Source of the DNA: an uncultured Desulfobacteraceae bacterium
GTDB lineage: Bacteria; Desulfobacterota; Desulfobacteria; Desulfobacterales; UBA5852
Reading direction: 5' to 3'
Length of the DNA stretch: 64,000 bases
NCBI GenBank assembly: GCA_913060875.1
Contig: CAJXSL010000005.1
Coordinates: 124,001 to 188,000, forward strand
The notes under the pieces are model-generated. The model did no database searches. It was given only the letters and a program-made list of their open reading frames with translations, and was not told where the DNA came from. Below, piece by piece: positions 1 to 64,000 of the stretch. Made by a program: the position numbers and the translations under genes. The number at the start of each line of letters is the position of its first letter. Position 1 is the stretch's first letter.

Positions 1-1
1 C

Positions 2-1789
2 GGGCACGTGGATTTCACCATCGAAGTGGAACGCTCCCTGCGGGTTCTGGACGGTGCCGTGGGGGTGTTCTGTGCTGTGGGCGGTGTGGAGCCCCAGTCC
101 GAAACGGTCTGGCGCCAGGCGGACAAATACAACGTGCCCAAAATTGCTTTCGTCAACAAACTGGACCGGGTCGGGGCCGATTTTTTCCGTACCGTCGAGG
201 AGATGAAGGAGCGCCTCAATGCCGCCCCCCTGCTGCTGCAGATCCCCTGTGGCTCCGAAGATCGGCTTGAAGGGGTTTTCGATCTGGTCCAAATGCAAAA
301 GATCGTGTGGGACGACGAAACCCTGGGCGCTTCTTATACGACCCACGACCTGAGCCCGGCTGAGAAAGAAGAGCTCGCCCCCCATCGCGAACAAATGCTG
401 GAAACCCTGGCCGAGGTCGACGACCAGATCATGGAAGCCTACCTGAACGAAGCGCCCATCGACGCCGACATGTTGAAAGACGCGATCCGGCGGGCCACCA
501 TCGCCCTGGAGCGCGTGCCGGTATTGTGCGGCAGTGCCCTGAAAAACAAAGGCATCCAACCCCTTCTGGATGCCATCGTCCGCTATCTGCCCAGTCCCCT
601 GGATATCCCCGCCATCAAAGGAACCCATCCCGAAAGCGGGGAAACGATCGAGTGTCCGCCCAAGGACAAGGCGCCCCTGGCGGCCCTCATCTTCAAGGTA
701 TCCATGATCGAAGGCCGCAAAATGAGCTACGCCCGGGTCTACAGCGGCAAACTCAAGGCCGGGGAGGAAGTCTACAACGCCATCCGTAAAAAAAAGGAGC
801 GCATCTCCCGTATCCTGATGATGCATGCCAACAAACGGGACCGTATCGACGAAGCCGGTGCCGGGGGTATCGTCGGCATCGTGGGGCCCAAGGAATCGTC
901 CACCGGCGAGACCCTCTGCCATGCCGATGCACCGGTATGCCTGGAGGATATCGAGACCTACCAGCCGGTGATATCCGTGGCGGTGGAACCCAAAACCCAC
1001 GCCGACCAGGAAAAGATCGACGGCGTCCTGAATAAATTCCTGGCTGAAGACCCCACCCTGAAAGTGAAAATCGACGAGGACACGGGCCAGACAATTCTAT
1101 CCGGTATGGGGGAATTGCATCTTGAGATCATCATCAGCCGCATGCTGCGGGAATTCAAGACCAGCGTCAACGTCGGCAAACCCCAGGTGGTCTACCGCGA
1201 AACCATCGCGTCCGCCGGCGAGGGCCAGGCGGTTTTCGACAAGGAAGTGGCCGGCCATCGGCATTTCGGGGATGTGACCCTGCGGCTGACCCCCCTGCCC
1301 CGGGGCACGGGCAATACCTTTATCAGCCGCGTTACAGAGGGCCAGATCCCAGCCGACTTCGTGCCGGCGGTCGAGCAGGGCGTCATGGAGTCATTGGAAA
1401 GCGGCACCCTCATGGGCTACCCGGTGGTGGACATCCAGGCCGAACTCGTCGGTGGCAGCTTCAAGGAATCCCAGGGGACGGAACTGGCTTACAGGGTGAG
1501 TGCCTCAATGGCCTGCCGAGAAGCCCTGGCCCAGGGCAGCCCTTTCCTGCTGGATCCCATCATGAAAGTGGAAGTGTTCGTTCCGGAAACGTTTATGGGA
1601 GAGGTGATCGGCGATCTCAATGCCCGGGGCGGCAAGGTCGATGCCATCGAGCACCGCTCCGGCCAGCAGGCCATCACGGCCAGCGTTCCGCTGGCCCGCA
1701 TGTTCGGCTATTCCACCGCCCTGCGTTCGGCCAGTCAGGGACGGGGCACCTTTTCCATGCACTTTTCCCATTTCGACCGGAGCGGATGA
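2..1789 (+). CDS. fusA: Elongation factor G-type GTPase, 3' part (N-terminus outside window)
   Basis: Ribosomal translocase GTPase. The reading frame is already open at base 2 with GHVDF, the end of the G3 (DxxGH) motif, so the P-loop and about 80 residues lie upstream. NKLD (G4) is at 155-166 and a CGSAL G5-like motif follows near residue 175; domains II-V then run to the end, finishing in the GRGTFSMHFSH tail typical of EF-G. Neighbours are not rpsL, rpsG or tuf, so this is probably an EF-G paralogue (EF-G2 type) rather than the str-operon copy. It converges on the protease gene with only 7 bp between the stop codons and no hairpin visible there. Family assignment is certain, the paralogue class is inferred. 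Confidence 0.93.
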   Translation, partial: GHVDFTIEVERSLRVLDGAVGVFCAVGGVEPQSETVWRQADKYNVPKIAFVNKLDRVGADFFRTVEEMKERLNAAPLLLQIPCGSEDRLEGVFDLVQMQKIVWDDETLGASYTTHDLSPAEKEELAPHREQMLETLAEVDDQIMEAYLNEAPIDADMLKDAIRRATIALERVPVLCGSALKNKGIQPLLDAIVRYLPSPLDIPAIKGTHPESGETIECPPKDKAPLAALIFKVSMIEGRKMSYARVYSGKLKAGEEVYNAIRKKKERISRILMMHANKRDRIDEAGAGGIVGIVGPKESSTGETLCHADAPVCLEDIETYQPVISVAVEPKTHADQEKIDGVLNKFLAEDPTLKVKIDEDTGQTILSGMGELHLEIIISRMLREFKTSVNVGKPQVVYRETIASAGEGQAVFDKEVAGHRHFGDVTLRLTPLPRGTGNTFISRVTEGQIPADFVPAVEQGVMESLESGTLMGYPVVDIQAELVGGSFKESQGTELAYRVSASMACREALAQGSPFLLDPIMKVEVFVPETFMGEVIGDLNARGGKVDAIEHRSGQQAITASVPLARMFGYSTALRSASQGRGTFSMHFSHFDRSG

Positions 1790-1796
1790 CCGTCCG

Positions 1797-3248
1797 TCAT
1801 TGTCGCGGTTTATTGTTTTTTTTCTTGTTTTTATTGGAATCCCTGGCGGCGGTTTCGATTTTGGCCAGCAACGCTTCCGTTGCCTTCCGCTGTTGGGGCG
1901 CCTGATCGAATTCCAGGGCCTTCTTGAGCTGGAAAGCGGCTTTTTTCATATCCCCCTTGCCATAGTAAAACCGCCCCAGATGGAAAAACGCATCGCCCTG
2001 CCGCCGCATCTGGCTGTAGACCTTGCCGATATCGAAATGGGCCTGGTTGTAGTCGGGGTGGTTTTCCAGCAAAGCCTCGAAATAGCTGAGGGCCGTATCC
2101 AGATGGCCGGTCTCCTGATGGGCGCGGGCCAGAAAATAGAGCCCGTCCGGCTGTTGGGTACCCGCCCCCACCGCACCTTCCAGAAGCTTGATGGCCTGAT
2201 CGTATTGCCCGTCATAAAAATACAGTTTGCCCAAATCGGTTAAGATATCGGTGTCCAGGGGCCGCGCCGCCAAGGCTTTATTGAGGTGTTTGATGGCCTC
2301 GGTGCGCTTCCCCGTGCGCCCCAGGATCAGGCCGTAGCGGTAATTGAGCAACGGGTCGTCCGGGTCTTTTTCATAAGCCTGCCGGTATTGATGCAGGACC
2401 ACCTTGGCATCCCCGTATTGGGTCAGAAGTCGGGTGTGCATCCGGATAAAGGGGACGGGATCCACCAGCGGCGGCTGTTTGTATTTGCGGTTGAAATTCT
2501 GCACCCGGCGGTTAACATCACCGATCCGGCTTTCCACGGCCGGATGGGTCATTACGTAGGTTGGAATCTCCTCGGCGCCGAACCATTGTTTGCTGCGAAT
2601 CTTTTCAAACATGGAAACCATGCCTTCCCCGCGGTAACCGGCCTTGTACAGGGTGTTCAGACCGAGTTGATCGGCCTCATTTTCGTCCGCGCGACTGTAG
2701 GCCAGCATCAGGGTTTGGGCACCGGCCGCGGACCCCATCATGAGCGCCGAGCCGGCATCGCCGGCGCCGGCGGCTCCCAGCAAAATGCCGGCAATCATGC
2801 CGGCCAGCATGAGTTTGTTGACATTTTTGGAGCGTTCGATTTTCTCGGAAATGTGCCGGCTGACGACATGGCTGATTTCATGGGCCAGGATGCCGGCCAG
2901 TTCCTCTTCACTTTCCATCGCGGCCAGGAGACCGCTGTATAGGAAGATGTGGCCCGCCGGGGTGGCAAACGCATTGTAGACATCCTGTTGGACCACATAA
3001 AACTGGTATTCGAAGGGCTGCTCGGGCAGGACGGTCAGCAGTTTCCGGCCGACAGCGTTGACATAGTCCACGATCAGCGGATCCTCGATCAGGGGAAGCT
3101 GTTTTTTCAGCAGTTCCAGGAACTCCCTGGAAAGCTCCTTCTCTTCCTTGATGGTAATCGCGTCAGCCGGATCGGCAACCGACCACATCAAAACGAGGAC
3201 CAATACCAGAACTTTCACGGCCGTTCGCATCCGGCGCATTCGCTGCAT
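1797..3248 (-). CDS. BepA/YfgC-like periplasmic M48 metalloprotease with TPR repeats
   Basis: Probable periplasmic zinc protease and chaperone acting on outer-membrane proteins. After a hydrophobic signal sequence (residues about 7-30) comes an M48 domain with HEISH (zinc ligands and catalytic Glu, about residues 123-127) and the third-ligand motif ENEAD (about 189-193). The C-terminal half holds TPR-like helices (for example PLNYRYGLILGRTGK), as in BepA, followed by a Lys/Asn-rich tail. I chose the ATG at 3248, ten codons inside the longest frame, because an AAGGA-type ribosome site lies just upstream. Length, about 483 aa, matches BepA-type proteins. Family confident; the substrate is unknown. 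Confidence 0.9.
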   Translation of the reverse strand: MQRMRRMRTAVKVLVLVLVLMWSVADPADAITIKEEKELSREFLELLKKQLPLIEDPLIVDYVNAVGRKLLTVLPEQPFEYQFYVVQQDVYNAFATPAGHIFLYSGLLAAMESEEELAGILAHEISHVVSRHISEKIERSKNVNKLMLAGMIAGILLGAAGAGDAGSALMMGSAAGAQTLMLAYSRADENEADQLGLNTLYKAGYRGEGMVSMFEKIRSKQWFGAEEIPTYVMTHPAVESRIGDVNRRVQNFNRKYKQPPLVDPVPFIRMHTRLLTQYGDAKVVLHQYRQAYEKDPDDPLLNYRYGLILGRTGKRTEAIKHLNKALAARPLDTDILTDLGKLYFYDGQYDQAIKLLEGAVGAGTQQPDGLYFLARAHQETGHLDTALSYFEALLENHPDYNQAHFDIGKVYSQMRRQGDAFFHLGRFYYGKGDMKKAAFQLKKALEFDQAPQQRKATEALLAKIETAARDSNKNKKKNNKPRQ

Positions 3249-3444
3249 CCCGTTTCCTTTCCTATATCCCAAATTCACCCCTGCAAGCAGGGCACGCGGT
3301 CATCATCATAAAGGATTTCAGGGTCTTGATCAAGACATGCCACGAATGGACGCCCCACCGGACGGCGGGAAAAGACCATGCCTGGCCGGCGCAGCCTCCA
3401 ACGTGGCCCGAGGGGTTCGCCGGGCCGGTACGCCAAGAAACCTG

Positions 3445-3473
3445 TTGCACTTTCCCCCCCCCTTCGATAGGGT
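3445..3473 (+). promoter_or_regulatory. Candidate sigma-70 promoter for parAB
   Basis: TTGCAC (3445-3450), a 17-nt spacer and TAGGGT (3468-3473) lie 45 bp before the parA ATG in the 270-bp divergent gap with the protease gene. The -10 element is poor, so this is tentative. Confidence 0.3.
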
Positions 3474-3518
3474 AGACGATCTTTTTAATCCTCAAGTTAC
3501 AGGACGATAACACGAATC

Positions 3519-4277
3519 ATGGCTCATGTGATCTGCATCGCCAATCAGAAGGGTGGCGTGGGAAAAACCACCACGGCCGTCAACCTGTCCGCTTCCCTTG
3601 CCGCGGCGGAAAAAAAGACCCTTTTGGTGGACTGTGACCCTCAGGCCAACGCCACCACCGGCCTCGGTATCGACAAGAAAACCCTGACCAGCACCCTCTA
3701 CCATGGATTGATCGGCCAGGCGGACATCGCGCATCTCCTGAAGGAAACCGCGCTCCCATCACTCAAGGTGCTGCCCTCCAATGTGGAATTGATCGGGTTT
3801 GAAGTGGAAATGATGGACACGGAAGGCCGTGAGACCATTCTAAAACGATGTCTCGAGACCCTTCAGGATCAATACGACTATATCCTCCTGGACTGCCCGC
3901 CGTCCCTGAACCTGCTGACCGTCAACGCCATGACCGCGGCCGATGCCATGCTGATTCCGCTCCAGTGTGAATTTTATGCCCTGGAGGGGTTGAGCCAGCT
4001 CCTGCAGACCGTCAAACGCATCAAACAGGGCCTGAACCCCGATCTGGGGATCGGCGGCATCCTGCTGACCATGTTCGATAAACGGACCAACCTGTCTTAT
4101 CAGGTGGCGGAAGATGCCGAACGCTATTTCAAGGATCTGGTCTATCAAACCACGATTCCACGCAATATCCGCCTGGGGGAGGCACCCAGTTTCGGCAAGC
4201 CGATTCTCATGTACGACGCCGCTTCCGTGGGCGCCCAGAGCTATATGCAGCTGGCTGACGAGATCATCCGCCAGTAA
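3519..4277 (+). CDS. parA: ParA/Soj chromosome-partitioning ATPase
   Basis: Walker-type ATPase that works with ParB to segregate the chromosome. 252 aa, the usual size of chromosomal Soj without an N-terminal DNA-binding extension. The deviant Walker A motif KGGVGKTT is near residues 11-18, Walker A' is LLVDCDPQ and Walker B is LLDCPPS. The parB gene starts 37 bp downstream, the standard order. Such pairs usually lie close to the replication origin, but no dnaA, gidA/gidB or convincing parS is seen near it here. No strong ribosome site precedes the ATG; AGGA lies about 16 bases upstream. Confidence 0.95.
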   Translation: MAHVICIANQKGGVGKTTTAVNLSASLAAAEKKTLLVDCDPQANATTGLGIDKKTLTSTLYHGLIGQADIAHLLKETALPSLKVLPSNVELIGFEVEMMDTEGRETILKRCLETLQDQYDYILLDCPPSLNLLTVNAMTAADAMLIPLQCEFYALEGLSQLLQTVKRIKQGLNPDLGIGGILLTMFDKRTNLSYQVAEDAERYFKDLVYQTTIPRNIRLGEAPSFGKPILMYDAASVGAQSYMQLADEIIRQ

Positions 4278-4314
4278 TTCGAAAGCGTTTTCCCGCGGGA
4301 CAACAACGACCACC

Positions 4315-5217
4315 ATGACACGCAAAAGCACCGCATCGAAAGACAAAACCGGCCGCAAACGGAAAAAAATGGCCCTGGGCAAAGGGTTGGAAGCCCTTAT
4401 CCCCGGCGGCAGCGAGACCTCTACAGAGGCCCGCGATTATCTGCTCTGTGACGTGGCCATCATCAAGCCCAACCGCTACCAGCCACGGCGGCATTTTGCC
4501 GACGAAGACATGGCCGAGCTGACGGCCTCTATCCGCGCCCAGGGGGTCATCCAGCCCCTCCTCGTTCGCAAAGACGGCACCGGCTATGAACTGGTGGCCG
4601 GCGAGCGGCGCCTGCGCGCGGCCAAAAAGGCCGGCCTGCCCAAAGTCCCCGTGGTTGTCAAAGACATCTCCCATGCCGAAATGCTGGAGATGTCCATCGT
4701 CGAAAACATCCAGCGGGCGGATTTCAACCCCATCGAAGAAGCGGACGCCTATCACCGCCTGATGACCGAATTCGGGCTCACCCAGGACCAGGCCGCCGAA
4801 CGGGTGGGCAAAAGCCGCTCTGCCGTGGCCAACTTCCTGCGCCTGCGCCAGCTGGACGACGCCATCAAAACCAGCATCGTCGAAGGCGCCATCAGCATGG
4901 GGCATGCCCGCGCCCTGCTGGGACTGGAACACCCTCCCGAACGGTTGTCCGCCTGGCGGACCATCGTGGCCAAAAGCCTGTCGGTTCGCGAAACCGAACA
5001 GCTTATCCGCAAACTTAAATCCGTACCGCGCAAACCCGTTAAACGGAAACCGACAGAGATGGATCGCCACCTAGCCGCGCTTGCGGAAGACCTGTCGCGG
5101 TATTACGGTACCAAGGTGACGATTCAGCGGCAAAAGAAAAGCGGCACCGTCGCCATCGACTTTTACAGTGACGAAGACCTGGACCGCCTGCTGGGTCTGT
5201 TGAAAGGTGACCAATGA
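4315..5217 (+). CDS. parB: ParB/Spo0J centromere-binding CTPase
   Basis: Centromere (parS) binding protein and CTP-dependent clamp, partner of ParA. 300 aa from the ATG at 4315; a longer frame starting at 4114 overlaps parA and is rejected because ParB proteins begin with a short basic tail followed by LGKGLEALIP, seen here about 20 residues in. The ParB N-domain has the arginine patch GERRLRA and the VENIQR box; the HTH region (TQDQAAERVGKSRSAVANFL) and a C-terminal dimerisation segment follow. Start and family are confident. Confidence 0.95.
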   Translation: MTRKSTASKDKTGRKRKKMALGKGLEALIPGGSETSTEARDYLLCDVAIIKPNRYQPRRHFADEDMAELTASIRAQGVIQPLLVRKDGTGYELVAGERRLRAAKKAGLPKVPVVVKDISHAEMLEMSIVENIQRADFNPIEEADAYHRLMTEFGLTQDQAAERVGKSRSAVANFLRLRQLDDAIKTSIVEGAISMGHARALLGLEHPPERLSAWRTIVAKSLSVRETEQLIRKLKSVPRKPVKRKPTEMDRHLAALAEDLSRYYGTKVTIQRQKKSGTVAIDFYSDEDLDRLLGLLKGDQ

Positions 5218-5220
5218 GAT

Positions 5221-5238
5221 CCCTTGCCCGGGCAAGGG
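5221..5238. terminator. Perfect 18-bp palindrome just after parB
   Basis: CCCTTGCCCGGGCAAGGG begins 3 bp after the parB stop codon. It could end the parAB transcript, but no T-run follows, so its activity is uncertain. Confidence 0.35.
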
Positions 5239-5281
5239 GATCCCGGCAAATACCAAAGAAGCAATTGTTGCAGCAGGACTC

Positions 5282-5311
5282 GCTGCGGGCTGTTTATTCT
5301 TGTCCCGCAGC
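5282..5311. repeat. Inverted repeat upstream of cooT
   Basis: GCTGCGGG and CCCGCAGC form an 8-bp perfect stem with a 14-nt AT-rich loop, 43 bp before the cooT start. It could be an operator or a leader hairpin; nothing in the sequence decides which. Confidence 0.3.
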
Positions 5312-5353
5312 AAGCATCGCCGTCACGGTGATAACTGCGCGAGGAGAACGAAC

Positions 5354-5545
5354 ATGTGCGAAGCCAATGCCTATCTGATGAACGGTGAAGAACCCAGCCT
5401 GATCATGGAAGCTGTCGATGTCGTGGAACCGGAAAAAGACGGGCTGCGCCTGGTCAACATCTTCGGGGAGCAAAAATTTCTTAATGCCACCATCCAATCC
5501 CTGTCCCTGGTCGACCATAAAATCTATCTCAAAGCATGCAGCTGA
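5354..5545 (+). CDS. cooT: CooT-family nickel-binding protein
   Basis: Small cytoplasmic nickel-binding protein, 63 aa. The family is known from the CO dehydrogenase maturation operon (CooCTJ). The diagnostic MCEA start, whose Cys2 supplies a nickel-binding thiol, and the core VNIFGEQK...SLVDHKI are all present. I start at ATG 5354, preceded by GAGGAG at 5341-5346; the longer frame from 5207 overlaps parB. No CO dehydrogenase gene lies within the window, so its client cannot be told from context. Confidence 0.85.
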   Translation: MCEANAYLMNGEEPSLIMEAVDVVEPEKDGLRLVNIFGEQKFLNATIQSLSLVDHKIYLKACS

Positions 5546-5660
5546 ATTCGACAAAACGGACAGGAACCCCTTGTTCACATAGCGGCCGAATGGAATCCGC
5601 CGGCCGGACAAAACAACCGCTGCAATTTGCCTCCCTGCCGGCTGTCTTCCCGCGAATCCC

Positions 5661-7403
5661 ATGAAAATTCTGATCGCCAAAACTGCCGGCTTCTGCATGG
5701 GCGTCCGCCGGGCCGTCGAAATGGTGCTGGAGGCCCCGGACAAACATGAAGGCCCCATCTGCACTTACGGACCGTTGATCCACAATCCGCAGGTACTCGG
5801 TCTTCTGGAGGAAAAAGGCATCACGGTCTGCGACCGCATTCCCGCTTCGGGCCACGGCACCGTGCTGATCCGAGCCCATGGCGTTCCCCCCCAGGCCAAA
5901 GAAGGCTTGCGTGAGGCCGGATTCCAGGTCATCGATGCCACCTGCCCCCGGGTCATCCGCGTTCAAACCATCATTCGCAAACACGCCGCCAAAGGTTATG
6001 CCTCGATTATCATCGGCGACCGGGATCACCCGGAAGTGGTCGGCCTCAAGGGCTACGCCGGCGACAACGGCCATGTGGCCGCCACCCTCGAAGAACTCCA
6101 GCAGCTGCCCAGATTCGAGCAGGCCATCATCGTGGCCCAAACCACCCAGAACACGCGTCTTTACGATGCCATCAAAACCTGGGCGTCAGCCAACAGGCCC
6201 CATTACAAAATCTACGATACCATCTGCGATTCCACTGAAAAACGACAGGCGGAAGTCCAATGCCTGGCGAGCCAGGTGGATGCCGTGGTGGTGGTAGGCG
6301 GCAAGGAAAGCGGCAATACCCAGCGCCTTTACGAAGTGGCCCGCAATTCGGGCAAACCGGCTTTTCACGTGGAAACCGAGGAGGAACTGGATCTGGACGA
6401 TCTGGGGCAATTCCGGCAAATCGGCGTCACCGCAGGCGCCTCGACGCCCAACTGGCAGATCAAAAAGGTCTGCCGGGCACTGGAATCCGCCCCGTACCGG
6501 CGGGTTGTCGGATGGCGCCGCACCCTTTATCGCCTGCAGCGCGGGCTGTTGCTGACCAATATCTATGTGGCCCTGGGAGCTGGCGGGCTGAGCTACGCGG
6601 CCATGCACCTCCAGGGGCTGCGGCACTTTCTACCCCATGGACTGGTGGCGATACTTTATGTCTTGTCCATGCATCTCCTGAACCACCTCACCGGCGGAGA
6701 TGCCGATCGGTACAACGATCCCGGTCGGGCCCAGTTTTACAAGCGCTACAAATGGCCGCTGGCGTTTATGGCCATAGCAGGCGGGGCCGGCGGGCTGGGA
6801 ATCGCCATGGGCGCCGGCCTCCTGCCCTTCGGGCTTCTGCTGGTCATGAGTCTGTTGGGGCTGTCCTACAATCTGCATATCCTGCCGCCCTTCTTAAGCG
6901 GCGGTCGCTATGGCCGCATCAAGGATATCCCCGGATCCAAGACGTTTCTGATCGCCGCGGCCTGGGGGCTGGTCACAACGGTCATGCCGGCCCTGTCGGA
7001 AACCGGTCGCCTGGGGCCGGACACCCTGGCCGTACTGGCCTGGACGTCCAGCCTGGTTTTCGCTCGCACGGTGTTTTTCGATCTGCTGGATATGCAGGGC
7101 GATCGCCTCGTGGGGCGCGAAACCCTCCCCATCGTTCTGGGGCAAAAACGCGCCATGGACCTTTTGAAAATATCACTGGTGCTGCTGGTCGCCTTGCCGG
7201 CCATCACAAGCGCCATCGGTCTGTCAACGGGCTTGGGCTTTTTTCTGGTGATCATCCCTATGGCCTTGCTGACCGTGATTGTCGCCCACGAACAGGGCAA
7301 GATTTTGCCCGGTGCCCGCCTGGAGTTTCTGGCCGAATCCCATTTCATCCTGGCCGGTTTCATTGGTTTCCTATGGTCGCTCATCGTCACCGGCAAGCCC
7401 TGA
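5661..7403 (+). CDS. ispH: Fusion of IspH (HMBPP reductase) and UbiA-type prenyltransferase
   Basis: Single 580-aa frame with two enzymes. Residues 1-280 are IspH, the [4Fe-4S] enzyme making IPP and DMAPP: cluster cysteines C12, C95 and C189, substrate residues H41, H73, H123 and E125, and the STPNW motif at 261-265. Residues about 290-580 form a polytopic UbiA-like membrane prenyltransferase with a first Asp-rich region (NHLTGGDADRYND, 341-353) and a second DLLDMQGDRLVGRETLP motif. The frame is uninterrupted through the junction (WRRTLYRLQRG). Known family roles suggest isoprenoid precursor supply linked to prenyl transfer, for example to a quinone ring; the prenyl acceptor is not known. Confidence 0.9.
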   Translation: MKILIAKTAGFCMGVRRAVEMVLEAPDKHEGPICTYGPLIHNPQVLGLLEEKGITVCDRIPASGHGTVLIRAHGVPPQAKEGLREAGFQVIDATCPRVIRVQTIIRKHAAKGYASIIIGDRDHPEVVGLKGYAGDNGHVAATLEELQQLPRFEQAIIVAQTTQNTRLYDAIKTWASANRPHYKIYDTICDSTEKRQAEVQCLASQVDAVVVVGGKESGNTQRLYEVARNSGKPAFHVETEEELDLDDLGQFRQIGVTAGASTPNWQIKKVCRALESAPYRRVVGWRRTLYRLQRGLLLTNIYVALGAGGLSYAAMHLQGLRHFLPHGLVAILYVLSMHLLNHLTGGDADRYNDPGRAQFYKRYKWPLAFMAIAGGAGGLGIAMGAGLLPFGLLLVMSLLGLSYNLHILPPFLSGGRYGRIKDIPGSKTFLIAAAWGLVTTVMPALSETGRLGPDTLAVLAWTSSLVFARTVFFDLLDMQGDRLVGRETLPIVLGQKRAMDLLKISLVLLVALPAITSAIGLSTGLGFFLVIIPMALLTVIVAHEQGKILPGARLEFLAESHFILAGFIGFLWSLIVTGKP

Positions 7404-7481
7404 CCACCATATGAGCCATCAAAGGGGCCGAACCGAAAATATACCGCCACAAATTGGATTCGATGCCGCGGTATGCCCCCC

Positions 7482-7781
7482 CTAATCGTGATGTTTCATA
7501 CCGTGGGCCTCTTTGAAACGATGCCATTCGTCATGGTCGATTGTGCCGTCCTGATTCAAGTCAATCGCATGAAACACCTTCGGTTCGGCCTGCGGGAAAT
7601 GGGCGTTGAATTCCGCCATGCTCACCAGGCCATCCCCATCGCTGTCCATGTCGCCGAAATGGGCGTTGAAGGAATGCGGATCCGGCATCGCCGTTGCATG
7701 ATAGGAGCCATGATGGCCGCTACAGCCCAGGATAAAAGCAATGCCGATGGTGGTCATCAAGAAAAAACGTAAATGCTTCAT
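7482..7781 (-). CDS. EF-hand calcium-binding lipoprotein
   Basis: 99-aa exported protein. The start at 7781 is fixed by GGAGGCGAT directly before the ATG, 13 codons inside the longest frame. A short hydrophobic signal ends in ILGC (lipobox, Cys about residue 20), so it should be a lipoprotein. Two EF-hand loops are visible, DMDSDGDGLVSM and DLNQDGTIDHDE, both with Asp/Glu at liganding positions, and the protein is His-rich at both ends of its mature part. Calcium binding is expected from the loops; its partner is unknown. Stands alone between genes on the opposite strand. Confidence 0.8.
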   Translation of the reverse strand: MKHLRFFLMTTIGIAFILGCSGHHGSYHATAMPDPHSFNAHFGDMDSDGDGLVSMAEFNAHFPQAEPKVFHAIDLNQDGTIDHDEWHRFKEAHGMKHHD

Positions 7782-7872
7782 ATCGCCTCCAATCTTGAGG
7801 GTTCCGTAAGCAGTGCCCATTCTGTCCTTCCGGTCGTATCCGGAATAGCCGGCACCTTGATATCGATACCGC

Positions 7873-7901
7873 TATGCTAAAGCGTCCTGCCCCAAGGTCA
7901 A
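7873..7901 (-). promoter_or_regulatory. Candidate promoter of the EF-hand lipoprotein
   Basis: On the minus strand TTGACC (7901-7896), a 17-nt spacer and AGCATA (7878-7873), about 92 bp before the start codon. Confidence 0.35.
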
Positions 7902-7942
7902 GCGCACTTTCCTGCAGCCCCGCGCCAAGCCGCTTGGGAACC

Positions 7943-7972
7943 TTGACAATTTGCCCTCTTCATCACCATATT
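7943..7972 (+). promoter_or_regulatory. Candidate promoter of the GAF/kinase/USP operon
   Basis: TTGACA at 7943-7948, an 18-nt spacer and CATATT at 7967-7972. It lies about 180 bp upstream of the GAF gene, leaving a long leader in which no other gene is seen. Confidence 0.35.
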
Positions 7973-8150
7973 TTAGGTAGCTTGTTCTGAAGCGAAATCG
8001 GCAACGCTTCCCCTCGCTTCGACATCATGAAGGCCCCCCCCGCTTCCAGGGGTTACAGGCATTTGGCTTTGCGGTCCATGCACCCGGGCTGATTGACCGA
8101 CCCGGAGCATTCGCCGCAATCCCCCCATTCCATCGGCACAAGGAGCCGCC

Positions 8151-8723
8151 ATGCACCCGGAACCTGAAAAACGATTCCATCTGAAGCAGTTCAAAGCCAT
8201 CAGTTCGGCCATCGCCCAATACGAAGACCTGGATGTGCTCCTGAACCATTTTGTCGAGGGGTTGTGTCGGACCTTCAAGCTGAAAGGCACCAGCATCCTG
8301 CTTTATGACGCGCACGAATCCCAGCTCTTCCGGGTGGCCAGTTACGGCATCAGCGAACAATATCTGACCAAGGGGCCTCTGTTCATGGATGAAAACGACG
8401 AGGCTTTTGTCAGCGGCCGCCCCGTTCTGGTGGATGACATGCAAAGCGATCCCCGCATTCAATACTGTGACGAAGCGCTCAAGGAAGGGATTGCCGCGAT
8501 GCTGTCCTTTCCCATCAAGTATCGCAATACGGTGGTTGGGCTGATCCGCGCGTACCACAGTGCCCCCATCGCGCTGCACGAAGAAGATGTAAATTCCATT
8601 GCCGTACTCTCCCAGCTCCTGGGGTTGGTGATCGAAAACAACGGGATGAAAAATTTCCTGAGCCAGGTCCAGATGGCCGTGTCGAATTTGCCCATCCATC
8701 TGCGCGAAGGAAGCCATGGATGA
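8151..8723 (+). CDS. GAF-domain protein
   Basis: 190-aa cytoplasmic protein consisting of one GAF domain (about residues 18-165): the AISSAIAQYEDLDVLLNHFVEGL entry helix region, the SILLYDA strand, and the AAMLSFPIKYRNTVVGLIRAY core. There is no kinase, HTH or cyclase module attached. AAGGAGCC precedes the ATG. Its stop codon overlaps the next start (ATGA), so it is translationally coupled to the kinase-like gene and probably feeds a small-molecule or redox signal to it. The ligand is unknown; two cysteines are present but no clear haem or Fe-S motif. Confidence 0.8.
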   Translation: MHPEPEKRFHLKQFKAISSAIAQYEDLDVLLNHFVEGLCRTFKLKGTSILLYDAHESQLFRVASYGISEQYLTKGPLFMDENDEAFVSGRPVLVDDMQSDPRIQYCDEALKEGIAAMLSFPIKYRNTVVGLIRAYHSAPIALHEEDVNSIAVLSQLLGLVIENNGMKNFLSQVQMAVSNLPIHLREGSHG

Positions 8724-9625
8724 AAGCGGGACGTTGTTTTACCGACACATCGGACTTTCTTAATATTCATATCGGCGATGACATCATGATCGACGGCCGG
8801 CGCTTCACCGTCACCGGCGAAGAGCGTGAACGCCGCTTCGGGGTGGAAGATCCCAAATTTTGGGTCAAGCGTGTCGTGGAAGTGGAAACCGGGGATCGCA
8901 AACTGGCCAAATTGTCTTTTTTTGAAGAATTCAATACCCGGCTGGGCAGCATTGTCATTCGATGCTACCGCAGCCCCCAAAAAGAAGAACAGATCCTCGA
9001 TCTCTGCCGGGAGCGGCCGGAATTCATGAACGGCATCACCTACCACGACACCCGAAACAACCGGGTACGCATTTTGGACATCGTCCGGGGCCCCAATTTC
9101 ATGCTGCACCTCGACAGCCTGCGAATGCCCCACGCCGTGTATTTCCAGAACGCGTTGCCCAATATTCTGTACCATCTTTCCGATGCTTACGCTGCCATCG
9201 AATTTTTACACCGCAACGGATTTCGCCACGGCGATATCCGCAGCGATCACATTATCGTGGAGAGAAAATCCGGCCGCTATGTCTGGATCGATTTCGACTA
9301 CGAGTTCGAAGCTCCGGAAAACCCCTTCGGCCTGGATATCTTCGGGTTGGGCAACATCCTGATTTACGCGGTCGGCAAGGTTTTTCACACAGCCTACATG
9401 ATCAAAAACGACACCTATACCTATGGTGATCTGGCAGCCAGGCTGGAACCGGAAGATTTCTCCATTCTGCATCCCAATCGACTGGTGAACCTGCGCAAGC
9501 TCTATCCCTATATCCCGCGGATGCTGAACAACATCCTGATGCATTTTTCCCTGGGGGCGCCGATCACGTACGAGTCGGTCGACGAAATCCTCGAGGACCT
9601 CAACGGTTATCTCGCTTCCCTGTAA
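8720..9625 (+). CDS. Protein-kinase-fold protein (atypical)
   Basis: 301 aa. The C-terminal half shows a kinase catalytic core: HGDIRSDHIIVE matches HxDxxxxN except that the final Asn is His, and WIDFDYEF replaces the DFG loop with DFD. Upstream, KLAKLSFFEEF may hold the ATP-binding Lys. The first 60 residues (IGDDIMIDGRRFTVTGEERERRFG) look like a small beta domain setting up the kinase. Overlaps the GAF gene by 4 bp and is followed 12 bp later by a universal-stress gene. Whether it phosphorylates proteins, or is a pseudokinase, cannot be decided from sequence. ATGA start chosen by coupling. Confidence 0.7.
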   Translation: MKAGRCFTDTSDFLNIHIGDDIMIDGRRFTVTGEERERRFGVEDPKFWVKRVVEVETGDRKLAKLSFFEEFNTRLGSIVIRCYRSPQKEEQILDLCRERPEFMNGITYHDTRNNRVRILDIVRGPNFMLHLDSLRMPHAVYFQNALPNILYHLSDAYAAIEFLHRNGFRHGDIRSDHIIVERKSGRYVWIDFDYEFEAPENPFGLDIFGLGNILIYAVGKVFHTAYMIKNDTYTYGDLAARLEPEDFSILHPNRLVNLRKLYPYIPRMLNNILMHFSLGAPITYESVDEILEDLNGYLASL

Positions 9626-9637
9626 AGGAGACGGGCC

Positions 9638-10081
9638 GTGAACCAAACCATCCTTGTTATCATGAACGATATGCCCTGTTCCAAATCAGCAGTTGAATTT
9701 TTAGCCCAAATCCCCCTGTGCTTTGCCGAAATCCAGGTCACGCTGATGCACGTGTTTCGCAAACCCGCCGGCAGCGAGGAGATGATGGGCAAAAAATTTA
9801 TGCAGGCCGAACAGGAGAAAATATTGACCGCCATGTCTGTTGCCCGCAAACGGCTCGTTACGGCCGGATATCCCCCGGATAATATCCGGATCCGCCTGGT
9901 CGAGCAGGCCTATCCCACCGTGGCGGACGGCATCATCGCGGAATTCGAAAAGGGCACCTATGATCTGGTGGTGATCGGGCGCAAGAAAATGTCCAAGGCC
10001 GAAGAATTCGTCATGGGGGATGCCAGCATCAAACTCATCCGCGCCCTGGACAAAGCCCCTGTCATTGTTGTGAAGTGTTGA
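9638..10081 (+). CDS. Universal stress protein (UspA family)
   Basis: 147 aa, a single USP domain from a GTG start preceded by AAAGGAG. The N-terminal strand is ILVIMND, the middle part TLMHVFRKP and the C-terminal strand LVVIGRKK...APVIVVK are typical. The nucleotide-binding consensus Gx2Gx9G(S/T) is only partly kept (GRKKMSKAEEFVMGDAS), so ATP binding is uncertain. Last gene of the GAF/kinase-like/USP operon, which suggests it is a downstream effector of that signal. Confidence 0.85.
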   Translation: MNQTILVIMNDMPCSKSAVEFLAQIPLCFAEIQVTLMHVFRKPAGSEEMMGKKFMQAEQEKILTAMSVARKRLVTAGYPPDNIRIRLVEQAYPTVADGIIAEFEKGTYDLVVIGRKKMSKAEEFVMGDASIKLIRALDKAPVIVVKC

Positions 10082-10169
10082 TGACCATCGTTCCTTTCGA
10101 CCCGGGCTTCGCGATCATTCCGGGTACCGGTGCCCAAGCCCTCGCACCGGAGCAGAAACCCTATCATCA

Positions 10170-10203
10170 GGATAAGCCGGCCGACACCTCGGGCGGCTTA
10201 TCC
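10170..10203 (+). terminator. Stem-loop after the USP gene
   Basis: GGATAAGCCG and CGGCTTATCC form a perfect 10-bp stem with a 14-nt loop, 89 bp after the USP stop. No clear T-run follows, so it may be a terminator or simply a structured 3' end. Confidence 0.4.
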
Positions 10204-10643
10204 CCACCATCGTCGGTTTTGCCGGACATGGCGCCGCCCCTGCCCGGCAAAACCATTGGCGGATTACGATAATGCCGGAGGCGCCGGAGGGTTGATCAGG
10301 CTACGGAGGTATGGTATCAAGGCACTGTTATTTCGATCCAAACGACCTATCCGGCGACGCTTCACTCTCCTCTTGCAGTTCACGACGCCTCATCGTCCAA
10401 TGCGCGTTAATCGTGTTTGCGTAAAGTTGCCCAAATCGCATTAATCTATCCCCGGACTTACAGCTGTCCCAGCTCAATCCGTGCGACATCGAATTGCGTT
10501 ATCCTTCTTCACTGATCGACGAAATCGCACGTTGCTCCCGACATTGATCGACCCATGCGAATAAAGGCCCTTGTCGGCTTCTTCACACCGTCGTTACAAC
10601 CGTTCAACCCCTTAACAAAGCATGTTGTACAAAGGAGGCCGTT
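10204..10643. other. Intergenic stretch without a supported gene
   Basis: About 440 bp up to the sulfatase start. Only short frames with no recognisable protein features are present. AAGGAGG at the end is the sulfatase ribosome site. No promoter stands out. Confidence 0.5.
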
Positions 10644-12188
10644 ATGAAAGCAAACGTCAGGTTTTTTTTATTGGGCATTTTGACCCTATCATTAGCCCTG
10701 GCTCCCGGCCCACCAGTGAACGCCGCAGACAAACCCAACATCCTGGTGATTATGGGGGACGACATTGGCATTCCCAATATCAGCGCCTACAGCCATGGCA
10801 TGATGGGCTACCAGACGCCCCATATCGACCGCCTGGCCAAAGAGGGCATGATGTTTACCGATTATTACGCCGAGAACAGTTGTACGGCCGGGCGCGCCGC
10901 CTTTATTACGGGTCAGACGGTTTTGCGCACCGGCCTGAGTCGGGTGGGCATGCCCGGTGCCGAGGTGGGCATCCAGGATTCCGACCCGACGCTGGCGGAA
11001 TTACTCAAACCCCAAGGCTACATGACCGGACAGTTCGGCAAAAACCATCTGGGGGACCTGGACGCGTATCTGCCGACCCGGCATGGATTTGACGAGTTTT
11101 TCGGCAATCTCTACCATCTGAATGCCGAAGAAGAGCCCGAACACCCCGACTATCCCCAAGATCCGGAATTTAAAAAACGGTTCGGACCGCGCGGCGTGAT
11201 CCGTTCGTCGGCGGATGGCAAAATTGAAGATACCGGTCCGCTCACGCGCAAACGCATGGAGAAGGTGGACGATGAATTCCTGGATGCCACGATAGATTTC
11301 ATTGACCGGGCGCACACCGCCCAAAAGCCTTTTTTTGTCTGGTTCAACTCGTCCCGCATGCACTTTTTCACCCACGTGCCGGAGGAATGGCAGGGGAAAT
11401 CCGGTCTGAATTTTTATGCCGACGGCATGCTGCAACACGACCACAATGTCGGCCAGTTGCTGAACAAACTGGACGATCTCGGGATTGCGGACAACACAAT
11501 CGTCATCTACACCGGTGACAACGGCCCCCATGCCTGCACCTGGCCGGATGCCGCTGTGACGTGGTTTCGCAGCGAAAAAGTCACCAACTGGGACGGCGCC
11601 TTCCGGGTCCCCCTCTTCGTCAGGTGGCCCGGCAAGATCGCAGCGGGATCCATCGCCAACGACATCATGGCCCATCTAGACTGGGTGCCGACCCTCATGG
11701 CCGCGGCCGGGGATCCGGACATCAAGGAAAAACTGCAAAAAGGCCACACGGCCAACGGAAAGCAGTTCAAGGTGCACCTCGATGGCTACAATTTCTTGCC
11801 TCGTTTGACCGGTCAGGAGGAGACAGGCCCCCGGAAGGAATTCTTCTATTTCAACGACGACGCGCAGTTGACCGCTATTCGTTACAATCGCTGGAAAGCG
11901 GTTTTCATGGAACAGCGTGCCGAGGGCCAGGCCGTGTGGCGGGATCCCTGGTGGAACCTGCGCGCTCCCAAACTTTTCGATCTCCGGATGGATCCCTTCG
12001 AACGGGCGGACCACGATTCCAACGTCTACGAAGATTGGTGGGTGCGTCACGCCTTTCTGTTCGTGCCGGCTCAGCCCCTGGTGGCGCGGTACCTGCAAAC
12101 GTTTAAAGAATTTCCACCCAGCCAGGAACCGGCCGCCTTCAATTTGGACGCCATTATGAAACAAATGCTGCAGCCGGTTTCCAAATAA
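10644..12188 (+). CDS. Exported arylsulfatase-type sulfatase
   Basis: 514 aa hydrolase of sulfate esters, with a signal peptide (cleavage near residue 28, VNAAD). Type I sulfatase core: metal ligands D39-D40 (MGDDIG), then NSCTAGRAAF, where Cys80 would become formylglycine and Arg84 completes the active-site motif. The motif is C-x-A-x-R instead of the usual C-x-P-x-R, a variant known in many arylsulfatases. A second metal pair lies in YTGDNGPH. The gene for formylglycine-generating enzyme is not in the window. AAGGAGG precedes the ATG. Followed by another alkaline-phosphatase-superfamily gene and an outer-membrane porin. The natural substrate is unknown. Confidence 0.9.
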   Translation: MKANVRFFLLGILTLSLALAPGPPVNAADKPNILVIMGDDIGIPNISAYSHGMMGYQTPHIDRLAKEGMMFTDYYAENSCTAGRAAFITGQTVLRTGLSRVGMPGAEVGIQDSDPTLAELLKPQGYMTGQFGKNHLGDLDAYLPTRHGFDEFFGNLYHLNAEEEPEHPDYPQDPEFKKRFGPRGVIRSSADGKIEDTGPLTRKRMEKVDDEFLDATIDFIDRAHTAQKPFFVWFNSSRMHFFTHVPEEWQGKSGLNFYADGMLQHDHNVGQLLNKLDDLGIADNTIVIYTGDNGPHACTWPDAAVTWFRSEKVTNWDGAFRVPLFVRWPGKIAAGSIANDIMAHLDWVPTLMAAAGDPDIKEKLQKGHTANGKQFKVHLDGYNFLPRLTGQEETGPRKEFFYFNDDAQLTAIRYNRWKAVFMEQRAEGQAVWRDPWWNLRAPKLFDLRMDPFERADHDSNVYEDWWVRHAFLFVPAQPLVARYLQTFKEFPPSQEPAAFNLDAIMKQMLQPVSK

Positions 12189-12304
12189 GAGACACGCTGC
12201 AATGCCAGGCTGGGGCATGGCTGTAATTATGTCGCCGGCCTGGCAAACCCGCATCGGCTTAATGAAATGCGATGACGCTTCTGATTGCGCGAAAGGACAT
12301 CAGC

Positions 12305-13996
12305 ATGACAACACGAGCACTAAGAAGGGTGTTCCAAATCGCATGGATAATGGGGTTCGCCTTGGCCACCCTGACGGATACGGCGGCGGCCTCACAAAAG
12401 TCTCCACCACGGCTCATCTTGCAGATCACCGTGGATCAACTGCGCGGGGACCTGCCCGGCCGTTTTGCCGACCGTCTGGGCAACGACGGATTCCGCTACC
12501 TGATGGAAAAAGGCACCTGGTACCTGGATGCCCATTACCAACACGCCAACACCGAAACCGCCGTGGGTCACGCGACCCTGGCTACCGGCGCCGATCCTTC
12601 CCGGCACGGTATCGTCGCCAACGACTGGATCGACCAGGACACGGGCGCCTTCGTCTACAACACCGAAGACGACCGCCATCATATCATAGGACAAGAACCC
12701 AAAACCCACGAGGGGGTTTCGCCCCGCAATCTGAGGGCTTCTACGATTTCCGACGAAATGGTGGTCCATAACGGAGGACGGTCCCGCGCGTTCAGCGTTT
12801 CGGTCAAGGACCGCGGCGCAATTCTGCCGGGGGGTCATGTTGGGAAGGCCTTCTGGTTTTCCAAGCGTAGCGGTGAATTTGTCACCAGCACCTACTATTA
12901 CGACGACTACCCGTCCTGGGTGAAGCAGTGGAACGCGTCCAAACCGGCCGATGTCTATAAGGAAAAATCCTGGAAACTGCTGCACGACCGTGCGACCTAT
13001 GTGCACGGAGATATGGACGACCGGCCCTACGAGGCCGACCTCAAGCCCCTGGGCCGTACCTTTCCCCATTCACTCGGCGGCGATACGAAATACTTCTATC
13101 TGTTTCTGACCTTGACACCGGTGGGTGACGCGCTCACCCTGGATTTTGCCAAGGCCCTGATCGAAAACGAGAAGCTGGGACACAACGACACTGGCGCGCC
13201 GGACTACCTTCAGATCAGCTTTTCCTCCACCGACTACATAGGCCACCTCTTCGGGCCCTCCAGCCTGGAAACCGAAGACAATATACTCCGCCTGGACCGC
13301 ACCCTGGCCGACTTGTTCCAATTCGTCGATCAGACCGTCGGACTGGACCAGACCCTGATTGTTCTCAGCGGCGACCACGGCGCACCCGAAGCCCCCGAGT
13401 ACATGGCTGAAATGGGACTTTCCACCGGGCGTTTTGCTTTCGACTGGTTCAAAACCAAGGGGCCCTTGACCGAGGCTTTGCAGAAAAAGTATGGGCGGGC
13501 GGATTTTATTTCCGGTCACAGTCACCCCTACCTTTACCTGAACCTGGACGCCATTGCCTCTGCCGGACGTGATGTGGCGGACGTGGAGCGATTCGTGGCG
13601 GATGAATTGATCAAGATCCCCGGCATCGCCTACGCCCAGACCCGCAGCGACCTGCTGGCCGGCCGCATCACCGAATCACCGGTCCAGAACCAGATCCGAC
13701 GGAGTTTTCATCCGACACGCTCGGGCAACATCCACATGGTGCCGGAACAGTATTGGTTTCTGCACTCCACCGAAGAGGCCGAAAAAATGGGCATCGGATC
13801 GATCGCCGCCATCCACGGGTCTCCCTGGGCCTACGACACCTATGTGCCCATCTTTTTCGCGGGTCACGATGTGCCGGCCCAGGTCATCGGAAGGCGGGTG
13901 GCACCCACCGACATCGCCCCAACTATCGCTGCCTATCTGGGGGTCAAACCCCCTTCGGGATCGGTGGGCCATGTGCTGACGGAGGTCATGCCCTGA
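12305..13996 (+). CDS. PafA-like alkaline phosphatase / phosphodiesterase superfamily enzyme
   Basis: 563 aa from ATG 12305 (AAAGGA upstream; the longer frame from 12272 lacks a site). Signal sequence to about residue 30. Type I phosphodiesterase/PafA fold: metal ligand in ITVDQLRGD (D44), the Thr nucleophile region NTETAVGHATLATG (T85), the metal motif TDYIGHLFG, then SGDHGAPE and SGHSHPYLY with the remaining metal ligands. Thr rather than Ser as nucleophile is typical of PafA. Expected to act in the periplasm as a phosphomonoesterase or diesterase; substrate unproven. 116 bp after the sulfatase, possibly one transcript. Confidence 0.85.
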   Translation: MTTRALRRVFQIAWIMGFALATLTDTAAASQKSPPRLILQITVDQLRGDLPGRFADRLGNDGFRYLMEKGTWYLDAHYQHANTETAVGHATLATGADPSRHGIVANDWIDQDTGAFVYNTEDDRHHIIGQEPKTHEGVSPRNLRASTISDEMVVHNGGRSRAFSVSVKDRGAILPGGHVGKAFWFSKRSGEFVTSTYYYDDYPSWVKQWNASKPADVYKEKSWKLLHDRATYVHGDMDDRPYEADLKPLGRTFPHSLGGDTKYFYLFLTLTPVGDALTLDFAKALIENEKLGHNDTGAPDYLQISFSSTDYIGHLFGPSSLETEDNILRLDRTLADLFQFVDQTVGLDQTLIVLSGDHGAPEAPEYMAEMGLSTGRFAFDWFKTKGPLTEALQKKYGRADFISGHSHPYLYLNLDAIASAGRDVADVERFVADELIKIPGIAYAQTRSDLLAGRITESPVQNQIRRSFHPTRSGNIHMVPEQYWFLHSTEEAEKMGIGSIAAIHGSPWAYDTYVPIFFAGHDVPAQVIGRRVAPTDIAPTIAAYLGVKPPSGSVGHVLTEVMP

Positions 13997-14058
13997 CAAA
14001 ATAACTAGCAATGGTTGAGAATCATTTGGACCAACCTATTGCGATAGGATCCCTGACC

Positions 14059-15318
14059 ATGAAACTCAAAATGCTCATCATCATCGCGGCCGTATGCCTT
14101 TCAGCCGCACCGGCCTGGGGAGCCGGCCTCTGGCTCTACGAAGGCGGCCAGCCGGATATGGGGACGGCCACGGCCGGACGGGCCGCCCTGGCCATCGATG
14201 CGTCCACCGCCGCCATCAACCCGGCCGGCATGACCCGTCTGGAGCGCTCCCAGGTGCTGGTGGGGGTTCAGCCGCTTCTCGTGCGGGCCAAATTCGATGC
14301 CGACAGCGGCACCACCACAGCGGGAAGCAATGGCGGCGATGCCGGCGACTGGGTCATGGCCGGCAGCGCCAGCTACGTGCACAGTGTCAGCGACGATTTC
14401 AAGCTGGGACTGTCCATGGGGTCTTATTTCGGGCTTGGCCTTGACTACGACGATGACTGGGTAGGACGCTACTACGTGACCGAGGGCGAGTTTCTCACTT
14501 TCGGCGTCAACCCGACGGCGGCTTACCGGATCAACGATTGGCTTTCGGTGGGGGCCGGCGTCAGCCTCGTCTACGCGGAACTCACCCAGAAGGCGGCCAT
14601 CAACAATGTCCTGGACGGCCTGCCGGACGGCGAGTTGAAACTGGAAGAAGACGATGTGGGCTACGGTGTCAATCTGGGGCTGCTGGTCGAACCACAAGCG
14701 GGCACCCGGTTCGGCGTTACGTATCGGTCCCAGGTCGACCTTGAGTTTGACGATGCCTTGTCCTTGAAAGGCCTGGGGCCGACACTGAGTGGTGCGCTCG
14801 GTGGCGTGCTGGGTGCCAAAGTGGATCTCGAGATGAACATCCCCCAGATGGTGATGGTGAGCGGCTATCATGAACTGACGGATAAATTGGCCGTCATGGC
14901 CAATATCGGCTGGCAAGAGTGGAGCGAATTCGGGAAATCCGACATCACCATCAGTGCTCAGAACACGACCAGCCTGACCCAGGACCGCAACTACGAAGAC
15001 ACCTGGCACTTCGCCTTGGGGGTTCAGTACCGCTTTGCCGAGCCCTGGCTGCTGTCGGCCGGCATCGCCTACGATGAATCCCCGGTGGACGATGACGACC
15101 GCACGCCGGACCTGCCCCTGGACCGCCAGATCCGCTACGCCGCGGGGGTCCAGTATCAATGGGACGAAGACGTGACCTTCGGTTTCGCCTATGAATACCT
15201 GGATGCCGGGGATGCCGAAATCGACCAGTTCCGCGGCCCCCTGGCCGGCCGTCTGGTGGGCGAATACGACACCAACGAGATTCACTTTTTCGCTTTCAAT
15301 GTCAGCTGGAAGTTTTAG
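14059..15318 (+). CDS. FadL/OmpP1-family outer-membrane channel
   Basis: 419-aa beta-barrel protein with a clean signal peptide (MKLKMLIIIAAVCL..., cleavage after WGA). Near the mature N-terminus are the FadL hallmarks GTATAGRAA and INPAGM, followed by amphipathic strands and a terminal aromatic residue (SWKF), as needed for BAM insertion. The family imports hydrophobic compounds such as fatty acids or aromatic hydrocarbons. ATG 14059 is preferred over 14011 because the signal peptide starts there. It follows the sulfatase and phosphatase genes, so it could admit their substrates; this is inference. Confidence 0.88.
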   Translation: MKLKMLIIIAAVCLSAAPAWGAGLWLYEGGQPDMGTATAGRAALAIDASTAAINPAGMTRLERSQVLVGVQPLLVRAKFDADSGTTTAGSNGGDAGDWVMAGSASYVHSVSDDFKLGLSMGSYFGLGLDYDDDWVGRYYVTEGEFLTFGVNPTAAYRINDWLSVGAGVSLVYAELTQKAAINNVLDGLPDGELKLEEDDVGYGVNLGLLVEPQAGTRFGVTYRSQVDLEFDDALSLKGLGPTLSGALGGVLGAKVDLEMNIPQMVMVSGYHELTDKLAVMANIGWQEWSEFGKSDITISAQNTTSLTQDRNYEDTWHFALGVQYRFAEPWLLSAGIAYDESPVDDDDRTPDLPLDRQIRYAAGVQYQWDEDVTFGFAYEYLDAGDAEIDQFRGPLAGRLVGEYDTNEIHFFAFNVSWKF

Positions 15319-15396
15319 AAGGCATTGCGGGTTAAAATGTTTTCCTTTTTGGTGTATAAAGGGGCAGGCAATAAGGAAAACTTTAGGGGCGTGAGT

Positions 15397-15786
15397 ATGT
15401 CTGACGCAAGATACGCGATCCGATTCGATGAAGCCACCGGGCGGGCTCATGTGGACATTTCGGGAGAAATAGCGCCCCGCAAAATCCTCAATACTTTTGC
15501 GGCCATTGCGCTGAATAATTCCTGGGCTGCGGGCGACCGGAGCGTTCTGTGGCAGGCACAGGAAGCGCTGCTCCCCGATGCTTTTGAATTCGCCGATATA
15601 TTTCGGGCCACGCCGTTATCGCAAACCATCACGAAGCCGGGCAAATCCGCCATTGTAGTGAATAAAAGTGAAGAAATGGTCGCCAAAGTGGCGCGCTTCT
15701 ACCAGAGCATCGCGGTGACATCGACGAACCGCAACCTCGAAGTCTTTTACGATGAGGAGGAGGCGGTGGCCTGGCTGAATCAATAG
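15397..15786 (+). CDS. SpoIIAA-like (STAS-fold) small protein
   Basis: 129 aa cytoplasmic protein. The alternation of short strands and helices (ARYAIRF, AHVDISGE, KSAIVVN, LEVFYDEEEAVAWLNQ) and the closing motif, a strand followed by an acidic helix entering with A-x-x-W-L, resemble the SpoIIAA-like family. The two proteins at 49.4-50.2 kb end in the same way (FLSFEHAIDWFSE, FMAFEDAIDWLSE). No conserved phosphorylatable Ser is obvious. ATG 15397 was chosen; a GTG two codons earlier is possible. The function is unknown; anti-anti-sigma or membrane-interaction roles are only suggestions from the fold. Confidence 0.6.
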   Translation: MSDARYAIRFDEATGRAHVDISGEIAPRKILNTFAAIALNNSWAAGDRSVLWQAQEALLPDAFEFADIFRATPLSQTITKPGKSAIVVNKSEEMVAKVARFYQSIAVTSTNRNLEVFYDEEEAVAWLNQ

Positions 15787-15892
15787 ATGAATCACCGGAT
15801 GCCATCATTCAAGACCAATGGATTTAGCGTGTCCAGGCCTCCGGCCAATGGACATGCTCCTTCGTTACCCTAAAGAAACATCCCTACCGCGC

Positions 15893-16531
15893 TCACCTTT
15901 CCGGATCGCTTTTCCATATCGTCGGTTCCGTGCCTTCCAGTAGCCTTCGGATATTGTCCCGGTGCCGGGACCAGATCCAGACCGCTATCACCCCGACCCA
16001 TAGCGTCAAAACACCCGACCCGGTGGCCTGCCAGACCGCCAGGGGCAGGATGCCGGTGGCGGCCAGGGATGCCGCGGACACCCGGTTCAGGCTGCAGGCC
16101 GTCATAATGAACACCAGTCCGCCGACGACCAGGGCACCGGGCGACACGGCCAGCAGGCATCCCGCGGCGGTCGCCACGCCCTTCCCCCCGGTGCGAAATT
16201 TCAGATAAACCGGGTAGAGGTGGCCAGCAAAGGCACACAGGCCCACTAGGGCGATATAGGCCTGCGGACCGCCGGCATCGGCAGCCGGCAGAAGCAGACC
16301 GGCCCAGCACACCGGCAGGAAGCCCTTGCCGATGTCGCAGATCAATGTCACCACGGCCGGCAGAGTGCCCACCGTGCGCCGCACGTTGGTGGCACCGATA
16401 TTGCCGCTGCCATTGTCGCGGATATCCATCCGCCCCACCAGGCGGACAATCAGCAATCCAAACGGTATCGACCCCATCCCATACGCCAAAAACGGTAAAA
16501 TCAGCGCGAAAAGCCATTGTGCCAGCGTCAT
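15893..16531 (-). CDS. plsY: Glycerol-3-phosphate acyltransferase PlsY
   Basis: 212-aa inner-membrane enzyme transferring acyl from acyl-phosphate to glycerol-3-phosphate, the first step of phospholipid synthesis with PlsX. The three PlsY motifs are visible: SIPFGLLI, GSGNIGATNVRR and the glycine-rich loop FRTGGKGVATAAG preceded by HLYPVYLK. Several hydrophobic segments agree with the five- to seven-helix topology. GGAGG lies 12 bases upstream of the ATG, a slightly long spacing. It stands alone; plsX is not in the window. Confidence 0.95.
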   Translation of the reverse strand: MTLAQWLFALILPFLAYGMGSIPFGLLIVRLVGRMDIRDNGSGNIGATNVRRTVGTLPAVVTLICDIGKGFLPVCWAGLLLPAADAGGPQAYIALVGLCAFAGHLYPVYLKFRTGGKGVATAAGCLLAVSPGALVVGGLVFIMTACSLNRVSAASLAATGILPLAVWQATGSGVLTLWVGVIAVWIWSRHRDNIRRLLEGTEPTIWKSDPER

Positions 16532-16587
16532 TGTCGGTCGTTACCTCCGTGAAGATCCCCCAGAAAGGCGAAAGGCCTATGTTAGCC

Positions 16588-16825
16588 CCATTCGAAGGGG
16601 CTTAAAATGGGACTTTTTAGCCTTTGGTTTTGATTTTCCCATTGTCCCGCGCCGAGCATCGACGGGGCGGACGGAAAAAAGCGCGCGGACTGTCTGAGCC
16701 CGCCGTAGCCCAAGCGAAGGCGGGTGAGTTTCCGCGCGCTCCGGCCGCACCGACGACGCGCAGGACCAAGCGGGGCACGGGCGGTTTCTTTTGATTCCTT
16801 TTCTTTCCCGGGAAAGAAAAGGAAT
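16588..16825. repeat. Dispersed intergenic repeat, copy A, with 32-bp terminal palindrome
   Basis: About 240 bp closely matching 21785-22020. Shared landmarks are CCATTCGAAGGGG near the start, CCCATTGTCCCGCGCCGAGC, the paired GCGCGCGGA/TCCGCGCGC arms, and CGCACCGACGACGCGCAGG. It ends in a perfect 32-bp palindrome (16794-16825) centred on TTTCCCGGGAAA. Both strands contain open frames across the repeat, but these translate the repeat itself and are not supported as genes. Confidence 0.8.
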
Positions 16826-17024
16826 AAGGAAATCAACCCTCCAGAATCACCGGAAACATACCATGTAGAGTGCAACTCAAAACGAACATGGCGATTGCCC
16901 TCTTGATCAAACCATGGCAACATAATCACAACAGCACCTATACGGCAACCGCTAAGAAGTGCCTGATGGGCGCGGTTCCCCGGGAGGGTTTTCCCGGCAA
17001 TCCGTCAAACGGAAAGCGAATGAA

Positions 17025-17336
17025 ATGGCACCCGAAAAAGACCCCTTTGATCAACCCATCGAAATGGAAATCGATGGCAAACTGGACCTGCACACCTTCC
17101 GGCCATCGGAATTGTCCCCCCTCCTGAAGGACTATGTGGAGATCTGCCGGGAGCGGGGCATCCTGTCGTTGCGCATCATCCACGGCAAGGGCAAGGGGGT
17201 ACAGCGGGAACGAGTGCACCGTTTTCTCGAAAAATGCCCGCATGTTGCGTCATTCCGGCTGGCCCCGCCGGACGCCGGCGGATGGGGGGCGACCCTGGTG
17301 GAACTCAAACCAACCGCCACGTCAGGGGAATTTTAG
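17025..17336 (+). CDS. Smr-domain protein
   Basis: 103 aa, a stand-alone Smr (small MutS-related) domain, a family of nucleic-acid nucleases and nickases. LDLHTF and IIHGKGKGVQRERV are the two signature segments, and the region between, SELSPLLKDYVEICRERG, is the usual amphipathic helix. I start at ATG 17025, preceded by GGAAAG; the longer frame from 16959 has a low-complexity head. No MutS2 part is present. The role in RNA or DNA processing is not defined by context. Confidence 0.85.
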   Translation: MAPEKDPFDQPIEMEIDGKLDLHTFRPSELSPLLKDYVEICRERGILSLRIIHGKGKGVQRERVHRFLEKCPHVASFRLAPPDAGGWGATLVELKPTATSGEF

Positions 17337-17440
17337 GTTGATACTCTGGAGGTTGGATGATAGAAAAATAAGATTATCGCATTAGATTGATTTGGTGATC
17401 ACGCCCACGGCGGGCGCTCTGGAACGGAATTTTCATCGCG

Positions 17441-17728
17441 ATGGACAAATCGACAGCCTTACCCACCAAGGACAACAGCGGCATGGTCAGCAAGACCATC
17501 CTGCTGGAAGATCTACGCCAGACCCTGGTGCATATCCTCTGCAAAGACCTCGACGAGGAAGAAACCGAGGACATGAAAAGCTCCATCGACGATTTCATGC
17601 GGAACTCGGCCACCCACTATTCCCCCGACGAACTGATATCCGATTTCGACTCCACCGAAAAAATCCTGGACCGATTCATTGCCCACCTGGAAACCCGCAA
17701 AGAGATGGCGGGCCAGACCCTCCACTGA
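17441..17728 (+). CDS. Hypothetical small acidic protein
   Basis: 95 aa, rich in Asp and Glu and predicted all-helical (LLEDLRQTLVHILCKDLDEEETEDMKSS...). No family recognised. Coding is supported by an uninterrupted frame of plausible composition, with no competing long frame on this strand. The ribosome site is weak; Met15 is an alternative start. It lies between the Smr gene and archease on the same strand but with gaps of more than 100 bp, so it may be a separate unit. Confidence 0.5.
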   Translation: MDKSTALPTKDNSGMVSKTILLEDLRQTLVHILCKDLDEEETEDMKSSIDDFMRNSATHYSPDELISDFDSTEKILDRFIAHLETRKEMAGQTLH

Positions 17729-17911
17729 TTCCACGGAATTTACCAAACACTATCGACAACGTCCTTGCCCCTGCGCCCTATTGCCAATCGCCCCTGGCAT
17801 CGTAATTATATGCACAGACCGCAACCACCACGATAAGCAGACCCCTTGACTGAGGAACCCGAAAGATCAGCTGCATCGCGTCATCGATCTGATGCGGGCG
17901 GGCATTCTTAT

Positions 17912-18337
17912 ATGAAAGACACCCGGGAAGAAGGCTTTTTCGAAGAAATCGAACACACCGCCGATGTGGCCATCCGCTGCGGCGGCCCGGACCTGAAAGC
18001 CCTTTTCTCCAACGCGGCCCGGGGCATGTACCTTCTGATGGGCATCACCCCAGCCCCTGCCGGTCCGGTTGAAGCGATAACGGTCGCAATATCGGCGGCG
18101 GACGTCGAAGGCCTGCTGGTGGACTGGCTGGGCGAACTGGCTTACCGGGCGGAAACAGGTGGTCTGGTGCCGGAGCAGATGGTTTTCAGGGTGCTGACAC
18201 GCACCCGGGTCGAGGCCGAATTACGCGGTCGGCGGCAGCATGGTTTCACGCGGGTCATCAAAGCCGTCACCTATCACGATTTGAACGTCGAAAAAACACA
18301 CGAGGGCTACGCGGCAACCGTGGTTTTTGACGTGTAA
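17912..18337 (+). CDS. Archease (RtcB activator)
   Basis: 141-aa protein that speeds guanylylation and turnover of the RNA ligase RtcB. The family motif EHTADVAIR is near residue 13, followed by [27 protein letters not shown] and the C-terminal [12 protein letters not shown] segment with acidic and His residues. The ATG at 17912 gives the usual family length. The stop codon is 41 bp before the rtcB start (18379), which supports the assignment. RtcB/archease function in RNA repair or tRNA ligation is established for the family; the substrate here is unknown. Confidence 0.9.
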
Positions 18338-18378
18338 TGGCCATACCGGCGACAAGCCGCAGGTGTCGGGAGGTTGCC

Positions 18379-19827
18379 ATGGATCCCACCCAATTGGAAA
18401 AAATCGGACCGTATACCTATCAAATTTCCGCCGACTGGCGGCCGGACATGCAGGCCCCGGCACGCCTTCTGGCCGATCCCGATATTCTGGAAGCCGCTTC
18501 GGGCGACCGCAGCCTGGAGCAACTGGTCAACACGGCCTGTCTCCCGGGCATCGTGCGCTACGCCCTGGCCATGCCGGACGTTCACCAGGGGTATGGCTTC
18601 CCCATCGGCGGGGTGGCGGCCACGGCCGCGCCGGACGGGATCATATCCCCCGGCGGCGTGGGCTATGACATCAACTGCGGCGTACGTCTGCTGGGAACCC
18701 ACCTGCAAACCGAAGAGGTCCGTCCGCATCTGGATGAACTGATTTCCGCCCTTTACGCCCATTGCCCCAGCGGTGTCGGCAAGGGGGGCGCCATCCGTTT
18801 ACAGACCAGGGATCTCCGGCAGGTGCTGGAACAGGGCGCCCGCTGGGCCCTCAAACGCGGCCTGGCCTCTGAATCCGACCTGGAACGCACCGAAGGTTCG
18901 GGCTGCCTGCCCGAAGCCGAGGCCGGCTGCGTCAGCGAGCGGGCCCTGGAAAGGGGCCGGGACCAGGTCGGCACCCTGGGAGCCGGCAACCATTTCATCG
19001 AAATCGATGCCGTGGCGGAAGTCTTCGACGCCCGGGCCGCCGACCGCATGGGACTGGCCCCGGACGGCGTCGTCGTTCAGATCCATTGCGGGTCACGGGG
19101 CCTGGGCCACCAGGTCTGCAGCGACTACGTGAAGCGGTTTCAGAAAGCCATCCATACCTATGGCCTGCGCCTGCCGGACCGGGAACTGGTGTGCGCCCCC
19201 CTCAGCAGCCCCGAGGGCCGGGAATACCTGGCCGCCATGACCGCCGCGGCCAACTATGCCTTTGCCAACCGCCAGGTCCTGACCCATGGGATCCGCCGCA
19301 GCTTCGAACAGGCCCTGGCCGGCAAAGTTTCCCGCCACAGCGTCTTTCAGGTCTACGACGTGGCCCACAACATGGCTCGCATCGAAACCCACCGGATCGA
19401 GGGACAACCGCGCAAGCTCTGCGTCCATCGCAAAGGGGCCACCCGGGCCTTCGGGCCGGGCTCGCCGGATCTTCCCCCCATCTATCGCGACATCGGCCAG
19501 CCCGTGCTGGTGCCGGGCTCCATGGGCACCTGCAGCTGGGTGCTGCGGGGCACGGAAGCCGCCATGGAACAGACCTTCGGCTCCACCTGCCATGGGGCCG
19601 GCCGCCGCTTGAGCCGCCGCCAGGCCCGCAAGCGCTTCAAAGGCGTCAAGCTGCGCCAGGACCTGGAGCGCAGCGGCATCCATGTACGGGCCGGCAGCAT
19701 GGCCGGCCTGGCCGAAGAGGCGCCCAAAGCCTACAAAGACGTCGACCGGGTGGTGGAGGTGGTGCACGGGGCGGGTATTGCACGGAAGGTGGCGCGGCTC
19801 ATCCCCCTAGCCGTCATCAAAGGCTGA
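18379..19827 (+). CDS. rtcB: RNA-splicing ligase RtcB
   Basis: 482-aa GTP- and Mn-dependent 3'-phosphate RNA ligase. Metal ligands D97 and C100 are in [30 protein letters not shown] and the guanylylated His in [11 protein letters not shown] follow. [14 protein letters not shown] is also present. The start at 18379 has GGGAGG six bases upstream, better than the longest frame at 18337. Placed directly after archease, the common bacterial arrangement. A palindromic repeat element starts right at its stop codon. Confidence 0.95.
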
Positions 19828-19950
19828 ACGGGTGCGTGAAACAGCCAATTTCGGCGTTGTGCGGCAGGCTTCAGCGCTGCGGCGTACCGGGTGTACGCCT
19901 CACGCCTCAGCCTTTGCACGCCTTGACCTTGCCTGTTTCACGCACCCGTT
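19827..19950. repeat. 124-bp element with perfect 18-bp terminal inverted repeats
   Basis: AACGGGTGCGTGAAACAG (19827-19844) is exactly repeated in inverse at 19933-19950. The first base is the last of the rtcB stop codon. The interior is itself roughly palindromic around CGTACCGGGTGTACG. No coding capacity. It could act as a strong terminator for archease-rtcB. Confidence 0.75.
19842..19908. repeat. 67-bp direct repeat, copy 1
   Basis: Starts CAGCCAATTTCGGC and ends TACGCCTCACGCCTC; nearly identical to 19999-20065 (differences at only a few positions). This is the interior of the 124-bp element. Confidence 0.75.
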
Positions 19951-19998
19951 CCCGCGGGTTTGAATTGCCATCTCCGCTACATTGGCCACTTCGGGACC

Positions 19999-20065
19999 CA
20001 GCCAATCTCGGCCTTGTACGGCAGGCTTCGGCGTTGCGGCGTACCGGGTGTACGCCTCACGCCTC
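19999..20065. repeat. 67-bp direct repeat, copy 2
   Basis: Same length and orientation as 19842-19908, offset 157 bp. It lacks the terminal inverted repeats, so it looks like a partial or decayed element. The rest of the gap to the cytochrome gene (20066-20362) shows no supported feature except the ribosome site. Confidence 0.7.
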
Positions 20066-20362
20066 GTTGGATCTCAGAGCGCGGGGGCCTGAGGCATAAA
20101 AGCGTTGACGGCCGTCCGGGTTTTATGGAATTGTTTTCTCGCCTATCGCTTGCATTCCCGTTTAATTCGTGTTCGTCCAGAGATGGTAGATTTTGGTTCC
20201 GAGCAAGGTCTGAGCGATTTTGAAACCGCAGGAATAGTAAACTATTTCGAGGATTTCAAAAGAGCGAAAACGCCGCTCGGGGCCAAAAGATGCCATTTAT
20301 GGATGGACACGAATTCAATTTGCCTGCCAACAACGCCAAAGAAGTCTTGAAAGGGGGAAACC

Positions 20363-20818
20363 ATGAAGACAATGATTCGAATCGTGGTGTGCGCTATTGT
20401 CGTGGTGATGGTGACCGGGGTTGCCGTAGCGCAGTTCGCCAAACCCGAAGACGCCATCCAATACCGCAAATCGGTCATGGTTCTAATCGCCCAGCACTTC
20501 AAACGCATGGGGGCGGTGGTGCAGGGCAAGGCGGACTTTGATCGTGCCAGTTTCGCCGCCAATGCGGAAGTCGTCCGGTCCATGGCGACGCTGCCCTGGG
20601 ACGCTTTTCTCGAGCCCGGCACAGACAAGGGCGATACGACGATGAGTTCGGCGGTTTTCGAGAAGAAAACTGATTTCATGCAAGCGGCGAAAGCCTTTGA
20701 GGAGAGCACGGCCCTGCTGGCGGAGGCGGCCCAGGGTGCAGATTTAAATGGGATCAAGGCCCCGTTTAACGCGGTCGCCCAAAACTGCAAGGCCTGCCAT
20801 AAGCCCTTCCGCAAATAA
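20363..20818 (+). CDS. Cytochrome c' / c-556 family protein
   Basis: 151-aa periplasmic c-type cytochrome. Signal peptide to about residue 23 (VAVAQ), then a four-helix-bundle pattern and a single CKACH haem site at residues 142-146, at the very C-terminus as in class II cytochromes c. GGGGG precedes the ATG. Family members bind gases (NO, CO) or transfer electrons. It converges on a cytochrome b561 gene across a shared terminator, hinting at a functional pairing of soluble and membrane haem proteins. Confidence 0.88.
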   Translation: MKTMIRIVVCAIVVVMVTGVAVAQFAKPEDAIQYRKSVMVLIAQHFKRMGAVVQGKADFDRASFAANAEVVRSMATLPWDAFLEPGTDKGDTTMSSAVFEKKTDFMQAAKAFEESTALLAEAAQGADLNGIKAPFNAVAQNCKACHKPFRK

Positions 20819-20844
20819 CAGCGACCACCCCGCCGAAAATAGTG

Positions 20845-20875
20845 AAGGGGGCGCCCTATCATCCGGCGCCCCCTT
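20845..20875. terminator. Terminator between convergent cytochrome genes
   Basis: AAGGGGGCGCC and GGCGCCCCCTT form a perfect 11-bp stem with a 9-nt loop, followed by GTTT on the plus strand. It sits 26 bp after the cytochrome c' stop and 36 bp before the cytochrome b561 stop, so it can serve both. Confidence 0.75.
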
Positions 20876-20911
20876 GTTTCTACTCCGGTCCGCATTCCTG
20901 ACCAGATCGAA

Positions 20912-21610
20912 TCAGTAAATTCCCCAGTACACGACGGCCGCTGTGACGGCCGCCAGCAGCAAAGCCTTGACCGGACTCCCCGGAACCAGGTCGACGGCTT
21001 CGTGCCACGATTTGCGGCCCGTAATCATGGGCAGCATCAGATTTTCGCGCTTCACCAACCAATAGAAGACAATGGCGGCAAGATGCAGCGCGATCAGACC
21101 GATAAGGATGCTCCGGTTAATGTGATGGATACGGGTCAGCCAGTCGCTGGCATCCTTGCTGACCAGATGATAAAGGGGGCCTTCGGTGAGGATGTCGTCA
21201 TTGGCGAAAAGGCCCGTTCCCACCTGGATCAACAGAACCGCCAGCATGGCGATGATGGACCAGGCGCCCATGGGATTGTGCCCCAGGTAAGGTTGATGTC
21301 CATTACCGAGAAGAGATCGCGCATAACCGAAGACCTTGCGAGGCCCGCGGATGAATGATGAAAACCGCGACGGGATTCCACCGAAAAGCCCCCACAGCAC
21401 CCGAAACAGGATCAGCGCGAGAATCGCCACCCCGCTCCACTCGTGATATTGCATAGCCGTGCCACCGGTTTTTCCGGTAACAAAGGAAACCGCAACCAGC
21501 ACGACAAGCATCCAGTGGAATAAGCGGGTCGGCAGGTCCCAGACCAGGATACGGTACGAGGGCGGATCATCGAGCCCATTTTCGGTAACTTGGGAAATCG
21601 CCTTTTTCAT
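20912..21610 (-). CDS. Cytochrome b561-type membrane protein
   Basis: 232 aa, the di-haem membrane cytochrome b type found with Ni-Fe hydrogenases and other periplasmic dehydrogenases. Four or five hydrophobic helices; histidines in LFHWMLV, YHEWSG, RIHHINR and ALHLAAI fit the haem ligand pattern of the family. The N-terminal VWDLPTRLFHW segment is the standard family opening. GGAGGAG lies upstream of the ATG. Probably passes electrons between quinone and a periplasmic c-type cytochrome, possibly the neighbouring cytochrome c'; this is inference. Confidence 0.88.
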   Translation of the reverse strand: MKKAISQVTENGLDDPPSYRILVWDLPTRLFHWMLVVLVAVSFVTGKTGGTAMQYHEWSGVAILALILFRVLWGLFGGIPSRFSSFIRGPRKVFGYARSLLGNGHQPYLGHNPMGAWSIIAMLAVLLIQVGTGLFANDDILTEGPLYHLVSKDASDWLTRIHHINRSILIGLIALHLAAIVFYWLVKRENLMLPMITGRKSWHEAVDLVPGSPVKALLLAAVTAAVVYWGIY

Positions 21611-21784
21611 GCGATCAACTCCTCCCTAATGGCATGGCAATGTTTCACCACAATGCAATGGTCCATCTCGCAGCAGTGCTTGCCTGCGTTTCAACGCCCA
21701 TGCCTCCTTCAAGGTGCAACGCCACCGTCTTTGGAATCTCTGAGTTTGCGTGGATGCCTTCTGCAAAGCGGAAGGCTTTACCCT

Positions 21785-22020
21785 CCATTCGAAGGGGGCT
21801 TAAAAATGGTTTGCCGTTTTAGGTTTTGGTGTTCCCATTGTCCCGCGCCGAGCATCGGCGGGGCGGACGGATTAAAGCGCGCGGACTGTTTGAGCCCGCC
21901 GTAGCTAAAGCGAAGGCGGGCGAGTTTCCGCGCGCTCCGGCCGCACCGACGACGCGCAGGGTTAAGCGGGACACGGGCGTCTTCTTTTGGTTCGTTTTCT
22001 TCCACGTGGAAGAAAATGAA
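21785..22020. repeat. Dispersed intergenic repeat, copy B, with imperfect 30-bp terminal palindrome
   Basis: Collinear with copy A at 16588-16825, in the same orientation. The terminal palindrome (21991-22020) is centred on TTCCACGTGGAA, with one G-T mismatch, where copy A has TTTCCCGGGAAA: the arms differ but remain complementary. Copy B lies between the cytochrome b561 start and the end of the metal-ABC operon; 21611-21784 before it shows nothing supported. Confidence 0.8.
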
Positions 22021-22134
22021 TGACAAATAATCTTGATCAGCAATACCGCTCAGAGTTCTACACAGCATGTAAAGGGTTTAAATCAATACGCAAAGGCAGA
22101 CCGACGACATGCTCTCCAAGGCTATAGCCGGACC

Positions 22135-23445
22135 TCAACTTGCCGGCGGAATCGCACGCTGGTGCGGATCCTGCCCGGGACGGTCGGCCGCATCTTCGAG
22201 GCGGCTCTGCATTTTCTCGTCCGTAAAATGCTCCAAATGGTGCGCTGGGGTGTGGACGTCGGTTTCGCAATAGCCCATTTTGCCGCACAGAAAGGATTCC
22301 CAGAGGCGATGGCTGCGGATGATGCCCCGCCCCTGGCGCAGGCCTTCGTCGGTCAGGATGAAACCGTTTTCGACCCGGCGCACCCAGCGGCGGCGGGACA
22401 AACGCCAGAGGGCCATCCGGACGGGCCAGTTCTGCTTCAGAGCCTCGCGGAAATCCCCGGCATGCATGGGGGCCGTCCCGGTCGCTGCCATTTCCTGAAA
22501 GCGGTAGAGCAACCCCAGGATATCGTCCCCCACAATCTTAAGCGCCAGGCGGGCCTGTTGAATCACCCGACTGAGGACCCCGTAGCGCGGAGCAAAAAGA
22601 AACACCAGAAGGAAAAGCACACCCGTCATGACCGCCATCATGCCGGCCGTGCTGGTGTCGCGAAATCCGAACCAGGTCGGCACGGTAATGGCGCCCACAT
22701 GTCCCAACAGGGCGGCCAGGGCCGCAAAAACCAGGCTCAAACCCAACATAACCCCCAGTCGATCCGTCAGCAAATGGGCCGCTGCCCCCGGAACGATGAG
22801 CATGGCGATCACCAGGATGCTGCCGACACTCTCGAAGGCCGCGATGGTGGTGGCCGCTACCAGGGTCATGAGGACATAGTGCAGCAGATCGGCATTGATG
22901 CCGAGCGTGGTGGCCAGGGCCGGGTCAAAAGACGTTATCTTTAGTTCCTTATAGAATGCTACGACAAAAAGGAGGTTGAACAGCAGCATGGCCCCGTTGG
23001 TCACCGCCGCCTGGGGGATTTCGAATCCTCCCACCAGATAGGTGTCCAGGGGCGTCAGTTCGATGGCCCCGTAGAGGACGCAACTGGGGTCCAGATCCAC
23101 GTGATCGGCGGCCTGCCGGATCAGGATCAGGCCCAGGGCAAACAGCGTCGTAAAGATAACCCCCATGGAGGCACCCCGGTCGAGCCCGCTCAGACGGAAG
23201 ATGCCCTGGACCAGGAAAGCGGTGACAATCCCGATCAGGATGGCCCCCACCAGCATGGGCAGGCTGCCGCGACTGCCGGTAACGATGAAGGCAATGGCCA
23301 GGCCCGGCAGGACGGCATGGCTGATGGCATCGCCCATCATGCTCATGCGCCGCAGCACCAGGTAGTTGCCCAGCAAGGCGCAGGCCATGGCACTGAGCAT
23401 GCCCGTCACCACGATCCAGGTATCGAAGGACGTCCACTCCATCAT
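22135..23445 (-). CDS. Metal ABC transporter permease 2 with C-terminal DtxR-like domain
   Basis: 436-aa membrane subunit of a Mn/Zn/Fe-type importer (ABC-3 family). About residues 1-290 are hydrophobic helices with the family motifs GNYLVLRRMSMMGDAISHAVLPG and ESVGSILVIAMLIVPGAAA. The last 130 residues are soluble: a winged-helix-like stretch (ALWRLSRRRWVRRVENGFILTDEGL) followed by HRLWESFLCGKMG...HHLEHF, which resembles the DtxR/MntR dimerisation and metal-binding region. AAGGAG precedes the start, which overlaps the upstream permease stop (ATGA). Last gene of the operon. Confidence 0.85.
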   Translation of the reverse strand: MMEWTSFDTWIVVTGMLSAMACALLGNYLVLRRMSMMGDAISHAVLPGLAIAFIVTGSRGSLPMLVGAILIGIVTAFLVQGIFRLSGLDRGASMGVIFTTLFALGLILIRQAADHVDLDPSCVLYGAIELTPLDTYLVGGFEIPQAAVTNGAMLLFNLLFVVAFYKELKITSFDPALATTLGINADLLHYVLMTLVAATTIAAFESVGSILVIAMLIVPGAAAHLLTDRLGVMLGLSLVFAALAALLGHVGAITVPTWFGFRDTSTAGMMAVMTGVLFLLVFLFAPRYGVLSRVIQQARLALKIVGDDILGLLYRFQEMAATGTAPMHAGDFREALKQNWPVRMALWRLSRRRWVRRVENGFILTDEGLRQGRGIIRSHRLWESFLCGKMGYCETDVHTPAHHLEHFTDEKMQSRLEDAADRPGQDPHQRAIPPAS

Positions 23446-24911
23446 GCGGCTTCTCCTTGCACGGGTTCGATGTGATGGGGACTGGCTGGCATCTGCTGCA
23501 GGACTTCGGCGGGCAGTCTTTTTTCCAGCGCGGCCACCAGGTCGGCGTCCAGGACATGCTCGATCTCGTCCGCGCCCCAGTCCACATGCCCCGGGGCCAC
23601 ATCGGCATGTTCGATCAGATAGGTTTCCCACAGCCGGTGCTTGCGGACGATGCGACGGGCTTCTTCCAGGCCGGCGGCCGTCAGTTCCCAATTTCGGCCG
23701 TCCGAGGCAAGCAGACCGGCCGCCATTCCGCGGGCCAGCGCCCGGCGCAGTTGCCCATGGCTCCACGACCGACGGCTGAGCAGCATGTCCATGGTGACCT
23801 GCGGCAGGGCACAGTCCAGTTCGGCATCCTCAGGGGAGAGGCCGCAGACCTCCATCATTTCGTAGATTTCCCGCAGCAGGTTTTCATGCCGGATACGGCG
23901 GCTCAGCCGCAGGCGCTCCACCCCACGGCGGGCCAGCCCGCGGGTTGAGCCAAAAACCAAGCTCACACCGAACAGCAGGGAGGCCGTGAGGACGATGACC
24001 GCCCCGGCCGGCAGGTTGGCCATCAGGGCGCTGATACCGGCCCCGAAAAGACCGCTCAGGGCCCCGAAAAGCCCTGAGATCCATAGCATGTGTTTCAGGC
24101 TGTAAGTCCAGAAACGGGCGGCGGCCGGCGGAATGATCAAGAGAGCCACCACCAGGATAAGCCCCACCGCCTGCAGGCCGATGACGGTAACCACCACCAC
24201 CAGGGTCATCATCAGGAAATCCAGCCCGGTGACCGGCCAGCCCTGGGAGGCGGCGTAATCGGCATCGAAGCACAGCAGGGCGAATTCCTTGAAAAACAGC
24301 ACCGCGCAAATGGCGGCCAGCAGGGCCACCACGGCGATCAGAACAGCGTCGGCGAACAGCATAGAGGCGGTCTTGCCGTAGATAAAGGAGGACAGCCCGG
24401 CCGCGTTGCCGGACCCCATGCGGGTGGCGATGCCCATCAGGGCAATGCCCAGCCCGAAGAAGACGCTCAGGACGATCCCCAGGGCGGCGTCGTCCTTGAG
24501 GCGCGAGTAGCGTTGGATCACTATGACCGCACCGGTTCCCAGGATGCAGAAAAAGGCGGCGCCCCCGATCAGGGCCAGCAGGTTCTTGCCTTCCGCCCCC
24601 AGGGCGGTGAGCAGGATAAACGCCAGGGCAATTCCCGGCAGACTGGCGTGGCTCAGGGTGTCGCTCAAGAGGGCCCGCTTGCGCAGCAGCAGGAAGGTGC
24701 CCACCAGCCCGGCGGCCAGGCCCAGCAGCGTGGTGCCCACGATGACCACCCGGGTGTTGTAGTCCCGGAGGGTCAATACCCGCAGCAGTTCTTCGCTGGA
24801 AGGCCAGGCCAGGGTGTGCTCGCCCAGACCGGCCGCGGCGACCCAGGAGGGATCGAATGCCCCCCAGAGCAGAAGCCCCAGCGGCGTCAGGATCAACAGG
24901 CGCGGACTCAT
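23442..24911 (-). CDS. Metal ABC transporter permease 1 with C-terminal DtxR-like domain
   Basis: 489-aa ABC-3 family permease. N-terminal two thirds are transmembrane, with LLRKRALLSDTLSHASLPG and LQAVGLILVVALLIIPPAAA as the two signature loops. The tail (about residues 345-489) has a winged-helix-like segment ending in WELTAAGLEEARRIVRKHRLW and then GHVDWGADEIEHVLD, close to DtxR-type regulators. Its start codon overlaps the ATPase stop, and its own stop overlaps the next permease: tight translational coupling of all three subunits. Two different permeases imply a heterodimeric channel. Confidence 0.85.
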   Translation of the reverse strand: MSPRLLILTPLGLLLWGAFDPSWVAAAGLGEHTLAWPSSEELLRVLTLRDYNTRVVIVGTTLLGLAAGLVGTFLLLRKRALLSDTLSHASLPGIALAFILLTALGAEGKNLLALIGGAAFFCILGTGAVIVIQRYSRLKDDAALGIVLSVFFGLGIALMGIATRMGSGNAAGLSSFIYGKTASMLFADAVLIAVVALLAAICAVLFFKEFALLCFDADYAASQGWPVTGLDFLMMTLVVVVTVIGLQAVGLILVVALLIIPPAAARFWTYSLKHMLWISGLFGALSGLFGAGISALMANLPAGAVIVLTASLLFGVSLVFGSTRGLARRGVERLRLSRRIRHENLLREIYEMMEVCGLSPEDAELDCALPQVTMDMLLSRRSWSHGQLRRALARGMAAGLLASDGRNWELTAAGLEEARRIVRKHRLWETYLIEHADVAPGHVDWGADEIEHVLDADLVAALEKRLPAEVLQQMPASPHHIEPVQGEAA

Positions 24912-25771
24912 AGCGCCCCTCCTCCCCGGGTTCCCGACGGTAGACGTGGATCCTTGGAATATTCGAACAGGGCCTGGGAAAGCAGCGTCAGCTTCCCGCC
25001 GTAGGTCTTTTTGAGATTTTCTTCGGTGAAAACCGTGTCGACGGGACCAGCTTCCACCACCCGCATATTGAGCAAGACCACGTGGTCGAAATACGTGGGC
25101 ACGGTCTGGAGGTCATGGTGCACCACCACACAGGTCTTGCCCGCCGCCTTCAATTCCTTGAGCAGGGCGATGATGGCCCGTTCGGTGGCCACGTCCACCC
25201 CGGCAAAGGGTTCGTCCATGAAATAGAGATCGGCATCCTGGGCCAGAGCCCGGGCCAGGAAGACCCGCTGCTGCTGGCCCCCGGAAAGCTGGCTGATCTG
25301 GCGCTGGGCATAGGGGGCCATACCGACCTTCTCCAGTTCTTCCAGCGCCCGGCGCCGGTGCGCGCGCGCCACGGGCCGAAACCAGCCGATACGGCCGTAG
25401 AGCCCCATGGCCACGACATCCAGGGCGTTGACCGGAAAGTCCCAGTCCACGCTCTCCCGCTGAGGCACGTAGCCCACCAGGCGACGCTGTTTTTCGTAGG
25501 GCTGGCCGTAAATGGTCACCCGGCCCGATGCCCGGGGAATCAATCCCAGGGCGGCCTTGATCAGGGTACTTTTGCCGGCCCCGTTGGGCCCCACCACGGC
25601 GATCAGCCGCCCCTCGGGAATGGCCAGGTCCACGTCCCAGAGCACCGGTTTGCGGTGATAAGCCACGGTCAGGTCCTGAATCGCCAGGGGCAGCCGGCGA
25701 CGCTGATCTTCCGTCAACGCATGCACGCGGGCTGAAGATGATTGCCGGTTGGCTTGGGCTTGAGCCGCCAT
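24908..25771 (-). CDS. Metal ABC transporter ATP-binding protein
   Basis: 287-aa ATPase of the importer. Walker A GPNGAGKST, Q-loop VPQRESVDW, signature LSGGQQQR, Walker B LYFMDEP and the switch His in VVVHHD are all intact. The N-terminal 25 residues are a low-conservation extension. GGAGG lies 8 bases before the ATG. It follows the binding-protein gene by 45 bp. Sequence places it in the Mn/Zn (MntB/ZnuC/TroB) group; the metal itself cannot be read from the ATPase. Confidence 0.93.
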   Translation of the reverse strand: MAAQAQANRQSSSARVHALTEDQRRRLPLAIQDLTVAYHRKPVLWDVDLAIPEGRLIAVVGPNGAGKSTLIKAALGLIPRASGRVTIYGQPYEKQRRLVGYVPQRESVDWDFPVNALDVVAMGLYGRIGWFRPVARAHRRRALEELEKVGMAPYAQRQISQLSGGQQQRVFLARALAQDADLYFMDEPFAGVDVATERAIIALLKELKAAGKTCVVVHHDLQTVPTYFDHVVLLNMRVVEAGPVDTVFTEENLKKTYGGKLTLLSQALFEYSKDPRLPSGTRGGGAL

Positions 25772-25816
25772 AGGGTCCTCCTGAAATTTCTAATTACTTC
25801 TTTGACGAATGAGCAT

Positions 25817-26818
25817 CTATTCGGCGTGACGCAAGCGTCCCTGCATGCCGGCCGGCGGCGCCTGCCCCCCCAGGGCCCGGGTGATCACGGTCACATTGTG
25901 ATCGATCATGCCGATGTAGGTGCCTTCATAGGTGCCGGCCGGCCCCATGGCATCGGAGAAAAGCTCACCGCCGATCGTGACGCTATGGCCGCGGCTGCGG
26001 GTCCCCTCGATCAGGGCTTTGACGTTCTTGTCGGACACGCTGGACTCCACGAAAACCGCCGGGATCTGACGCCGCACCAGTTCATCCACGATGCGGTTGA
26101 TGTCCTTCAGGCCCGCCTCCGACTCGGTGGAGAGTCCCTGAATCCCCATGACCTCGATCCCGTAGGCCCGCCCCATATAGGTGAAGGCGTCATGGGCCGT
26201 CACCAGGACGCGTTTGTTCTCCGGGATCGACGTTATGGACTGTTGGGCATAGGCGTCCAGTTGCTTCAACTGGCCGAGATACGCGGCGGCATTGCTTTGG
26301 TAGGTCGTGCTGTTGGCCGGATCGAATTCCGCCAGGGCGTCCCGCACCACTTCCACGGCTTTCATCCAGCCGCTCACGTCCATCCACACGTGGGGATCGC
26401 TGTGGGCGGTTTCCGGATCGTGGATCAGATAATCGGCCTGGAGCAGTTCGGTGACGGCGTAGACCGGCCGCCTGCGGGACACTTTGACGAGCACATCGGC
26501 CATCTGCCCTTCCAGCAGCAGGCCCGCGTAGAAAATGATATCCGATTTCAACAGGGTGGCCACGTCGCTGCGGGTGGGATTGTACACATGGGGGTCGACG
26601 CCCGCACCGATCACGAAGGTAACCTCACCCTTGTCACCGGCCACGGCTTTGGCGATATCCCCCACCATGCCCACGGTAGCGCCGATACGGTAAGGATAGC
26701 CGCCTTTGTAGGCGGCCTCGGCAGTTCCATTGAAAACCAGCAGGGTCAGGAGAATCAGAGCGATCGCGGTGGATAATCGGTTCCCATTCAAGAAGGGACG
26801 GGCGATGGCAGTTTTCAT
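25817..26818 (-). CDS. TroA/ZnuA-like metal-binding protein of the ABC importer
   Basis: 333-aa periplasmic binding protein of cluster A-I. Start at 26818 (GGGGAGG upstream), 37 codons inside the longest frame; signal peptide to about EAAYK. Candidate metal ligands are His in GVDPHVYNPT, His in SDPHVWMD, His in VTAHDAFTYMG and Asp in GMIDHN, the HHHD set of TroA-like proteins that bind Mn or Zn. There is no His-rich loop as in high-affinity ZnuA. Together with the DtxR-type regulator this favours manganese (or iron) over zinc, but that is inference. Confidence 0.9.
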   Translation of the reverse strand: MKTAIARPFLNGNRLSTAIALILLTLLVFNGTAEAAYKGGYPYRIGATVGMVGDIAKAVAGDKGEVTFVIGAGVDPHVYNPTRSDVATLLKSDIIFYAGLLLEGQMADVLVKVSRRRPVYAVTELLQADYLIHDPETAHSDPHVWMDVSGWMKAVEVVRDALAEFDPANSTTYQSNAAAYLGQLKQLDAYAQQSITSIPENKRVLVTAHDAFTYMGRAYGIEVMGIQGLSTESEAGLKDINRIVDELVRRQIPAVFVESSVSDKNVKALIEGTRSRGHSVTIGGELFSDAMGPAGTYEGTYIGMIDHNVTVITRALGGQAPPAGMQGRLRHAE

Positions 26819-26916
26819 CTGGCAACCTCCCCGGATAGTGAGTTGGCCATCGTAGGGCAACGATTCGTTGCGATGATGTTTACGCATTCTGGAATGTACA
26901 ATAAGGACGAAAATAT

Positions 26917-26951
26917 TTTGGTCAACCAAATTATTTATTTTGGTACCAAAA
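26917..26951 (-). promoter_or_regulatory. Paired operator for the DtxR-type regulator before the troA-like gene
   Basis: Two 14-bp palindromes, TTTGGTCAACCAAA (26917-26930) and TTTTGGTACCAAAA (26938-26951), share the half-site TTTGGT. Their centres are exactly 21 bp apart, two helical turns, so two dimers would bind the same face of DNA. On the minus strand TTGACC, a possible -35 box, lies inside the first palindrome. This lies 99 bp before the binding-protein start codon and 6 bp after the regulator's stop codon. Confidence 0.7.
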
Positions 26952-26956
26952 ATTTA

Positions 26957-27649
26957 TCAAACTGATTCGACATCGATAGCAGCCGCAACTCCCTGCCCCA
27001 GGCTGGCCGTTTGACCCTTTTGGCCGCGACCCAGTTGCAGGCGAATTTGCCCGTCCAAAGGCGAGCGTTCCAGAATTTGCACGGTTTCACCGATGGCGAT
27101 ACCCTTTTGGGCCAGGTAGCGCAAGGCGGTCTCGTCCTGCAGCCGCACCCGGGTGATACGCGCCGGAGAATCGATGGCCAGTTCGCTGAGGGGGTGCCCG
27201 CCGGTACTTGGCAGCTTCCCGTCCGGCGACGGGATCGGGTCGCCGTGGGGATCACGTTCCGGATGGTGAAGGTAGTCCGCAATCGCCGCAGTCAGACGAT
27301 CGGAAAGGCAATGCTCGAGGCGCTCCGCCTCGCTGTGCACCTCGTCCCAGGCATATCCCAGCACCTCGTGGAGAAAAGTTTCCAGCAGACGGTGACGGCG
27401 AATGACGGCCAGCGCCTGCCGGGTCCCCAGGGCCGTTAGGGAGACCCCATGATGCGACTGATAAAGGACCAGGCAGGGTTTTTGGCCGGCCAGGCGTTTG
27501 AGCATGTCGGTCACCGAGCCCGGCGTCACCCCCAGCCGTTCGGACAACGCGGAGGTCTTGGCCCGCCCATGCTTCTCCTGAAGAATATAGATCGCCTTCA
27601 GATAGTCTTCGACAGTGTCCGAGCGCATGAGGTCCGCCGCGGTCTCCAT
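26957..27649 (-). CDS. DtxR/MntR-family metal-dependent repressor
   Basis: 230 aa. Winged helix at residues about 8-75 (VEDYLKAIYILQEKHG...LSERLGVTPGSVTDMLKRL), a dimerisation/metal domain with HRLLETFLHEVLGY, SEAERLEHCLSDRL and HPERDPHGDPIP (the usual Cys/His/Glu metal positions), and a C-terminal SH3/FeoA-like part (RVRLQDETALRYLAQKGIAIGETVQI). Typical of iron- or manganese-dependent repressors. It sits just upstream of the importer operon, with a double palindrome between them, and is therefore its likely regulator. Confidence 0.92.
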   Translation of the reverse strand: METAADLMRSDTVEDYLKAIYILQEKHGRAKTSALSERLGVTPGSVTDMLKRLAGQKPCLVLYQSHHGVSLTALGTRQALAVIRRHRLLETFLHEVLGYAWDEVHSEAERLEHCLSDRLTAAIADYLHHPERDPHGDPIPSPDGKLPSTGGHPLSELAIDSPARITRVRLQDETALRYLAQKGIAIGETVQILERSPLDGQIRLQLGRGQKGQTASLGQGVAAAIDVESV

Positions 27650-27798
27650 TCGAAAAATTGTGGGGATGGTTGTCGGGGGAAAATCCCGTCAGTAGCGCCT
27701 ACGTTATCGAAAGCGTCGGCCGGGATCAAGAAAAACCGGGCGGTCAATCCCGAATCGGGTTGGGTAACAGCCCGGAATACATCGGCCAGGTGTATGTT

Positions 27799-28644
27799 TC
27801 ACTGGGCTCTGAGGCGAAATCGAATCGGCACCTCAACCCACATGGCAATGGCATTCCCACGCAAACGTGCGGGCTCGAAACACCATGTTTGAACCGTTTT
27901 CAAAGATGCGCGATCAAGAATGCGATACCCGCTCGATTGGGTAATCTTAATGTCCAGCACCTTACCATCGACACCTACCAAAACATCCATCAAGACCTTC
28001 CCCTCCAAGCCCCTCCGTCGCGCAAGGCGCGGATAGGGTGGCGGCGGATTCAGGCGGTATAATGGGACCGCCTTGATGACCGTTGGTCCGTCCACACCTC
28101 CATGGTCGACCGCTTCGGACTGGTTTTCTTCTCCCTTGTTCGCTGAATCCGCTGTTGCACCTACTGGCGCTGCATTGGCGGGTGGGTTGGCCTGGGATAA
28201 AGACGACGGGCGCACCGGCGGTTTCAGATCTGCCGCCGTGCCTGTCATCGCTGGTGAAACATCCGCGTCTGCATGTTCTGGTATGACGGGCTTCGTCTTA
28301 GAAATGTTTTTCGTCATTGCGGTTTCAAGGGGGACAGAAGGCGCGTGGGGCCGGGCTTTTTTCCTCTTCGCAGGGGACAATCCATGCGATGCCTTAGGTT
28401 TGCTTACGGTGGGTTTCAGAAGACCATGGCTTTGTCCTTTCTCCGGGGAAGGCGGCTTCTGCACGCCCCGGGCGCCAGGGATTGTTCCGCGTTTGCTCGT
28501 TTTCGGCCCAGCAGACAGATTGACGACGACAGCGCGGCGCCCGCTTATTAAACGCGGCGGAACGGGGTCCGGGGCAGGACACACCATCAGGAATACGGCA
28601 TGCAGTGCCAGGGACGCGACCAGGGACCAGCCCAACGATTTCAT
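27799..28644 (-). CDS. tonB: TonB energy transducer
   Basis: 281-aa periplasm-spanning protein that transmits proton-motive force to outer-membrane receptors. One N-terminal membrane anchor (LVASLALHAVFLMV, with the conserved His), a long Pro/Lys/Ala-rich linker (residues about 25-195), and the C-terminal TonB domain: YRLNPPPPYPRLARRRGLEG, VLMDVLVGVDGKV, TVQTWCFEPAR. The start overlaps the exbD stop (ATGA). Last gene of the exbB-exbD-tonB set attached to the btuB unit, so it is probably dedicated to cobalamin uptake. Confidence 0.93.
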   Translation of the reverse strand: MKSLGWSLVASLALHAVFLMVCPAPDPVPPRLISGRRAVVVNLSAGPKTSKRGTIPGARGVQKPPSPEKGQSHGLLKPTVSKPKASHGLSPAKRKKARPHAPSVPLETAMTKNISKTKPVIPEHADADVSPAMTGTAADLKPPVRPSSLSQANPPANAAPVGATADSANKGEENQSEAVDHGGVDGPTVIKAVPLYRLNPPPPYPRLARRRGLEGKVLMDVLVGVDGKVLDIKITQSSGYRILDRASLKTVQTWCFEPARLRGNAIAMWVEVPIRFRLRAQ

Positions 28645-29051
28645 GGTGCGGGCGCCAGCTCAGCCTGCAGCGAAATTCTGCTGATACCCGCCTGGCGGCA
28701 CTGATCCAGAACCGAAAACAGACGCTGGTAGGCAAGATCGCGGTCGCCGAAAATCATAACCTGGGTTGAAGCGTCTATTTCCGCTTCGCTTTTCAGGTAA
28801 GATTTCAGCCGGTCAAGCGGCACCGCGTTATGCCCCACGAAAACCGCACCTTCCCGATTGACAGTGATCGCGAGGTGATCCTCCTTTTCCAGAACAGCCA
28901 CGCTGGAGGTCGGCAACCGCACGGGCATTCCCCGGTGAACCGCCATTGACAGCATGGCATAGATAAAGACGACCAGCAGCAGGAAAACGACATCGATCAG
29001 CGGCAGCATCTCGATGCGCGGCTTAGCCGGTGATGGCACCCTGACTTTCAT
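28641..29051 (-). CDS. exbD: ExbD/TolR-family proton-channel subunit
   Basis: 136 aa. One N-terminal transmembrane helix with the essential Asp in EMLPLIDVVFLLLVVFI, followed by a periplasmic domain (VFVGHNAVPLDRL, QVMIFGDRDLAYQRL). ATG 29051 has AAGGAG seven bases upstream; the 492-bp longer frame is rejected. Start lies inside the 3' end of exbB (29-bp overlap), and its stop overlaps tonB. Confidence 0.92.
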   Translation of the reverse strand: MKVRVPSPAKPRIEMLPLIDVVFLLLVVFIYAMLSMAVHRGMPVRLPTSSVAVLEKEDHLAITVNREGAVFVGHNAVPLDRLKSYLKSEAEIDASTQVMIFGDRDLAYQRLFSVLDQCRQAGISRISLQAELAPAP

Positions 29052-29712
29052 CTTCGCACTCCTTATCGGCCCCTGTGGATAGTCTTTCCCCGCCACCACC
29101 ATGATTGCAGAGTCTACCGTAAACGACTTCAAGGCTGGTGGCGTATTTTTCGATCGTCATCGCCGCCGCCTCGACCCGTGAATTGAAGTAGTTATAGGGG
29201 AAAACGGTAAAAATTGCGATTCCGAGACCTGAAGCCGTGGTGATCAGCGCCTGGGCAACCCCCACGGTCACGGTTTCCGGGTGATCGATGCCGGCGGAAC
29301 CCAACATCTCAAAGGAAGAGATGATACCCAGGACAGTGCCGAAAATGCCCAAAAGAGGTGCCACGGTGATCATCGTGTCCATCACTTTCATGGACCGTCG
29401 CATGGCTTCGAGAGCTTCCACGGCCGCCGATTCCATTGCCTTGGCCATAGAAAACTCCCGATGAACGATGCCGTTGACAAGGATTTTAACAACATAATCC
29501 TCCGAGTTTCGAACTCTCTTGCGGATTTCCTCCCAACGGCCGTGGCGGCTCAAATCGAGGATGTCGTCCACCAATTGCGGGTTTCGCTGGCGGCTCAGGC
29601 GAATCCAAAAATACAGGCGCTCGAGAATAACGGCCAGCACGATAATGGAACAAGCCAGCAAAGGGACCATAACCGGTCCCCCTTTTTGTAAGACCTGCCA
29701 CATGGAATCCAT
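29023..29712 (-). CDS. exbB: ExbB/TolQ-family proton-channel subunit
   Basis: 229 aa with three membrane helices: GPVMVPLLACSIIVLAVILE, then TVAPLLGIFGTVLGIISSF and ALITTASGLGIAIFTVFPYN, the two conserved motifs that form the channel with ExbD. I prefer ATG 29712, which has AAAGGGG two bases before it, over the ATG at 29724 that has no site. First of the three overlapping energiser genes; 94 bp follow the btuB stop, so the set likely shares the riboswitch-controlled transcript. Confidence 0.92.
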   Translation of the reverse strand: MDSMWQVLQKGGPVMVPLLACSIIVLAVILERLYFWIRLSRQRNPQLVDDILDLSRHGRWEEIRKRVRNSEDYVVKILVNGIVHREFSMAKAMESAAVEALEAMRRSMKVMDTMITVAPLLGIFGTVLGIISSFEMLGSAGIDHPETVTVGVAQALITTASGLGIAIFTVFPYNYFNSRVEAAAMTIEKYATSLEVVYGRLCNHGGGGERLSTGADKECEDESQGAITG

Positions 29713-29806
29713 AACCCCTTTCATTTAAAACGAAAATGCCCGGGCGGATTCGGTGGCAGGAACAGCTTGAAATCAGCCGTGCCATCAAATCCGCCGTTCG
29801 GTAAGT

Positions 29807-31786
29807 CTAGAATGTGAATTTCACACCGCCGTAGAGCGAAAAACCCGGCGTGGCATAGCTCCATGCTTCCTCATAATTTTCATCGAACAGGTTGTCGATC
29901 TTGCCATACAACTGCACATGGCTGTTGATATCGTAGGAAGCCGCCAGGTTGACCAGGAAATAATCGTCGAGTTCCTCCACCCGGTTGCCAAACCGGTCTA
30001 CTGCGGAAGCAATCGTTTTGCACTCATCCACCCAGTAAACGTCCAGGTTAAACGTCGCCCGGTCGAACATGCGATAGCGGCTATTGAAGTGGACTTTGTT
30101 CTCCGGCCGCCGGACAAGATCTTCACCATCCGGATCCTCTGTGTCGGTGAAGGTGTAATTTAACAAAAACGACAGGTCTTTCATGGGCAGCCATTGAATG
30201 AAGGCTTCGACGCCTTCGGTGGTCGTGTCGCCCTGCAGGTTCGCGTAGGTGGAGGTGAAGGTTGCCGGATCCACCACAAATTCTATTTTGTCTTTATACT
30301 TGGTGTAAAAATAGGTGCCACCGAAGGTTAGCTTACCGTCGAAAACGGCCTGCTCGAACCCGGCATCCCATCCCTCACTTTCCTCCGGGTCGAGATCGGG
30401 ATTTCCTCCGAGAAAAAGATAGGCGGGTATCGCATCGGCAAACAACTCATAGAGCGACGGCGCGCGAAACCCGGTTCCATAGCTGGCCTTAAGGGTCGTG
30501 CCCGTCTGGTCGATGCGGTAGGAGGGCGCCACCTGCCAGGTCGTTTCGGTGCCGAAACTCTCGTGGTTGTCGACCCTTAGGCCCGCCACCACGATAAGGG
30601 CTTCATCGAAAAGGAACAACTGATCGCTGACCCAATAGCTGTTGATATCGGTGTCTTTCTCCCGCGTGTTCGTCTGGTCGTAGCTTTCCTCGAAATAGGT
30701 ATAGCCGCCGGAAATTTCGTTCCAGTCCGCCACCATCAAACTGCCCTGCCAACCCGTTTCAATGCTTTGGCCCTCGTAGTCATAGGAAGGATTGCCGTCG
30801 GCATCGAACCCATCCCGCTCCTGTTCCGCGCCCTTGTAAAAAAAACGGGAATCAAACTTTCCTTCGAAGAATCGGTTGTGGATATCGAAGCGGTAAAACC
30901 ATTGATCGCTCTCAACCTTTTGTTTTTTGGCGCCATAGGGAACCAGCGCGAACGGCCAGACGTTGTAATTCCATTGATCGGCGGCAAAACCGTTGTAATC
31001 GTCAACGTCGACCTCGGATTTGATTTTGCGAACGACCGTGCTGATGTCAAAATTTTCGGTGATGTCGACCCCGAAATTCCCCGAAAGAGTCGTATTATCC
31101 CATCCGTCCTTTTCATCGGTATTCGGACCGCCGGCGATAGCGCTGTTACGGTCGTTGGCCATGGAAAAGCCGTTGGTATCCGTTTGGGAAGCTGAAAAAG
31201 AAAAATGGAGTTTCTCCCATTGCCCCGAAGCGCCACCATAGGTTTTCCAGGTGTCATAAGTGCCGTATTCACTGCCGATATAAAGCGATGGTTTGCCGTG
31301 GCCCTTTTTGGTGATGATGTTGACGACCCCCGCTGTGGCGTTGCTGCCGTAAAGGGCGCTGAGAGGGCCGCGAACCACTTCGATGCGCTCGATGTTGTCC
31401 GTCGTAAGGTTGGCAAGATCCGCCGTGCGATTGGTTGAAGAGGTATCATTGGCCATAATGCCGTCAATCAGAACCAGTGTGTTCTTGGCATCCGCCCCTC
31501 GAATGGAAATCGACGACGAACTCCCCGGCCCGCCTGTGGAAAGGACATCGACGCCTGGAACGCCCTTGATGACATCTTCTACGGTGGTTTGGTTTTTAGC
31601 AGCAATATCCTCTGCCGTAATCAGGGTTACCGAGCTGCCACCGGCTTTATCCAAAGCGGTTTCCGTACGTGTCGCGGTGACCACGACTTCCTCCATGGTG
31701 GTCTCCGGCTCTTGTGCCATAAGCCCTGTGGGCAACATACAAACGACGACCAATCCCGTCACAAAAATAATCTTGCGCCACTGCAT
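29807..31786 (-). CDS. btuB: TonB-dependent outer-membrane receptor, BtuB-like
   Basis: 659 aa. Signal peptide to about residue 24, TonB box EEVVVTATR at about 32-40, plug domain with the SIRGADAKNTLVLIDGI and RIEVVRGPLSALYGSNATAGVVNI motifs, then a 22-strand barrel ending in KFTF. The AAGGAGG site is six bases before the ATG. Size, plug motifs and its position after a riboswitch-controlled B12-binding protein support a cobalamin/cobinamide receptor. Calcium loops of E. coli BtuB cannot be verified by eye. Confidence 0.88.
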   Translation of the reverse strand: MQWRKIIFVTGLVVVCMLPTGLMAQEPETTMEEVVVTATRTETALDKAGGSSVTLITAEDIAAKNQTTVEDVIKGVPGVDVLSTGGPGSSSSISIRGADAKNTLVLIDGIMANDTSSTNRTADLANLTTDNIERIEVVRGPLSALYGSNATAGVVNIITKKGHGKPSLYIGSEYGTYDTWKTYGGASGQWEKLHFSFSASQTDTNGFSMANDRNSAIAGGPNTDEKDGWDNTTLSGNFGVDITENFDISTVVRKIKSEVDVDDYNGFAADQWNYNVWPFALVPYGAKKQKVESDQWFYRFDIHNRFFEGKFDSRFFYKGAEQERDGFDADGNPSYDYEGQSIETGWQGSLMVADWNEISGGYTYFEESYDQTNTREKDTDINSYWVSDQLFLFDEALIVVAGLRVDNHESFGTETTWQVAPSYRIDQTGTTLKASYGTGFRAPSLYELFADAIPAYLFLGGNPDLDPEESEGWDAGFEQAVFDGKLTFGGTYFYTKYKDKIEFVVDPATFTSTYANLQGDTTTEGVEAFIQWLPMKDLSFLLNYTFTDTEDPDGEDLVRRPENKVHFNSRYRMFDRATFNLDVYWVDECKTIASAVDRFGNRVEELDDYFLVNLAASYDINSHVQLYGKIDNLFDENYEEAWSYATPGFSLYGGVKFTF

Positions 31787-31867
31787 TTGAAACCTCCTTC
31801 TCGAATCCGTAATTTTCCAAGTTCAGCGTGCGGCCGTTTCTCCTAAATCGACACTATCCAATGGCGT

Positions 31868-33931
31868 TTACATAGCGCTTTTTCGTTCCAGCAAACCGTT
31901 TAGCAAGGCTTCCAAGGCTTTTTTCAACGGGTCCGGCAGGTTCTGACCTTCATGCAGGCAGACCTGCCATCTGGGTATCTTCCCACCGGCAATTCCTTCG
32001 GCGATTACCTGGCAGTACTGACTGAAGCCAGTCATGTCACTTACCAGGCCTTTTTCGAAAGCATCGCTAATGGCAAGGGCGCTTTCCATAAATCCGACAT
32101 AGCGGGAATCCAGCAGTAAATGTTCCAAAGCTTGCCTTCCCGGAAAGTCATGCCCTTCCATGCAGGGGCACATGTTCGACGTCATCAGGGCATCGAGGTC
32201 GATCCCCCGCTCTTCCAGTCGTTTGAATATGCTGCGGTGGGTCGTCAGGCCATTTTGTTGCGCAACCGCTTTCATCACAGCCTCATAAACGGCCTTGGCG
32301 ATAAGTTCGCCCATTTTGCTATGCCCGCCGGCATTGGCAATGGGAACCCCCGGTGATGGGATGACAATGATGTTGTCCGTGCCGGTCCCAGTGGCGCCAA
32401 AGCGCAGGGGGCGATAAGAGCTGCGAATATCGAGGTCGGCCAGGGCCGCGGACTTGGCTTCGGTCGCCGAAATGATGGCACGGGTCATGGCACGCGGACT
32501 CAGGTTCATGTTGGTGTGCAGAAGAATGTTGATGGTACCGGGCTCGTAGTAGGAACCGATATCCCTGGACATGCGCACGGCATTGGTCTCGACACCGGCG
32601 GTGACCAGGGCGGTCACTTGCATTTGGCGAAACGTGGTCCTGGCAATGGCCAGGTGATCCATGTGAGCGCCCGTGAACAAAAGGGCCGCGCTTTCAGCCG
32701 GTACCCCCAGCACACGACAGACATGCTCTTTGAGTTGCTCCGGACCGGCACCATGATCGATGTACCAGGAAGGCGGCGGCAAATAGTGATTGCCGATCAG
32801 GTCAATCCCGCTTAAAGGCCCTTCGAGGGTGGAAATGGCTGCGGTGGGATTTTCCAACTCAACAACCAGCGTTTTGTGCACGAAGTCACGGATGCGGGTT
32901 TCAACGACACGAACATCCCTTACATTGGATAACCGGACGTCGATGGGCTCGGAAGCGACAACCCCATCTTTGAAGACCTGATAGATAGGGTCTGAAAATG
33001 CCTCGGCGTAAATCCTTGCTGCCAGCCAGGTCGCAAAATAGCCCATCCGTGTTGAAGCCCGGCAGGTCAAATCGCAGGGAAAGAAGAAAACACGGTTCGT
33101 TCGCAAGGCCGCGACCCCTTCCCACTCCGGCTGGGAAAGCTGGCTTTGCAGCAACCGGCGATCCCCGCCGCAACCATATATCACCTGTGGATTGAAAGCG
33201 GTCCAGTCACCTGCATTCACAGTGACAACGCCCCCCGTAGCGACAAATTCAGGCGGAACCCCGCCAGCCAGCCGAATGATTTCGTTTTGGAATGAATCGG
33301 CACCAGGGGTCATTAAGCTATGGCGGCCCATGATGCGCATGACGCGCTTGCGTTGTGCTTTCGGCAAGACATCGACTTTGCGACGAATAAGGTCCAATTC
33401 TTCGCGATTGCGGCTTACGATGGCGTTCGCCTCTTTGATCCGATTGAAAAGGCGACCGATTTGACGGAGCGTTTTAAACCCATGTTCGACCGAGCGGGTA
33501 TCACAACGAATCATCGCCACCGGTCGTTGATTGAAATGCGTGTCCACCTGGCGGTGTATGCCCGTGTAAAAAATGACATCCGGCTGGAGCGCTTCGATAA
33601 TCTCTATTGACGGGGTAAAAAAGCCTCCCACAATGGTTTTTTGGGATAACGTCGCCGGTTGGGTGTCGTGGCAGGTAATGCCGACCAGTGCATCCGCAGC
33701 GCCGATATCGGCAATCATTTGGGTTACCGAAGGTACCAGTGAAACGACACGTTGCGGCGGGGCATCCAGCTGGACAACCTTGCCGCCGTCATCGGTAATT
33801 GAGATGGGATCGGCATGACTTGGACTGAATGTTCCATCCATCAACAGCAAGAGGTTTGCAAGTGTCCAAAGGATAATACCAACGCGCATCCGCCTTGCCT
33901 TTGGGGCCCTTGCATAGGTATGGTTCTGCAT
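31868..33931 (-). CDS. Fusion of B12-binding protein (BtuF-like) and CbiZ amidohydrolase
   Basis: 687 aa. After a signal peptide, residues about 40-315 form a BtuF-like periplasmic binding domain (QRVVSLVPSVTQMIADIGA, SIEIIEALQPDVIFYTG). Residues about 345-565 are CbiZ-like, the amidase that removes the aminopropanol side of adenosylcobinamide for salvage (TALVTAGVETNAVRMSRDIG, INILLHTNMNLSPRAM, RFGATGTGTDNIIVIPS). The last 120 residues, with SNMCPCMEGHDFPG, belong to neither. ATG 33931 follows GGAG; upstream lie a hairpin, a B12 riboswitch and a promoter. The amidase would act in the periplasm if the fusion stays whole, an unusual placement. Confidence 0.85.
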   Translation of the reverse strand: MQNHTYARAPKARRMRVGIILWTLANLLLLMDGTFSPSHADPISITDDGGKVVQLDAPPQRVVSLVPSVTQMIADIGAADALVGITCHDTQPATLSQKTIVGGFFTPSIEIIEALQPDVIFYTGIHRQVDTHFNQRPVAMIRCDTRSVEHGFKTLRQIGRLFNRIKEANAIVSRNREELDLIRRKVDVLPKAQRKRVMRIMGRHSLMTPGADSFQNEIIRLAGGVPPEFVATGGVVTVNAGDWTAFNPQVIYGCGGDRRLLQSQLSQPEWEGVAALRTNRVFFFPCDLTCRASTRMGYFATWLAARIYAEAFSDPIYQVFKDGVVASEPIDVRLSNVRDVRVVETRIRDFVHKTLVVELENPTAAISTLEGPLSGIDLIGNHYLPPPSWYIDHGAGPEQLKEHVCRVLGVPAESAALLFTGAHMDHLAIARTTFRQMQVTALVTAGVETNAVRMSRDIGSYYEPGTINILLHTNMNLSPRAMTRAIISATEAKSAALADLDIRSSYRPLRFGATGTGTDNIIVIPSPGVPIANAGGHSKMGELIAKAVYEAVMKAVAQQNGLTTHRSIFKRLEERGIDLDALMTSNMCPCMEGHDFPGRQALEHLLLDSRYVGFMESALAISDAFEKGLVSDMTGFSQYCQVIAEGIAGGKIPRWQVCLHEGQNLPDPLKKALEALLNGLLERKSAM

Positions 33932-33948
33932 GTGGTACTCCAAAAAGT

Positions 33949-33983
33949 AAAAATCCCGAATCGACAAAAGCATCGATCCGGGA
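33949..33983 (-). terminator. Terminator-like hairpin of riboswitch 1
   Basis: On the minus strand TCCCGGATCGA pairs with TCGATTCGGGA (one G-T wobble), followed by TTTTT. Located between the riboswitch and the btuF-cbiZ start codon; probable expression platform that stops transcription when B12 is bound. Confidence 0.7.
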
Positions 33984-34047
33984 CTTCCCGTTTTAATCCA
34001 CAGATGTTACGGAGTTCCTCTTTCCACGAAGGCAGCACTCCGGGTTA

Positions 34048-34212
34048 CAGGCAGGTCTTCTGACTTCCGGATCATCCTACTCTCTACCCCTTCCCCTTCC
34101 ACAAGCGTGGGAGAGTGGTAACGGCAGATTTCGTCCTCGGTTACAGCGGCGGGTCCGTCCCCGAATCTCACGGGGTTCCCTGTTAAGCCATGCTTGGCAC
34201 CTGAAACCTATG
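34048..34212 (-). ncRNA. Cobalamin riboswitch 1
   Basis: Minus-strand RNA has all the landmarks: GGTGCC near the 5' end, GGGAACCCCGTGAGATTCGGGG, GACGGACCCGCCGCTGTAAC, and the B12 box AGTCAGAAGACCTGCC at the 3' end (about 34049-34067). It leads the btuF-cbiZ / btuB / exbB / exbD / tonB unit. Confidence 0.93.
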
Positions 34213-34220
34213 TCGGCAAC

Positions 34221-34249
34221 TGACTACCCAACCCCATAAGAATTGTCAA
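34221..34249 (-). promoter_or_regulatory. Sigma-70-like promoter of riboswitch 1
   Basis: Minus strand TTGACA (34249-34244), 17-nt spacer, TAGTCA (34226-34221), a few bases before the first riboswitch element and within 20 bp of the btuD stop. Confidence 0.55.
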
Positions 34250-34261
34250 CGGATTATTTCC

Positions 34262-35053
34262 TTATGGTAAATACTTCCCTGGAACCGGCGTGAGGCGCGG
34301 AATTGTTCCGAAAGGACTTTGGTCAACAAGCACGTCACATCCGTAAGCCGCTTTTATGGAGGTCTTTTCTACAATCGCCTCGGGAGGCCCGACGGCCACA
34401 GTCTTCCCTTGGGCCATCAGCAGCATGCGGTCCGCGTAGAGGGCCGAAAGGTTGATGTCGTGGGAAACCATGACCACCGTCATGTCGCGTTTTTTTTTGA
34501 GCTGCTCCATGAGGTCCATGATGCGAACCTGATGGGCCAGATCCAATGCAGCGGTGGGTTCGTCCAGAAGGATGATATCGGGTTCCTGGCAAATGGCGCG
34601 GGCCAGGAAAACGCGTTGGCGCTCCCCGCCGCTCAATTGGGACAAATGTCGGTCGGGCAGGTGGTCGATGCCCGTAAATTCCATGGACTGGTCTGCCAAC
34701 AGGGCATCTTTCTCCGATGGAAGCCCGAGGATTCCCAAATGCGGGGTTCGTCCCGCTTGAACGATTTCCCGAACCGTGAAAGGAAAATCTGCATCGGATA
34801 GCTGCGGGACCAGGGCGATACGTCGGGCCAGCGATTTGCGACGGTAGGTTTCGATGGGCTTTCCCAAAACCGCGATGGACCCGGACGTGGGTTTGCCGAT
34901 GCCCGCCAGGAGTTTGAGCAACGTTGTCTTGCCGGCGCCGTTGGGGCCGATCACGATAAAGAATTCACCCTTGGCAATCTGGAACGAAAGTTCACCAAGA
35001 ATGATTTGGGTGCGATAGGCGTAGGAGACGTCTTGAATGTCAAAGGCCCTCAT
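34262..35053 (-). CDS. btuD: Cobalamin ABC transporter ATPase BtuD
   Basis: 263 aa. Walker A GPNGAGKTT, Q-loop LVPQLSDADFPF, signature LSGGERQR, Walker B IILLDEP and switch His in VMVSHD are intact. Start ATG at 35053 overlaps the btuC stop by one base. A much longer frame through the same region reaches upstream over btuC, but its extra part is not protein-like. Iron-siderophore ATPases are closely related; the B12 riboswitch ahead of the operon decides for cobalamin. Confidence 0.92.
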   Translation of the reverse strand: MRAFDIQDVSYAYRTQIILGELSFQIAKGEFFIVIGPNGAGKTTLLKLLAGIGKPTSGSIAVLGKPIETYRRKSLARRIALVPQLSDADFPFTVREIVQAGRTPHLGILGLPSEKDALLADQSMEFTGIDHLPDRHLSQLSGGERQRVFLARAICQEPDIILLDEPTAALDLAHQVRIMDLMEQLKKKRDMTVVMVSHDINLSALYADRMLLMAQGKTVAVGPPEAIVEKTSIKAAYGCDVLVDQSPFGTIPRLTPVPGKYLP

Positions 35054-36060
35054 CAATGCCTGGACCTCCGCAGCAGGTAGATAAAGACCGGCGCCCCGAT
35101 CAGGGCGGTCACCACTCCCACGGGCATTTCGCCCTGCTGTGATATGACGCGCGCCGTCAGGTCGCAAAGGACAAGGTAAGCCCCACCGCCGAACAAACAC
35201 GCGGGCACCAGAACGCGGTGATCCGGGCCGATGAGAAGACGCAGCAAATGCGGCATGACCAGACCGACGAACCCCACGAGACCGCAGTGGGCGACAGTGG
35301 CGCTGATCATCAGCGAGGTGATCAAAAGGAGCAACACCATGACCGTCTTGACGCGCAGGCCCAGTGCCTGAGCGGTTTCGGCTCCCATGGTGAGAAGATT
35401 CATGGCGTGGGAGAGCATGAAAAGGGCGATAAAGCACGGCGCGAGGATAACGGCCAGGCGGCCGACTTGCCCCATGTCGGCCAGGGATAGATCGCCCATC
35501 AGCCAGAACATGATCTGGTGAAGGCGCGAATCCTGCGAAAGGGAAATCAAAAACAGAATAACGGCGGAACAGAAGGCGTTGACCATGACCCCGGCCAGCA
35601 GCAAAGAATCTTTGCGCAGGATCCGTCGGCCCGAGGCCAAAAAAAGGACAAGCCCCATAATCGCCAGACTTGCGGCAAACGCCAGGCCGGTGACGCCCGG
35701 GTAGCGGGCGAGACCGAACATGATCCCGACAATGGCGCCGACCGCGGCCCCGCCTGAAATCCCCAGGATGTAAGGCTCGGCCAGGGGGTTGCGCAGCAGG
35801 GCCTGGAACACCAGCCCCCCCAGCGATAAAGTTGCGCCGAGTTCGGCAGCCAGCAGGGCCCTGGGCAGGCGGATCTGCCAGAGGATCGTCTGCTGCGGAC
35901 CGGTGGCATCGCTGCCGTGGCGCAGGGCTTCCCGGATGGCCCCGAAGCTGTTGCCCGTGGCGCCCCACGTAACCGCGAGAAAAAGGGCCAGGGCCAAGCC
36001 CCCCAGCAACAACAGGGTCGTCAGAACGATTTTTCCGGGAACGGATCGGTGGGAAATCAT
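35053..36060 (-). CDS. btuC: Cobalamin ABC transporter permease BtuC
   Basis: 335-aa FecCD/BtuC-family membrane protein with about ten hydrophobic helices. Motifs: RLPRALLAAELGATLSLGG and LVFQALLRNPLAEPYILG near the start, GLVGFVGLVMPHLLRLL and GEMPVGVVTALIGAPVF near the end. Its ATG overlaps the btuF stop codon (ATGA), and its stop overlaps btuD by one base, so the three transporter genes are translationally coupled. Confidence 0.93.
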   Translation of the reverse strand: MISHRSVPGKIVLTTLLLLGGLALALFLAVTWGATGNSFGAIREALRHGSDATGPQQTILWQIRLPRALLAAELGATLSLGGLVFQALLRNPLAEPYILGISGGAAVGAIVGIMFGLARYPGVTGLAFAASLAIMGLVLFLASGRRILRKDSLLLAGVMVNAFCSAVILFLISLSQDSRLHQIMFWLMGDLSLADMGQVGRLAVILAPCFIALFMLSHAMNLLTMGAETAQALGLRVKTVMVLLLLITSLMISATVAHCGLVGFVGLVMPHLLRLLIGPDHRVLVPACLFGGGAYLVLCDLTARVISQQGEMPVGVVTALIGAPVFIYLLRRSRH

Positions 36061-36959
36061 TCGGGTTGGCCCCCGGCGGCCTGCGGATGGATCAGGCCGC
36101 TCAGCTTTTCGAGAGCCCGGACCAACCGCGGTGAGGCCCTGTCAAAAATATCGGAATTCACCACATGGATGCGGTTGCGGCGAACGGCGGGGATGTCCGG
36201 CCACTGGGCCCACTCCTGCTTGATGGTTTCGAACTGGGCCCCGCGGGCCATCGACGTGATGACAATGATATCCGGTGCAAGGGCAATGACCTGTTCGCGG
36301 CTGAAGCGGGGATAGGGCACCGGACCAGCCGTGACATTGGTACCCCCGGCGGTAACAATTAACTCATCGATGATCGTATTGGACCCTACAGAGACGATGG
36401 GAGAAATACCGATCTGGAAAAACACCTTGGGGCGGTCAGCCGTGACCGTGGTCTTGTCGCGTACCGCCTGGATGCGCCGCCGGAGTTCTGCGACCAGCAC
36501 CCTGGCCTCTGACTCGGCCTCCAACAGAACAGCGACTTCGGAGATGGTGCCGACAACGGTTTCCAAATTCATGGGGTTGACAGCATAGACCGGTATTCCG
36601 AAGGTTTCCAGCCGGCCCACCACTGACTTGGGGTTGCCGTCCTTGACAGCGATGCAGAGGTCCGGCGCCAGGGCAACGATACGCTCGAGGTCCAGATGGA
36701 TGTAGGATCCGACTTTCGCAAGGGATTGAGCGTCCAGGGGAAAATCACTGAAACGGGTGACGCCCACCAGGCGGCCCCCCCGGTCAAGTGCGTAAACGAT
36801 TTCGGTTATACTGGGCGCCAGGGCCACCACGCGTTGCGGATGGGGCGGCACAACGACCCGCCGCCCAAGCTGGTCCACAACATCGGCGTGGGACCACCCC
36901 GGCTGCCAAAGCGCCAGCAGGACAGGCAGTACATAACGGACAAATGAAGAAAACGGCAT
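36057..36959 (-). CDS. btuF: Cobalamin-binding protein BtuF
   Basis: 300-aa periplasmic binding protein of the helical-backbone class. The signal peptide MPFSSFVRYVLPVLLAL starts at ATG 36959; the longer frame from 37100 would run into the riboswitch and is rejected. PQRVVALAPSITEIVYALD and LERIVALAPDLCIAV are family motifs for the first lobe; a second lobe follows with IIVITSMARGAQ. It heads the btuFCD unit under riboswitch 2. It resembles the binding domain of the btuF-cbiZ fusion, so the locus has two B12-binding proteins. Confidence 0.9.
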   Translation of the reverse strand: MPFSSFVRYVLPVLLALWQPGWSHADVVDQLGRRVVVPPHPQRVVALAPSITEIVYALDRGGRLVGVTRFSDFPLDAQSLAKVGSYIHLDLERIVALAPDLCIAVKDGNPKSVVGRLETFGIPVYAVNPMNLETVVGTISEVAVLLEAESEARVLVAELRRRIQAVRDKTTVTADRPKVFFQIGISPIVSVGSNTIIDELIVTAGGTNVTAGPVPYPRFSREQVIALAPDIIVITSMARGAQFETIKQEWAQWPDIPAVRRNRIHVVNSDIFDRASPRLVRALEKLSGLIHPQAAGGQPE

Positions 36960-36987
36960 AAAAAACAGGTCCGACCAAGCGTCGACC
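36960..36987 (-). terminator. Terminator-like hairpin of riboswitch 2
   Basis: Minus strand GGTCGAC pairs with GTCGGACC (one bulge), loop GCTTG, followed by CTGTTTTTT directly before the btuF ATG. The hairpin also covers the GGACC that would act as ribosome site, so it could control either transcription or translation. Confidence 0.5.
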
Positions 36988-37056
36988 CGGGGATGTCCCT
37001 TGTCATCCTCAGGAACAGGATACCATTCAAGATCCTCGGTCACGGTATCAATGCCC

Positions 37057-37236
37057 AGGCAGGTCTTCTGACTTCCCGTCCTTTCCGGCGGCCTTCCCAT
37101 CCCCCAACCATCGGAACAGTGGCCGATCGATGCCGGAACAATCCCTGTCCAATCGAACAGGCCGGGTCACAGCGGCGGGCCCGTCCCCGATTCCCACGGG
37201 GTTCCCTTTTCGGTATGTGTAAGCGCACCTGAGCAT
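37057..37236 (-). ncRNA. Cobalamin riboswitch 2
   Basis: Minus strand carries AGGTGCGC, GGGAACCCCGTGGGAATCGGGG, GACGGGCCCGCCGCTGTGAC and, at the 3' end, the B12 box AGTCAGAAGACCTGCC (about 37059-37075). Upstream of btuFCD. Confidence 0.93.
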
Positions 37237-37249
37237 CTTTTTGCATCCC

Positions 37250-37278
37250 TTTTATTCGAGCATTTTTTAAGCGGTCAA
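37250..37278 (-). promoter_or_regulatory. Sigma-70-like promoter of riboswitch 2
   Basis: Minus strand TTGACC (37278-37273), 17-nt spacer, ATAAAA (37255-37250). Transcription would start near 37243, a few bases before the riboswitch. Confidence 0.6.
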
Positions 37279-37346
37279 GAAAAAATTTAATCAACTGCGC
37301 GGAAGAACCATAATTATGGCATTGTCCTATGGGATAAAGCCAAAGC

Positions 37347-37411
37347 GTGCCGGGTGCTGACAGGCACATCCCGGCGCCTCCCGGCCCTTGCGGATACCGG
37401 GCACCCGGCAC
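37347..37411 (-). terminator. Long inverted repeat after the 98-aa gene
   Basis: GTGCCGGGTGC (37347-37357) and GCACCCGGCAC (37401-37411) flank 43 bp that contain further GC-rich pairing. It begins 20 bp beyond the stop of the repeat protein, so it may end that transcript. No T-run. Confidence 0.4.
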
Positions 37412-37431
37412 ACTTCGACTGCGCAGGCAGG

Positions 37432-37728
37432 TTAGTGTGCGATTTCGCTCAGGGCATATTCCGGCGCAGCGATCTTGCCGTCCGGATGGGCGTCCGTCCG
37501 GTAGAAAAGGCAATCCTTGCCGATTTCGTAATCCGGCAGCGAACTGCTGCCCAGGGGATGGCCATCACACCGGTAGATCTTCCCGTCGGTCCCCAGCTTG
37601 TAGTCGGCTTTTTCCGACCACCCCCGGGGATGGGTGGCGGTGGGGTAGAGTTTGCCCTCGTAGAGAAGATAATCCGGCTCCGTGGATCGCCCCAGATGGT
37701 GAGACGGCGTTCTGAAAATCTTGTACAT
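37432..37728 (-). CDS. 98-aa tandem-repeat protein under a cobalamin riboswitch
   Basis: No known family recognised. The protein consists of three to four copies of a unit of about 24 residues with the pattern [PA]DYxL..DGKxY...xHPxG: PDYLLYEGKLYPTATHPRG, ADYKLGTDGKIYRCDGHPLG, PDYEIGKDCLFYRTDAHPDG, with a partial unit at each end. No signal peptide or membrane segment. GGAGGAGG eight bases before ATG 37728 fixes the start; the longer frame from 37887 runs through a terminator. A riboswitch, a strong intrinsic terminator and a promoter lie upstream, so expression should rise when B12 is scarce. Regularly spaced Tyr, His and Asp could bind a metal or corrinoid, but that is speculation. Confidence 0.75.
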   Translation of the reverse strand: MYKIFRTPSHHLGRSTEPDYLLYEGKLYPTATHPRGWSEKADYKLGTDGKIYRCDGHPLGSSSLPDYEIGKDCLFYRTDAHPDGKIAAPEYALSEIAH

Positions 37729-37870
37729 CTGCCCTCCTCCTTCGTGATGGTTGCCGACATCGGCCGCTGACGGAAGAGGTTGTTGAGGGATCGGCAACCG
37801 GGGAAGGTCAACCCCTGCCAGGACCTCCCTCCCCGGTTCCGAATCGGGTGCGGCATTAACCGGTATCCCA

Positions 37871-37908
37871 CAAAAAAAGCCCTTCAAACCTCATCGGTTT
37901 GAAGGGCT
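37871..37908 (-). terminator. Intrinsic terminator of riboswitch 3
   Basis: Minus strand AGCCCTTCAAACC pairs perfectly (13 bp) with GGTTTGAAGGGCT around a 5-nt loop, followed by TTTTTTT. It stands between riboswitch 3 and the 98-aa gene, the clearest expression platform of the three. Confidence 0.85.
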
Positions 37909-38014
37909 GCACCCAGCTTCCTTGACCCTCTTCAATCGTATCGATGGGGTCACTCCGGTTCCGGAGCATTAATCGCCGATACGATTGTCAACCGTCTTCC
38001 CGCGGTATTGTTCA

Positions 38015-38175
38015 AGGCAGGTCTTCTGACTCCCGGATCACCCTACTCTCTGCACCTTCCCATTCGATTCCGTTCGAACAGTGGCGTATCAACAGATTTC
38101 GTCACCGGTTACAGCGGCGGGACCGTTCCCGAATTTCACGGGATTCCCTATTGAGCCTTATGGCACCTTGTGTCT
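38015..38175 (-). ncRNA. Cobalamin riboswitch 3
   Basis: Minus strand has AAGGTGCC, GGGAATCCCGTGAAATTCGG, GAACGGTCCCGCCGCTGTAA and the 3' B12 box GAGTCAGAAGACCTGCC. Very like riboswitch 1 in its variable stem (CTACTCTC motif shared), suggesting duplication. Confidence 0.93.
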
Positions 38176-38178
38176 GAA

Positions 38179-38208
38179 TATTTAGGGGAAGGCGGTTGAA
38201 AAAGTCAA
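38179..38208 (-). promoter_or_regulatory. Sigma-70-like promoter of riboswitch 3
   Basis: Minus strand TTGACT (38208-38203), 18-nt spacer, TAAATA (38184-38179), directly upstream of the riboswitch. Confidence 0.5.
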
Positions 38209-38269
38209 GCACAAAAATGGCAAGACCGCATCCGGTGGTCCTCGATCTCAGGATAGCCGTGGTCGAAAG

Positions 38270-40156
38270 TCACCTGTTCTTCTGTTCAGGGAGAATTTTT
38301 ACCACCACCAGGGTCATGTCATCCTCAGGCTTGGCTCCCCCGATAAACTGATGGACGGCATCGAATACCGCATCGATGATCGCCTGGGCACTTTCATCAT
38401 GATGAGCGCGCACAATCGCCTGAAGGTTGTCTTTCCCATACATGCGACCATGTTCATCAAAGGCTTCCCAGATGCCGTCAGTACCGATCAGAAGGATATC
38501 GCCAATTTGAATGTCTTCTCTCTGTTCGGGGGTGTAGCGATAATCGATGTCGACCCCCAGAGCCAATCCGGCGCCAGCCAGGTCTTCGAATCGATCCCGT
38601 TGGCGTCGATAAATGAGGGCGGGGTCATGTCCCGCCCGCAACCACCGGATCCGACGCTCCGCGGGATGAACGGCCAGGTAAAACAGCGTTACAAAACGCC
38701 CGGATTCCCCAACGTCCATTGCGATGTTGCGGTTTAAACTGGTCACCTGCCCCCCGATGTCGTCCAGCTCGCAATAACATTGACGCAGGCTGGCCCGCAC
38801 CGAGCTCATCAACAGGGCGGCGGATATGCCGTGACCGGAAACGTCGCCCACCACGATGTGCAGCGCATCGTCGGCGTGAAGATAATCGAAATAGTCGCCA
38901 CCGGTCTCTTCGCAATAGATGCTGCGGCCGGCGATGTCCAGCCCATCCATCCGGGGGGTCTTGTCCGGCAGGAGGTTCTGCTGCACTTCCTTGGCCAGTT
39001 CCAGGGACTGCCGCAGATGGACCCGCTCCTTGAGCTGGGCGGCCATCGTATTGAAGCTGTGGGTCAATTGACCGATTTCATCCCCGGTCCGCTCGGGCAG
39101 GGCCAGGTCGAATTCGCCGCGGGCAATATCGCCGGCGGCCGCCGACAGCCTGTTGACCGAGCGGGCCACCTGTCCTGAAACCCTGCGTATCAGCAGCAGA
39201 ATGATGATCACGAAACCGCCCAGAGTCAGGAAATAATAATTCCGGAAGCGAACAATGGGCTGCAGGATCTGATCCCCGGGGGCAATCACCACGATGTACC
39301 AGGGGGCTTCTTCGAGTCGGTGGAAACCGCTGATCTCCCGGGGCGGATGTCCTGGCCCCCGCAGGGTTCCCGAATCCTTTTCGAGCAGTGCCGCCAGGGT
39401 TTCCAATTCGACGGCATCGCCTGTTTCCCCGATCTGTTTGCGCTCCGTATCCGTTGTGCTGACGAAAATATGGCCGATACCGTCGATCAGAAAGGTCTTC
39501 TGGCTACTCCACCACTTGTTGTAGGGCATATCCTGGAGAAGATAATCAAAATCCAGGACCACTTCGATTTCCACATCGGCGTCGGCGTCATCACTGACGG
39601 CCCTGGTGAAAAGTGACACCGTACGATTGTCGCTGTCCGGGTTGTAGCGTGGTTCGGTGACGGTGAATACGCGATTGCGGCCCATGGATCCCGGCATCCG
39701 GGACATCATCGGGCTCCTGCCCATGTGGTCGTTGGCCCGGGAGGCCGAACGACCAGATCCTAAGCCAGAAGGAAGGCGTTGGCCATTGAGATAGACGGCC
39801 AAGACGCCCTCGCTGTTTTCGAATTTCTTGAGGATGTCCAGCCGCATGGACATGGCGTGTCGGTGCTCTTCCACCAACTTAAGATAGAGGTTCACCCATT
39901 CCTTGGGTCGGGCCAGTCGCATGTCAACGTGGTGGGCGACCCGCTGCAGCTTGAGGACGGCCGCCTCCTCCCACTGGGTGAGAATGGCATTGCGGGCGTA
40001 CACGAAACCGGCAGCCCCCATGACGCACATCAGCAGGGCCACGGGCGCCAGCATGTAGACGACGAATCGCTGCTGTAATGTCCTGATCTTCAGCATCGTT
40101 ATCCGGCGGGGTTTCGGTTGAGAAGTCAAGGGATGCCTGGCGGCAATCCGATCCAT
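38270..40156 (-). CDS. Membrane sensor with HAMP and SpoIIE/PP2C phosphatase domains
   Basis: 628 aa. Membrane helix 1 at about 30-53, a large periplasmic sensor region (dCache-like, residues about 55-300), helix 2 about 305-323, HAMP (SVNRLSAAAGDIARGEFDL), then SpoIIE phosphatase with metal-binding EETGGDYFDY, VVGDVSGHG and GTDGIWEAFD. Such enzymes dephosphorylate anti-anti-sigma (STAS) proteins. The ATG at 40156 shares its A with the stop of the preceding copper-operon gene; an internal ATG at 40096 is an alternative. The periplasmic part contains a Met/Arg/Ser-rich stretch (MGRSPMMSRMPGSMGR) that could bind copper or silver; inference. Confidence 0.88.
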   Translation of the reverse strand: MDRIAARHPLTSQPKPRRITMLKIRTLQQRFVVYMLAPVALLMCVMGAAGFVYARNAILTQWEEAAVLKLQRVAHHVDMRLARPKEWVNLYLKLVEEHRHAMSMRLDILKKFENSEGVLAVYLNGQRLPSGLGSGRSASRANDHMGRSPMMSRMPGSMGRNRVFTVTEPRYNPDSDNRTVSLFTRAVSDDADADVEIEVVLDFDYLLQDMPYNKWWSSQKTFLIDGIGHIFVSTTDTERKQIGETGDAVELETLAALLEKDSGTLRGPGHPPREISGFHRLEEAPWYIVVIAPGDQILQPIVRFRNYYFLTLGGFVIIILLLIRRVSGQVARSVNRLSAAAGDIARGEFDLALPERTGDEIGQLTHSFNTMAAQLKERVHLRQSLELAKEVQQNLLPDKTPRMDGLDIAGRSIYCEETGGDYFDYLHADDALHIVVGDVSGHGISAALLMSSVRASLRQCYCELDDIGGQVTSLNRNIAMDVGESGRFVTLFYLAVHPAERRIRWLRAGHDPALIYRRQRDRFEDLAGAGLALGVDIDYRYTPEQREDIQIGDILLIGTDGIWEAFDEHGRMYGKDNLQAIVRAHHDESAQAIIDAVFDAVHQFIGGAKPEDDMTLVVVKILPEQKNR

Positions 40157-40632
40157 TATTGATGCGAATACCAGAACTTGTAAAGAGGCTTTTTGCCGTC
40201 GACTTTGGCCAGACAGATAACCCCGTACTTACCGGCCTCCTCGAAAGTGACATTGGCGGCATAAATGCCGCTGTAGTCTTTCAAGTCGACGACGGTTTCT
40301 TTCTTGGAAGGACTGATCACCTTGATGCGTCCCACCGCCTCCTTGATCTGCTCACCGCTGTCGGCATTCATGAATTTCACCATGATATGATGGGTGGCAC
40401 CATCGGAGTCCTTCATGTTCATGCTCGCAAGGCTCATGACCTGGAATTCGGCTTTGACGCCCTCCATGGTCATGTGGTGTTTGAATTCGCCTTCCATTTT
40501 CTGATGATCCATGGACTTATCCCCATGGCCGCTCCCGGCCAGTGTGATCCCGGCGAAAACCGGGATGGAAATCGCCAGGATGCCCCACATCAGCCCCTTT
40601 TTAACTGATTTGACTGTCAATCCGGTAATCAT
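40156..40632 (-). CDS. Small exported protein of the copper-efflux operon
   Basis: 158 aa. A hydrophobic N-terminal segment (GLMWGILAISIPVFAGITLAG) acts as signal or anchor; then a His/Met-rich stretch (SGHGDKSMDHQKMEGEFKHHM) that is likely to bind metal, and a beta-rich domain ending in WYSHQ. AAGGAGGGG precedes ATG 40632. Not CusF by motif, but size, location between the RND pump and the phosphatase, and Met/His content suggest a periplasmic metal-handling protein. No named family recognised. Confidence 0.7.
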   Translation of the reverse strand: MITGLTVKSVKKGLMWGILAISIPVFAGITLAGSGHGDKSMDHQKMEGEFKHHMTMEGVKAEFQVMSLASMNMKDSDGATHHIMVKFMNADSGEQIKEAVGRIKVISPSKKETVVDLKDYSGIYAANVTFEEAGKYGVICLAKVDGKKPLYKFWYSHQ

Positions 40633-40697
40633 TTTTCCCCTCCTTAATTCCGCTATATTCGGCTTCATTAAAGATATTTGCGAGAAGCCCTTTCGTT

Positions 40698-43600
40698 TTA
40701 TTTCAGCTTCCAACCTTTCCAAAGTCCGTAAATAGCCGGCACGACGACCAGTGTCAGGATGGTGGCACTGACCATGCCCCCCACCATGGGCGCGGCAATG
40801 CGCTTCATGACCTCCGACCCCGTCCCCTCGCTCCACATGATGGGCAGCAAGCCAGCCATGGTCGAAATGACGGTCATCAATTTAGGACGCACCCGCATCA
40901 CAGCGCCTTCGACGATGGCTTCCCGGAGGTGCTGCCGGCTGAAAGCCGCACCGGCCTTTTTCTTTATCCTGTCGTAGGCGATATCGAGGTAGATCAGCAT
41001 GACCACACCGGTTTCAGCCGCCACCCCGGCCAGGGCAATGAATCCGACCCCCACGGCCACACTCATGTTGTAGTCCAGCAGGTACATCAACCAGATTCCC
41101 CCGGTGAGGGCGAAAGGTACGCTCAGCATGACGATGAGGCTTTCGGCAATATTCCTGAAAGTGAAGTAAAGAAGCAGGAAGATGATGAACAGGGTCATGG
41201 GGACGACAAGCTGCAAACGCTTCTGCGCCCGGACCATGTACTCGTACTGCCCGCTCCAGACAAGGCTGTATCCAGGGGGCATCTTGATCTTGTTCCCGAC
41301 GGCTTCCTGGGCATTCTTGACGTAAGTACCCACGTCGATGCCCGCGATATCGATAAAGATCCACGCATTCTTGCGCGCATTTTCGCTCTTGATCGCTGGA
41401 GGCCCCTTGACGATGCTGATGTCGGCCACCTGCGTGATCGGGATCTGGGCCCCGCTGGGTGTCGGCACCAGGATGCGCTTCAGGTTCTCCAGAGAGTCCC
41501 GCAGTTCGGTGCCGTACCGCAGATTGACGGGGTAGCGCTCCAGCCCCTCCACGGTCTGGGTGATATTCATGCCGCCGATGGCGCTTATGATGATGTCCTG
41601 GACGTCGCCCACCGTCAGGCCATAGCGGGCCGCCTCCTCCCGGCGGATACGGTAGTCCAGAAAATTGCCGCCGGTCACCCTTTCCGAGTAGGCGCTCAGG
41701 GTACCGTCCACGTCGCGTAAAATCGCCTCGATTTGTTCGCCGAGGTCACTCAATACCTGCAGGTTCTCACCCATCAGTTTGATGCCCACCGGGGTCTTTA
41801 TACCGGTGGAAAGCATGTCGATGCGGGCCTTGATGGGCATGGTCCAGGCGTTGGTCAGCCCGGGGAATTGGATGGCCTGGTCCAACGCTTGAATCAATTG
41901 GTCCATGGTCATGCCCGGACGCCACTCGGATTCGGGCTTCAATTGAATCGTGGTTTCGATCATGGACAGGGGGGCCGGGTCGGTAGCTGTTTCGGCACGG
42001 CCGATCTTGCCGAAGACGTGCTCGACCTCAGGGAAGGCGGCGATGATGCGGTCGGTCTGCTGCAAAAGTTCTTTGGCTTTGGTGACCGATATCCCCGGCA
42101 GGGTCGTGGGCATGTATAGCAGATCCCCTTCGCGCAAGGGCGGCATGAACTCGGAGCCGACACGGCTCAGCGGAAACCAGGTGGCCCCAACGATGATGGC
42201 GGCCAGCAACAGTACGATCACTTTGGCCTTCAGGACCAGCCGGATGATGGGGTTGTAGACCCAAATCAGAAAACGATTGACCGGGTTTTTCTTTTCGGGC
42301 CAGACGTTGCCGCGAATCAGATAGCCGGCCAGTACGGGCACGATGGTGACGGCCAGCATGGCGGCCCCCACCATCGCGTAAGTTTTCGTGAAGGCCAAGG
42401 GCCTGAACAATCGACCCTCCTGGGCTTCGAGCGTAAAAACCGGCAAAAAGCTGACAGCAATGATGAGCAGCGAAAAAAACAACGCCGGTCCCACTTCTTT
42501 GGCCGCATCGGTGACGAGTTCCCAGTGGGGTTTGCGGCCGCCCGAGATTTCGATGTGCTTGTGTGTGTTTTCGACCATCACGATGGCTTCGTCCACCATG
42601 GCACCGATGGCGATGGCAATGCCTCCCAGGCTCATGATATTGGCGTTCAGGCCCTGACGCTCCATGATGATGAAACTGATCAGTACGCCCACCGGCAAAG
42701 TAAAAACGACAACGAAGGCGCTGCGCAGGTGGAGTAGAAAGATAACGCAGACCACGGCCACGATCAGGCATTCTTCGACAAGGGTCCGCTTGAGGTTATC
42801 GATCGCCCTCAGGATCAGGCCGGAGCGGTCGTAGACCACTTTAGTCCGCACACCCTCGGGAAGACCGGACTGGATTTCCGCCAGTCGCTTTTCGACATTT
42901 CGAATGACCTCGAGGGCGTTTTCACCGTACCGCATGACCACGATCCCGCCCACGATTTCGCCGGTGCCGTTATAGTCGGCTATGCCGCGGCGAATTTCAG
43001 GGCCTATCCGCACCGTCGCAATATTGCGCAGAAGAATGGGCGTTCCCCGGCGGTCGGTGCCCAGGGAGATGTTGCGGATGTCTTCAACCCCCTCGATATA
43101 GCCGCGCCCACGGACCATGAATTCGGTTTCCCCCATTTCCACCAGGCGCCCGCCCACGTCACTGTTGCTGCGTTTGATGGCCATCCGGACCTTTTGCAGA
43201 GGGATATTGTAGGCCCGCAGCTTGTTGGGATCGACCATGATCTGGTACTGCTTCACAAAACCGCCGATGGAGGCCACTTCGGCCACGCCATCGACACTGG
43301 TCAACTCATAGCGCAGGAACCAATCCTGGATCGAACGCAGTTGCGACAAATCGTGTTTGTCGCTCTCGAGGGTGTAGGCATACACCCATCCCACCCCGGT
43401 AGCATCCGGCCCCAGGGTCGGATTGACACCGTCGGGCAGTCTTCCGGATACGAAGTTAAGGTATTCCAGAACGCGACTGCGGGCCCAGTACATATCGGTA
43501 CCATCTTCAAAAATGACATAGACAAATGACAAACCGAAGAAGGAAAAACCTCTCACCACGCTGGCATGGGGCACCGAGAGCATGGCCGTGGCAAGGGGAT

Positions 43601-43799
43601 AGGTCACCTGATCCTCGACCACCTGGGGCGCCTGCCCCGGGTACTCCGTCAGCACAATCACCTGGACGTCCGACAGATCGGGAATGGCATCCAGCGGGAT
43701 CTGGTACATGGCGTACAGGCCGCCCGCAATGGCAAAGGCAGTCGCCAGAATGACGAGAAATTTATTTTTCACCGACGCTTCAATGATTTTTTCGATCAT
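40698..43799 (-). CDS. cusA: CusA/CzcA-family heavy-metal RND efflux pump
   Basis: 1033-aa inner-membrane proton antiporter, the central unit of a Cu(I)/Ag(I) tripartite pump. Twelve helices in the RND layout; TM4 has the proton-relay Asp in GAMVDEAIVMVEN. Periplasmic AWTMPIKARIDMLSTGIKTP and VGIKLMGENL carry the Met residues at positions used by CusA for Cu(I)/Ag(I), which favours copper/silver over zinc/cobalt. ATG 43799 is chosen (GGGAC before it) over the frame start at 43847, which overlaps the adaptor gene. 16 bp after cusB. Confidence 0.92.
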   Translation of the reverse strand: MIEKIIEASVKNKFLVILATAFAIAGGLYAMYQIPLDAIPDLSDVQVIVLTEYPGQAPQVVEDQVTYPLATAMLSVPHASVVRGFSFFGLSFVYVIFEDGTDMYWARSRVLEYLNFVSGRLPDGVNPTLGPDATGVGWVYAYTLESDKHDLSQLRSIQDWFLRYELTSVDGVAEVASIGGFVKQYQIMVDPNKLRAYNIPLQKVRMAIKRSNSDVGGRLVEMGETEFMVRGRGYIEGVEDIRNISLGTDRRGTPILLRNIATVRIGPEIRRGIADYNGTGEIVGGIVVMRYGENALEVIRNVEKRLAEIQSGLPEGVRTKVVYDRSGLILRAIDNLKRTLVEECLIVAVVCVIFLLHLRSAFVVVFTLPVGVLISFIIMERQGLNANIMSLGGIAIAIGAMVDEAIVMVENTHKHIEISGGRKPHWELVTDAAKEVGPALFFSLLIIAVSFLPVFTLEAQEGRLFRPLAFTKTYAMVGAAMLAVTIVPVLAGYLIRGNVWPEKKNPVNRFLIWVYNPIIRLVLKAKVIVLLLAAIIVGATWFPLSRVGSEFMPPLREGDLLYMPTTLPGISVTKAKELLQQTDRIIAAFPEVEHVFGKIGRAETATDPAPLSMIETTIQLKPESEWRPGMTMDQLIQALDQAIQFPGLTNAWTMPIKARIDMLSTGIKTPVGIKLMGENLQVLSDLGEQIEAILRDVDGTLSAYSERVTGGNFLDYRIRREEAARYGLTVGDVQDIIISAIGGMNITQTVEGLERYPVNLRYGTELRDSLENLKRILVPTPSGAQIPITQVADISIVKGPPAIKSENARKNAWIFIDIAGIDVGTYVKNAQEAVGNKIKMPPGYSLVWSGQYEYMVRAQKRLQLVVPMTLFIIFLLLYFTFRNIAESLIVMLSVPFALTGGIWLMYLLDYNMSVAVGVGFIALAGVAAETGVVMLIYLDIAYDRIKKKAGAAFSRQHLREAIVEGAVMRVRPKLMTVISTMAGLLPIMWSEGTGSEVMKRIAAPMVGGMVSATILTLVVVPAIYGLWKGWKLK

Positions 43800-43815
43800 C
43801 GTTCTGTCCCGTCTT

Positions 43816-45339
43816 TCACTTGGCGGTCTCGTCGGAGGGGGAATCATCCTTGGCGTCGGGGTTGGATTGCGGTGTTGCGGTCTCTTCGGCCCCTTCCATG
43901 GTCAGGTCGCTCATGTCCAGGTCGTCCGCTTCCATACTGAGTCCGCTCATATCCAGATCGTCGTCCATGCCGATCCCGCCCATGTCCAGTTCATCGTCGG
44001 CCGCCTCACCCGCATCGTTTTTGCGAACTTCGAGCATTTTCTGAACCGCTTCGCGCAGGCGGCTTTCCGAGTCGAGCATGAACTGGGCCGACAGAACGAT
44101 CTCTTCTCCTTCGGACAGGCCTTTGAGGACTTGATACTGATGCCCGTTGACCTCGACCCCAATCTTCACCTGGCGCGGTTCAAACCGTCCTTTGCCCCTG
44201 CTCACAAAAACAACCTGGCGCACCCCGGTGTCGATGACCGTTTCCTGTGGAATAACAAGGTTCGGTCCTGAAAGTTCGGCTTCCAATCGGATATTGGCAT
44301 ACATGTCTGGTTTCAGTTGCAGATCCGGATTGGGAAACGCCAGACGCAGCCTGGCCGTTCGCGTCTCCCTGGAAAGATAAGGGTAAATGTAAAGGACTTT
44401 TCCCTGGAATCGCTTGCCGGGGATGTAGGTCAATTCCATCCGGGCCGGCATGCCCTTGGTAACGAAGGGCAGCTCGTACTCATAGATATCGACATCCACC
44501 CAGACGGTGGAGAGATCGGCAATTTCGTAAAGGTTCTCACCGACTTTGACATACTGGCCTTCCAGGGCATTCTTTTTGATGACCACACCGCTGGACGGGG
44601 AAAAGACCGTGATGGCTTTGCGGACCACTCCGGTGGTCTCCAACCGCCGGATCTGCGAAGCACTCATATCCCAGTACTGCAGCCGCTTGCGGGAGGCTGC
44701 CAGAAGCCGTTCGGCCGAATCCCGGACACGCTGAAACGGGCTGCTCTCCAGGTTGCGTTTCTGCTTGAGGGCCAGAAGATATTCTTCCTGGGCCGTCACC
44801 ATTTCCGGGCTGTAGATATCGAACAAGGGTTGGCCGTGCTTGACCTGCTCCCCCTCGAAATTAACGTAGAGTTTTTCGATCCAGCCGTTGATCTTGGTGT
44901 TAATGGAAACCCGGCGCGTTTCATCGTAGGTGATATTGCCGAAGGTGCGGATGGTTTTGGTGATGGGTTTGCGCGTGACGGCGACCGTACGGATACCCAT
45001 GTTCTGGATCGTCACCGGATCGATACGAATTGTGGAGGTCGGTTCTTTCTCCCCGCCCTCGTCTTCATAGACCGGCACGAGATCCATCCCCATGGGAGAC
45101 TGGCCGGGTTCGTCGCGAATGTAGGTCGGATCCATGGGAGCAACCCAGTATTTGATTTTCTTGCCGGTCTGCGGGTCGACCATGCCGGCTTTGAGTGGCT
45201 CATCCGCGGCCGCGGCAACGGAAGGGCCTGCATTTATGCGGCCGGCGTCGCCTTTCCATTGCTGCCAAAATATCCCCACCGCAAAACTGGTGAAGGCAAT
45301 GATTGCGATTATCATCATGGTTATTCCACGTCGCTGCAT
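43816..45339 (-). CDS. cusB: CusB-family periplasmic adaptor with Met/Asp-repeat tail
   Basis: 507-aa membrane-fusion protein. N-terminal anchor (MIIAIIAFTSFAVGIFW), a heavy-metal-binding domain (KYWVAPMDPTYIRDEPGQSP), then barrel-sandwich, hairpin and beta-barrel domains (FSPSSGVVIKKNALEGQYV). The last 65 residues are unusual: a Met/Asp repeat (DELDMGGIGM, DDDLDMSGLSM, DDLDMSDLTM) that may trap metal near the pump. Start at ATG 45339, sharing a base with the cusC stop. Confidence 0.9.
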   Translation of the reverse strand: MQRRGITMMIIAIIAFTSFAVGIFWQQWKGDAGRINAGPSVAAAADEPLKAGMVDPQTGKKIKYWVAPMDPTYIRDEPGQSPMGMDLVPVYEDEGGEKEPTSTIRIDPVTIQNMGIRTVAVTRKPITKTIRTFGNITYDETRRVSINTKINGWIEKLYVNFEGEQVKHGQPLFDIYSPEMVTAQEEYLLALKQKRNLESSPFQRVRDSAERLLAASRKRLQYWDMSASQIRRLETTGVVRKAITVFSPSSGVVIKKNALEGQYVKVGENLYEIADLSTVWVDVDIYEYELPFVTKGMPARMELTYIPGKRFQGKVLYIYPYLSRETRTARLRLAFPNPDLQLKPDMYANIRLEAELSGPNLVIPQETVIDTGVRQVVFVSRGKGRFEPRQVKIGVEVNGHQYQVLKGLSEGEEIVLSAQFMLDSESRLREAVQKMLEVRKNDAGEAADDELDMGGIGMDDDLDMSGLSMEADDLDMSDLTMEGAEETATPQSNPDAKDDSPSDETAK

Positions 45340-46736
45340 CAATTCACCTCGGTCTGGTGCTGTAGGGTCTGTGTCGATATCATTTTTGATTCTGTACTCT
45401 CAGCTAACGAAGAATCCATACCGGAGCTTTCAGTGACAGGGATATCTTTCATCGTAACACCGGCCAGTGTCTCCAGTTCGGTCAGTTTCTGGTAGAGCTC
45501 AAACCGGTAGCGCTCGGCCTGGAGTTCGAAGCGCAATGTCCGCAGATGCGCTTTGATCATGGTGTCGAAGTCAACCTTGCCGACCTCATAGGCGGACAAG
45601 GCGGAAAGCGACCAGTTGGCCGTCTGCTCCAACAGCCCCCCGCTGAACAAACGGTGATTTTCCTGGAGAGCCCTGATCTCGTTGAGCAGGGCATCCACCT
45701 GGTGCGGCAGGGCATGCCGCAAATTTTCGTAGGCCTTGGTGGCCGATTTGTGGCGGTTCTGCTGGGCCAGCAACTTTTTGTCCTGCTTCTGCTTCTGCCA
45801 GAGGGGCACGTTGACGACAACCGATGCGGAGAAAAAGTCCGGCAGATCACGCCCGGTGCGATCTTCGTCCCGCTGCCCATAACCAAGGCGAAAATCCATA
45901 TCCGGATAGTAATCCTGGCGGGCCAGTTCCATGTCGATCGTCGCCCGATCGATGTCGGCCTGCCGGACCTGCACCATGGGATTGTGCGCCAACGCCAAAC
46001 CACGCATGCGGTCCGGGTCAAGCTCGATCTCGAAAAAAACGGGATCATGGGGCACATCTAATTCCATAAATTCTGCCCGGTTGAGCAGTTCGTTGATGCG
46101 TGCCGCCAGCGTATGCTTCTGTTTGGTCAGACTCAACTGTTCATCGATGAGTTTGCCCAGTTCGACCTGCCCCTGGAACACATCCTGCTGCAGGCTCCGT
46201 CCGGAGGCATAGCCAGCCTCGGCCACTTGCAGCATGCCTTGGACCATCTCGGACAGTTCGGCGTTGACCCGCAACCCCTCATGAACCAGACCCAACTCGT
46301 AGAACGTTCTCGCCAAAGCTTTGATGAGATCCAGACGCCGGGCTTCGAGCAGGGCTTTCTGGCGTTCCACGGCCACTATCGCTTTCTGGCTGCGCAGGTC
46401 GAGCTTGCCGAACCAGGGAAATTTCTGCGCGACAAAGAGCTGTTTCTGGGTCATGGGCTCCTGGTTGAAACTGAAGGTGTCCGTAGGCAGGTTGGCCACA
46501 CCGATGCCCAAACGGGGATCATCGAGTGCTCCGGCCACGGAAATTTCTGCTTCCAGGGCGGCAAGTTCCTCTTTCATGCTCTGCAGTTCCTCATTGTCCT
46601 GCAGCAATTCCATAATCATGCGCTCCAGTTCCGGCGGTTTGTCATACAGCCCGCGCGCCACCGCCATCTCGGCGGCCAGCATCGTAAGCGCCGGTAACAG
46701 AGTGAAGCATAACCATCTTTTTAGATATGCCATCAT
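45339..46736 (-). CDS. cusC: CusC/TolC-family outer-membrane efflux protein
   Basis: 465-aa outer-membrane channel. Signal sequence RWLCFTLLPALTMLAAEMAVA, then the two OEP repeats with long coiled helices (ELERMIMELLQDNEELQSMKEELAALEAEI begins the first). AAQKFPWFGK-type motif is present as VAQKFPWFGKLDLRS, typical of CzcC/CusC. Start at 46736 with GGGAGGGG upstream, 13 codons inside the longest frame. First gene of the cusCBA operon; upstream gap of about 620 bp should hold its promoter, though none stands out. Confidence 0.9.
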   Translation of the reverse strand: MMAYLKRWLCFTLLPALTMLAAEMAVARGLYDKPPELERMIMELLQDNEELQSMKEELAALEAEISVAGALDDPRLGIGVANLPTDTFSFNQEPMTQKQLFVAQKFPWFGKLDLRSQKAIVAVERQKALLEARRLDLIKALARTFYELGLVHEGLRVNAELSEMVQGMLQVAEAGYASGRSLQQDVFQGQVELGKLIDEQLSLTKQKHTLAARINELLNRAEFMELDVPHDPVFFEIELDPDRMRGLALAHNPMVQVRQADIDRATIDMELARQDYYPDMDFRLGYGQRDEDRTGRDLPDFFSASVVVNVPLWQKQKQDKKLLAQQNRHKSATKAYENLRHALPHQVDALLNEIRALQENHRLFSGGLLEQTANWSLSALSAYEVGKVDFDTMIKAHLRTLRFELQAERYRFELYQKLTELETLAGVTMKDIPVTESSGMDSSLAESTESKMISTQTLQHQTEVN

Positions 46737-47359
46737 GTCCCCTCCCGTTGCCTTCATGCTGAACAAACTCATCAAGATTCATGCCAGCCCATTTAGGATT
46801 GTTTCGTCGGTTTGGAACGGCAATCACAAATGATCGCAGTCAGTATAAATCAAAGGGTTAGGTTATAGAGCCGGATTGATTTTACCTGCGGTCAGGAATT
46901 TGGATCCCAGGGTCACCTGCGTAAGAATTAACCATCTTTCTATTCATACGGCGTCGCGATGGGTCAAAATGCCCCGGGTGAACCAGCATTCCACAACACG
47001 ATTAAAAAAAAGGATAACACCCTTCGTCTGCTGGGGGTGCTCATCTTATGGGTCGGCGATCGCTTTCCCATGCAGGAGTCCTTTTTCGGCTAGGTATCGG
47101 GGCATTTCGGCAACCGGAACGCTTGGAGAACGACTTTAACATTACTAAAAAGAGTAAACCACATTCACAACCTGTCAAATGATGCTTCGAGAAGATAAAT
47201 GCGAATAATGCAGTTGAAGGGGTTTGGAAGATCAAAGGTGAAATTCGCAGTTTACGCCGGCGGTGGAATTCTATCTATGGTGAGGGTTTTGACCAATACC
47301 CGTCTGATCAATTGGTCAAAAACCAAAACGGCCGCGCGACCTGAAATCTTCTGTATGGA
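46737..47359. other. Intergenic stretch upstream of cusC
   Basis: About 620 bp between cusC and the multicopper oxidase. Short frames on both strands show no recognisable protein. AT-rich patches around 46840-46880 could hold the cus promoter. The only clear structure is the inverted repeat near 47300. Confidence 0.5.
47287..47321 (-). terminator. Inverted repeat downstream of the multicopper oxidase
   Basis: TTTTGACCAAT (47287-47297) and ATTGGTCAAAA (47311-47321) form a perfect 11-bp stem with a 13-nt loop, 39 bp past the oxidase stop. AT-rich stem and no T-run, so it may be a terminator or a protein-binding palindrome. Confidence 0.4.
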
Positions 47360-48883
47360 TCAGGCCGCACGCACGTAATAATTGCGCATCATGCCCATGT
47401 CTTCGTGTTCCAGGTTGTGGCAGTGGTAGAGAAACAGGCCGTCGTAGTCCTCGAAGCGCATCATCAGACGCACCCGCTCACCGGGCATCAGCAGCACGGT
47501 GTCTTTCCAGCCTTTATCGAGATAGCCGTCATATAGCGCTCCCAGGCGGCCCAGCACCCGGAATTGGAGGCCGTGCACGTGCATGGGGTGCGGCAGGGCC
47601 GGCATGCCGCCACGGTTGATGAACTCCCAGATCTCCTGGGTGCCCAATTTAACTACTTCGTCTTCGGCCACGCCGGTCATCTCGAAAACCCGATTGTTGA
47701 TAACGCCGCGCATGTGATTCATGGCGATATGGAAACGGCGCGGCGTGTGGCGGTTCACCGCCTCTTCGGTCTCGTCCGGCGGAGGAGCGGCCAGTCGTTC
47801 CGGCAGCTGGACATCGGCCTTGTCCAGATGGGCAATTTTAAAATTTGCAATGGCAAAGGGAGCCCCGTTTGGAAGAAAACGACCGCCGCGCCTCGGTCCG
47901 CGCATGCCGCCCGGTCCCATCATGGTGCTCAAAGGGCCTAGGTCGAGGGCCCTGCTCACCAGGGTTGCCTCGTCACCCTTGTCCATCCCGCTGAAATCCG
48001 CCCACAGCTCCACCCGCTCGGCCGGTCCCAAAATCACGTTGGGCCGCACCAGGGGGGACGGCAGCAGGCCGCCGTCCGTGCCGATCACCGTCAGGGGGCG
48101 GCCGTCGGACCAGGCCAGGTTGTAGATGCGCGAATTGGAACCGTTCAGGATGCGCAGGCGGTAGGGGCGCGATACTACTTCGCGTCTGTAACGGGGCCGG
48201 CCATTGACCAAAATGCGGTTTCCCAGGAAACCGGTCATGCGTTCCATGGGATGCGTGAGGTAGATCAGGTCATTGTTGTCAGCAAACCTGCGATCCTGGA
48301 TGACCAGGGGCAGATCGAATTCGTCAGTCGGAAGATGCAACGCCTCTTCTTCATCGTCACTGACGATGAAGACGCCGGCCAGTCCGCCATAGACCTGGGG
48401 ACCGGTGCGCTGGTGGGGATGGGGATGGTACCAATAGGTGCCGGCCCGGTTGCAGACCTCGAATTCATAGGTAAACTTGCGGCCGGAAGGGATGACATCG
48501 CGGGGATGGCCGTCCATGTCGGCGGGCACGTGCAGACCGTGCCAGTGGATGATGCTCTCTTCGGGAAGTTCGTTGTAAAAGTGGATACGGATCTTCTGCC
48601 CGCGGCGCACCCGGATGGTGGGCCCCAGATAGCTCTCTTCAGCGTCGATGAGGTGCCAGGCATCCCCTTTGATCAATCGGCCTTGGTAGGTCCACACCGG
48701 GGTTGGCCGTCCCGGCAGGATGGCGTTTTCCGCCACGGTAGCTTGTAGGGCCAGTTCGACATCCGGCTGAAATATCACGTCTTCAGCAGCATAAGCATGC
48801 GGCCAAATCCCACCACCGCATCCGGCCATGAGGCTGATCGCACCAGACCCCGCCAGACAAAGAAGTTCGCGACGATTCAACAT
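47360..48883 (-). CDS. CueO/CopA-like multicopper oxidase
   Basis: 507 aa exported copper enzyme that probably oxidises Cu(I) or phenolic/metal substrates. Copper ligands are complete: IIHWHGLH and YWYHPHPH in the first cupredoxin domain, LPHPMHVHGLQF and LYHCHNLEHEDMGM in the last, the final Met being the T1 axial ligand. The N-terminus (MLNRRELLCLAGSGAISLMAGCGG) has a weak twin-Arg-like RR and a lipobox MAGC, so it may be a lipoprotein. A Met/Gly/Arg-rich loop (MMGPGGMRGPRRGG) lies near the T1 site, as in CueO. Start uncertain between TTG 48886 and ATG 48883. Confidence 0.9.
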   Translation of the reverse strand: MLNRRELLCLAGSGAISLMAGCGGGIWPHAYAAEDVIFQPDVELALQATVAENAILPGRPTPVWTYQGRLIKGDAWHLIDAEESYLGPTIRVRRGQKIRIHFYNELPEESIIHWHGLHVPADMDGHPRDVIPSGRKFTYEFEVCNRAGTYWYHPHPHQRTGPQVYGGLAGVFIVSDDEEEALHLPTDEFDLPLVIQDRRFADNNDLIYLTHPMERMTGFLGNRILVNGRPRYRREVVSRPYRLRILNGSNSRIYNLAWSDGRPLTVIGTDGGLLPSPLVRPNVILGPAERVELWADFSGMDKGDEATLVSRALDLGPLSTMMGPGGMRGPRRGGRFLPNGAPFAIANFKIAHLDKADVQLPERLAAPPPDETEEAVNRHTPRRFHIAMNHMRGVINNRVFEMTGVAEDEVVKLGTQEIWEFINRGGMPALPHPMHVHGLQFRVLGRLGALYDGYLDKGWKDTVLLMPGERVRLMMRFEDYDGLFLYHCHNLEHEDMGMMRNYYVRAA

Positions 48884-48927
48884 CAACGCAAATCACCCTT
48901 CAGTTCGATTCCCGGATATCGCAAGGT

Positions 48928-49179
48928 TCAGTGGCAGGCGGGGGGCTTGCCTCCGGTGGATTTCGCGACCCGCTTCACATAGCGCTCCCACCAGCCTTTG
49001 GGCGGAGTAACGGGTGCCCCGGTATATTGCGACGGCGCGCTCTGAAAAGCCGCCCAACATTCCGAACAACAGAAAAAAAACGAACGCCCCTTATGGACGG
49101 CGGCGATCCCGGACTTCACCGGATCGATGCGCTTGCCGCATACCGGGTCGATAGTATGTTTTCGCAATGACCATCCCAT
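48928..49179 (-). CDS. YHS-domain protein
   Basis: 83 aa. A YHS/TRASH-like metal-binding domain: DPVCGKRID, then FFFCCSECWAAFQSAP, with four to five cysteines able to bind Cu or Zn. AAGGAG seven bases before ATG 49179; the longer frame from 49356 is rejected. Placed 44 bp upstream of the multicopper oxidase on the same strand, supporting a copper-handling role. The basic C-terminus (KRVAKSTGG) and lack of signal peptide suggest a cytoplasmic location. Confidence 0.8.
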   Translation of the reverse strand: MGWSLRKHTIDPVCGKRIDPVKSGIAAVHKGRSFFFCCSECWAAFQSAPSQYTGAPVTPPKGWWERYVKRVAKSTGGKPPACH

Positions 49180-49363
49180 AACGATTCTCCTTACATCCGC
49201 CGGCGGTTCACCCCGCGGGTACCGCGTAACATTTTTAATCCCACGAGGGCGGCCGGCCTTCCCATAATTGCAGCATAAGCACGGGCGCTGATAAATCAAC
49301 ACGACCGCAGCATCGGCGATAAAAAAAGGGACAGGGTACTCCCGGAGGGATATCAAAACAGAC

Positions 49364-49759
49364 CTAAGTGGTTTCGTCGAGCGGGGTCACCTCCGAAAAC
49401 CAATCGATGGCATGCTCGAAGGAGAGGAACACCTTCATCTCGAAGCCTTCCGCCTCCATGCAGCGCTGCATCAGGTTGGCCTTTTCGATACGCTCGGAGG
49501 TCGGGGGAATCAGGATGGCGATTTTATTGTGAAACAGATGGCGATAGTTCCCGAATTCCATGGCCAGCCTCATCTGTTCGATGTGGGAGATGGTGCTCTG
49601 GGTTTCGCGCACATCGATCAGAATATGGCTGTCCCGGTGAAAACCGGCAGCTTCGGCCAGGTCATGCACCGCTTGCAGGGAACGCTCCAGATCCATTTCA
49701 CCGGCAGCGGTTTTGCGCATGAAATCGGACGGTTTGTAGAGGGTCAGGCTGCAACTCAT
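49364..49759 (-). CDS. SpoIIAA-like protein 1
   Basis: 131 aa. Pattern matches its neighbour at 49801-50184: start with a strand then YKPSDFMRKTAAGEMDLERSLQAVHDLA, a middle SHILIDVRETQS strand, KIAILIPPTSERIEKANLMQRCME and the end EMKVFLSFEHAIDWFSE. STAS/SpoIIAA-like fold is inferred from this strand-helix layout. No function is known; the pair lies downstream of a PAS-domain gene on the same strand and may take signals from it. Confidence 0.65.
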   Translation of the reverse strand: MSCSLTLYKPSDFMRKTAAGEMDLERSLQAVHDLAEAAGFHRDSHILIDVRETQSTISHIEQMRLAMEFGNYRHLFHNKIAILIPPTSERIEKANLMQRCMEAEGFEMKVFLSFEHAIDWFSEVTPLDETT

Positions 49760-49800
49760 AGCGAATCGGGCTCCGGTAAAGGTCTACGCAGTATTGCGCG

Positions 49801-50184
49801 CTAGAATTCCGTAATTTCGGACAGCCAGTCGATAGCGTCCTCGAAAGCCATGAAAAATTCCCATTGGAATCCTTCCAGGTGCATGCAGTTCCGCATGAAT
49901 TCGGCCCTGGCCATGCGTTCGGCCGTATCGGGAATAACCACGGCGATTTTGTTGCGAAACGCTTTGAGATGATGGGCAAATTCCGCCGCCACACGCATCG
50001 CGTCACCATGGTCGCCTTCGACCTGGGTATCGCGCAGATCCAGCAGAATACTGTGCCCCTTGAAATAGTTGGCGGCGATCGCCAGTTCCTGGACTGCCGC
50101 AATGGAACGATCCCGATCGATCATGCCTTTGGCGGTTTTGCGAATGAAGTCCTGGGTCTGGTAGACCTTTATGTCGACACTCAT
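49801..50184 (-). CDS. SpoIIAA-like protein 2
   Basis: 127 aa, paralogous to the next gene: YQTQDFIRKTAKGMIDRDRSIAAVQELA, HSILLDLRDTQV, KIAVVIPDTAERMARAEFMRNCM and FFMAFEDAIDWLSE align segment by segment. GGGGGAGC precedes the ATG. It starts 16 bp after the PAS gene and 41 bp before its paralogue, so the three genes probably form one operon. A tandem duplication is the simplest history. Confidence 0.65.
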   Translation of the reverse strand: MSVDIKVYQTQDFIRKTAKGMIDRDRSIAAVQELAIAANYFKGHSILLDLRDTQVEGDHGDAMRVAAEFAHHLKAFRNKIAVVIPDTAERMARAEFMRNCMHLEGFQWEFFMAFEDAIDWLSEITEF

Positions 50185-50199
50185 GGCCCGCTCCCCCTG

Positions 50200-50829
50200 T
50201 CACGCTTCCGTATCGATTTCCGGATACAGCTTGGCCATGCATTCGGGGCAGATGCCGTGGGTAAAATCGGCTTCCGACTGTTCGCTGATATAGGCCTCCA
50301 GCTGGGTCCAGGCGCCCTCGTCATTGCGGATCTTTTTGCAGTTGGCGCAGATGGGCAGAAGTCCCTGGAGAATTTTGACCCGTTCCCGTGCCGCCTCGAG
50401 TTCGGTAATATCCAGTCCGATTTTCCAACGGCGCCATCCGGAAAGCGGAACGACGGCGGATTCTTCGGACCACACCACCACTTTCCCCTGGCCGTTTTTA
50501 TCCTCGATCTTCCACTTACGGCAGGCGGCGTCGTTGATGACACATATGCCCTCGTCTTCACGCAGGAGAAGATCCAGCAATCCGGAAGAATCCGACAAAT
50601 CATCGGCCGTGTACCCGGAAACCCTTTCAAACTCCCGGTTATAAAAAATAAGGCTGCCGTCGTCATCCGTTGCGTATATGATCACGGGAAGGGCTTGAAG
50701 GGCTTTCCTGAAATTGGCACGGGCCTTTTGCAGGATCGTTTCAGCGGACAGGCGCCGTGCCGTCTCCACCCGCAGGGCTTCCTGGCACGCAAGGAGCTGC
50801 GCCTGCAGGTCATTTTCTTTTGCGGACAT
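50200..50829 (-). CDS. PAS-domain protein with C-terminal Cys/His cluster
   Basis: 209 aa. N-terminal coiled coil (LQAQLLACQEALRVETARRL), one PAS domain (ALPVIIYATDDDGSLIFYNREFERVSGYTADDL), and a tail with ICANCKKIRNDEGAW and HGICPECMAKLYP, giving CxxC and CxxC pairs plus His that probably bind zinc. This tail occurs in many PAS or receiver proteins of Desulfobacterota. No output domain. ATG 50829 has GGGAGG upstream. Likely a sensor whose partners are the two SpoIIAA-like proteins; inference. Confidence 0.75.
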   Translation of the reverse strand: MSAKENDLQAQLLACQEALRVETARRLSAETILQKARANFRKALQALPVIIYATDDDGSLIFYNREFERVSGYTADDLSDSSGLLDLLLREDEGICVINDAACRKWKIEDKNGQGKVVVWSEESAVVPLSGWRRWKIGLDITELEAARERVKILQGLLPICANCKKIRNDEGAWTQLEAYISEQSEADFTHGICPECMAKLYPEIDTEA

Positions 50830-50972
50830 GCCACCTCCCGGGATTGCTTCCGTCATCCACCGGCGTCATTGAGCCGCGCCGTGTTATTGGAGATTTTTAG
50901 GTTCGGAATGGCAGAGGAACGAAAAACAATGATGAAACCGAAAAGTTGATCTGCACGCGCAGCCTACCGAAT

Positions 50973-51090
50973 TCATTCGGTTTGATCAAGGACTTCCCGA
51001 ACCATTTGGAGCATATCCGGCAGGTGGAAGGGTTTGGAAAAAATCCCCGGGCCATCAGTTGTTAGAGACAATTGCCCCATGCCGGGCATA
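50973..51090 (-). pseudogene. Fragment of a response-regulator receiver domain
   Basis: On the minus strand the 3' end reads GIFSKPFHLPDMLQMVREVLDQTE, the KP-containing end of a receiver domain, with NMPGMGQ shortly before it (resembling the MPxMxG of the phosphorylation loop). The intervening part is missing and the upstream frame is unrelated, so only a remnant is left. Compare the intact end in the kinase at 54.2 kb. The rest of the 50.83-51.32 kb gap shows nothing else supported. Confidence 0.5.
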
Positions 51091-51319
51091 TTGGAATCCC
51101 GGAGCACCCGTCCGATACGGTCAACCCTGGCAGTTGCGAATTCACAAAGGGCTCTCAAGGGCCTCCACAACAAGACCCTCTTGGCTTTGGAAGCCACCGA
51201 ATTATCAAGACTGTGCCAAAAATCGACATCCGGGGAACGATACCTTTCAATATGGCCAACGATGATTATGGTTATGAATTGGACAGCACACGACGACACT
51301 TCATAAGGAGGGACTATAG

Positions 51320-51835
51320 ATGCTCTACAGCAAAACCGTCATGGATCACTTTCGCAATCCACGGAACGTCGGTGTCATCGAGGATGCCAACGGTGTCGGC
51401 GAAGTCGGCAATCCGCTGTGCGGGGATATCATGACCATCTATCTCAAAGTCACGGATGACCGTATTGAGGATATTAAATTTCAGACCTTCGGGTGCGGCT
51501 CGGCCATCGCCGTGTCCAGCATGCTGACGGAAATCGCCATAGGTAAAACCATTGACGAGGCCAAAGCCATTACCAACAAGGATGTGGCGGACGCCCTGGA
51601 AGGCCTTCCCAAGAACAAACTGCACTGCTCCAACCTGGGTGCGGATGCCCTTCAGATGGCCATCAAAAACTATGAAGACGGCGCTGCCGGCATCACCCGC
51701 CCCGAAGAAGGCCACAAGGAGGTCCATGTCCACGAGGAGGGAGGAAAGTGTTACTGCCCCTACTGCGACGTGGAGGTCCAGGAGGGCATCACCTTCTGCG
51801 AGGCCTGTCAGTCCGATCTGGAGGAAGAACATTAG
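51320..51835 (+). CDS. nifU: IscU/NifU-type Fe-S scaffold with C-terminal zinc ribbon
   Basis: 171 aa. Residues 1-122 are the IscU scaffold with the three cluster cysteines C34 (NPLCGD), C59 (FGCGSA) and C103 (LHCSNL) and the exchange-helping D36. Residues 143-165 form a small extra domain, CYCPYC...FCEAC (C144, C146, C149, C160, C163), probably zinc-binding, preceded by a His/Glu linker. AAGGAGGG precedes the ATG. Followed by a NifS homologue, so it is the assembly partner. Confidence 0.9.
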   Translation: MLYSKTVMDHFRNPRNVGVIEDANGVGEVGNPLCGDIMTIYLKVTDDRIEDIKFQTFGCGSAIAVSSMLTEIAIGKTIDEAKAITNKDVADALEGLPKNKLHCSNLGADALQMAIKNYEDGAAGITRPEEGHKEVHVHEEGGKCYCPYCDVEVQEGITFCEACQSDLEEEH

Positions 51836-51983
51836 AAGCTATCTCAAAAAAAGTTTTTTCTCCCGATATCGGCGTTGTGCCCTCGTCTCAAGTCCTCGAC
51901 ATACTACAGTATGCCTGCGGGCTAACTCTCGGCCACGCCTTGATCTCGAACGAAAACCCTAATTTTGAGATGGCTGCTATAAG
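51836..51983. repeat. Palindromic repeat element between nifU and nifS
   Basis: About 148 bp bounded by inverted ends (AGCTATCTCAAAA and ATTTTGAGATGGCT). Interior is centred on CATACTACAGTATG and holds TCGGCGTTGTG and CACGCCTTGA, also found in the 19.8-kb element, so both belong to one broad family. No gene inside. It may attenuate nifS relative to nifU. Confidence 0.65.
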
Positions 51984-52014
51984 CTGATCACCCTATCATT
52001 CAGAGGTAATATCC

Positions 52015-53196
52015 ATGGGAATCATCAATCTCGACCATATCTCGTCCAACCCGCTGCTGCCCGAGGTCAAGACGGCCATGATCGATGCGATCAATGCCGA
52101 CTATCACAATCCTGCCAGCCAGCACAGCGCCGGAGAAACCGCGGCCGAACAGCTTGATCAGGCCCGCCAGGCCGTGGCGGCCCTGATCAACAGCGCCACC
52201 CCCAAAGAGGTCATTTTCACTTCCGGCGGCACCGAATCCGTGAACCATGCCATCAAGGGCGTGGCCCTGGCCAACGCCAAGAAAGGCAATCACATCATCA
52301 CCTCCAACGTGGAGCACAACGCGGTCATCCGCAGCCTCAAGCGCCTCAAGGGACAGGGCTTCAGGGTGACCTCCCTGGACGTAGACGCCGACGGCCGGGT
52401 GGATCCCGCCGCCGTGGCGGACGCCATCACGGACAAGACCATCCTGGTGTCCATCATGCACAGCAACAACGAGACCGGCACCATCCAGCCCATCGAGGCC
52501 ATCGCCAAGATCACCCGGGAGCGGAAGATCCTTTTTCACACGGACGCCGTGGATTCGGTAGGGGTCGTGCCCGTGGACGTCCAGAAACTGGGGGTCGACC
52601 TGATGAGCTTCGGGTCCAACACCTTCTACGGCCCCACCGGGGTGGGCGGCCTCTATGTGCGGCGCGGTACCCTGATCTGGCCCCTGCTGGAGGGCGGTGT
52701 CCAGGAGCATAACAAACGCGCCGGGGCTGAGAACCTGATCGGTATCATCGGCATGGGAGTTGCCGCGGAGATGGCCCGGCAGGATATGCCCGCACGCCTG
52801 GCCCACCTTGAAAAGCTTAAGCATAAACTACTGTCCGATCTGCCGCGCTATGTGGATGAGACGATTATCAACACCCCTGCCGAGGCCAGTCTGCCCAACC
52901 TGGTCTCGGTGTCGGTGCAGTACATCGAGGGGGAAAGCGTCATGCTCATGCTCGATGACGACAACATCGCCGTGGCCACCCGCTCGGCCTGTGCCACCGG
53001 CTCCCTCAGGGCCTCCCACGTGCTGCTGTCCATCGGCCGGACCCATGCCGATGCCCAGGGGACCCTGGTGATCACCCTCGGGATGGACAACACCGAAGCG
53101 GATATCGACTATTTTCTGGCATCCCTGCAGAAGGTGGTCCAAACCCTGCGGGAGATATCCCCCCTTTACCAGAAGCAAGCCCAAACCGCGGGCTGA
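52015..53196 (+). CDS. nifS: NifS/IscS-family protein lacking the PLP-binding lysine
   Basis: 393 aa, aminotransferase class V fold. Family residues kept: EHNAV (His101), HTDA (Asp177), and the active-site Cys326 in RSACATGS. However, the segment that normally reads SGHKxxGPKG is here FGSNTFYGPTG: the Schiff-base Lys and its preceding His are replaced by Thr203 and Asn202. Gln of HTDAxQ is Asp180, and the usual LDNNATT start is LDHISSN. It should therefore not be a normal cysteine desulfurase. It follows the nifU gene, separated by a repeat element. The IscS of the sulfate reducer Archaeoglobus fulgidus is likewise known to lack this lysine and desulfurase activity. Confidence 0.85.
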   Translation: MGIINLDHISSNPLLPEVKTAMIDAINADYHNPASQHSAGETAAEQLDQARQAVAALINSATPKEVIFTSGGTESVNHAIKGVALANAKKGNHIITSNVEHNAVIRSLKRLKGQGFRVTSLDVDADGRVDPAAVADAITDKTILVSIMHSNNETGTIQPIEAIAKITRERKILFHTDAVDSVGVVPVDVQKLGVDLMSFGSNTFYGPTGVGGLYVRRGTLIWPLLEGGVQEHNKRAGAENLIGIIGMGVAAEMARQDMPARLAHLEKLKHKLLSDLPRYVDETIINTPAEASLPNLVSVSVQYIEGESVMLMLDDDNIAVATRSACATGSLRASHVLLSIGRTHADAQGTLVITLGMDNTEADIDYFLASLQKVVQTLREISPLYQKQAQTAG

Positions 53197-53229
53197 AATC
53201 CAGCAGATGTCAAACCGGAGACAACAACA

Positions 53230-54165
53230 TTGGAACAAGCACTCACCCCCTCTCTCTCGACCTCGTTTTACCCGATCGGACAGAACAGTGACGTGACCCA
53301 TCTCATCGCGGCCCTGGCCGACCTCCCGGTTGACGGCGTCGAACTGGAATACCGCATTCCCGCCCCGGTGGTGCCTGTTCTTCGTTCATCCCTGCGGCGA
53401 ATGGGGATCCGGGTGACCAGTGTCCATAATTTTTTCCCCCTGCCGCTGGATCACCTGAAAACCGGAGGCGGCGGCGACCTCTTTTCCCTGTCAGATATCC
53501 GGCGGGAAGAGCGGGAGGAAGCCGTCAAACGTACCCTCCAGACCATCGACCAGGCCCACGACCTGGAAGCCGGGGCCGTGGTCCTGCACTGCGGCAGTGT
53601 GGCCATGCCGGCCGAGACCCGGCTGCTCTATGACCGTTTTCAGAAGGAAGGATGCCTTTCGGAAGCCCAGCGGCAATGGCTGCAGGAAAAGGTCGCCGAA
53701 CGTGACCGGCACAAACCGGCTCATCTGGATGCCCTTTGCTTCAGCCTGGAGAAACTGGTCCGGGCGGCCGATGGGCGCCATGTGCGCCTGGGCTTGGAGA
53801 ACCGCTACCATTACCACGAGTTACCGGGCCCGGACGATTTTCAGTTTTTGCTGCAGAAATTCGATGGGGCGCCCCTGGGCTACTGGCACGATACGGGGCA
53901 CGCCCACGCCAACGAACAATTAGGATTGGTGGCCGAGGGAGATTTGCTGAAAAACCTGTCGGATCGCCTGGTCGGCATCCACCTGCACGATGCCGACGGA
54001 CTGGAAGATCATCTACCGCCGGGGCGTGGCCGGATCGACTTCAAGATGCTGGCCCCCCACCTGAACAGTGGTGTCCCGATCGTGCTGGAGCTTCGTACCG
54101 GCACCCCGCTTGATGCGGTGCAAGCCGGCCTGGACTATCTGACGGCGTGCCTTCAGAACGGATGA
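53230..54165 (+). CDS. Sugar phosphate isomerase/epimerase-like TIM-barrel protein
   Basis: 311 aa, xylose-isomerase-like TIM barrel (AP endonuclease family 2). Metal-ligand type motifs: VVLHCGS, LGLENRYHYHELP (Glu), YWHDTGHAH (Asp/His), GIHLHDADG and IVLELR (last Glu). Start is TTG at 53230 with GGAG upstream; no in-frame ATG lies near. 33 bp after the nifS stop, so probably co-transcribed. The substrate cannot be told; a sugar or polyol is expected for the family. Confidence 0.8.
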   Translation: MEQALTPSLSTSFYPIGQNSDVTHLIAALADLPVDGVELEYRIPAPVVPVLRSSLRRMGIRVTSVHNFFPLPLDHLKTGGGGDLFSLSDIRREEREEAVKRTLQTIDQAHDLEAGAVVLHCGSVAMPAETRLLYDRFQKEGCLSEAQRQWLQEKVAERDRHKPAHLDALCFSLEKLVRAADGRHVRLGLENRYHYHELPGPDDFQFLLQKFDGAPLGYWHDTGHAHANEQLGLVAEGDLLKNLSDRLVGIHLHDADGLEDHLPPGRGRIDFKMLAPHLNSGVPIVLELRTGTPLDAVQAGLDYLTACLQNG

Positions 54166-54190
54166 GCCGCCGCCCGCAAAAGGGGTGGCC

Positions 54191-57100
54191 TCAAGAGGCC
54201 AAAACTGATTTCACCTTTTCAGACAGCTGGGCCAGGTTGAAGGGCTTCTGGATAAACCCCACACAACCGCGATCGATGATCTCGGAGGCCTTGCCGTCAA
54301 TGCTGTAACCGCTGGAAAGCATCACGTTGACACCGGGATCCAGCTCCTTGAGCTGGTCAAAGACCTCACCACCGCCCATCCCGGGCATGACCATGTCCAG
54401 AATCACCAGGTCAATGGATTCACCCGCTTGTTGAAAAAATTGCAGGGCGTCTTCCCCGTTGCCGGCGACATGAACGGTATAGCCGAGTTTTTGCAGCATG
54501 GCGGTACCCACATCCAATATCAACTGCTCGTCATCCACCAGCAGGAGGGTGCCCTGCCCCTTCTTCATCTGAATGTCCGGCGCCGCTTCTTTGATCACCA
54601 CCTTGGTCGAGGCCGGCAGATACAGGCTGAACGAGCTGCCTTCGCCTTTTTCACTGTAGACGTTGATCAGTCCCCCGTGATTCTTGATGATGCCATAGGC
54701 CGAGGCCAGTCCCAGGCCTGTTCCCCGGCCCATTTCCCGGGTGGTGAAAAAGGGTTCGAAAATGCGCTCCATGGTCGACCGGTCCATACCGATCCCGGTA
54801 TCCGTCACCATCACGCGCACATAGCGCCCGGGCGCCAAGGACAGCTGTTCGGTATCGCTGTCTGAAAGATGCACATTCTCGGTGGATATCAGCAAATCAC
54901 CGCCGCCCGGCATGGCCTGCCAGGCGTTGACGTAGAGGTTCAGCAGCACCTGTCGAATCTGCCCCCGGTCCACCTCTACGGTCCAGAGATCCCTGGCGTA
55001 TTTACCGCGAATCGTGATCTCTTTGCGGGTCCGGCTGAACATGCGGTTTTGTGTTTTGATGAGGTCGTTGAGGTCCGTGGGTTTGACTTCATATTTGCCG
55101 CCCCGGGCAAAGCCGAGAATCTGGCGGGTCAAGTCCACCGCGCTTTTGACATAGGATTCGATGCCCTCCAGGTGTTCCCGGAAGGGGTGCCCATGGTTGA
55201 CCTCGCTCAACATCAGGGAAGTGCGGCCCTGGATGCCCATGAGCAGATTGTTGAAATCGTGGGCCACCCCGCCGGCCAGGGTTCCAATGGCTTCCATCTT
55301 CTGGGCCTGGAGCAGCTGCCCCTCCAGCCGGCGCAGGTCGGTGATGTCCCGGCCCACGATCACCACCCCGGAGATGGCCCCATCATCCTCCCGGCTGGGG
55401 TAGTAAAACGTGTCGATATAGCGCCGCCCCATCCCGGGGGTGTCGTACCAGGCCTTGAAACGGAATTCTTCCCCTTCCAGGCATTGGTCGATTTTGGGCT
55501 TCTGGTGGCGTTCGAAAAGCGCTGCTCCAAAAATTCCCGCCACCTTGCGCCCCACCATGTCTTCCGGTTGGCACCCCACGGCCTTGCCATAGGGCGCATT
55601 GACCACCTGGAAATTATAATTCCGGTCCACCAGCGCCATATAGTCGCTGCTGGAGGTCACCATCTGTTCGTATTTGCGCAGGGACCGTTCCGCCGTTTTA
55701 ATCCGGGTGATTTCAGTAAAAGAGCCGACGCTGGTGGTGGTACCGGGAATCAGGTCCACCTTCAGGAGGACCTCTTTGCGGCGCCCCTGCCGATCAATGA
55801 GCCCGCATTCGAAAGTTTTGGGGGCCGCGGCCGGATCCCTGCGGCGCAGGTAGTGGATCGCCAGCATGCGTTTATGGTCGGCCGGGTCTACCATTTCGGT
55901 CCACTTCATGCGCCCCTCGATCTCTTCGCGGCGGTAGTCGACAAGATCGGCAAACCCCTGGTTGACCATGGAAAGCGTGGTGTCTTCTTCACTGAGCACG
56001 GTTCCCGTGCCGGTGTTTTCGAACACGCTGCGGTAGCGCTGCTCGCTTTCGCGCAACGCAGCCTCCATCTGGCGTTTGTCTTTCAACTCGGCCTGAGCAC
56101 GGGCGTACAGCCGGGCGTTTTCCAGAGCAATGGCGGCCAAATCGGCAAACCGGCCCAAAATCTCCACTTCCTCGGGATGGAATTGTTTCCCCGGTTCATA
56201 GAACAACAGTCCGATAACACCCAAAGTCCGGTGGCCGGATACGATGGGTACACCTACCAGGGCCCGGATATCGTCGAAAAGCGGAGTGGTCGCCCGATGG
56301 GGCCAGGAACGGTAGTCATCAATCACAAGTGTCTGCCCTGTCTGCCAGACCCTGCCGCCCATGCCCTCGCCGGGTTTCAGGCGAAAGCCGCGATACACCT
56401 GGGTTTTGCTGCCAACGGCTGCCCGGACCACCAACTCCTCGGTATCGGCGTCGTAAATATAGGCAATCCCCTGATCGGTGTGGGTCAATTCCACCGCATT
56501 CTTGACGATGGCCTCCAGGGTAACATCCAACTCCAGGTGGCTGACCAGCCCCAGGGCGGTTTCGTGCAGGGTGGTGAGATAGGACTTCTGCAGCTCGAGG
56601 GTCCGCTGGGCGGCCTTGCGCTCGGTGATATCGAGAGCCGTGAAGGTGACCCCGACATCCAGGTCCGCCAGATCGATGGGGGTGGAACTCAGGAGGACAT
56701 CGATGACCCGACCGTCCTTGCGCACCCAGCGGGTTTCCACGGTTCCGGTCCCCCGGCGCGAAATCTGTTCGTATTTTTCCGTCCCCACCCACTCGAAATC
56801 TTCCCGGGTGGGGTAAAGCATACGGGCGTTCCGGTGCATCAATTCGTCGCGGGAATAGCCCAGCATCTCGCACAAACGATCGTTGGCCGCAGCGATCACC
56901 CTTTCGCGTACCATGCCGATCCCGGTGGGGGCGGCCCGAAAAATGCTGTCCAGCTTGCCCACCTGTTCGCGAAGGGCCAGCTCCTGCTGTCGAACTTCGG
57001 AAACATCCCGGGATATGCTTACAACACAGGATTCCCCGCCGATGTCGGCCGTCCTCCCGGAAATTTCAAAGGGCAGGGTCCGCCCGTCTTTCATGGTGAA

Positions 57101-57439
57101 ATGGGTCGCAAAACAGCGGACTTCGCCGCATTCCCGCAACAGTTGGACATACTGCCGGCGATCGTCGAGATCGCTCCAGAAACCGAGATCGAGAACCGTC
57201 CGGCCGACAGCCTCTTCCCGGGTGTACCCGGAGGTTTGTAAAAAGGTATCGTTGACATCCAAGATCATGCCGTCCGTCAGCCGGGATATCACAAGATTGT
57301 CCGGACTCGAAATAAAGGCGGCCACACAGGCGTCGGAATCAGCCGCGGCAGTGCCGGTTTGGGCTTTATGCGCGGCCTGCCGGCGTTCCAGTTGGACGAT
57401 ACGGCTTTCCAACTCCTCGTAGGTGGGTTTTGGCGTCAT
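54191..57439 (-). CDS. Hybrid sensor histidine kinase (PAS-PAS-GAF-PAS-PAS-HisKA-HATPase-REC)
   Basis: 1082 aa, cytoplasmic. Domains in order: coiled coil (1-30), PAS (about 35-150), PAS (155-275), GAF (295-440, ending in ALENARLYARAQ), PAS (460-580), PAS (590-700), HisKA with GGVAHDFNNLLMGIQG (phospho-His), HATPase with N box (LLNLYVNAWQAMPGG), DTGIGMD and GRGTGLGLASAYG, and a receiver with DLVILDMVMPGMGG (phospho-Asp) and FIQKPFNL. ATG 57439 is preferred to 57445 since AAGGGG then has normal spacing. No HTH output nearby, so signalling is via the receiver. The input is unknown. Confidence 0.92.
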   Translation of the reverse strand: MTPKPTYEELESRIVQLERRQAAHKAQTGTAAADSDACVAAFISSPDNLVISRLTDGMILDVNDTFLQTSGYTREEAVGRTVLDLGFWSDLDDRRQYVQLLRECGEVRCFATHFTMKDGRTLPFEISGRTADIGGESCVVSISRDVSEVRQQELALREQVGKLDSIFRAAPTGIGMVRERVIAAANDRLCEMLGYSRDELMHRNARMLYPTREDFEWVGTEKYEQISRRGTGTVETRWVRKDGRVIDVLLSSTPIDLADLDVGVTFTALDITERKAAQRTLELQKSYLTTLHETALGLVSHLELDVTLEAIVKNAVELTHTDQGIAYIYDADTEELVVRAAVGSKTQVYRGFRLKPGEGMGGRVWQTGQTLVIDDYRSWPHRATTPLFDDIRALVGVPIVSGHRTLGVIGLLFYEPGKQFHPEEVEILGRFADLAAIALENARLYARAQAELKDKRQMEAALRESEQRYRSVFENTGTGTVLSEEDTTLSMVNQGFADLVDYRREEIEGRMKWTEMVDPADHKRMLAIHYLRRRDPAAAPKTFECGLIDRQGRRKEVLLKVDLIPGTTTSVGSFTEITRIKTAERSLRKYEQMVTSSSDYMALVDRNYNFQVVNAPYGKAVGCQPEDMVGRKVAGIFGAALFERHQKPKIDQCLEGEEFRFKAWYDTPGMGRRYIDTFYYPSREDDGAISGVVIVGRDITDLRRLEGQLLQAQKMEAIGTLAGGVAHDFNNLLMGIQGRTSLMLSEVNHGHPFREHLEGIESYVKSAVDLTRQILGFARGGKYEVKPTDLNDLIKTQNRMFSRTRKEITIRGKYARDLWTVEVDRGQIRQVLLNLYVNAWQAMPGGGDLLISTENVHLSDSDTEQLSLAPGRYVRVMVTDTGIGMDRSTMERIFEPFFTTREMGRGTGLGLASAYGIIKNHGGLINVYSEKGEGSSFSLYLPASTKVVIKEAAPDIQMKKGQGTLLLVDDEQLILDVGTAMLQKLGYTVHVAGNGEDALQFFQQAGESIDLVILDMVMPGMGGGEVFDQLKELDPGVNVMLSSGYSIDGKASEIIDRGCVGFIQKPFNLAQLSEKVKSVLAS

Positions 57440-58030
57440 AGACATCCCCTTTTAAGGGTCGCATTTATGACGGCACGCTCGCCATTGGCGGGTGAGGGAA
57501 AACCGGCGGCCACCTCCGGGAGCGGTTGTCGTGGTGATGGGTTAGCGCGACGGATACCACCGCAAGCGCTTATTCTCGATTAAATCAATCAGGAAACACC
57601 CGTCTATTGAAATGCTATAATTTTTAAAGGGTTAACTTGTCAAGTACTCACATATGTATATATCCGGGCCCGGAGGCCCCGGCTTTGGGTTCCCCCTGGA
57701 AGGGGGGATGCTGCAATCACGAGAAACAATAGGCGTCAGAAGACAGAATTCAGGAGCCAGAAGGATTTTGATGTCGCTTCGATCCGGTTGGCGCCAGAAA
57801 TGGCAACACCGTCATGGCAGTCCCGCCGGCCATGCAACCGACGGCTTGCATTCTGGCGTCCGTTCGGACTATAAATGGACGCATATCCTTCCCGCACCTG
57901 ACGTCAATCCCGATTCCGGCAGGGTCATGCGCTGTGCTCGATGGTTACAGCGGGGCGATATGGCGGTGTCATTTTAGCGTACCGGCAAACCGATACCGAA
58001 CCAGTCCGTTCATCCAAGAGCGTTGACCCG
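57440..58030. other. Intergenic stretch between two divergent kinase genes
   Basis: About 590 bp, no supported gene; it holds the left 131-bp inverted repeat (57656-57786). Frames spanning the repeat are translations of it. No clear promoter seen for either kinase. Confidence 0.5.
57656..57786 (+). repeat. 131-bp inverted repeat, left arm
   Basis: Runs from GTATATATCCGGGCCC to CGCTTCGATCCG and matches the reverse complement of 60496-60626 at 127 of 131 positions by eye. Internal parts include CCGGAGGCCCCGG, TTCCCCCTGGAAGGGGGGA (a hairpin) and AGGCGTCAGAAGACAGAATT. The two arms enclose one kinase gene. Confidence 0.9.
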
Positions 58031-60331
58031 ATGCTACCAGCCAAAAAATTATGGGCCATGGCCGAACATTTTATGGCGGCCATCTGGACCGAGACCGGAT
58101 TTCCGGTCCTGATCTACAATGATCAGGGCTATATCGTGCGTGCCACGGACAAATCCCGCATCGGGGACCTGCACGCCGGCGCCCGGAAAATTATGCAGGG
58201 CCAGGTGGATGAATACGCGGTGACCCCCGAAGAAGCCGCCCGCAACCCCCTGGTCCGTGAGGGCTACAGCTGCGCCATTATCATCGACGGCCAGCGGGTC
58301 GGGGCCTTCGGCATCACCGGCAAACTGGAGCAATCCCGGCCGCTGGCCAAGATGGCGGTCAGGCTGATCGATGCCTGGATAACGGACCAGAAACACCAGG
58401 ATGAGCTTGAACGCTCGGAGCACAAGTTCCGCAGCATCTTCGACCACTCCCCCCAGGGCATTTTTCAGACCGATCTCCACGGCCGCATGCTAACGGCCAA
58501 CCCCGCTTTGGCCAACATGTACGGCTATCCCTCCCCAGAAGCACTGGTAGCGGAATTGACCGACGTTGCCCATCAACTTTACGTCCAGCCCGGTGACCGC
58601 GACAAACTGCTCGCAGCGTTGCAGGCCAAAGGCCGCCTTTCCGGTTTTCTCACCCGGTACCGGCGCCGGGACGGCCAGATCATCGATGTCAGCATCAATG
58701 CCCATTTCATCGATAATCCCGAAACCGGCGAGCCCATCATGGAAGGCATCGTCGAGGACATTACCGACCGCAAACGGGCCGAAGAGGCCCTCAAACTATC
58801 GGAGGAAAAATACTTCAAAGCCTTTGACAACAGCCCGGTATGGGTCGTTCTCAGTTCGCTGGAAACCGGTCGCTACATGGAAGTCAACCAAACTTTTGTG
58901 GATGACATGGGGTATGGGCGGGAAGAAATCCTCGGCCGCACATCGCTCGAGATGGGCACTTGGGTCGATTCGGACGATCGGCAGGCCATCCACGATGCCT
59001 TAGAAAAAAAAGGCGCGATCCGCAATGTGGAAGTCCATCGCCGCACCAAGTCCGGCCGGGTATTGACCATGCTCTTCTCGGCCGACATTATCGAGATTTC
59101 CGGGGAGTCGTGCATGCTCTCCGTGTCTCTGGACATCAGCGACCGGAAGACGATCGAAAACGAACGCCAGAATTATGAAACCCGCATCCAGCAGATGCAA
59201 AAAATGGAGGCCATCGGCATGCTGGCCGGCGGCATCGCCCATGACTTCAACAATATCCTGTCGGCCGTCATCGGCTATGCGGAACTGGCCCTCATGGACA
59301 CGGAGCCGGAAGACCACTTGCAGCACAATATCCAGCAGATCCATGCCGCCGGCATGCGGGCCCGTGAGCTGGTCCAGCAGATCCTGACCTTCAGCCGCCA
59401 GGGCAGGCGCGAACTTAAACCCCTCAAGATCACCATCCCGATCAAGGAGGCGCTCAAACTGCTCCGATCCTCGCTGCCCGCCACCATCGCTATGACTTCC
59501 CACATCGACGCCGAGATCGACAATGTGATGGCCGACCCCACCCAGATCCACCAAATCGTCATGAACCTCTGCACCAACGCGGCCCAGGCCATGGAGAAAA
59601 ACGGGGGGCAGCTGATCGTAGCACTGTCCCAGGTGGCCCTGGATGACAACGATATTCGCCTCTATCCGGGTCTCACGGCCGGTGATTACGTCAAACTCAG
59701 CATTCAGGATACCGGCGTCGGCATCCCCGCCGATCTTCTGGTGAAAATCTATCAGCCGTATTTTACGACCAAAGGCAAGGGCAAAGGCACGGGGCTGGGC
59801 CTGGCCGTGGTCCATGGCATCGTGCAGAGCTACGGGGGCGAAATCCATGTGGAAAGCGTTGTGGGACAAGGGACGACCTTCCACGTCTACCTGCCCACCA
59901 TTAAAGCTGAAGCCCAACCGTCAAAGGAGACAACCGTCCCGCCCGGCGGGACCGAACGCATTTTCTTCATCGACGACGAAGCCGCCATCGTCGACCTTGG
60001 CCGCCAGGGGCTTGAACGGCTGGGCTACACCGTCGAAGTCGCCACGGATTGCAGCCAAGCCTTGTCCCAATTCCGCGAAGCGCCGGACCGGTTCGACCTG
60101 ATCATCACCGACATGACCATGCCCAAGATGACCGGTGATCAACTTGCGGCCGAATGCCTCAAACTGCGGGCGGACATTCCCATCATTGCCTGCACGGGTT
60201 ACAGCAGCCGCATTGATGAGCAGGAAATCGAAGGCATGGGAATACGGGCCATACTGATGAAACCCATCAAATTGAACGACCTGGCCCGCTGCGTTCGCCA
60301 GGTGCTGGATCACCCGGCAGCAGGGATATAA
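58031..60331 (+). CDS. Hybrid sensor kinase with N-terminal sugar-diacid-recognition domain
   Basis: 766 aa from ATG 58031 (weak ribosome site; frame opens at 57941). Residues 1-120 match the Diacid_rec domain of CdaR-type regulators (KSRIGDLHAGARKIM, GYSCAIIIDGQRVGAFGITG). PAS (about 130-260), PAS (265-385), HisKA with GGIAHDFNNILSAVIGYAE, HATPase (MNLCTNAAQAM, DTGVGIP, GTGLGLAVVHG), and a receiver with DLIITDMTMPKMTG and LMKPIKL follow. Diacid_rec is usually attached to an HTH; fusion to a kinase is less common. Enclosed by the 131-bp inverted repeats. A carboxylate ligand is inferred from the domain. Confidence 0.88.
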   Translation: MLPAKKLWAMAEHFMAAIWTETGFPVLIYNDQGYIVRATDKSRIGDLHAGARKIMQGQVDEYAVTPEEAARNPLVREGYSCAIIIDGQRVGAFGITGKLEQSRPLAKMAVRLIDAWITDQKHQDELERSEHKFRSIFDHSPQGIFQTDLHGRMLTANPALANMYGYPSPEALVAELTDVAHQLYVQPGDRDKLLAALQAKGRLSGFLTRYRRRDGQIIDVSINAHFIDNPETGEPIMEGIVEDITDRKRAEEALKLSEEKYFKAFDNSPVWVVLSSLETGRYMEVNQTFVDDMGYGREEILGRTSLEMGTWVDSDDRQAIHDALEKKGAIRNVEVHRRTKSGRVLTMLFSADIIEISGESCMLSVSLDISDRKTIENERQNYETRIQQMQKMEAIGMLAGGIAHDFNNILSAVIGYAELALMDTEPEDHLQHNIQQIHAAGMRARELVQQILTFSRQGRRELKPLKITIPIKEALKLLRSSLPATIAMTSHIDAEIDNVMADPTQIHQIVMNLCTNAAQAMEKNGGQLIVALSQVALDDNDIRLYPGLTAGDYVKLSIQDTGVGIPADLLVKIYQPYFTTKGKGKGTGLGLAVVHGIVQSYGGEIHVESVVGQGTTFHVYLPTIKAEAQPSKETTVPPGGTERIFFIDDEAAIVDLGRQGLERLGYTVEVATDCSQALSQFREAPDRFDLIITDMTMPKMTGDQLAAECLKLRADIPIIACTGYSSRIDEQEIEGMGIRAILMKPIKLNDLARCVRQVLDHPAAGI

Positions 60332-60981
60332 TCAACCGTAGCGACACCTATTTATTGGGTCCAGAAAACCTGGTCCTCTGGGCCAGGTCAGAGATAATTG
60401 GCTCCGCCGTAATCGTCGTATAGGAATTCAGGCGTCAGAATTCAGACGTCAGGATAAGGTTTTCGCCTTCGGCGCATTCGATCTTTTTCAAAAGACGGAG
60501 CGAAGCGACATCAAAATCCTTCTGGCTCCTGAATTCTGTCTTCTGACGCCTATTGTTTTTCGTGATTGGAGCATCCCCCCTTCCAGGGGGAACCCAAAGC
60601 CGGGTCCTCCGGGCCCGGATATATACTATCAGCACCCGAGCCATGCCGCCTAAACCTTTTGAGCCGGAAAAACCGGCGCCCCCCTTGTTGCCATCATCCG
60701 CGCCTCCTCCATCCTATTGACAACACTTAGGCTATGGTTACTCTCAAGCTAGTTCACAGCCATGTTATGACCGTTTTCACGAACATATTCGCAACGCATC
60801 GCGATTCCCAAACCACCCTGAGCGCCACTTTTTTTTTCAACCTGTGGAATAGGCGCGCCACCTTGATCATCGAAAGCTTTCCATTCCCTGTGTCATCCCT
60901 TCCCTTCTGAAGCCAACCACGAATAGCGCCATCTCGAGTTCGAAAATCAACTGTCACCTTTATACGGAAAAGGAGGACATG
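60332..60981. other. Intergenic stretch before the ankyrin gene
   Basis: About 650 bp. Contains the right inverted-repeat arm (60496-60626) and a small tandem ATTCAGrCGTCAG pair at 60426-60451. A 67-codon minus frame at 60754-60957 has no recognisable features. AAGGAGG at the end belongs to the ankyrin gene. Confidence 0.5.
60496..60626 (-). repeat. 131-bp inverted repeat, right arm
   Basis: Reverse complement of 57656-57786 with four visible mismatches. It begins 164 bp after the kinase stop codon. Arms of this length and identity can recombine, which would invert the 2.7-kb segment. Confidence 0.9.
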
Positions 60982-61620
60982 ATGAAAACGCCTTCAAAAA
61001 CCCAACACCGTAGGACGGCCTTGGCGCCACTGATGGTTTTCATCATTCTGCTGGCGTGGGCCAATCCCTTTCAAGCCCTTGGACAGGAAGCACAGGATCG
61101 CATGATACTCCCGCCGCCGGTCGAAATATCCGGTCAGGATGCCAATCCCAGGATAATCGAGGCCAGCCGCATGGGTGATGCGACCACCATCAAAGAACTT
61201 TTGTCCCAGGGCGTCAGTGTTGAAACCACCGATGTTCTCGGCAATTCGGCCTTGAATTGCGCCGTGGAAAGTGAACAAACGGAATGCGTCAAGGTCCTGC
61301 TCGACCAGGGTGCTCTTGTCAATACCAGAACCTATAACGGTTACACCCCGCTGATCCTTTCCGCCATCAAGGGCCAAAAGGAAGTGGCCAAGATGCTTAT
61401 GGAAAAAGGGGCCGACGTCAACGCCACCGATCCTTACGGTTGGACGGCCCTGATGAACGCCGTCTACCTCGGCGATACCGAAATGGTAAAACTGCTGGTG
61501 GAAGGGGGGACCAACGTCAACCATAAAAATTACCTGGGTCGATCGGCGCTGTTCATCTCCATCAACACCGGTCGAGAGGCGATCACGCGCCTGCTCAAGA
61601 AGGCGGGTGCCGCTGAATAG
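60982..61620 (+). CDS. Exported ankyrin-repeat protein
   Basis: 212 aa. Signal peptide APLMVFIILLAWANPFQALG (cleavage near residue 36), followed by about five ankyrin repeats (residues about 50-205): ASRMGDATTIKELLSQGVSV, VESEQTECVKVLLDQGALV, AIKGQKEVAKMLMEKGADV, AVYLGDTEMVKLLVEGGTNV. GGAGG is five bases before the second of two ATGs, which I chose. Ankyrin proteins in the bacterial periplasm are often protein-protein adaptors, some linked with catalase or stress; no partner can be named. The TPR lipoprotein starts 19 bp later, so the two are likely one operon. Confidence 0.85.
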   Translation: MKTPSKTQHRRTALAPLMVFIILLAWANPFQALGQEAQDRMILPPPVEISGQDANPRIIEASRMGDATTIKELLSQGVSVETTDVLGNSALNCAVESEQTECVKVLLDQGALVNTRTYNGYTPLILSAIKGQKEVAKMLMEKGADVNATDPYGWTALMNAVYLGDTEMVKLLVEGGTNVNHKNYLGRSALFISINTGREAITRLLKKAGAAE

Positions 61621-61639
61621 CATCCGGCGGGGGCGCGCT

Positions 61640-62698
61640 ATGAAATGTATGCCAGTTTCCATTCTTTTGTTTATCGCCACAACGGCCCTTTTTCTGGCAG
61701 GCTGTGCCGCCCTTTCGGGACCGGACCCAACTAAAGCAGCGGCTTGCATCGAACGCGGCAATGCCCACTCCGAAAAAGGTCATTACGATTTGGCCATTGC
61801 TGCTTACAGCGAAGCCATCCGGCACCGCCCCACGGACGCCATGGCCTACAACAATCGGGGGCTCGCCTATACCAACGGCAAAAAACAGCATGACCTGGCC
61901 ATTGCCGATTTCAGCAGGGCTATCGCGTTACAGCCTGAATTCGCCGCTGCGTTTGTCAACCGAGGCTTGGCTTACGCCAATAAGGGGCTTTACGACCGCG
62001 CCCTGGCCGATTTCTCACGGGCCATTGCGCTGGCCCCCACCCTGGCCGAGGCACGCTACAACCGGGGCACGGCCCATTTTCACCTGAAAAACCACGGTCG
62101 TGCCATGGCGGATTTCAATGCCGCCATCGAACTGAAACCGACTTTTGTCATGGCCTACATCAACCGCAGCGGAGTCTGCATGGCCACGGGTCGGTTCGAC
62201 CAGGCCATCGCGGACTGCACGGCAGCCATCGCTTTGAATCCACGAATTCCTCAGGCCTACAGCAACCTGGGAAGCGCCTATGCCCGAAAGGGCCTTTACC
62301 GCCGGGCCATCGTCATTTTCAACATGGCCATGGCCCTTGGCCCCATGGATGCCGGCATCTGCTACAACCGGGCTACCGCCTATTTTTTTTCACATCAGTA
62401 TGGCAAGGCCATCACCGACTTCTCCCGTGTCATCGCCCTAACACCGGAACAGGCCATGGCTTATTTCTACCGCGGCTTTGCCTATGCCGAAAGCGGGCAG
62501 CCCCATCTTGCCGTGTCCGACTGTACCCGGGCCATCGCCCTGAATCCAAATCTGACAGCCGCCTATGAACTGCGGGGTGCCGTCCATATGCTGCGCCTGA
62601 ACAATAAAGCCAATGCCTGCGCCGACTGGGAAAAAGCCTGCGAACTGGGCGCCTGTCGTTATTATCTCCTCTCCCGGGAAAAAGGCGATTGCCGGTAG
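61640..62698 (+). CDS. TPR-repeat lipoprotein
   Basis: 352 aa. Lipoprotein signal ending in LFLAGC (Cys about residue 22). Then about eight TPR units of the AYNNRGLAY...DLAIADFSRAIAL type from residue 35 to 330, very regular, with a Cys-bearing C-terminus (ACADWEKACELGACRYY) typical of such proteins. Start at ATG 61640 after a GC-rich, poor ribosome site. It follows the ankyrin gene by 19 bp, so the two may form a scaffold pair at the cell envelope. Confidence 0.88.
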   Translation: MKCMPVSILLFIATTALFLAGCAALSGPDPTKAAACIERGNAHSEKGHYDLAIAAYSEAIRHRPTDAMAYNNRGLAYTNGKKQHDLAIADFSRAIALQPEFAAAFVNRGLAYANKGLYDRALADFSRAIALAPTLAEARYNRGTAHFHLKNHGRAMADFNAAIELKPTFVMAYINRSGVCMATGRFDQAIADCTAAIALNPRIPQAYSNLGSAYARKGLYRRAIVIFNMAMALGPMDAGICYNRATAYFFSHQYGKAITDFSRVIALTPEQAMAYFYRGFAYAESGQPHLAVSDCTRAIALNPNLTAAYELRGAVHMLRLNNKANACADWEKACELGACRYYLLSREKGDCR

Positions 62699-62746
62699 AC
62701 CGGCGACCGTGTATAGAGGCAAACGAAAGCATCCCCCCAATAACGC

Positions 62747-62776
62747 TTGACACTCTTTCCCCCACCCCTTTAAACT
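62747..62776 (+). promoter_or_regulatory. Candidate promoter of the amidase gene
   Basis: TTGACA (62747-62752), 18-nt spacer, TAAACT (62771-62776), in the 285-bp gap before the amidase. Confidence 0.45.
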
Positions 62777-62983
62777 TAATTCGTACGGCCCTACAGAGAC
62801 GCATCCCTGCGCTTTCGAATGACATCAGTGCGGCCACTTATACCCCTTTTTGACCGGCCGTGTACCCCCCGATCGCTCAACCGGCCTTGCGTTTTCTTTT
62901 GTAGGGGCATGCATTCAAGTCATCATCGCGACAGCGGCGCTTCCTGCGAGGCGAAAGCCGGAGCACTACCTGAAAGGAAACCC

Positions 62984-64000
62984 ATGCACCATCTTGGAGA
63001 CCTGCTGGATCTGGACGCGACCGACCAGGCGGCGCATATTCGCCGCAAGGACGTTCAACCCATTGAGCTTGTGGATGCCGCCATCGCACGCATCGAAACA
63101 CTGAATCCGAAGCTCAACGCCGTGGTGACGAAGATGTTCGACCAGGCCCGGGAGACCGCCAGGGGGAGCCTGCCGGAAGGGCCCTTCACCGGCGTGCCCT
63201 TTTTGGTGAAAGACATTCTCGGAATGTGTGCCGGAGTCCCCATGACCCTGGGGTCGGCCCTTCTGCGCAACTTTGTCCCCGACCACGACAGTGAACTGGT
63301 CCGCCGCATGAAGCGTGCCGGGCTGATTATCTTAGGGAAGACCAACGTCCCCGAATTCGGTATTCTCCCGACCACGGAGTCCACCCTGTTCGGCCCCTGC
63401 CGCAACCCCTGGAATCCGGCGCACTCCACCGGCGGCTCCAGCGGCGGGGCGGCAGCAGCGGTGGCCTCCGGCATGGTGGCCATGGCCCATGCCAACGACG
63501 GCGGCGGGTCGATCCGTATTCCGGCATCGTGCTGCGGTCTCTTCGGCCTGAAGCCGACCCGCGGGCGCAATCCGCTCGGGCCGGACTTTTCCGAAGGCTG
63601 GGGCGGGCTGGTGGCCGAGCATGCCCTCACCCGCTCGGTGCGCGACAGCGCCGCCCTCCTGGACGCTACGGCCGGGCCCGATATCGGGGATCCCTATTGG
63701 GCGCCGCCGGCAGCACGCCCCTTTCTCCGCGAGGTGGGCGCCGATCCCGGCACCCTGCGCATCGGCATCCTGACATCCCCGGACTTTCCGGTGCATAGGG
63801 ATTGCGAAAAGGCCGTCCAGGCCGGCATGGCTTTGTGCCGCGATCTCGGTCATATTCTCGAAGAAGCGCCCCTGACCCTCGACGTCAGCATCGAACACTT
63901 TTCCGCCTGTGTTAAGGTCATTATTGCGGCCGGCACGGCCTCGCTGCTCAAAATGCTGGGCGCCGCCCGCGGGCAGGTGGAGCCAGTTTCATGGGCGCTT
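62984..64000 (+). CDS. Amidase-signature enzyme, 5' part (runs off the window)
   Basis: First 339 codons of an amidase-family hydrolase (GatA/FAAH type). Ser-cisSer-Lys triad is visible: K76 in FLVKDI, S152 in HSTGGSSGG, nucleophile S176 in [12 protein letters not shown] 62984 follows AAAGGA. The usual family length is 450-550 aa, so about a third is missing. No gatB or gatC gene is adjacent, which argues for a free amidase rather than the tRNA amidotransferase subunit, but the downstream side is unseen. Confidence 0.9.

Follow-up and report, generated by a model that had tools for sequence, protein, structure and literature searches.

NifS homologues without the PLP lysine, paired with a cysteine-tailed IscU and linked to dsr genes in bacteria: a candidate sulfide-fed iron-sulfur assembly unit

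To our knowledge, IscS proteins lacking the lysine that holds PLP are known from two archaea, Methanosarcina acetivorans and Archaeoglobus fulgidus, the latter being a sulfate-reducing anaerobe. According to PMC7585200, the A. fulgidus protein is inactive and its cysteine ligates a [2Fe-2S] cluster on IscU; IscS1 of M. acetivorans, likewise without the catalytic lysine, is proposed there to act in the same manner. A. fulgidus IscS (PDB 4eb5, 4eb7, 4hvk; D199K mutant 4r5f) is the nearest comparison for the locus described here. IscS1 of M. acetivorans, set beside it by description, shares the absence of the lysine, but its host is a methanogen. Canonical NifS/IscS proteins with NifU or IscU have the fold, the homology, the loop cysteine and the IscU partner in common with the Lys-less proteins, but keep the Lys, His, Gln and Arg residues that are missing from the latter. 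Where their scaffold is encoded nearby, it is mostly downstream and untailed, whereas that of the Lys-less proteins is mostly upstream and carries a Cys-rich tail.

Two further systems are relevant. In PMC12192291 and PMC12442378, MIS (MisS-MisU) is a bare IscS-IscU pair, like the one studied here, but is described with a cysteine desulfurase, and SMS, a SufBC-like system, can use sulfide under anoxia. No SufB/D core was detected in any of the seven genomes with a Lys-less gene that were searched (7/7), while all 14 controls were positive (14/14). Cluster assembly on E. coli IscU can be fed by sulfide without IscS (PMC13015791). According to PMC6776010, both nifS and nifU rank in the top 20 by transcript level in a lineage that carries dsrAB, and are ascribed there to nitrogenase; the portions seen of PMC8351635 and PMC8593673 make no mention of a Lys-less NifS. 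Literature on bacterial Lys-less NifS or on iscU-nifS in dsr operons was not present among the matches listed. Three findings, namely the wide bacterial clade of Lys-less proteins, the tailed IscU that accompanies it and its position within dsr operons, appear to be new insofar as they were not seen among these matches.

The stretch of DNA analysed, 64,000 nucleotides from an uncultured Desulfobacteraceae bacterium, is called the window. The following features were recognized around the gene of interest:

51320..51835, + strand: iscU, 171 aa, NifU_N/IscU scaffold (profile match, alignment)
51749..51808, + strand: zinc-ribbon-like tail of IscU (Cys144, Cys146, Cys149, Cys160, Cys163)
51836..51980, no strand assigned: dispersed repeat separating iscU from nifS; its inverted arms are imperfect
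52015..53196, + strand: Lys-less NifS/IscS homologue, 393 aa (ORF translation, profile matches, structure comparison)
52618..52623, + strand: codons 202-203, AAC ACC (Asn-Thr), replacing the PLP-holding His-Lys
52990..52992, + strand: Cys326, the catalytic-loop cysteine, retained
53068..53070, + strand: Val352, replacing an Arg invariant in the Lys-containing homologues read

From residue 196 onward the window's NifS reads LMSFGSNTFYGPTG, and the site of the PLP-binding His-Lys in desulfurases is SFGSNTFYGPTG here, with Asn202-Thr203 at the His-Lys position. ORF translation and alignment thereby support the first-pass annotation, which had reported these two replacements and also the retention of Cys326, found here within TRSACATG. 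The protein is a member of the Aminotran_5 family (PF00266, 244.8 bits, cut-off 21.5; Pfam), but scores below the NCBIfam cut-offs of the equivalogs for NifS (TIGR03402, 427.9 bits, cut-off 530.75) and IscS (TIGR02006, 356.9 bits, cut-off 643.2). Among the properties expected of a functional desulfurase, the fold and homology and the loop cysteine are present in the window's protein; the PLP lysine and the substrate-binding arginine are absent, and the NifS and IscS cut-offs are not reached. The structural model aligned with 4eb5 at Z 48.0 (1.8 A over 378 residues, 41% identity); E. coli IscS, human NFS1 and 4eb5 were mostly tied at Z 47.9-50.5. Several of the matching NFS1/IscS structures are complexes with IscU, and the model alignments are compatible with docking on IscU without proving it. 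The Cys loop, residues 324-333, is of low confidence in the model. The parallel to A. fulgidus IscS that had been proposed from the window alone stands up to comparison: this protein has lost the Lys, the His and the same Arg (read as SSND, GTLLLTLG and DATAS), keeps the Cys and has an IscU partner, the latter according to the titles of the structure entries. It differs from the bacterial clade by an Asp at the Lys position, which is occupied by Thr, Gln or Pro in the bacterial proteins.

In a sample of 96 genomes from the window's order, the window's own genome included, 28 contained an orthologue; the 27 others showed 61-77% identity to the window's NifS, and the next full-length matches reached at most 45%. 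A partial match at a contig end in one genome (G050, 64% identity) was left out of this reading, and for the weaker matches of the order the Lys state is taken from two loci only, L060 (Lys present) and L061 (Lys absent). The lysine is absent from all 28 orthologues, being replaced by Thr, Pro, Ser, Ala or Gln, so that a sequencing error at codon 203, the objection foreseen in the first-pass annotation, is ruled out. All 28 also retain the SAC motif and are preceded by an IscU with a Cys-rich, zinc-ribbon-like tail; the loss is fixed in this group and co-occurs with the scaffold, a point that the first-pass annotation had proposed to check. As candidates for holding PLP through a different lysine, these orthologues offer Lys81, the only invariant one, and Lys234, which is nearly invariant; the mean column identity is 78%. 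With 12 of the 28 genes taken for pairwise comparison, dN/dS ranged from 0.04 to 0.29 in the 16 of 66 pairs with dS below 2.2. A pseudogene is ruled out by this purifying selection.

For a wider view, 191 dereplicated homologues were taken from fetched loci after removal of six identical rows; 103 of them are Lys-less and 88 Lys-containing, the Lys-less share being enriched because the collection was gathered by similarity to the window's NifS. The losses extend beyond the lysine. An Arg at column 352, which we take to bind the substrate carboxylate, assuming residue roles as in E. coli IscS, is present in 88/88 Lys-containing and 0/103 Lys-less proteins, and both His202 and Gln180 are found in 88/88 versus 2/103. 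The former Lys position itself varies among Q, P, T, S, A, I and R. Cys326, on the other hand, is retained in 102 of the 103 Lys-less homologues, His101 and Asp177 in all 103 as well as in every Lys-containing protein, and Asn152 in 86/103. The initial observation of a lost lysine thus holds but was too narrow, since His, Gln and Arg appear from the alignment to have been lost along with it as one catalytic set. Desulfurase function is very likely lost in the Lys-less proteins, judging from these residues. A separate observation concerns genome G372 (loci L074, L181 and L220), in which an in-frame deletion has removed the Cys loop from a Lys-less NifS (L220:9302-10423 and L074:5001-6122) that still adjoins a normal tailed IscU. 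This genome offers a natural test of the need for the cysteine.

The window's scaffold protein matches NifU_N with 171 bits (Pfam). Its putative cluster ligands Cys34, Asp36, Cys59, His102 and Cys103 are invariant among 30 aligned sequences, as are the five tail cysteines 144, 146, 149, 160 and 163. The tail has the pattern CYCPYC...CEAC with two CxxC pairs and is modelled with moderate confidence; it may bind zinc. The pairing with a zinc-ribbon IscU put forward in the first-pass annotation is accordingly seen in all 28 orthologues, in the form of a zinc-ribbon-like Cys tail. When IscU genes within 500 bp were recorded and a tail was scored as two CxxC pairs in ribbon spacing, tailed IscU was found upstream in 74 and downstream in 10 of the 103 Lys-less cases. 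In seven more the IscU was downstream and did not show the tail pattern (one CxxC was present in four of them); 12 had no IscU within this distance, some contigs being short. For the Lys-containing cases an IscU was this close in 45/88, downstream in 43 of the 45 and with the tail pattern in none (0/45). In NifU from the window's own genome, the C-terminal part contains other cysteines. In a tree of the scaffolds, which had too few columns, the upstream-tailed group needs two changes, and a single origin of this scaffold is for that reason unsupported. Two other arrangements were noted. A second Lys-less group (L182-L187, L190, L192, L194) has the tailed IscU downstream and the loop SGSACISRS, and in some of its genomes (G114, G288, G310) a Lys-containing gene is present as well. 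Loci L075, L076, L098 and L141, from records titled Scalindua, Anaerolineales, Omnitrophota and Dehalococcoidia, contain a Lys-less NifS without nearby IscU.

The distance between iscU and nifS is 179 bp in the window, while in most relatives the ORFs as called either overlap or lie about 20-60 bp apart. Searching the window's own genome with the repeat at 51836-51980 yielded 56 matching pieces, 16 of which, the window copy included, cover most of the element with at least 85% identity, and the repeat is MITE-like. Clustering of 35 neighbourhoods detected no third gene adjoining the pair across families. Within family f124 a YeiH-like gene (Cons_hypoth698) adjoins the pair in 11 of the 15 loci laid out (examples are L209:4573-7213 and L260:10397-13116), and most of these 11 loci also contain a radical-SAM/SPASM gene.

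Descent of the Lys-less proteins was examined in two trees. A quick IQ-TREE run used 78 hand-picked rows out of 192 and omitted the active-site columns; in it, one side of a branch with an SH-aLRT of 98 consists of all 49 bacterial Lys-less rows. In an unrooted FastTree with all columns of the 192 rows, one branch of support 1.0 parts all 103 Lys-less rows from the other 89; drawn with midpoint rooting, the same tree places the bacterial Lys-less rows in three groups with supports of 0.34, 0.0 and 0.85. The bacterial Lys-less proteins are one supported group spanning several phyla. It comprises Desulfobacterales, other records titled Deltaproteobacteria, and records titled Nitrospirae, Anaerolineales, Dehalococcoidia, Scalindua, Omnitrophota and Abyssobacteria. 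In the 78-row tree the neighbours of A. fulgidus IscS are archaeal Lys-containing IscS proteins (support 94), and constraining A. fulgidus IscS to the inside of the Lys-less clade gave an AU p of 0.495, which is no rejection. Because the best tree separates the two but the constrained tree fits with this p-value, independent losses of the lysine in A. fulgidus IscS and in the bacterial clade are favoured, short of proof. The initial proposal placed the loss in one different lineage of presumed sulfate reducer; this gives way to a large bacterial group of several phyla.

A connection to dissimilatory sulfite reduction was apparent from gene content. Among 297 genomes of the phylum, dsrA is present in 37/42 with the clade having the upstream scaffold, in 16/22 with other Lys-less genes and in 91/233 with neither type detected, this last class being defined by no match at E 1e-99 plus three genomes whose matches were not fetched (G180, G183, G228). 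At the family level dsrA occurs in 16/16 families with the clade versus 35/78 others, totals which assume that all codes f73-f156 lie in the sample. Within family f124, 14/17 genomes with the gene have dsrA versus 1/22 without it, the Lys state having been read in 15 of the 17 (G396 and G399 left out); the association is followed in genera g278 and g162 but not in g225. Genome G411 of g278 has dsrA alone. The association is not strict in either direction: five of the 42 genomes with the clade lack dsrA, two of them being 98% complete, and many dsrA-positive genomes of the phylum sample have no detected Lys-less gene. Inside the window's order no significant association was obtained (28/28 versus 59/68, p 0.055), but this test is uninformative because nearly all genomes of the order carry dsrA, and the contrast came from the phylum and family samples. 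P-values from such comparisons are too small at face value because the genomes are related.

Gene order provides a second connection. In four genomes of two families (G257, G267, G217, G398) iscU-nifS is located immediately before dsrA. Three of these (G257, G267, G398) show the order iscU-nifS-dsrA-dsrB-dsrN-(small ORF)-dsrM-dsrK-yedF-like, and the G217 contig breaks off within dsrA. The name dsrA rests on its model; dsrB was assigned from NIR_SIR domains, and dsrN from a cobyrinic-acid diamide synthase match, in both cases together with position. Matches below the respective model cut-offs gave dsrK and the yedF-like gene, and for dsrM there was a weak Nitrate_red_gam match in G267, with similarity used elsewhere. 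In addition, G400 has the pair within 3 kb of dsrA, and G405 has nifS within 2.5 kb of dsrA, with no IscU ORF labelled. The window's genome contains dsrA, which supports the earlier view of its host as a presumed sulfate reducer, and the link to sulfide suggested at that stage gains substance from the dsrA association and the operons of the other genomes. Linkage of the window's own pair to dsr genes is ruled out, since nifS is on contig 5 and dsrA on contig 3.

On another contig of the window's genome, a NifU gene is followed by one for an intact NifS that has the Lys (SAHKFHGPKG). The question of a second, intact desulfurase, raised with the first description of the locus, is thereby answered, and the window's NifS is ruled out as the sole desulfurase of the genome. 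Because a normal NifS-NifU pair is present, the cell need not depend on the pair in the window. Another strong Aminotran_5 protein was found in 26 of the 28 order genomes, the Lys state of most being unread. In G060 (80% complete) there is no second strong Aminotran_5 match, two of its six others having been looked at. Genome G061 (99% complete, dsrA-positive) has six Aminotran_5 matches, one of which is the Lys-less NifS; judged by eye, the sequence starts of the remaining five resemble those of SerC, DegT and class-I aminotransferases, and no other NifS/IscS/SufS-type protein is among the six.

How such a pair might work is suggested by several lines of evidence taken together. Sulfate reducers produce sulfide in bulk. 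Because of the loss of Lys, His and Arg, the parallel to A. fulgidus, the precedents for sulfide-fed assembly and this bulk sulfide, we consider it somewhat probable that the pair consists of a desulfurase-dead, cluster-holding NifS and a sulfide-fed scaffold. The two proteins would form an iron-sulfur assembly unit in which NifS no longer acts as a cysteine desulfurase. IscU would bind iron and take up inorganic sulfide, and the dead NifS dimer would dock on IscU and lend Cys326 as a ligand holding the nascent cluster, as in A. fulgidus IscS-IscU. The Cys tail at the C-terminus of IscU may aid metal or partner binding. The docking and the role of Cys326 as cluster ligand are inferred from these comparisons, and the supply of sulfide to the pair and its dedication to Dsr would follow from the genomic context in the same tentative way. 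Several observations weigh against this reading: His101 and Asp177 persist, the Cys loop is missing in G372, the clade and dsrA are not strictly associated, 12 of the 103 Lys-less genes lack an IscU within 500 bp, and the window's pair lies apart from dsr in a genome with a normal NifS-NifU pair.

The retention of Cys326 in nearly all Lys-less homologues would equally suit a persulfide relay, in which the dead NifS takes up sulfane sulfur on this cysteine from another protein and passes it to IscU. Candidate donors are an intact NifS, a rhodanese or a YedF/TusA-like protein; the first is present in the window's genome, and a YedF-like gene, identified below its family cut-off, is the last gene of the dsr operon in G257, G267, G398 and G405. 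The almost complete genome G061, in which no other NifS/IscS/SufS-type protein was found, and the lack of a third gene adjoining the pair across the families of the 35 neighbourhoods argue against a relay, which we regard as rather unlikely. Less likely still is an enzyme of changed chemistry, holding PMP or PLP without internal aldimine and catalysing a different reaction. His101 and Asp177, conserved throughout, and Asn152, conserved in most cases, are in its favour, the first two making a persisting PLP/PMP pocket for another use possible, and A. fulgidus IscS as isolated reportedly carried PMP. However, the Arg taken to bind the substrate carboxylate is always gone, and the drift at the Lys position is unlike that of a new catalytic residue. 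The missing catalytic residues might also indicate a decaying paralogue without function, but purifying selection, the column identity among the orthologues and the conserved pairing with IscU refute this in the main and leave it very improbable.

A more specific form of the preferred reading, the sulfide-fed scaffold with its cluster-holding NifS, includes the client. DsrAB is a siroheme-[4Fe-4S] protein. Sulfide made by DsrAB might be built into clusters on IscU with the dead NifS as a clamp and with DsrAB itself as one of the earliest clients, and this may have entirely replaced cysteine-driven assembly in some genomes, such as G061; we put this forward as a possibility that falls short of being probable. 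The sulfur source for the iron-sulfur clusters of anaerobes is an open question. Here, the same defective active site as in the two archaea characterizes a group of bacterial proteins that is widespread, conserved and connected with dissimilatory sulfite reduction, and the idea of sulfide-fed assembly becomes testable in bacterial sulfate reducers, with the pair as a concrete candidate for DsrAB maturation. Many genes of anaerobes that can be annotated as 'cysteine desulfurase' probably do not encode one.
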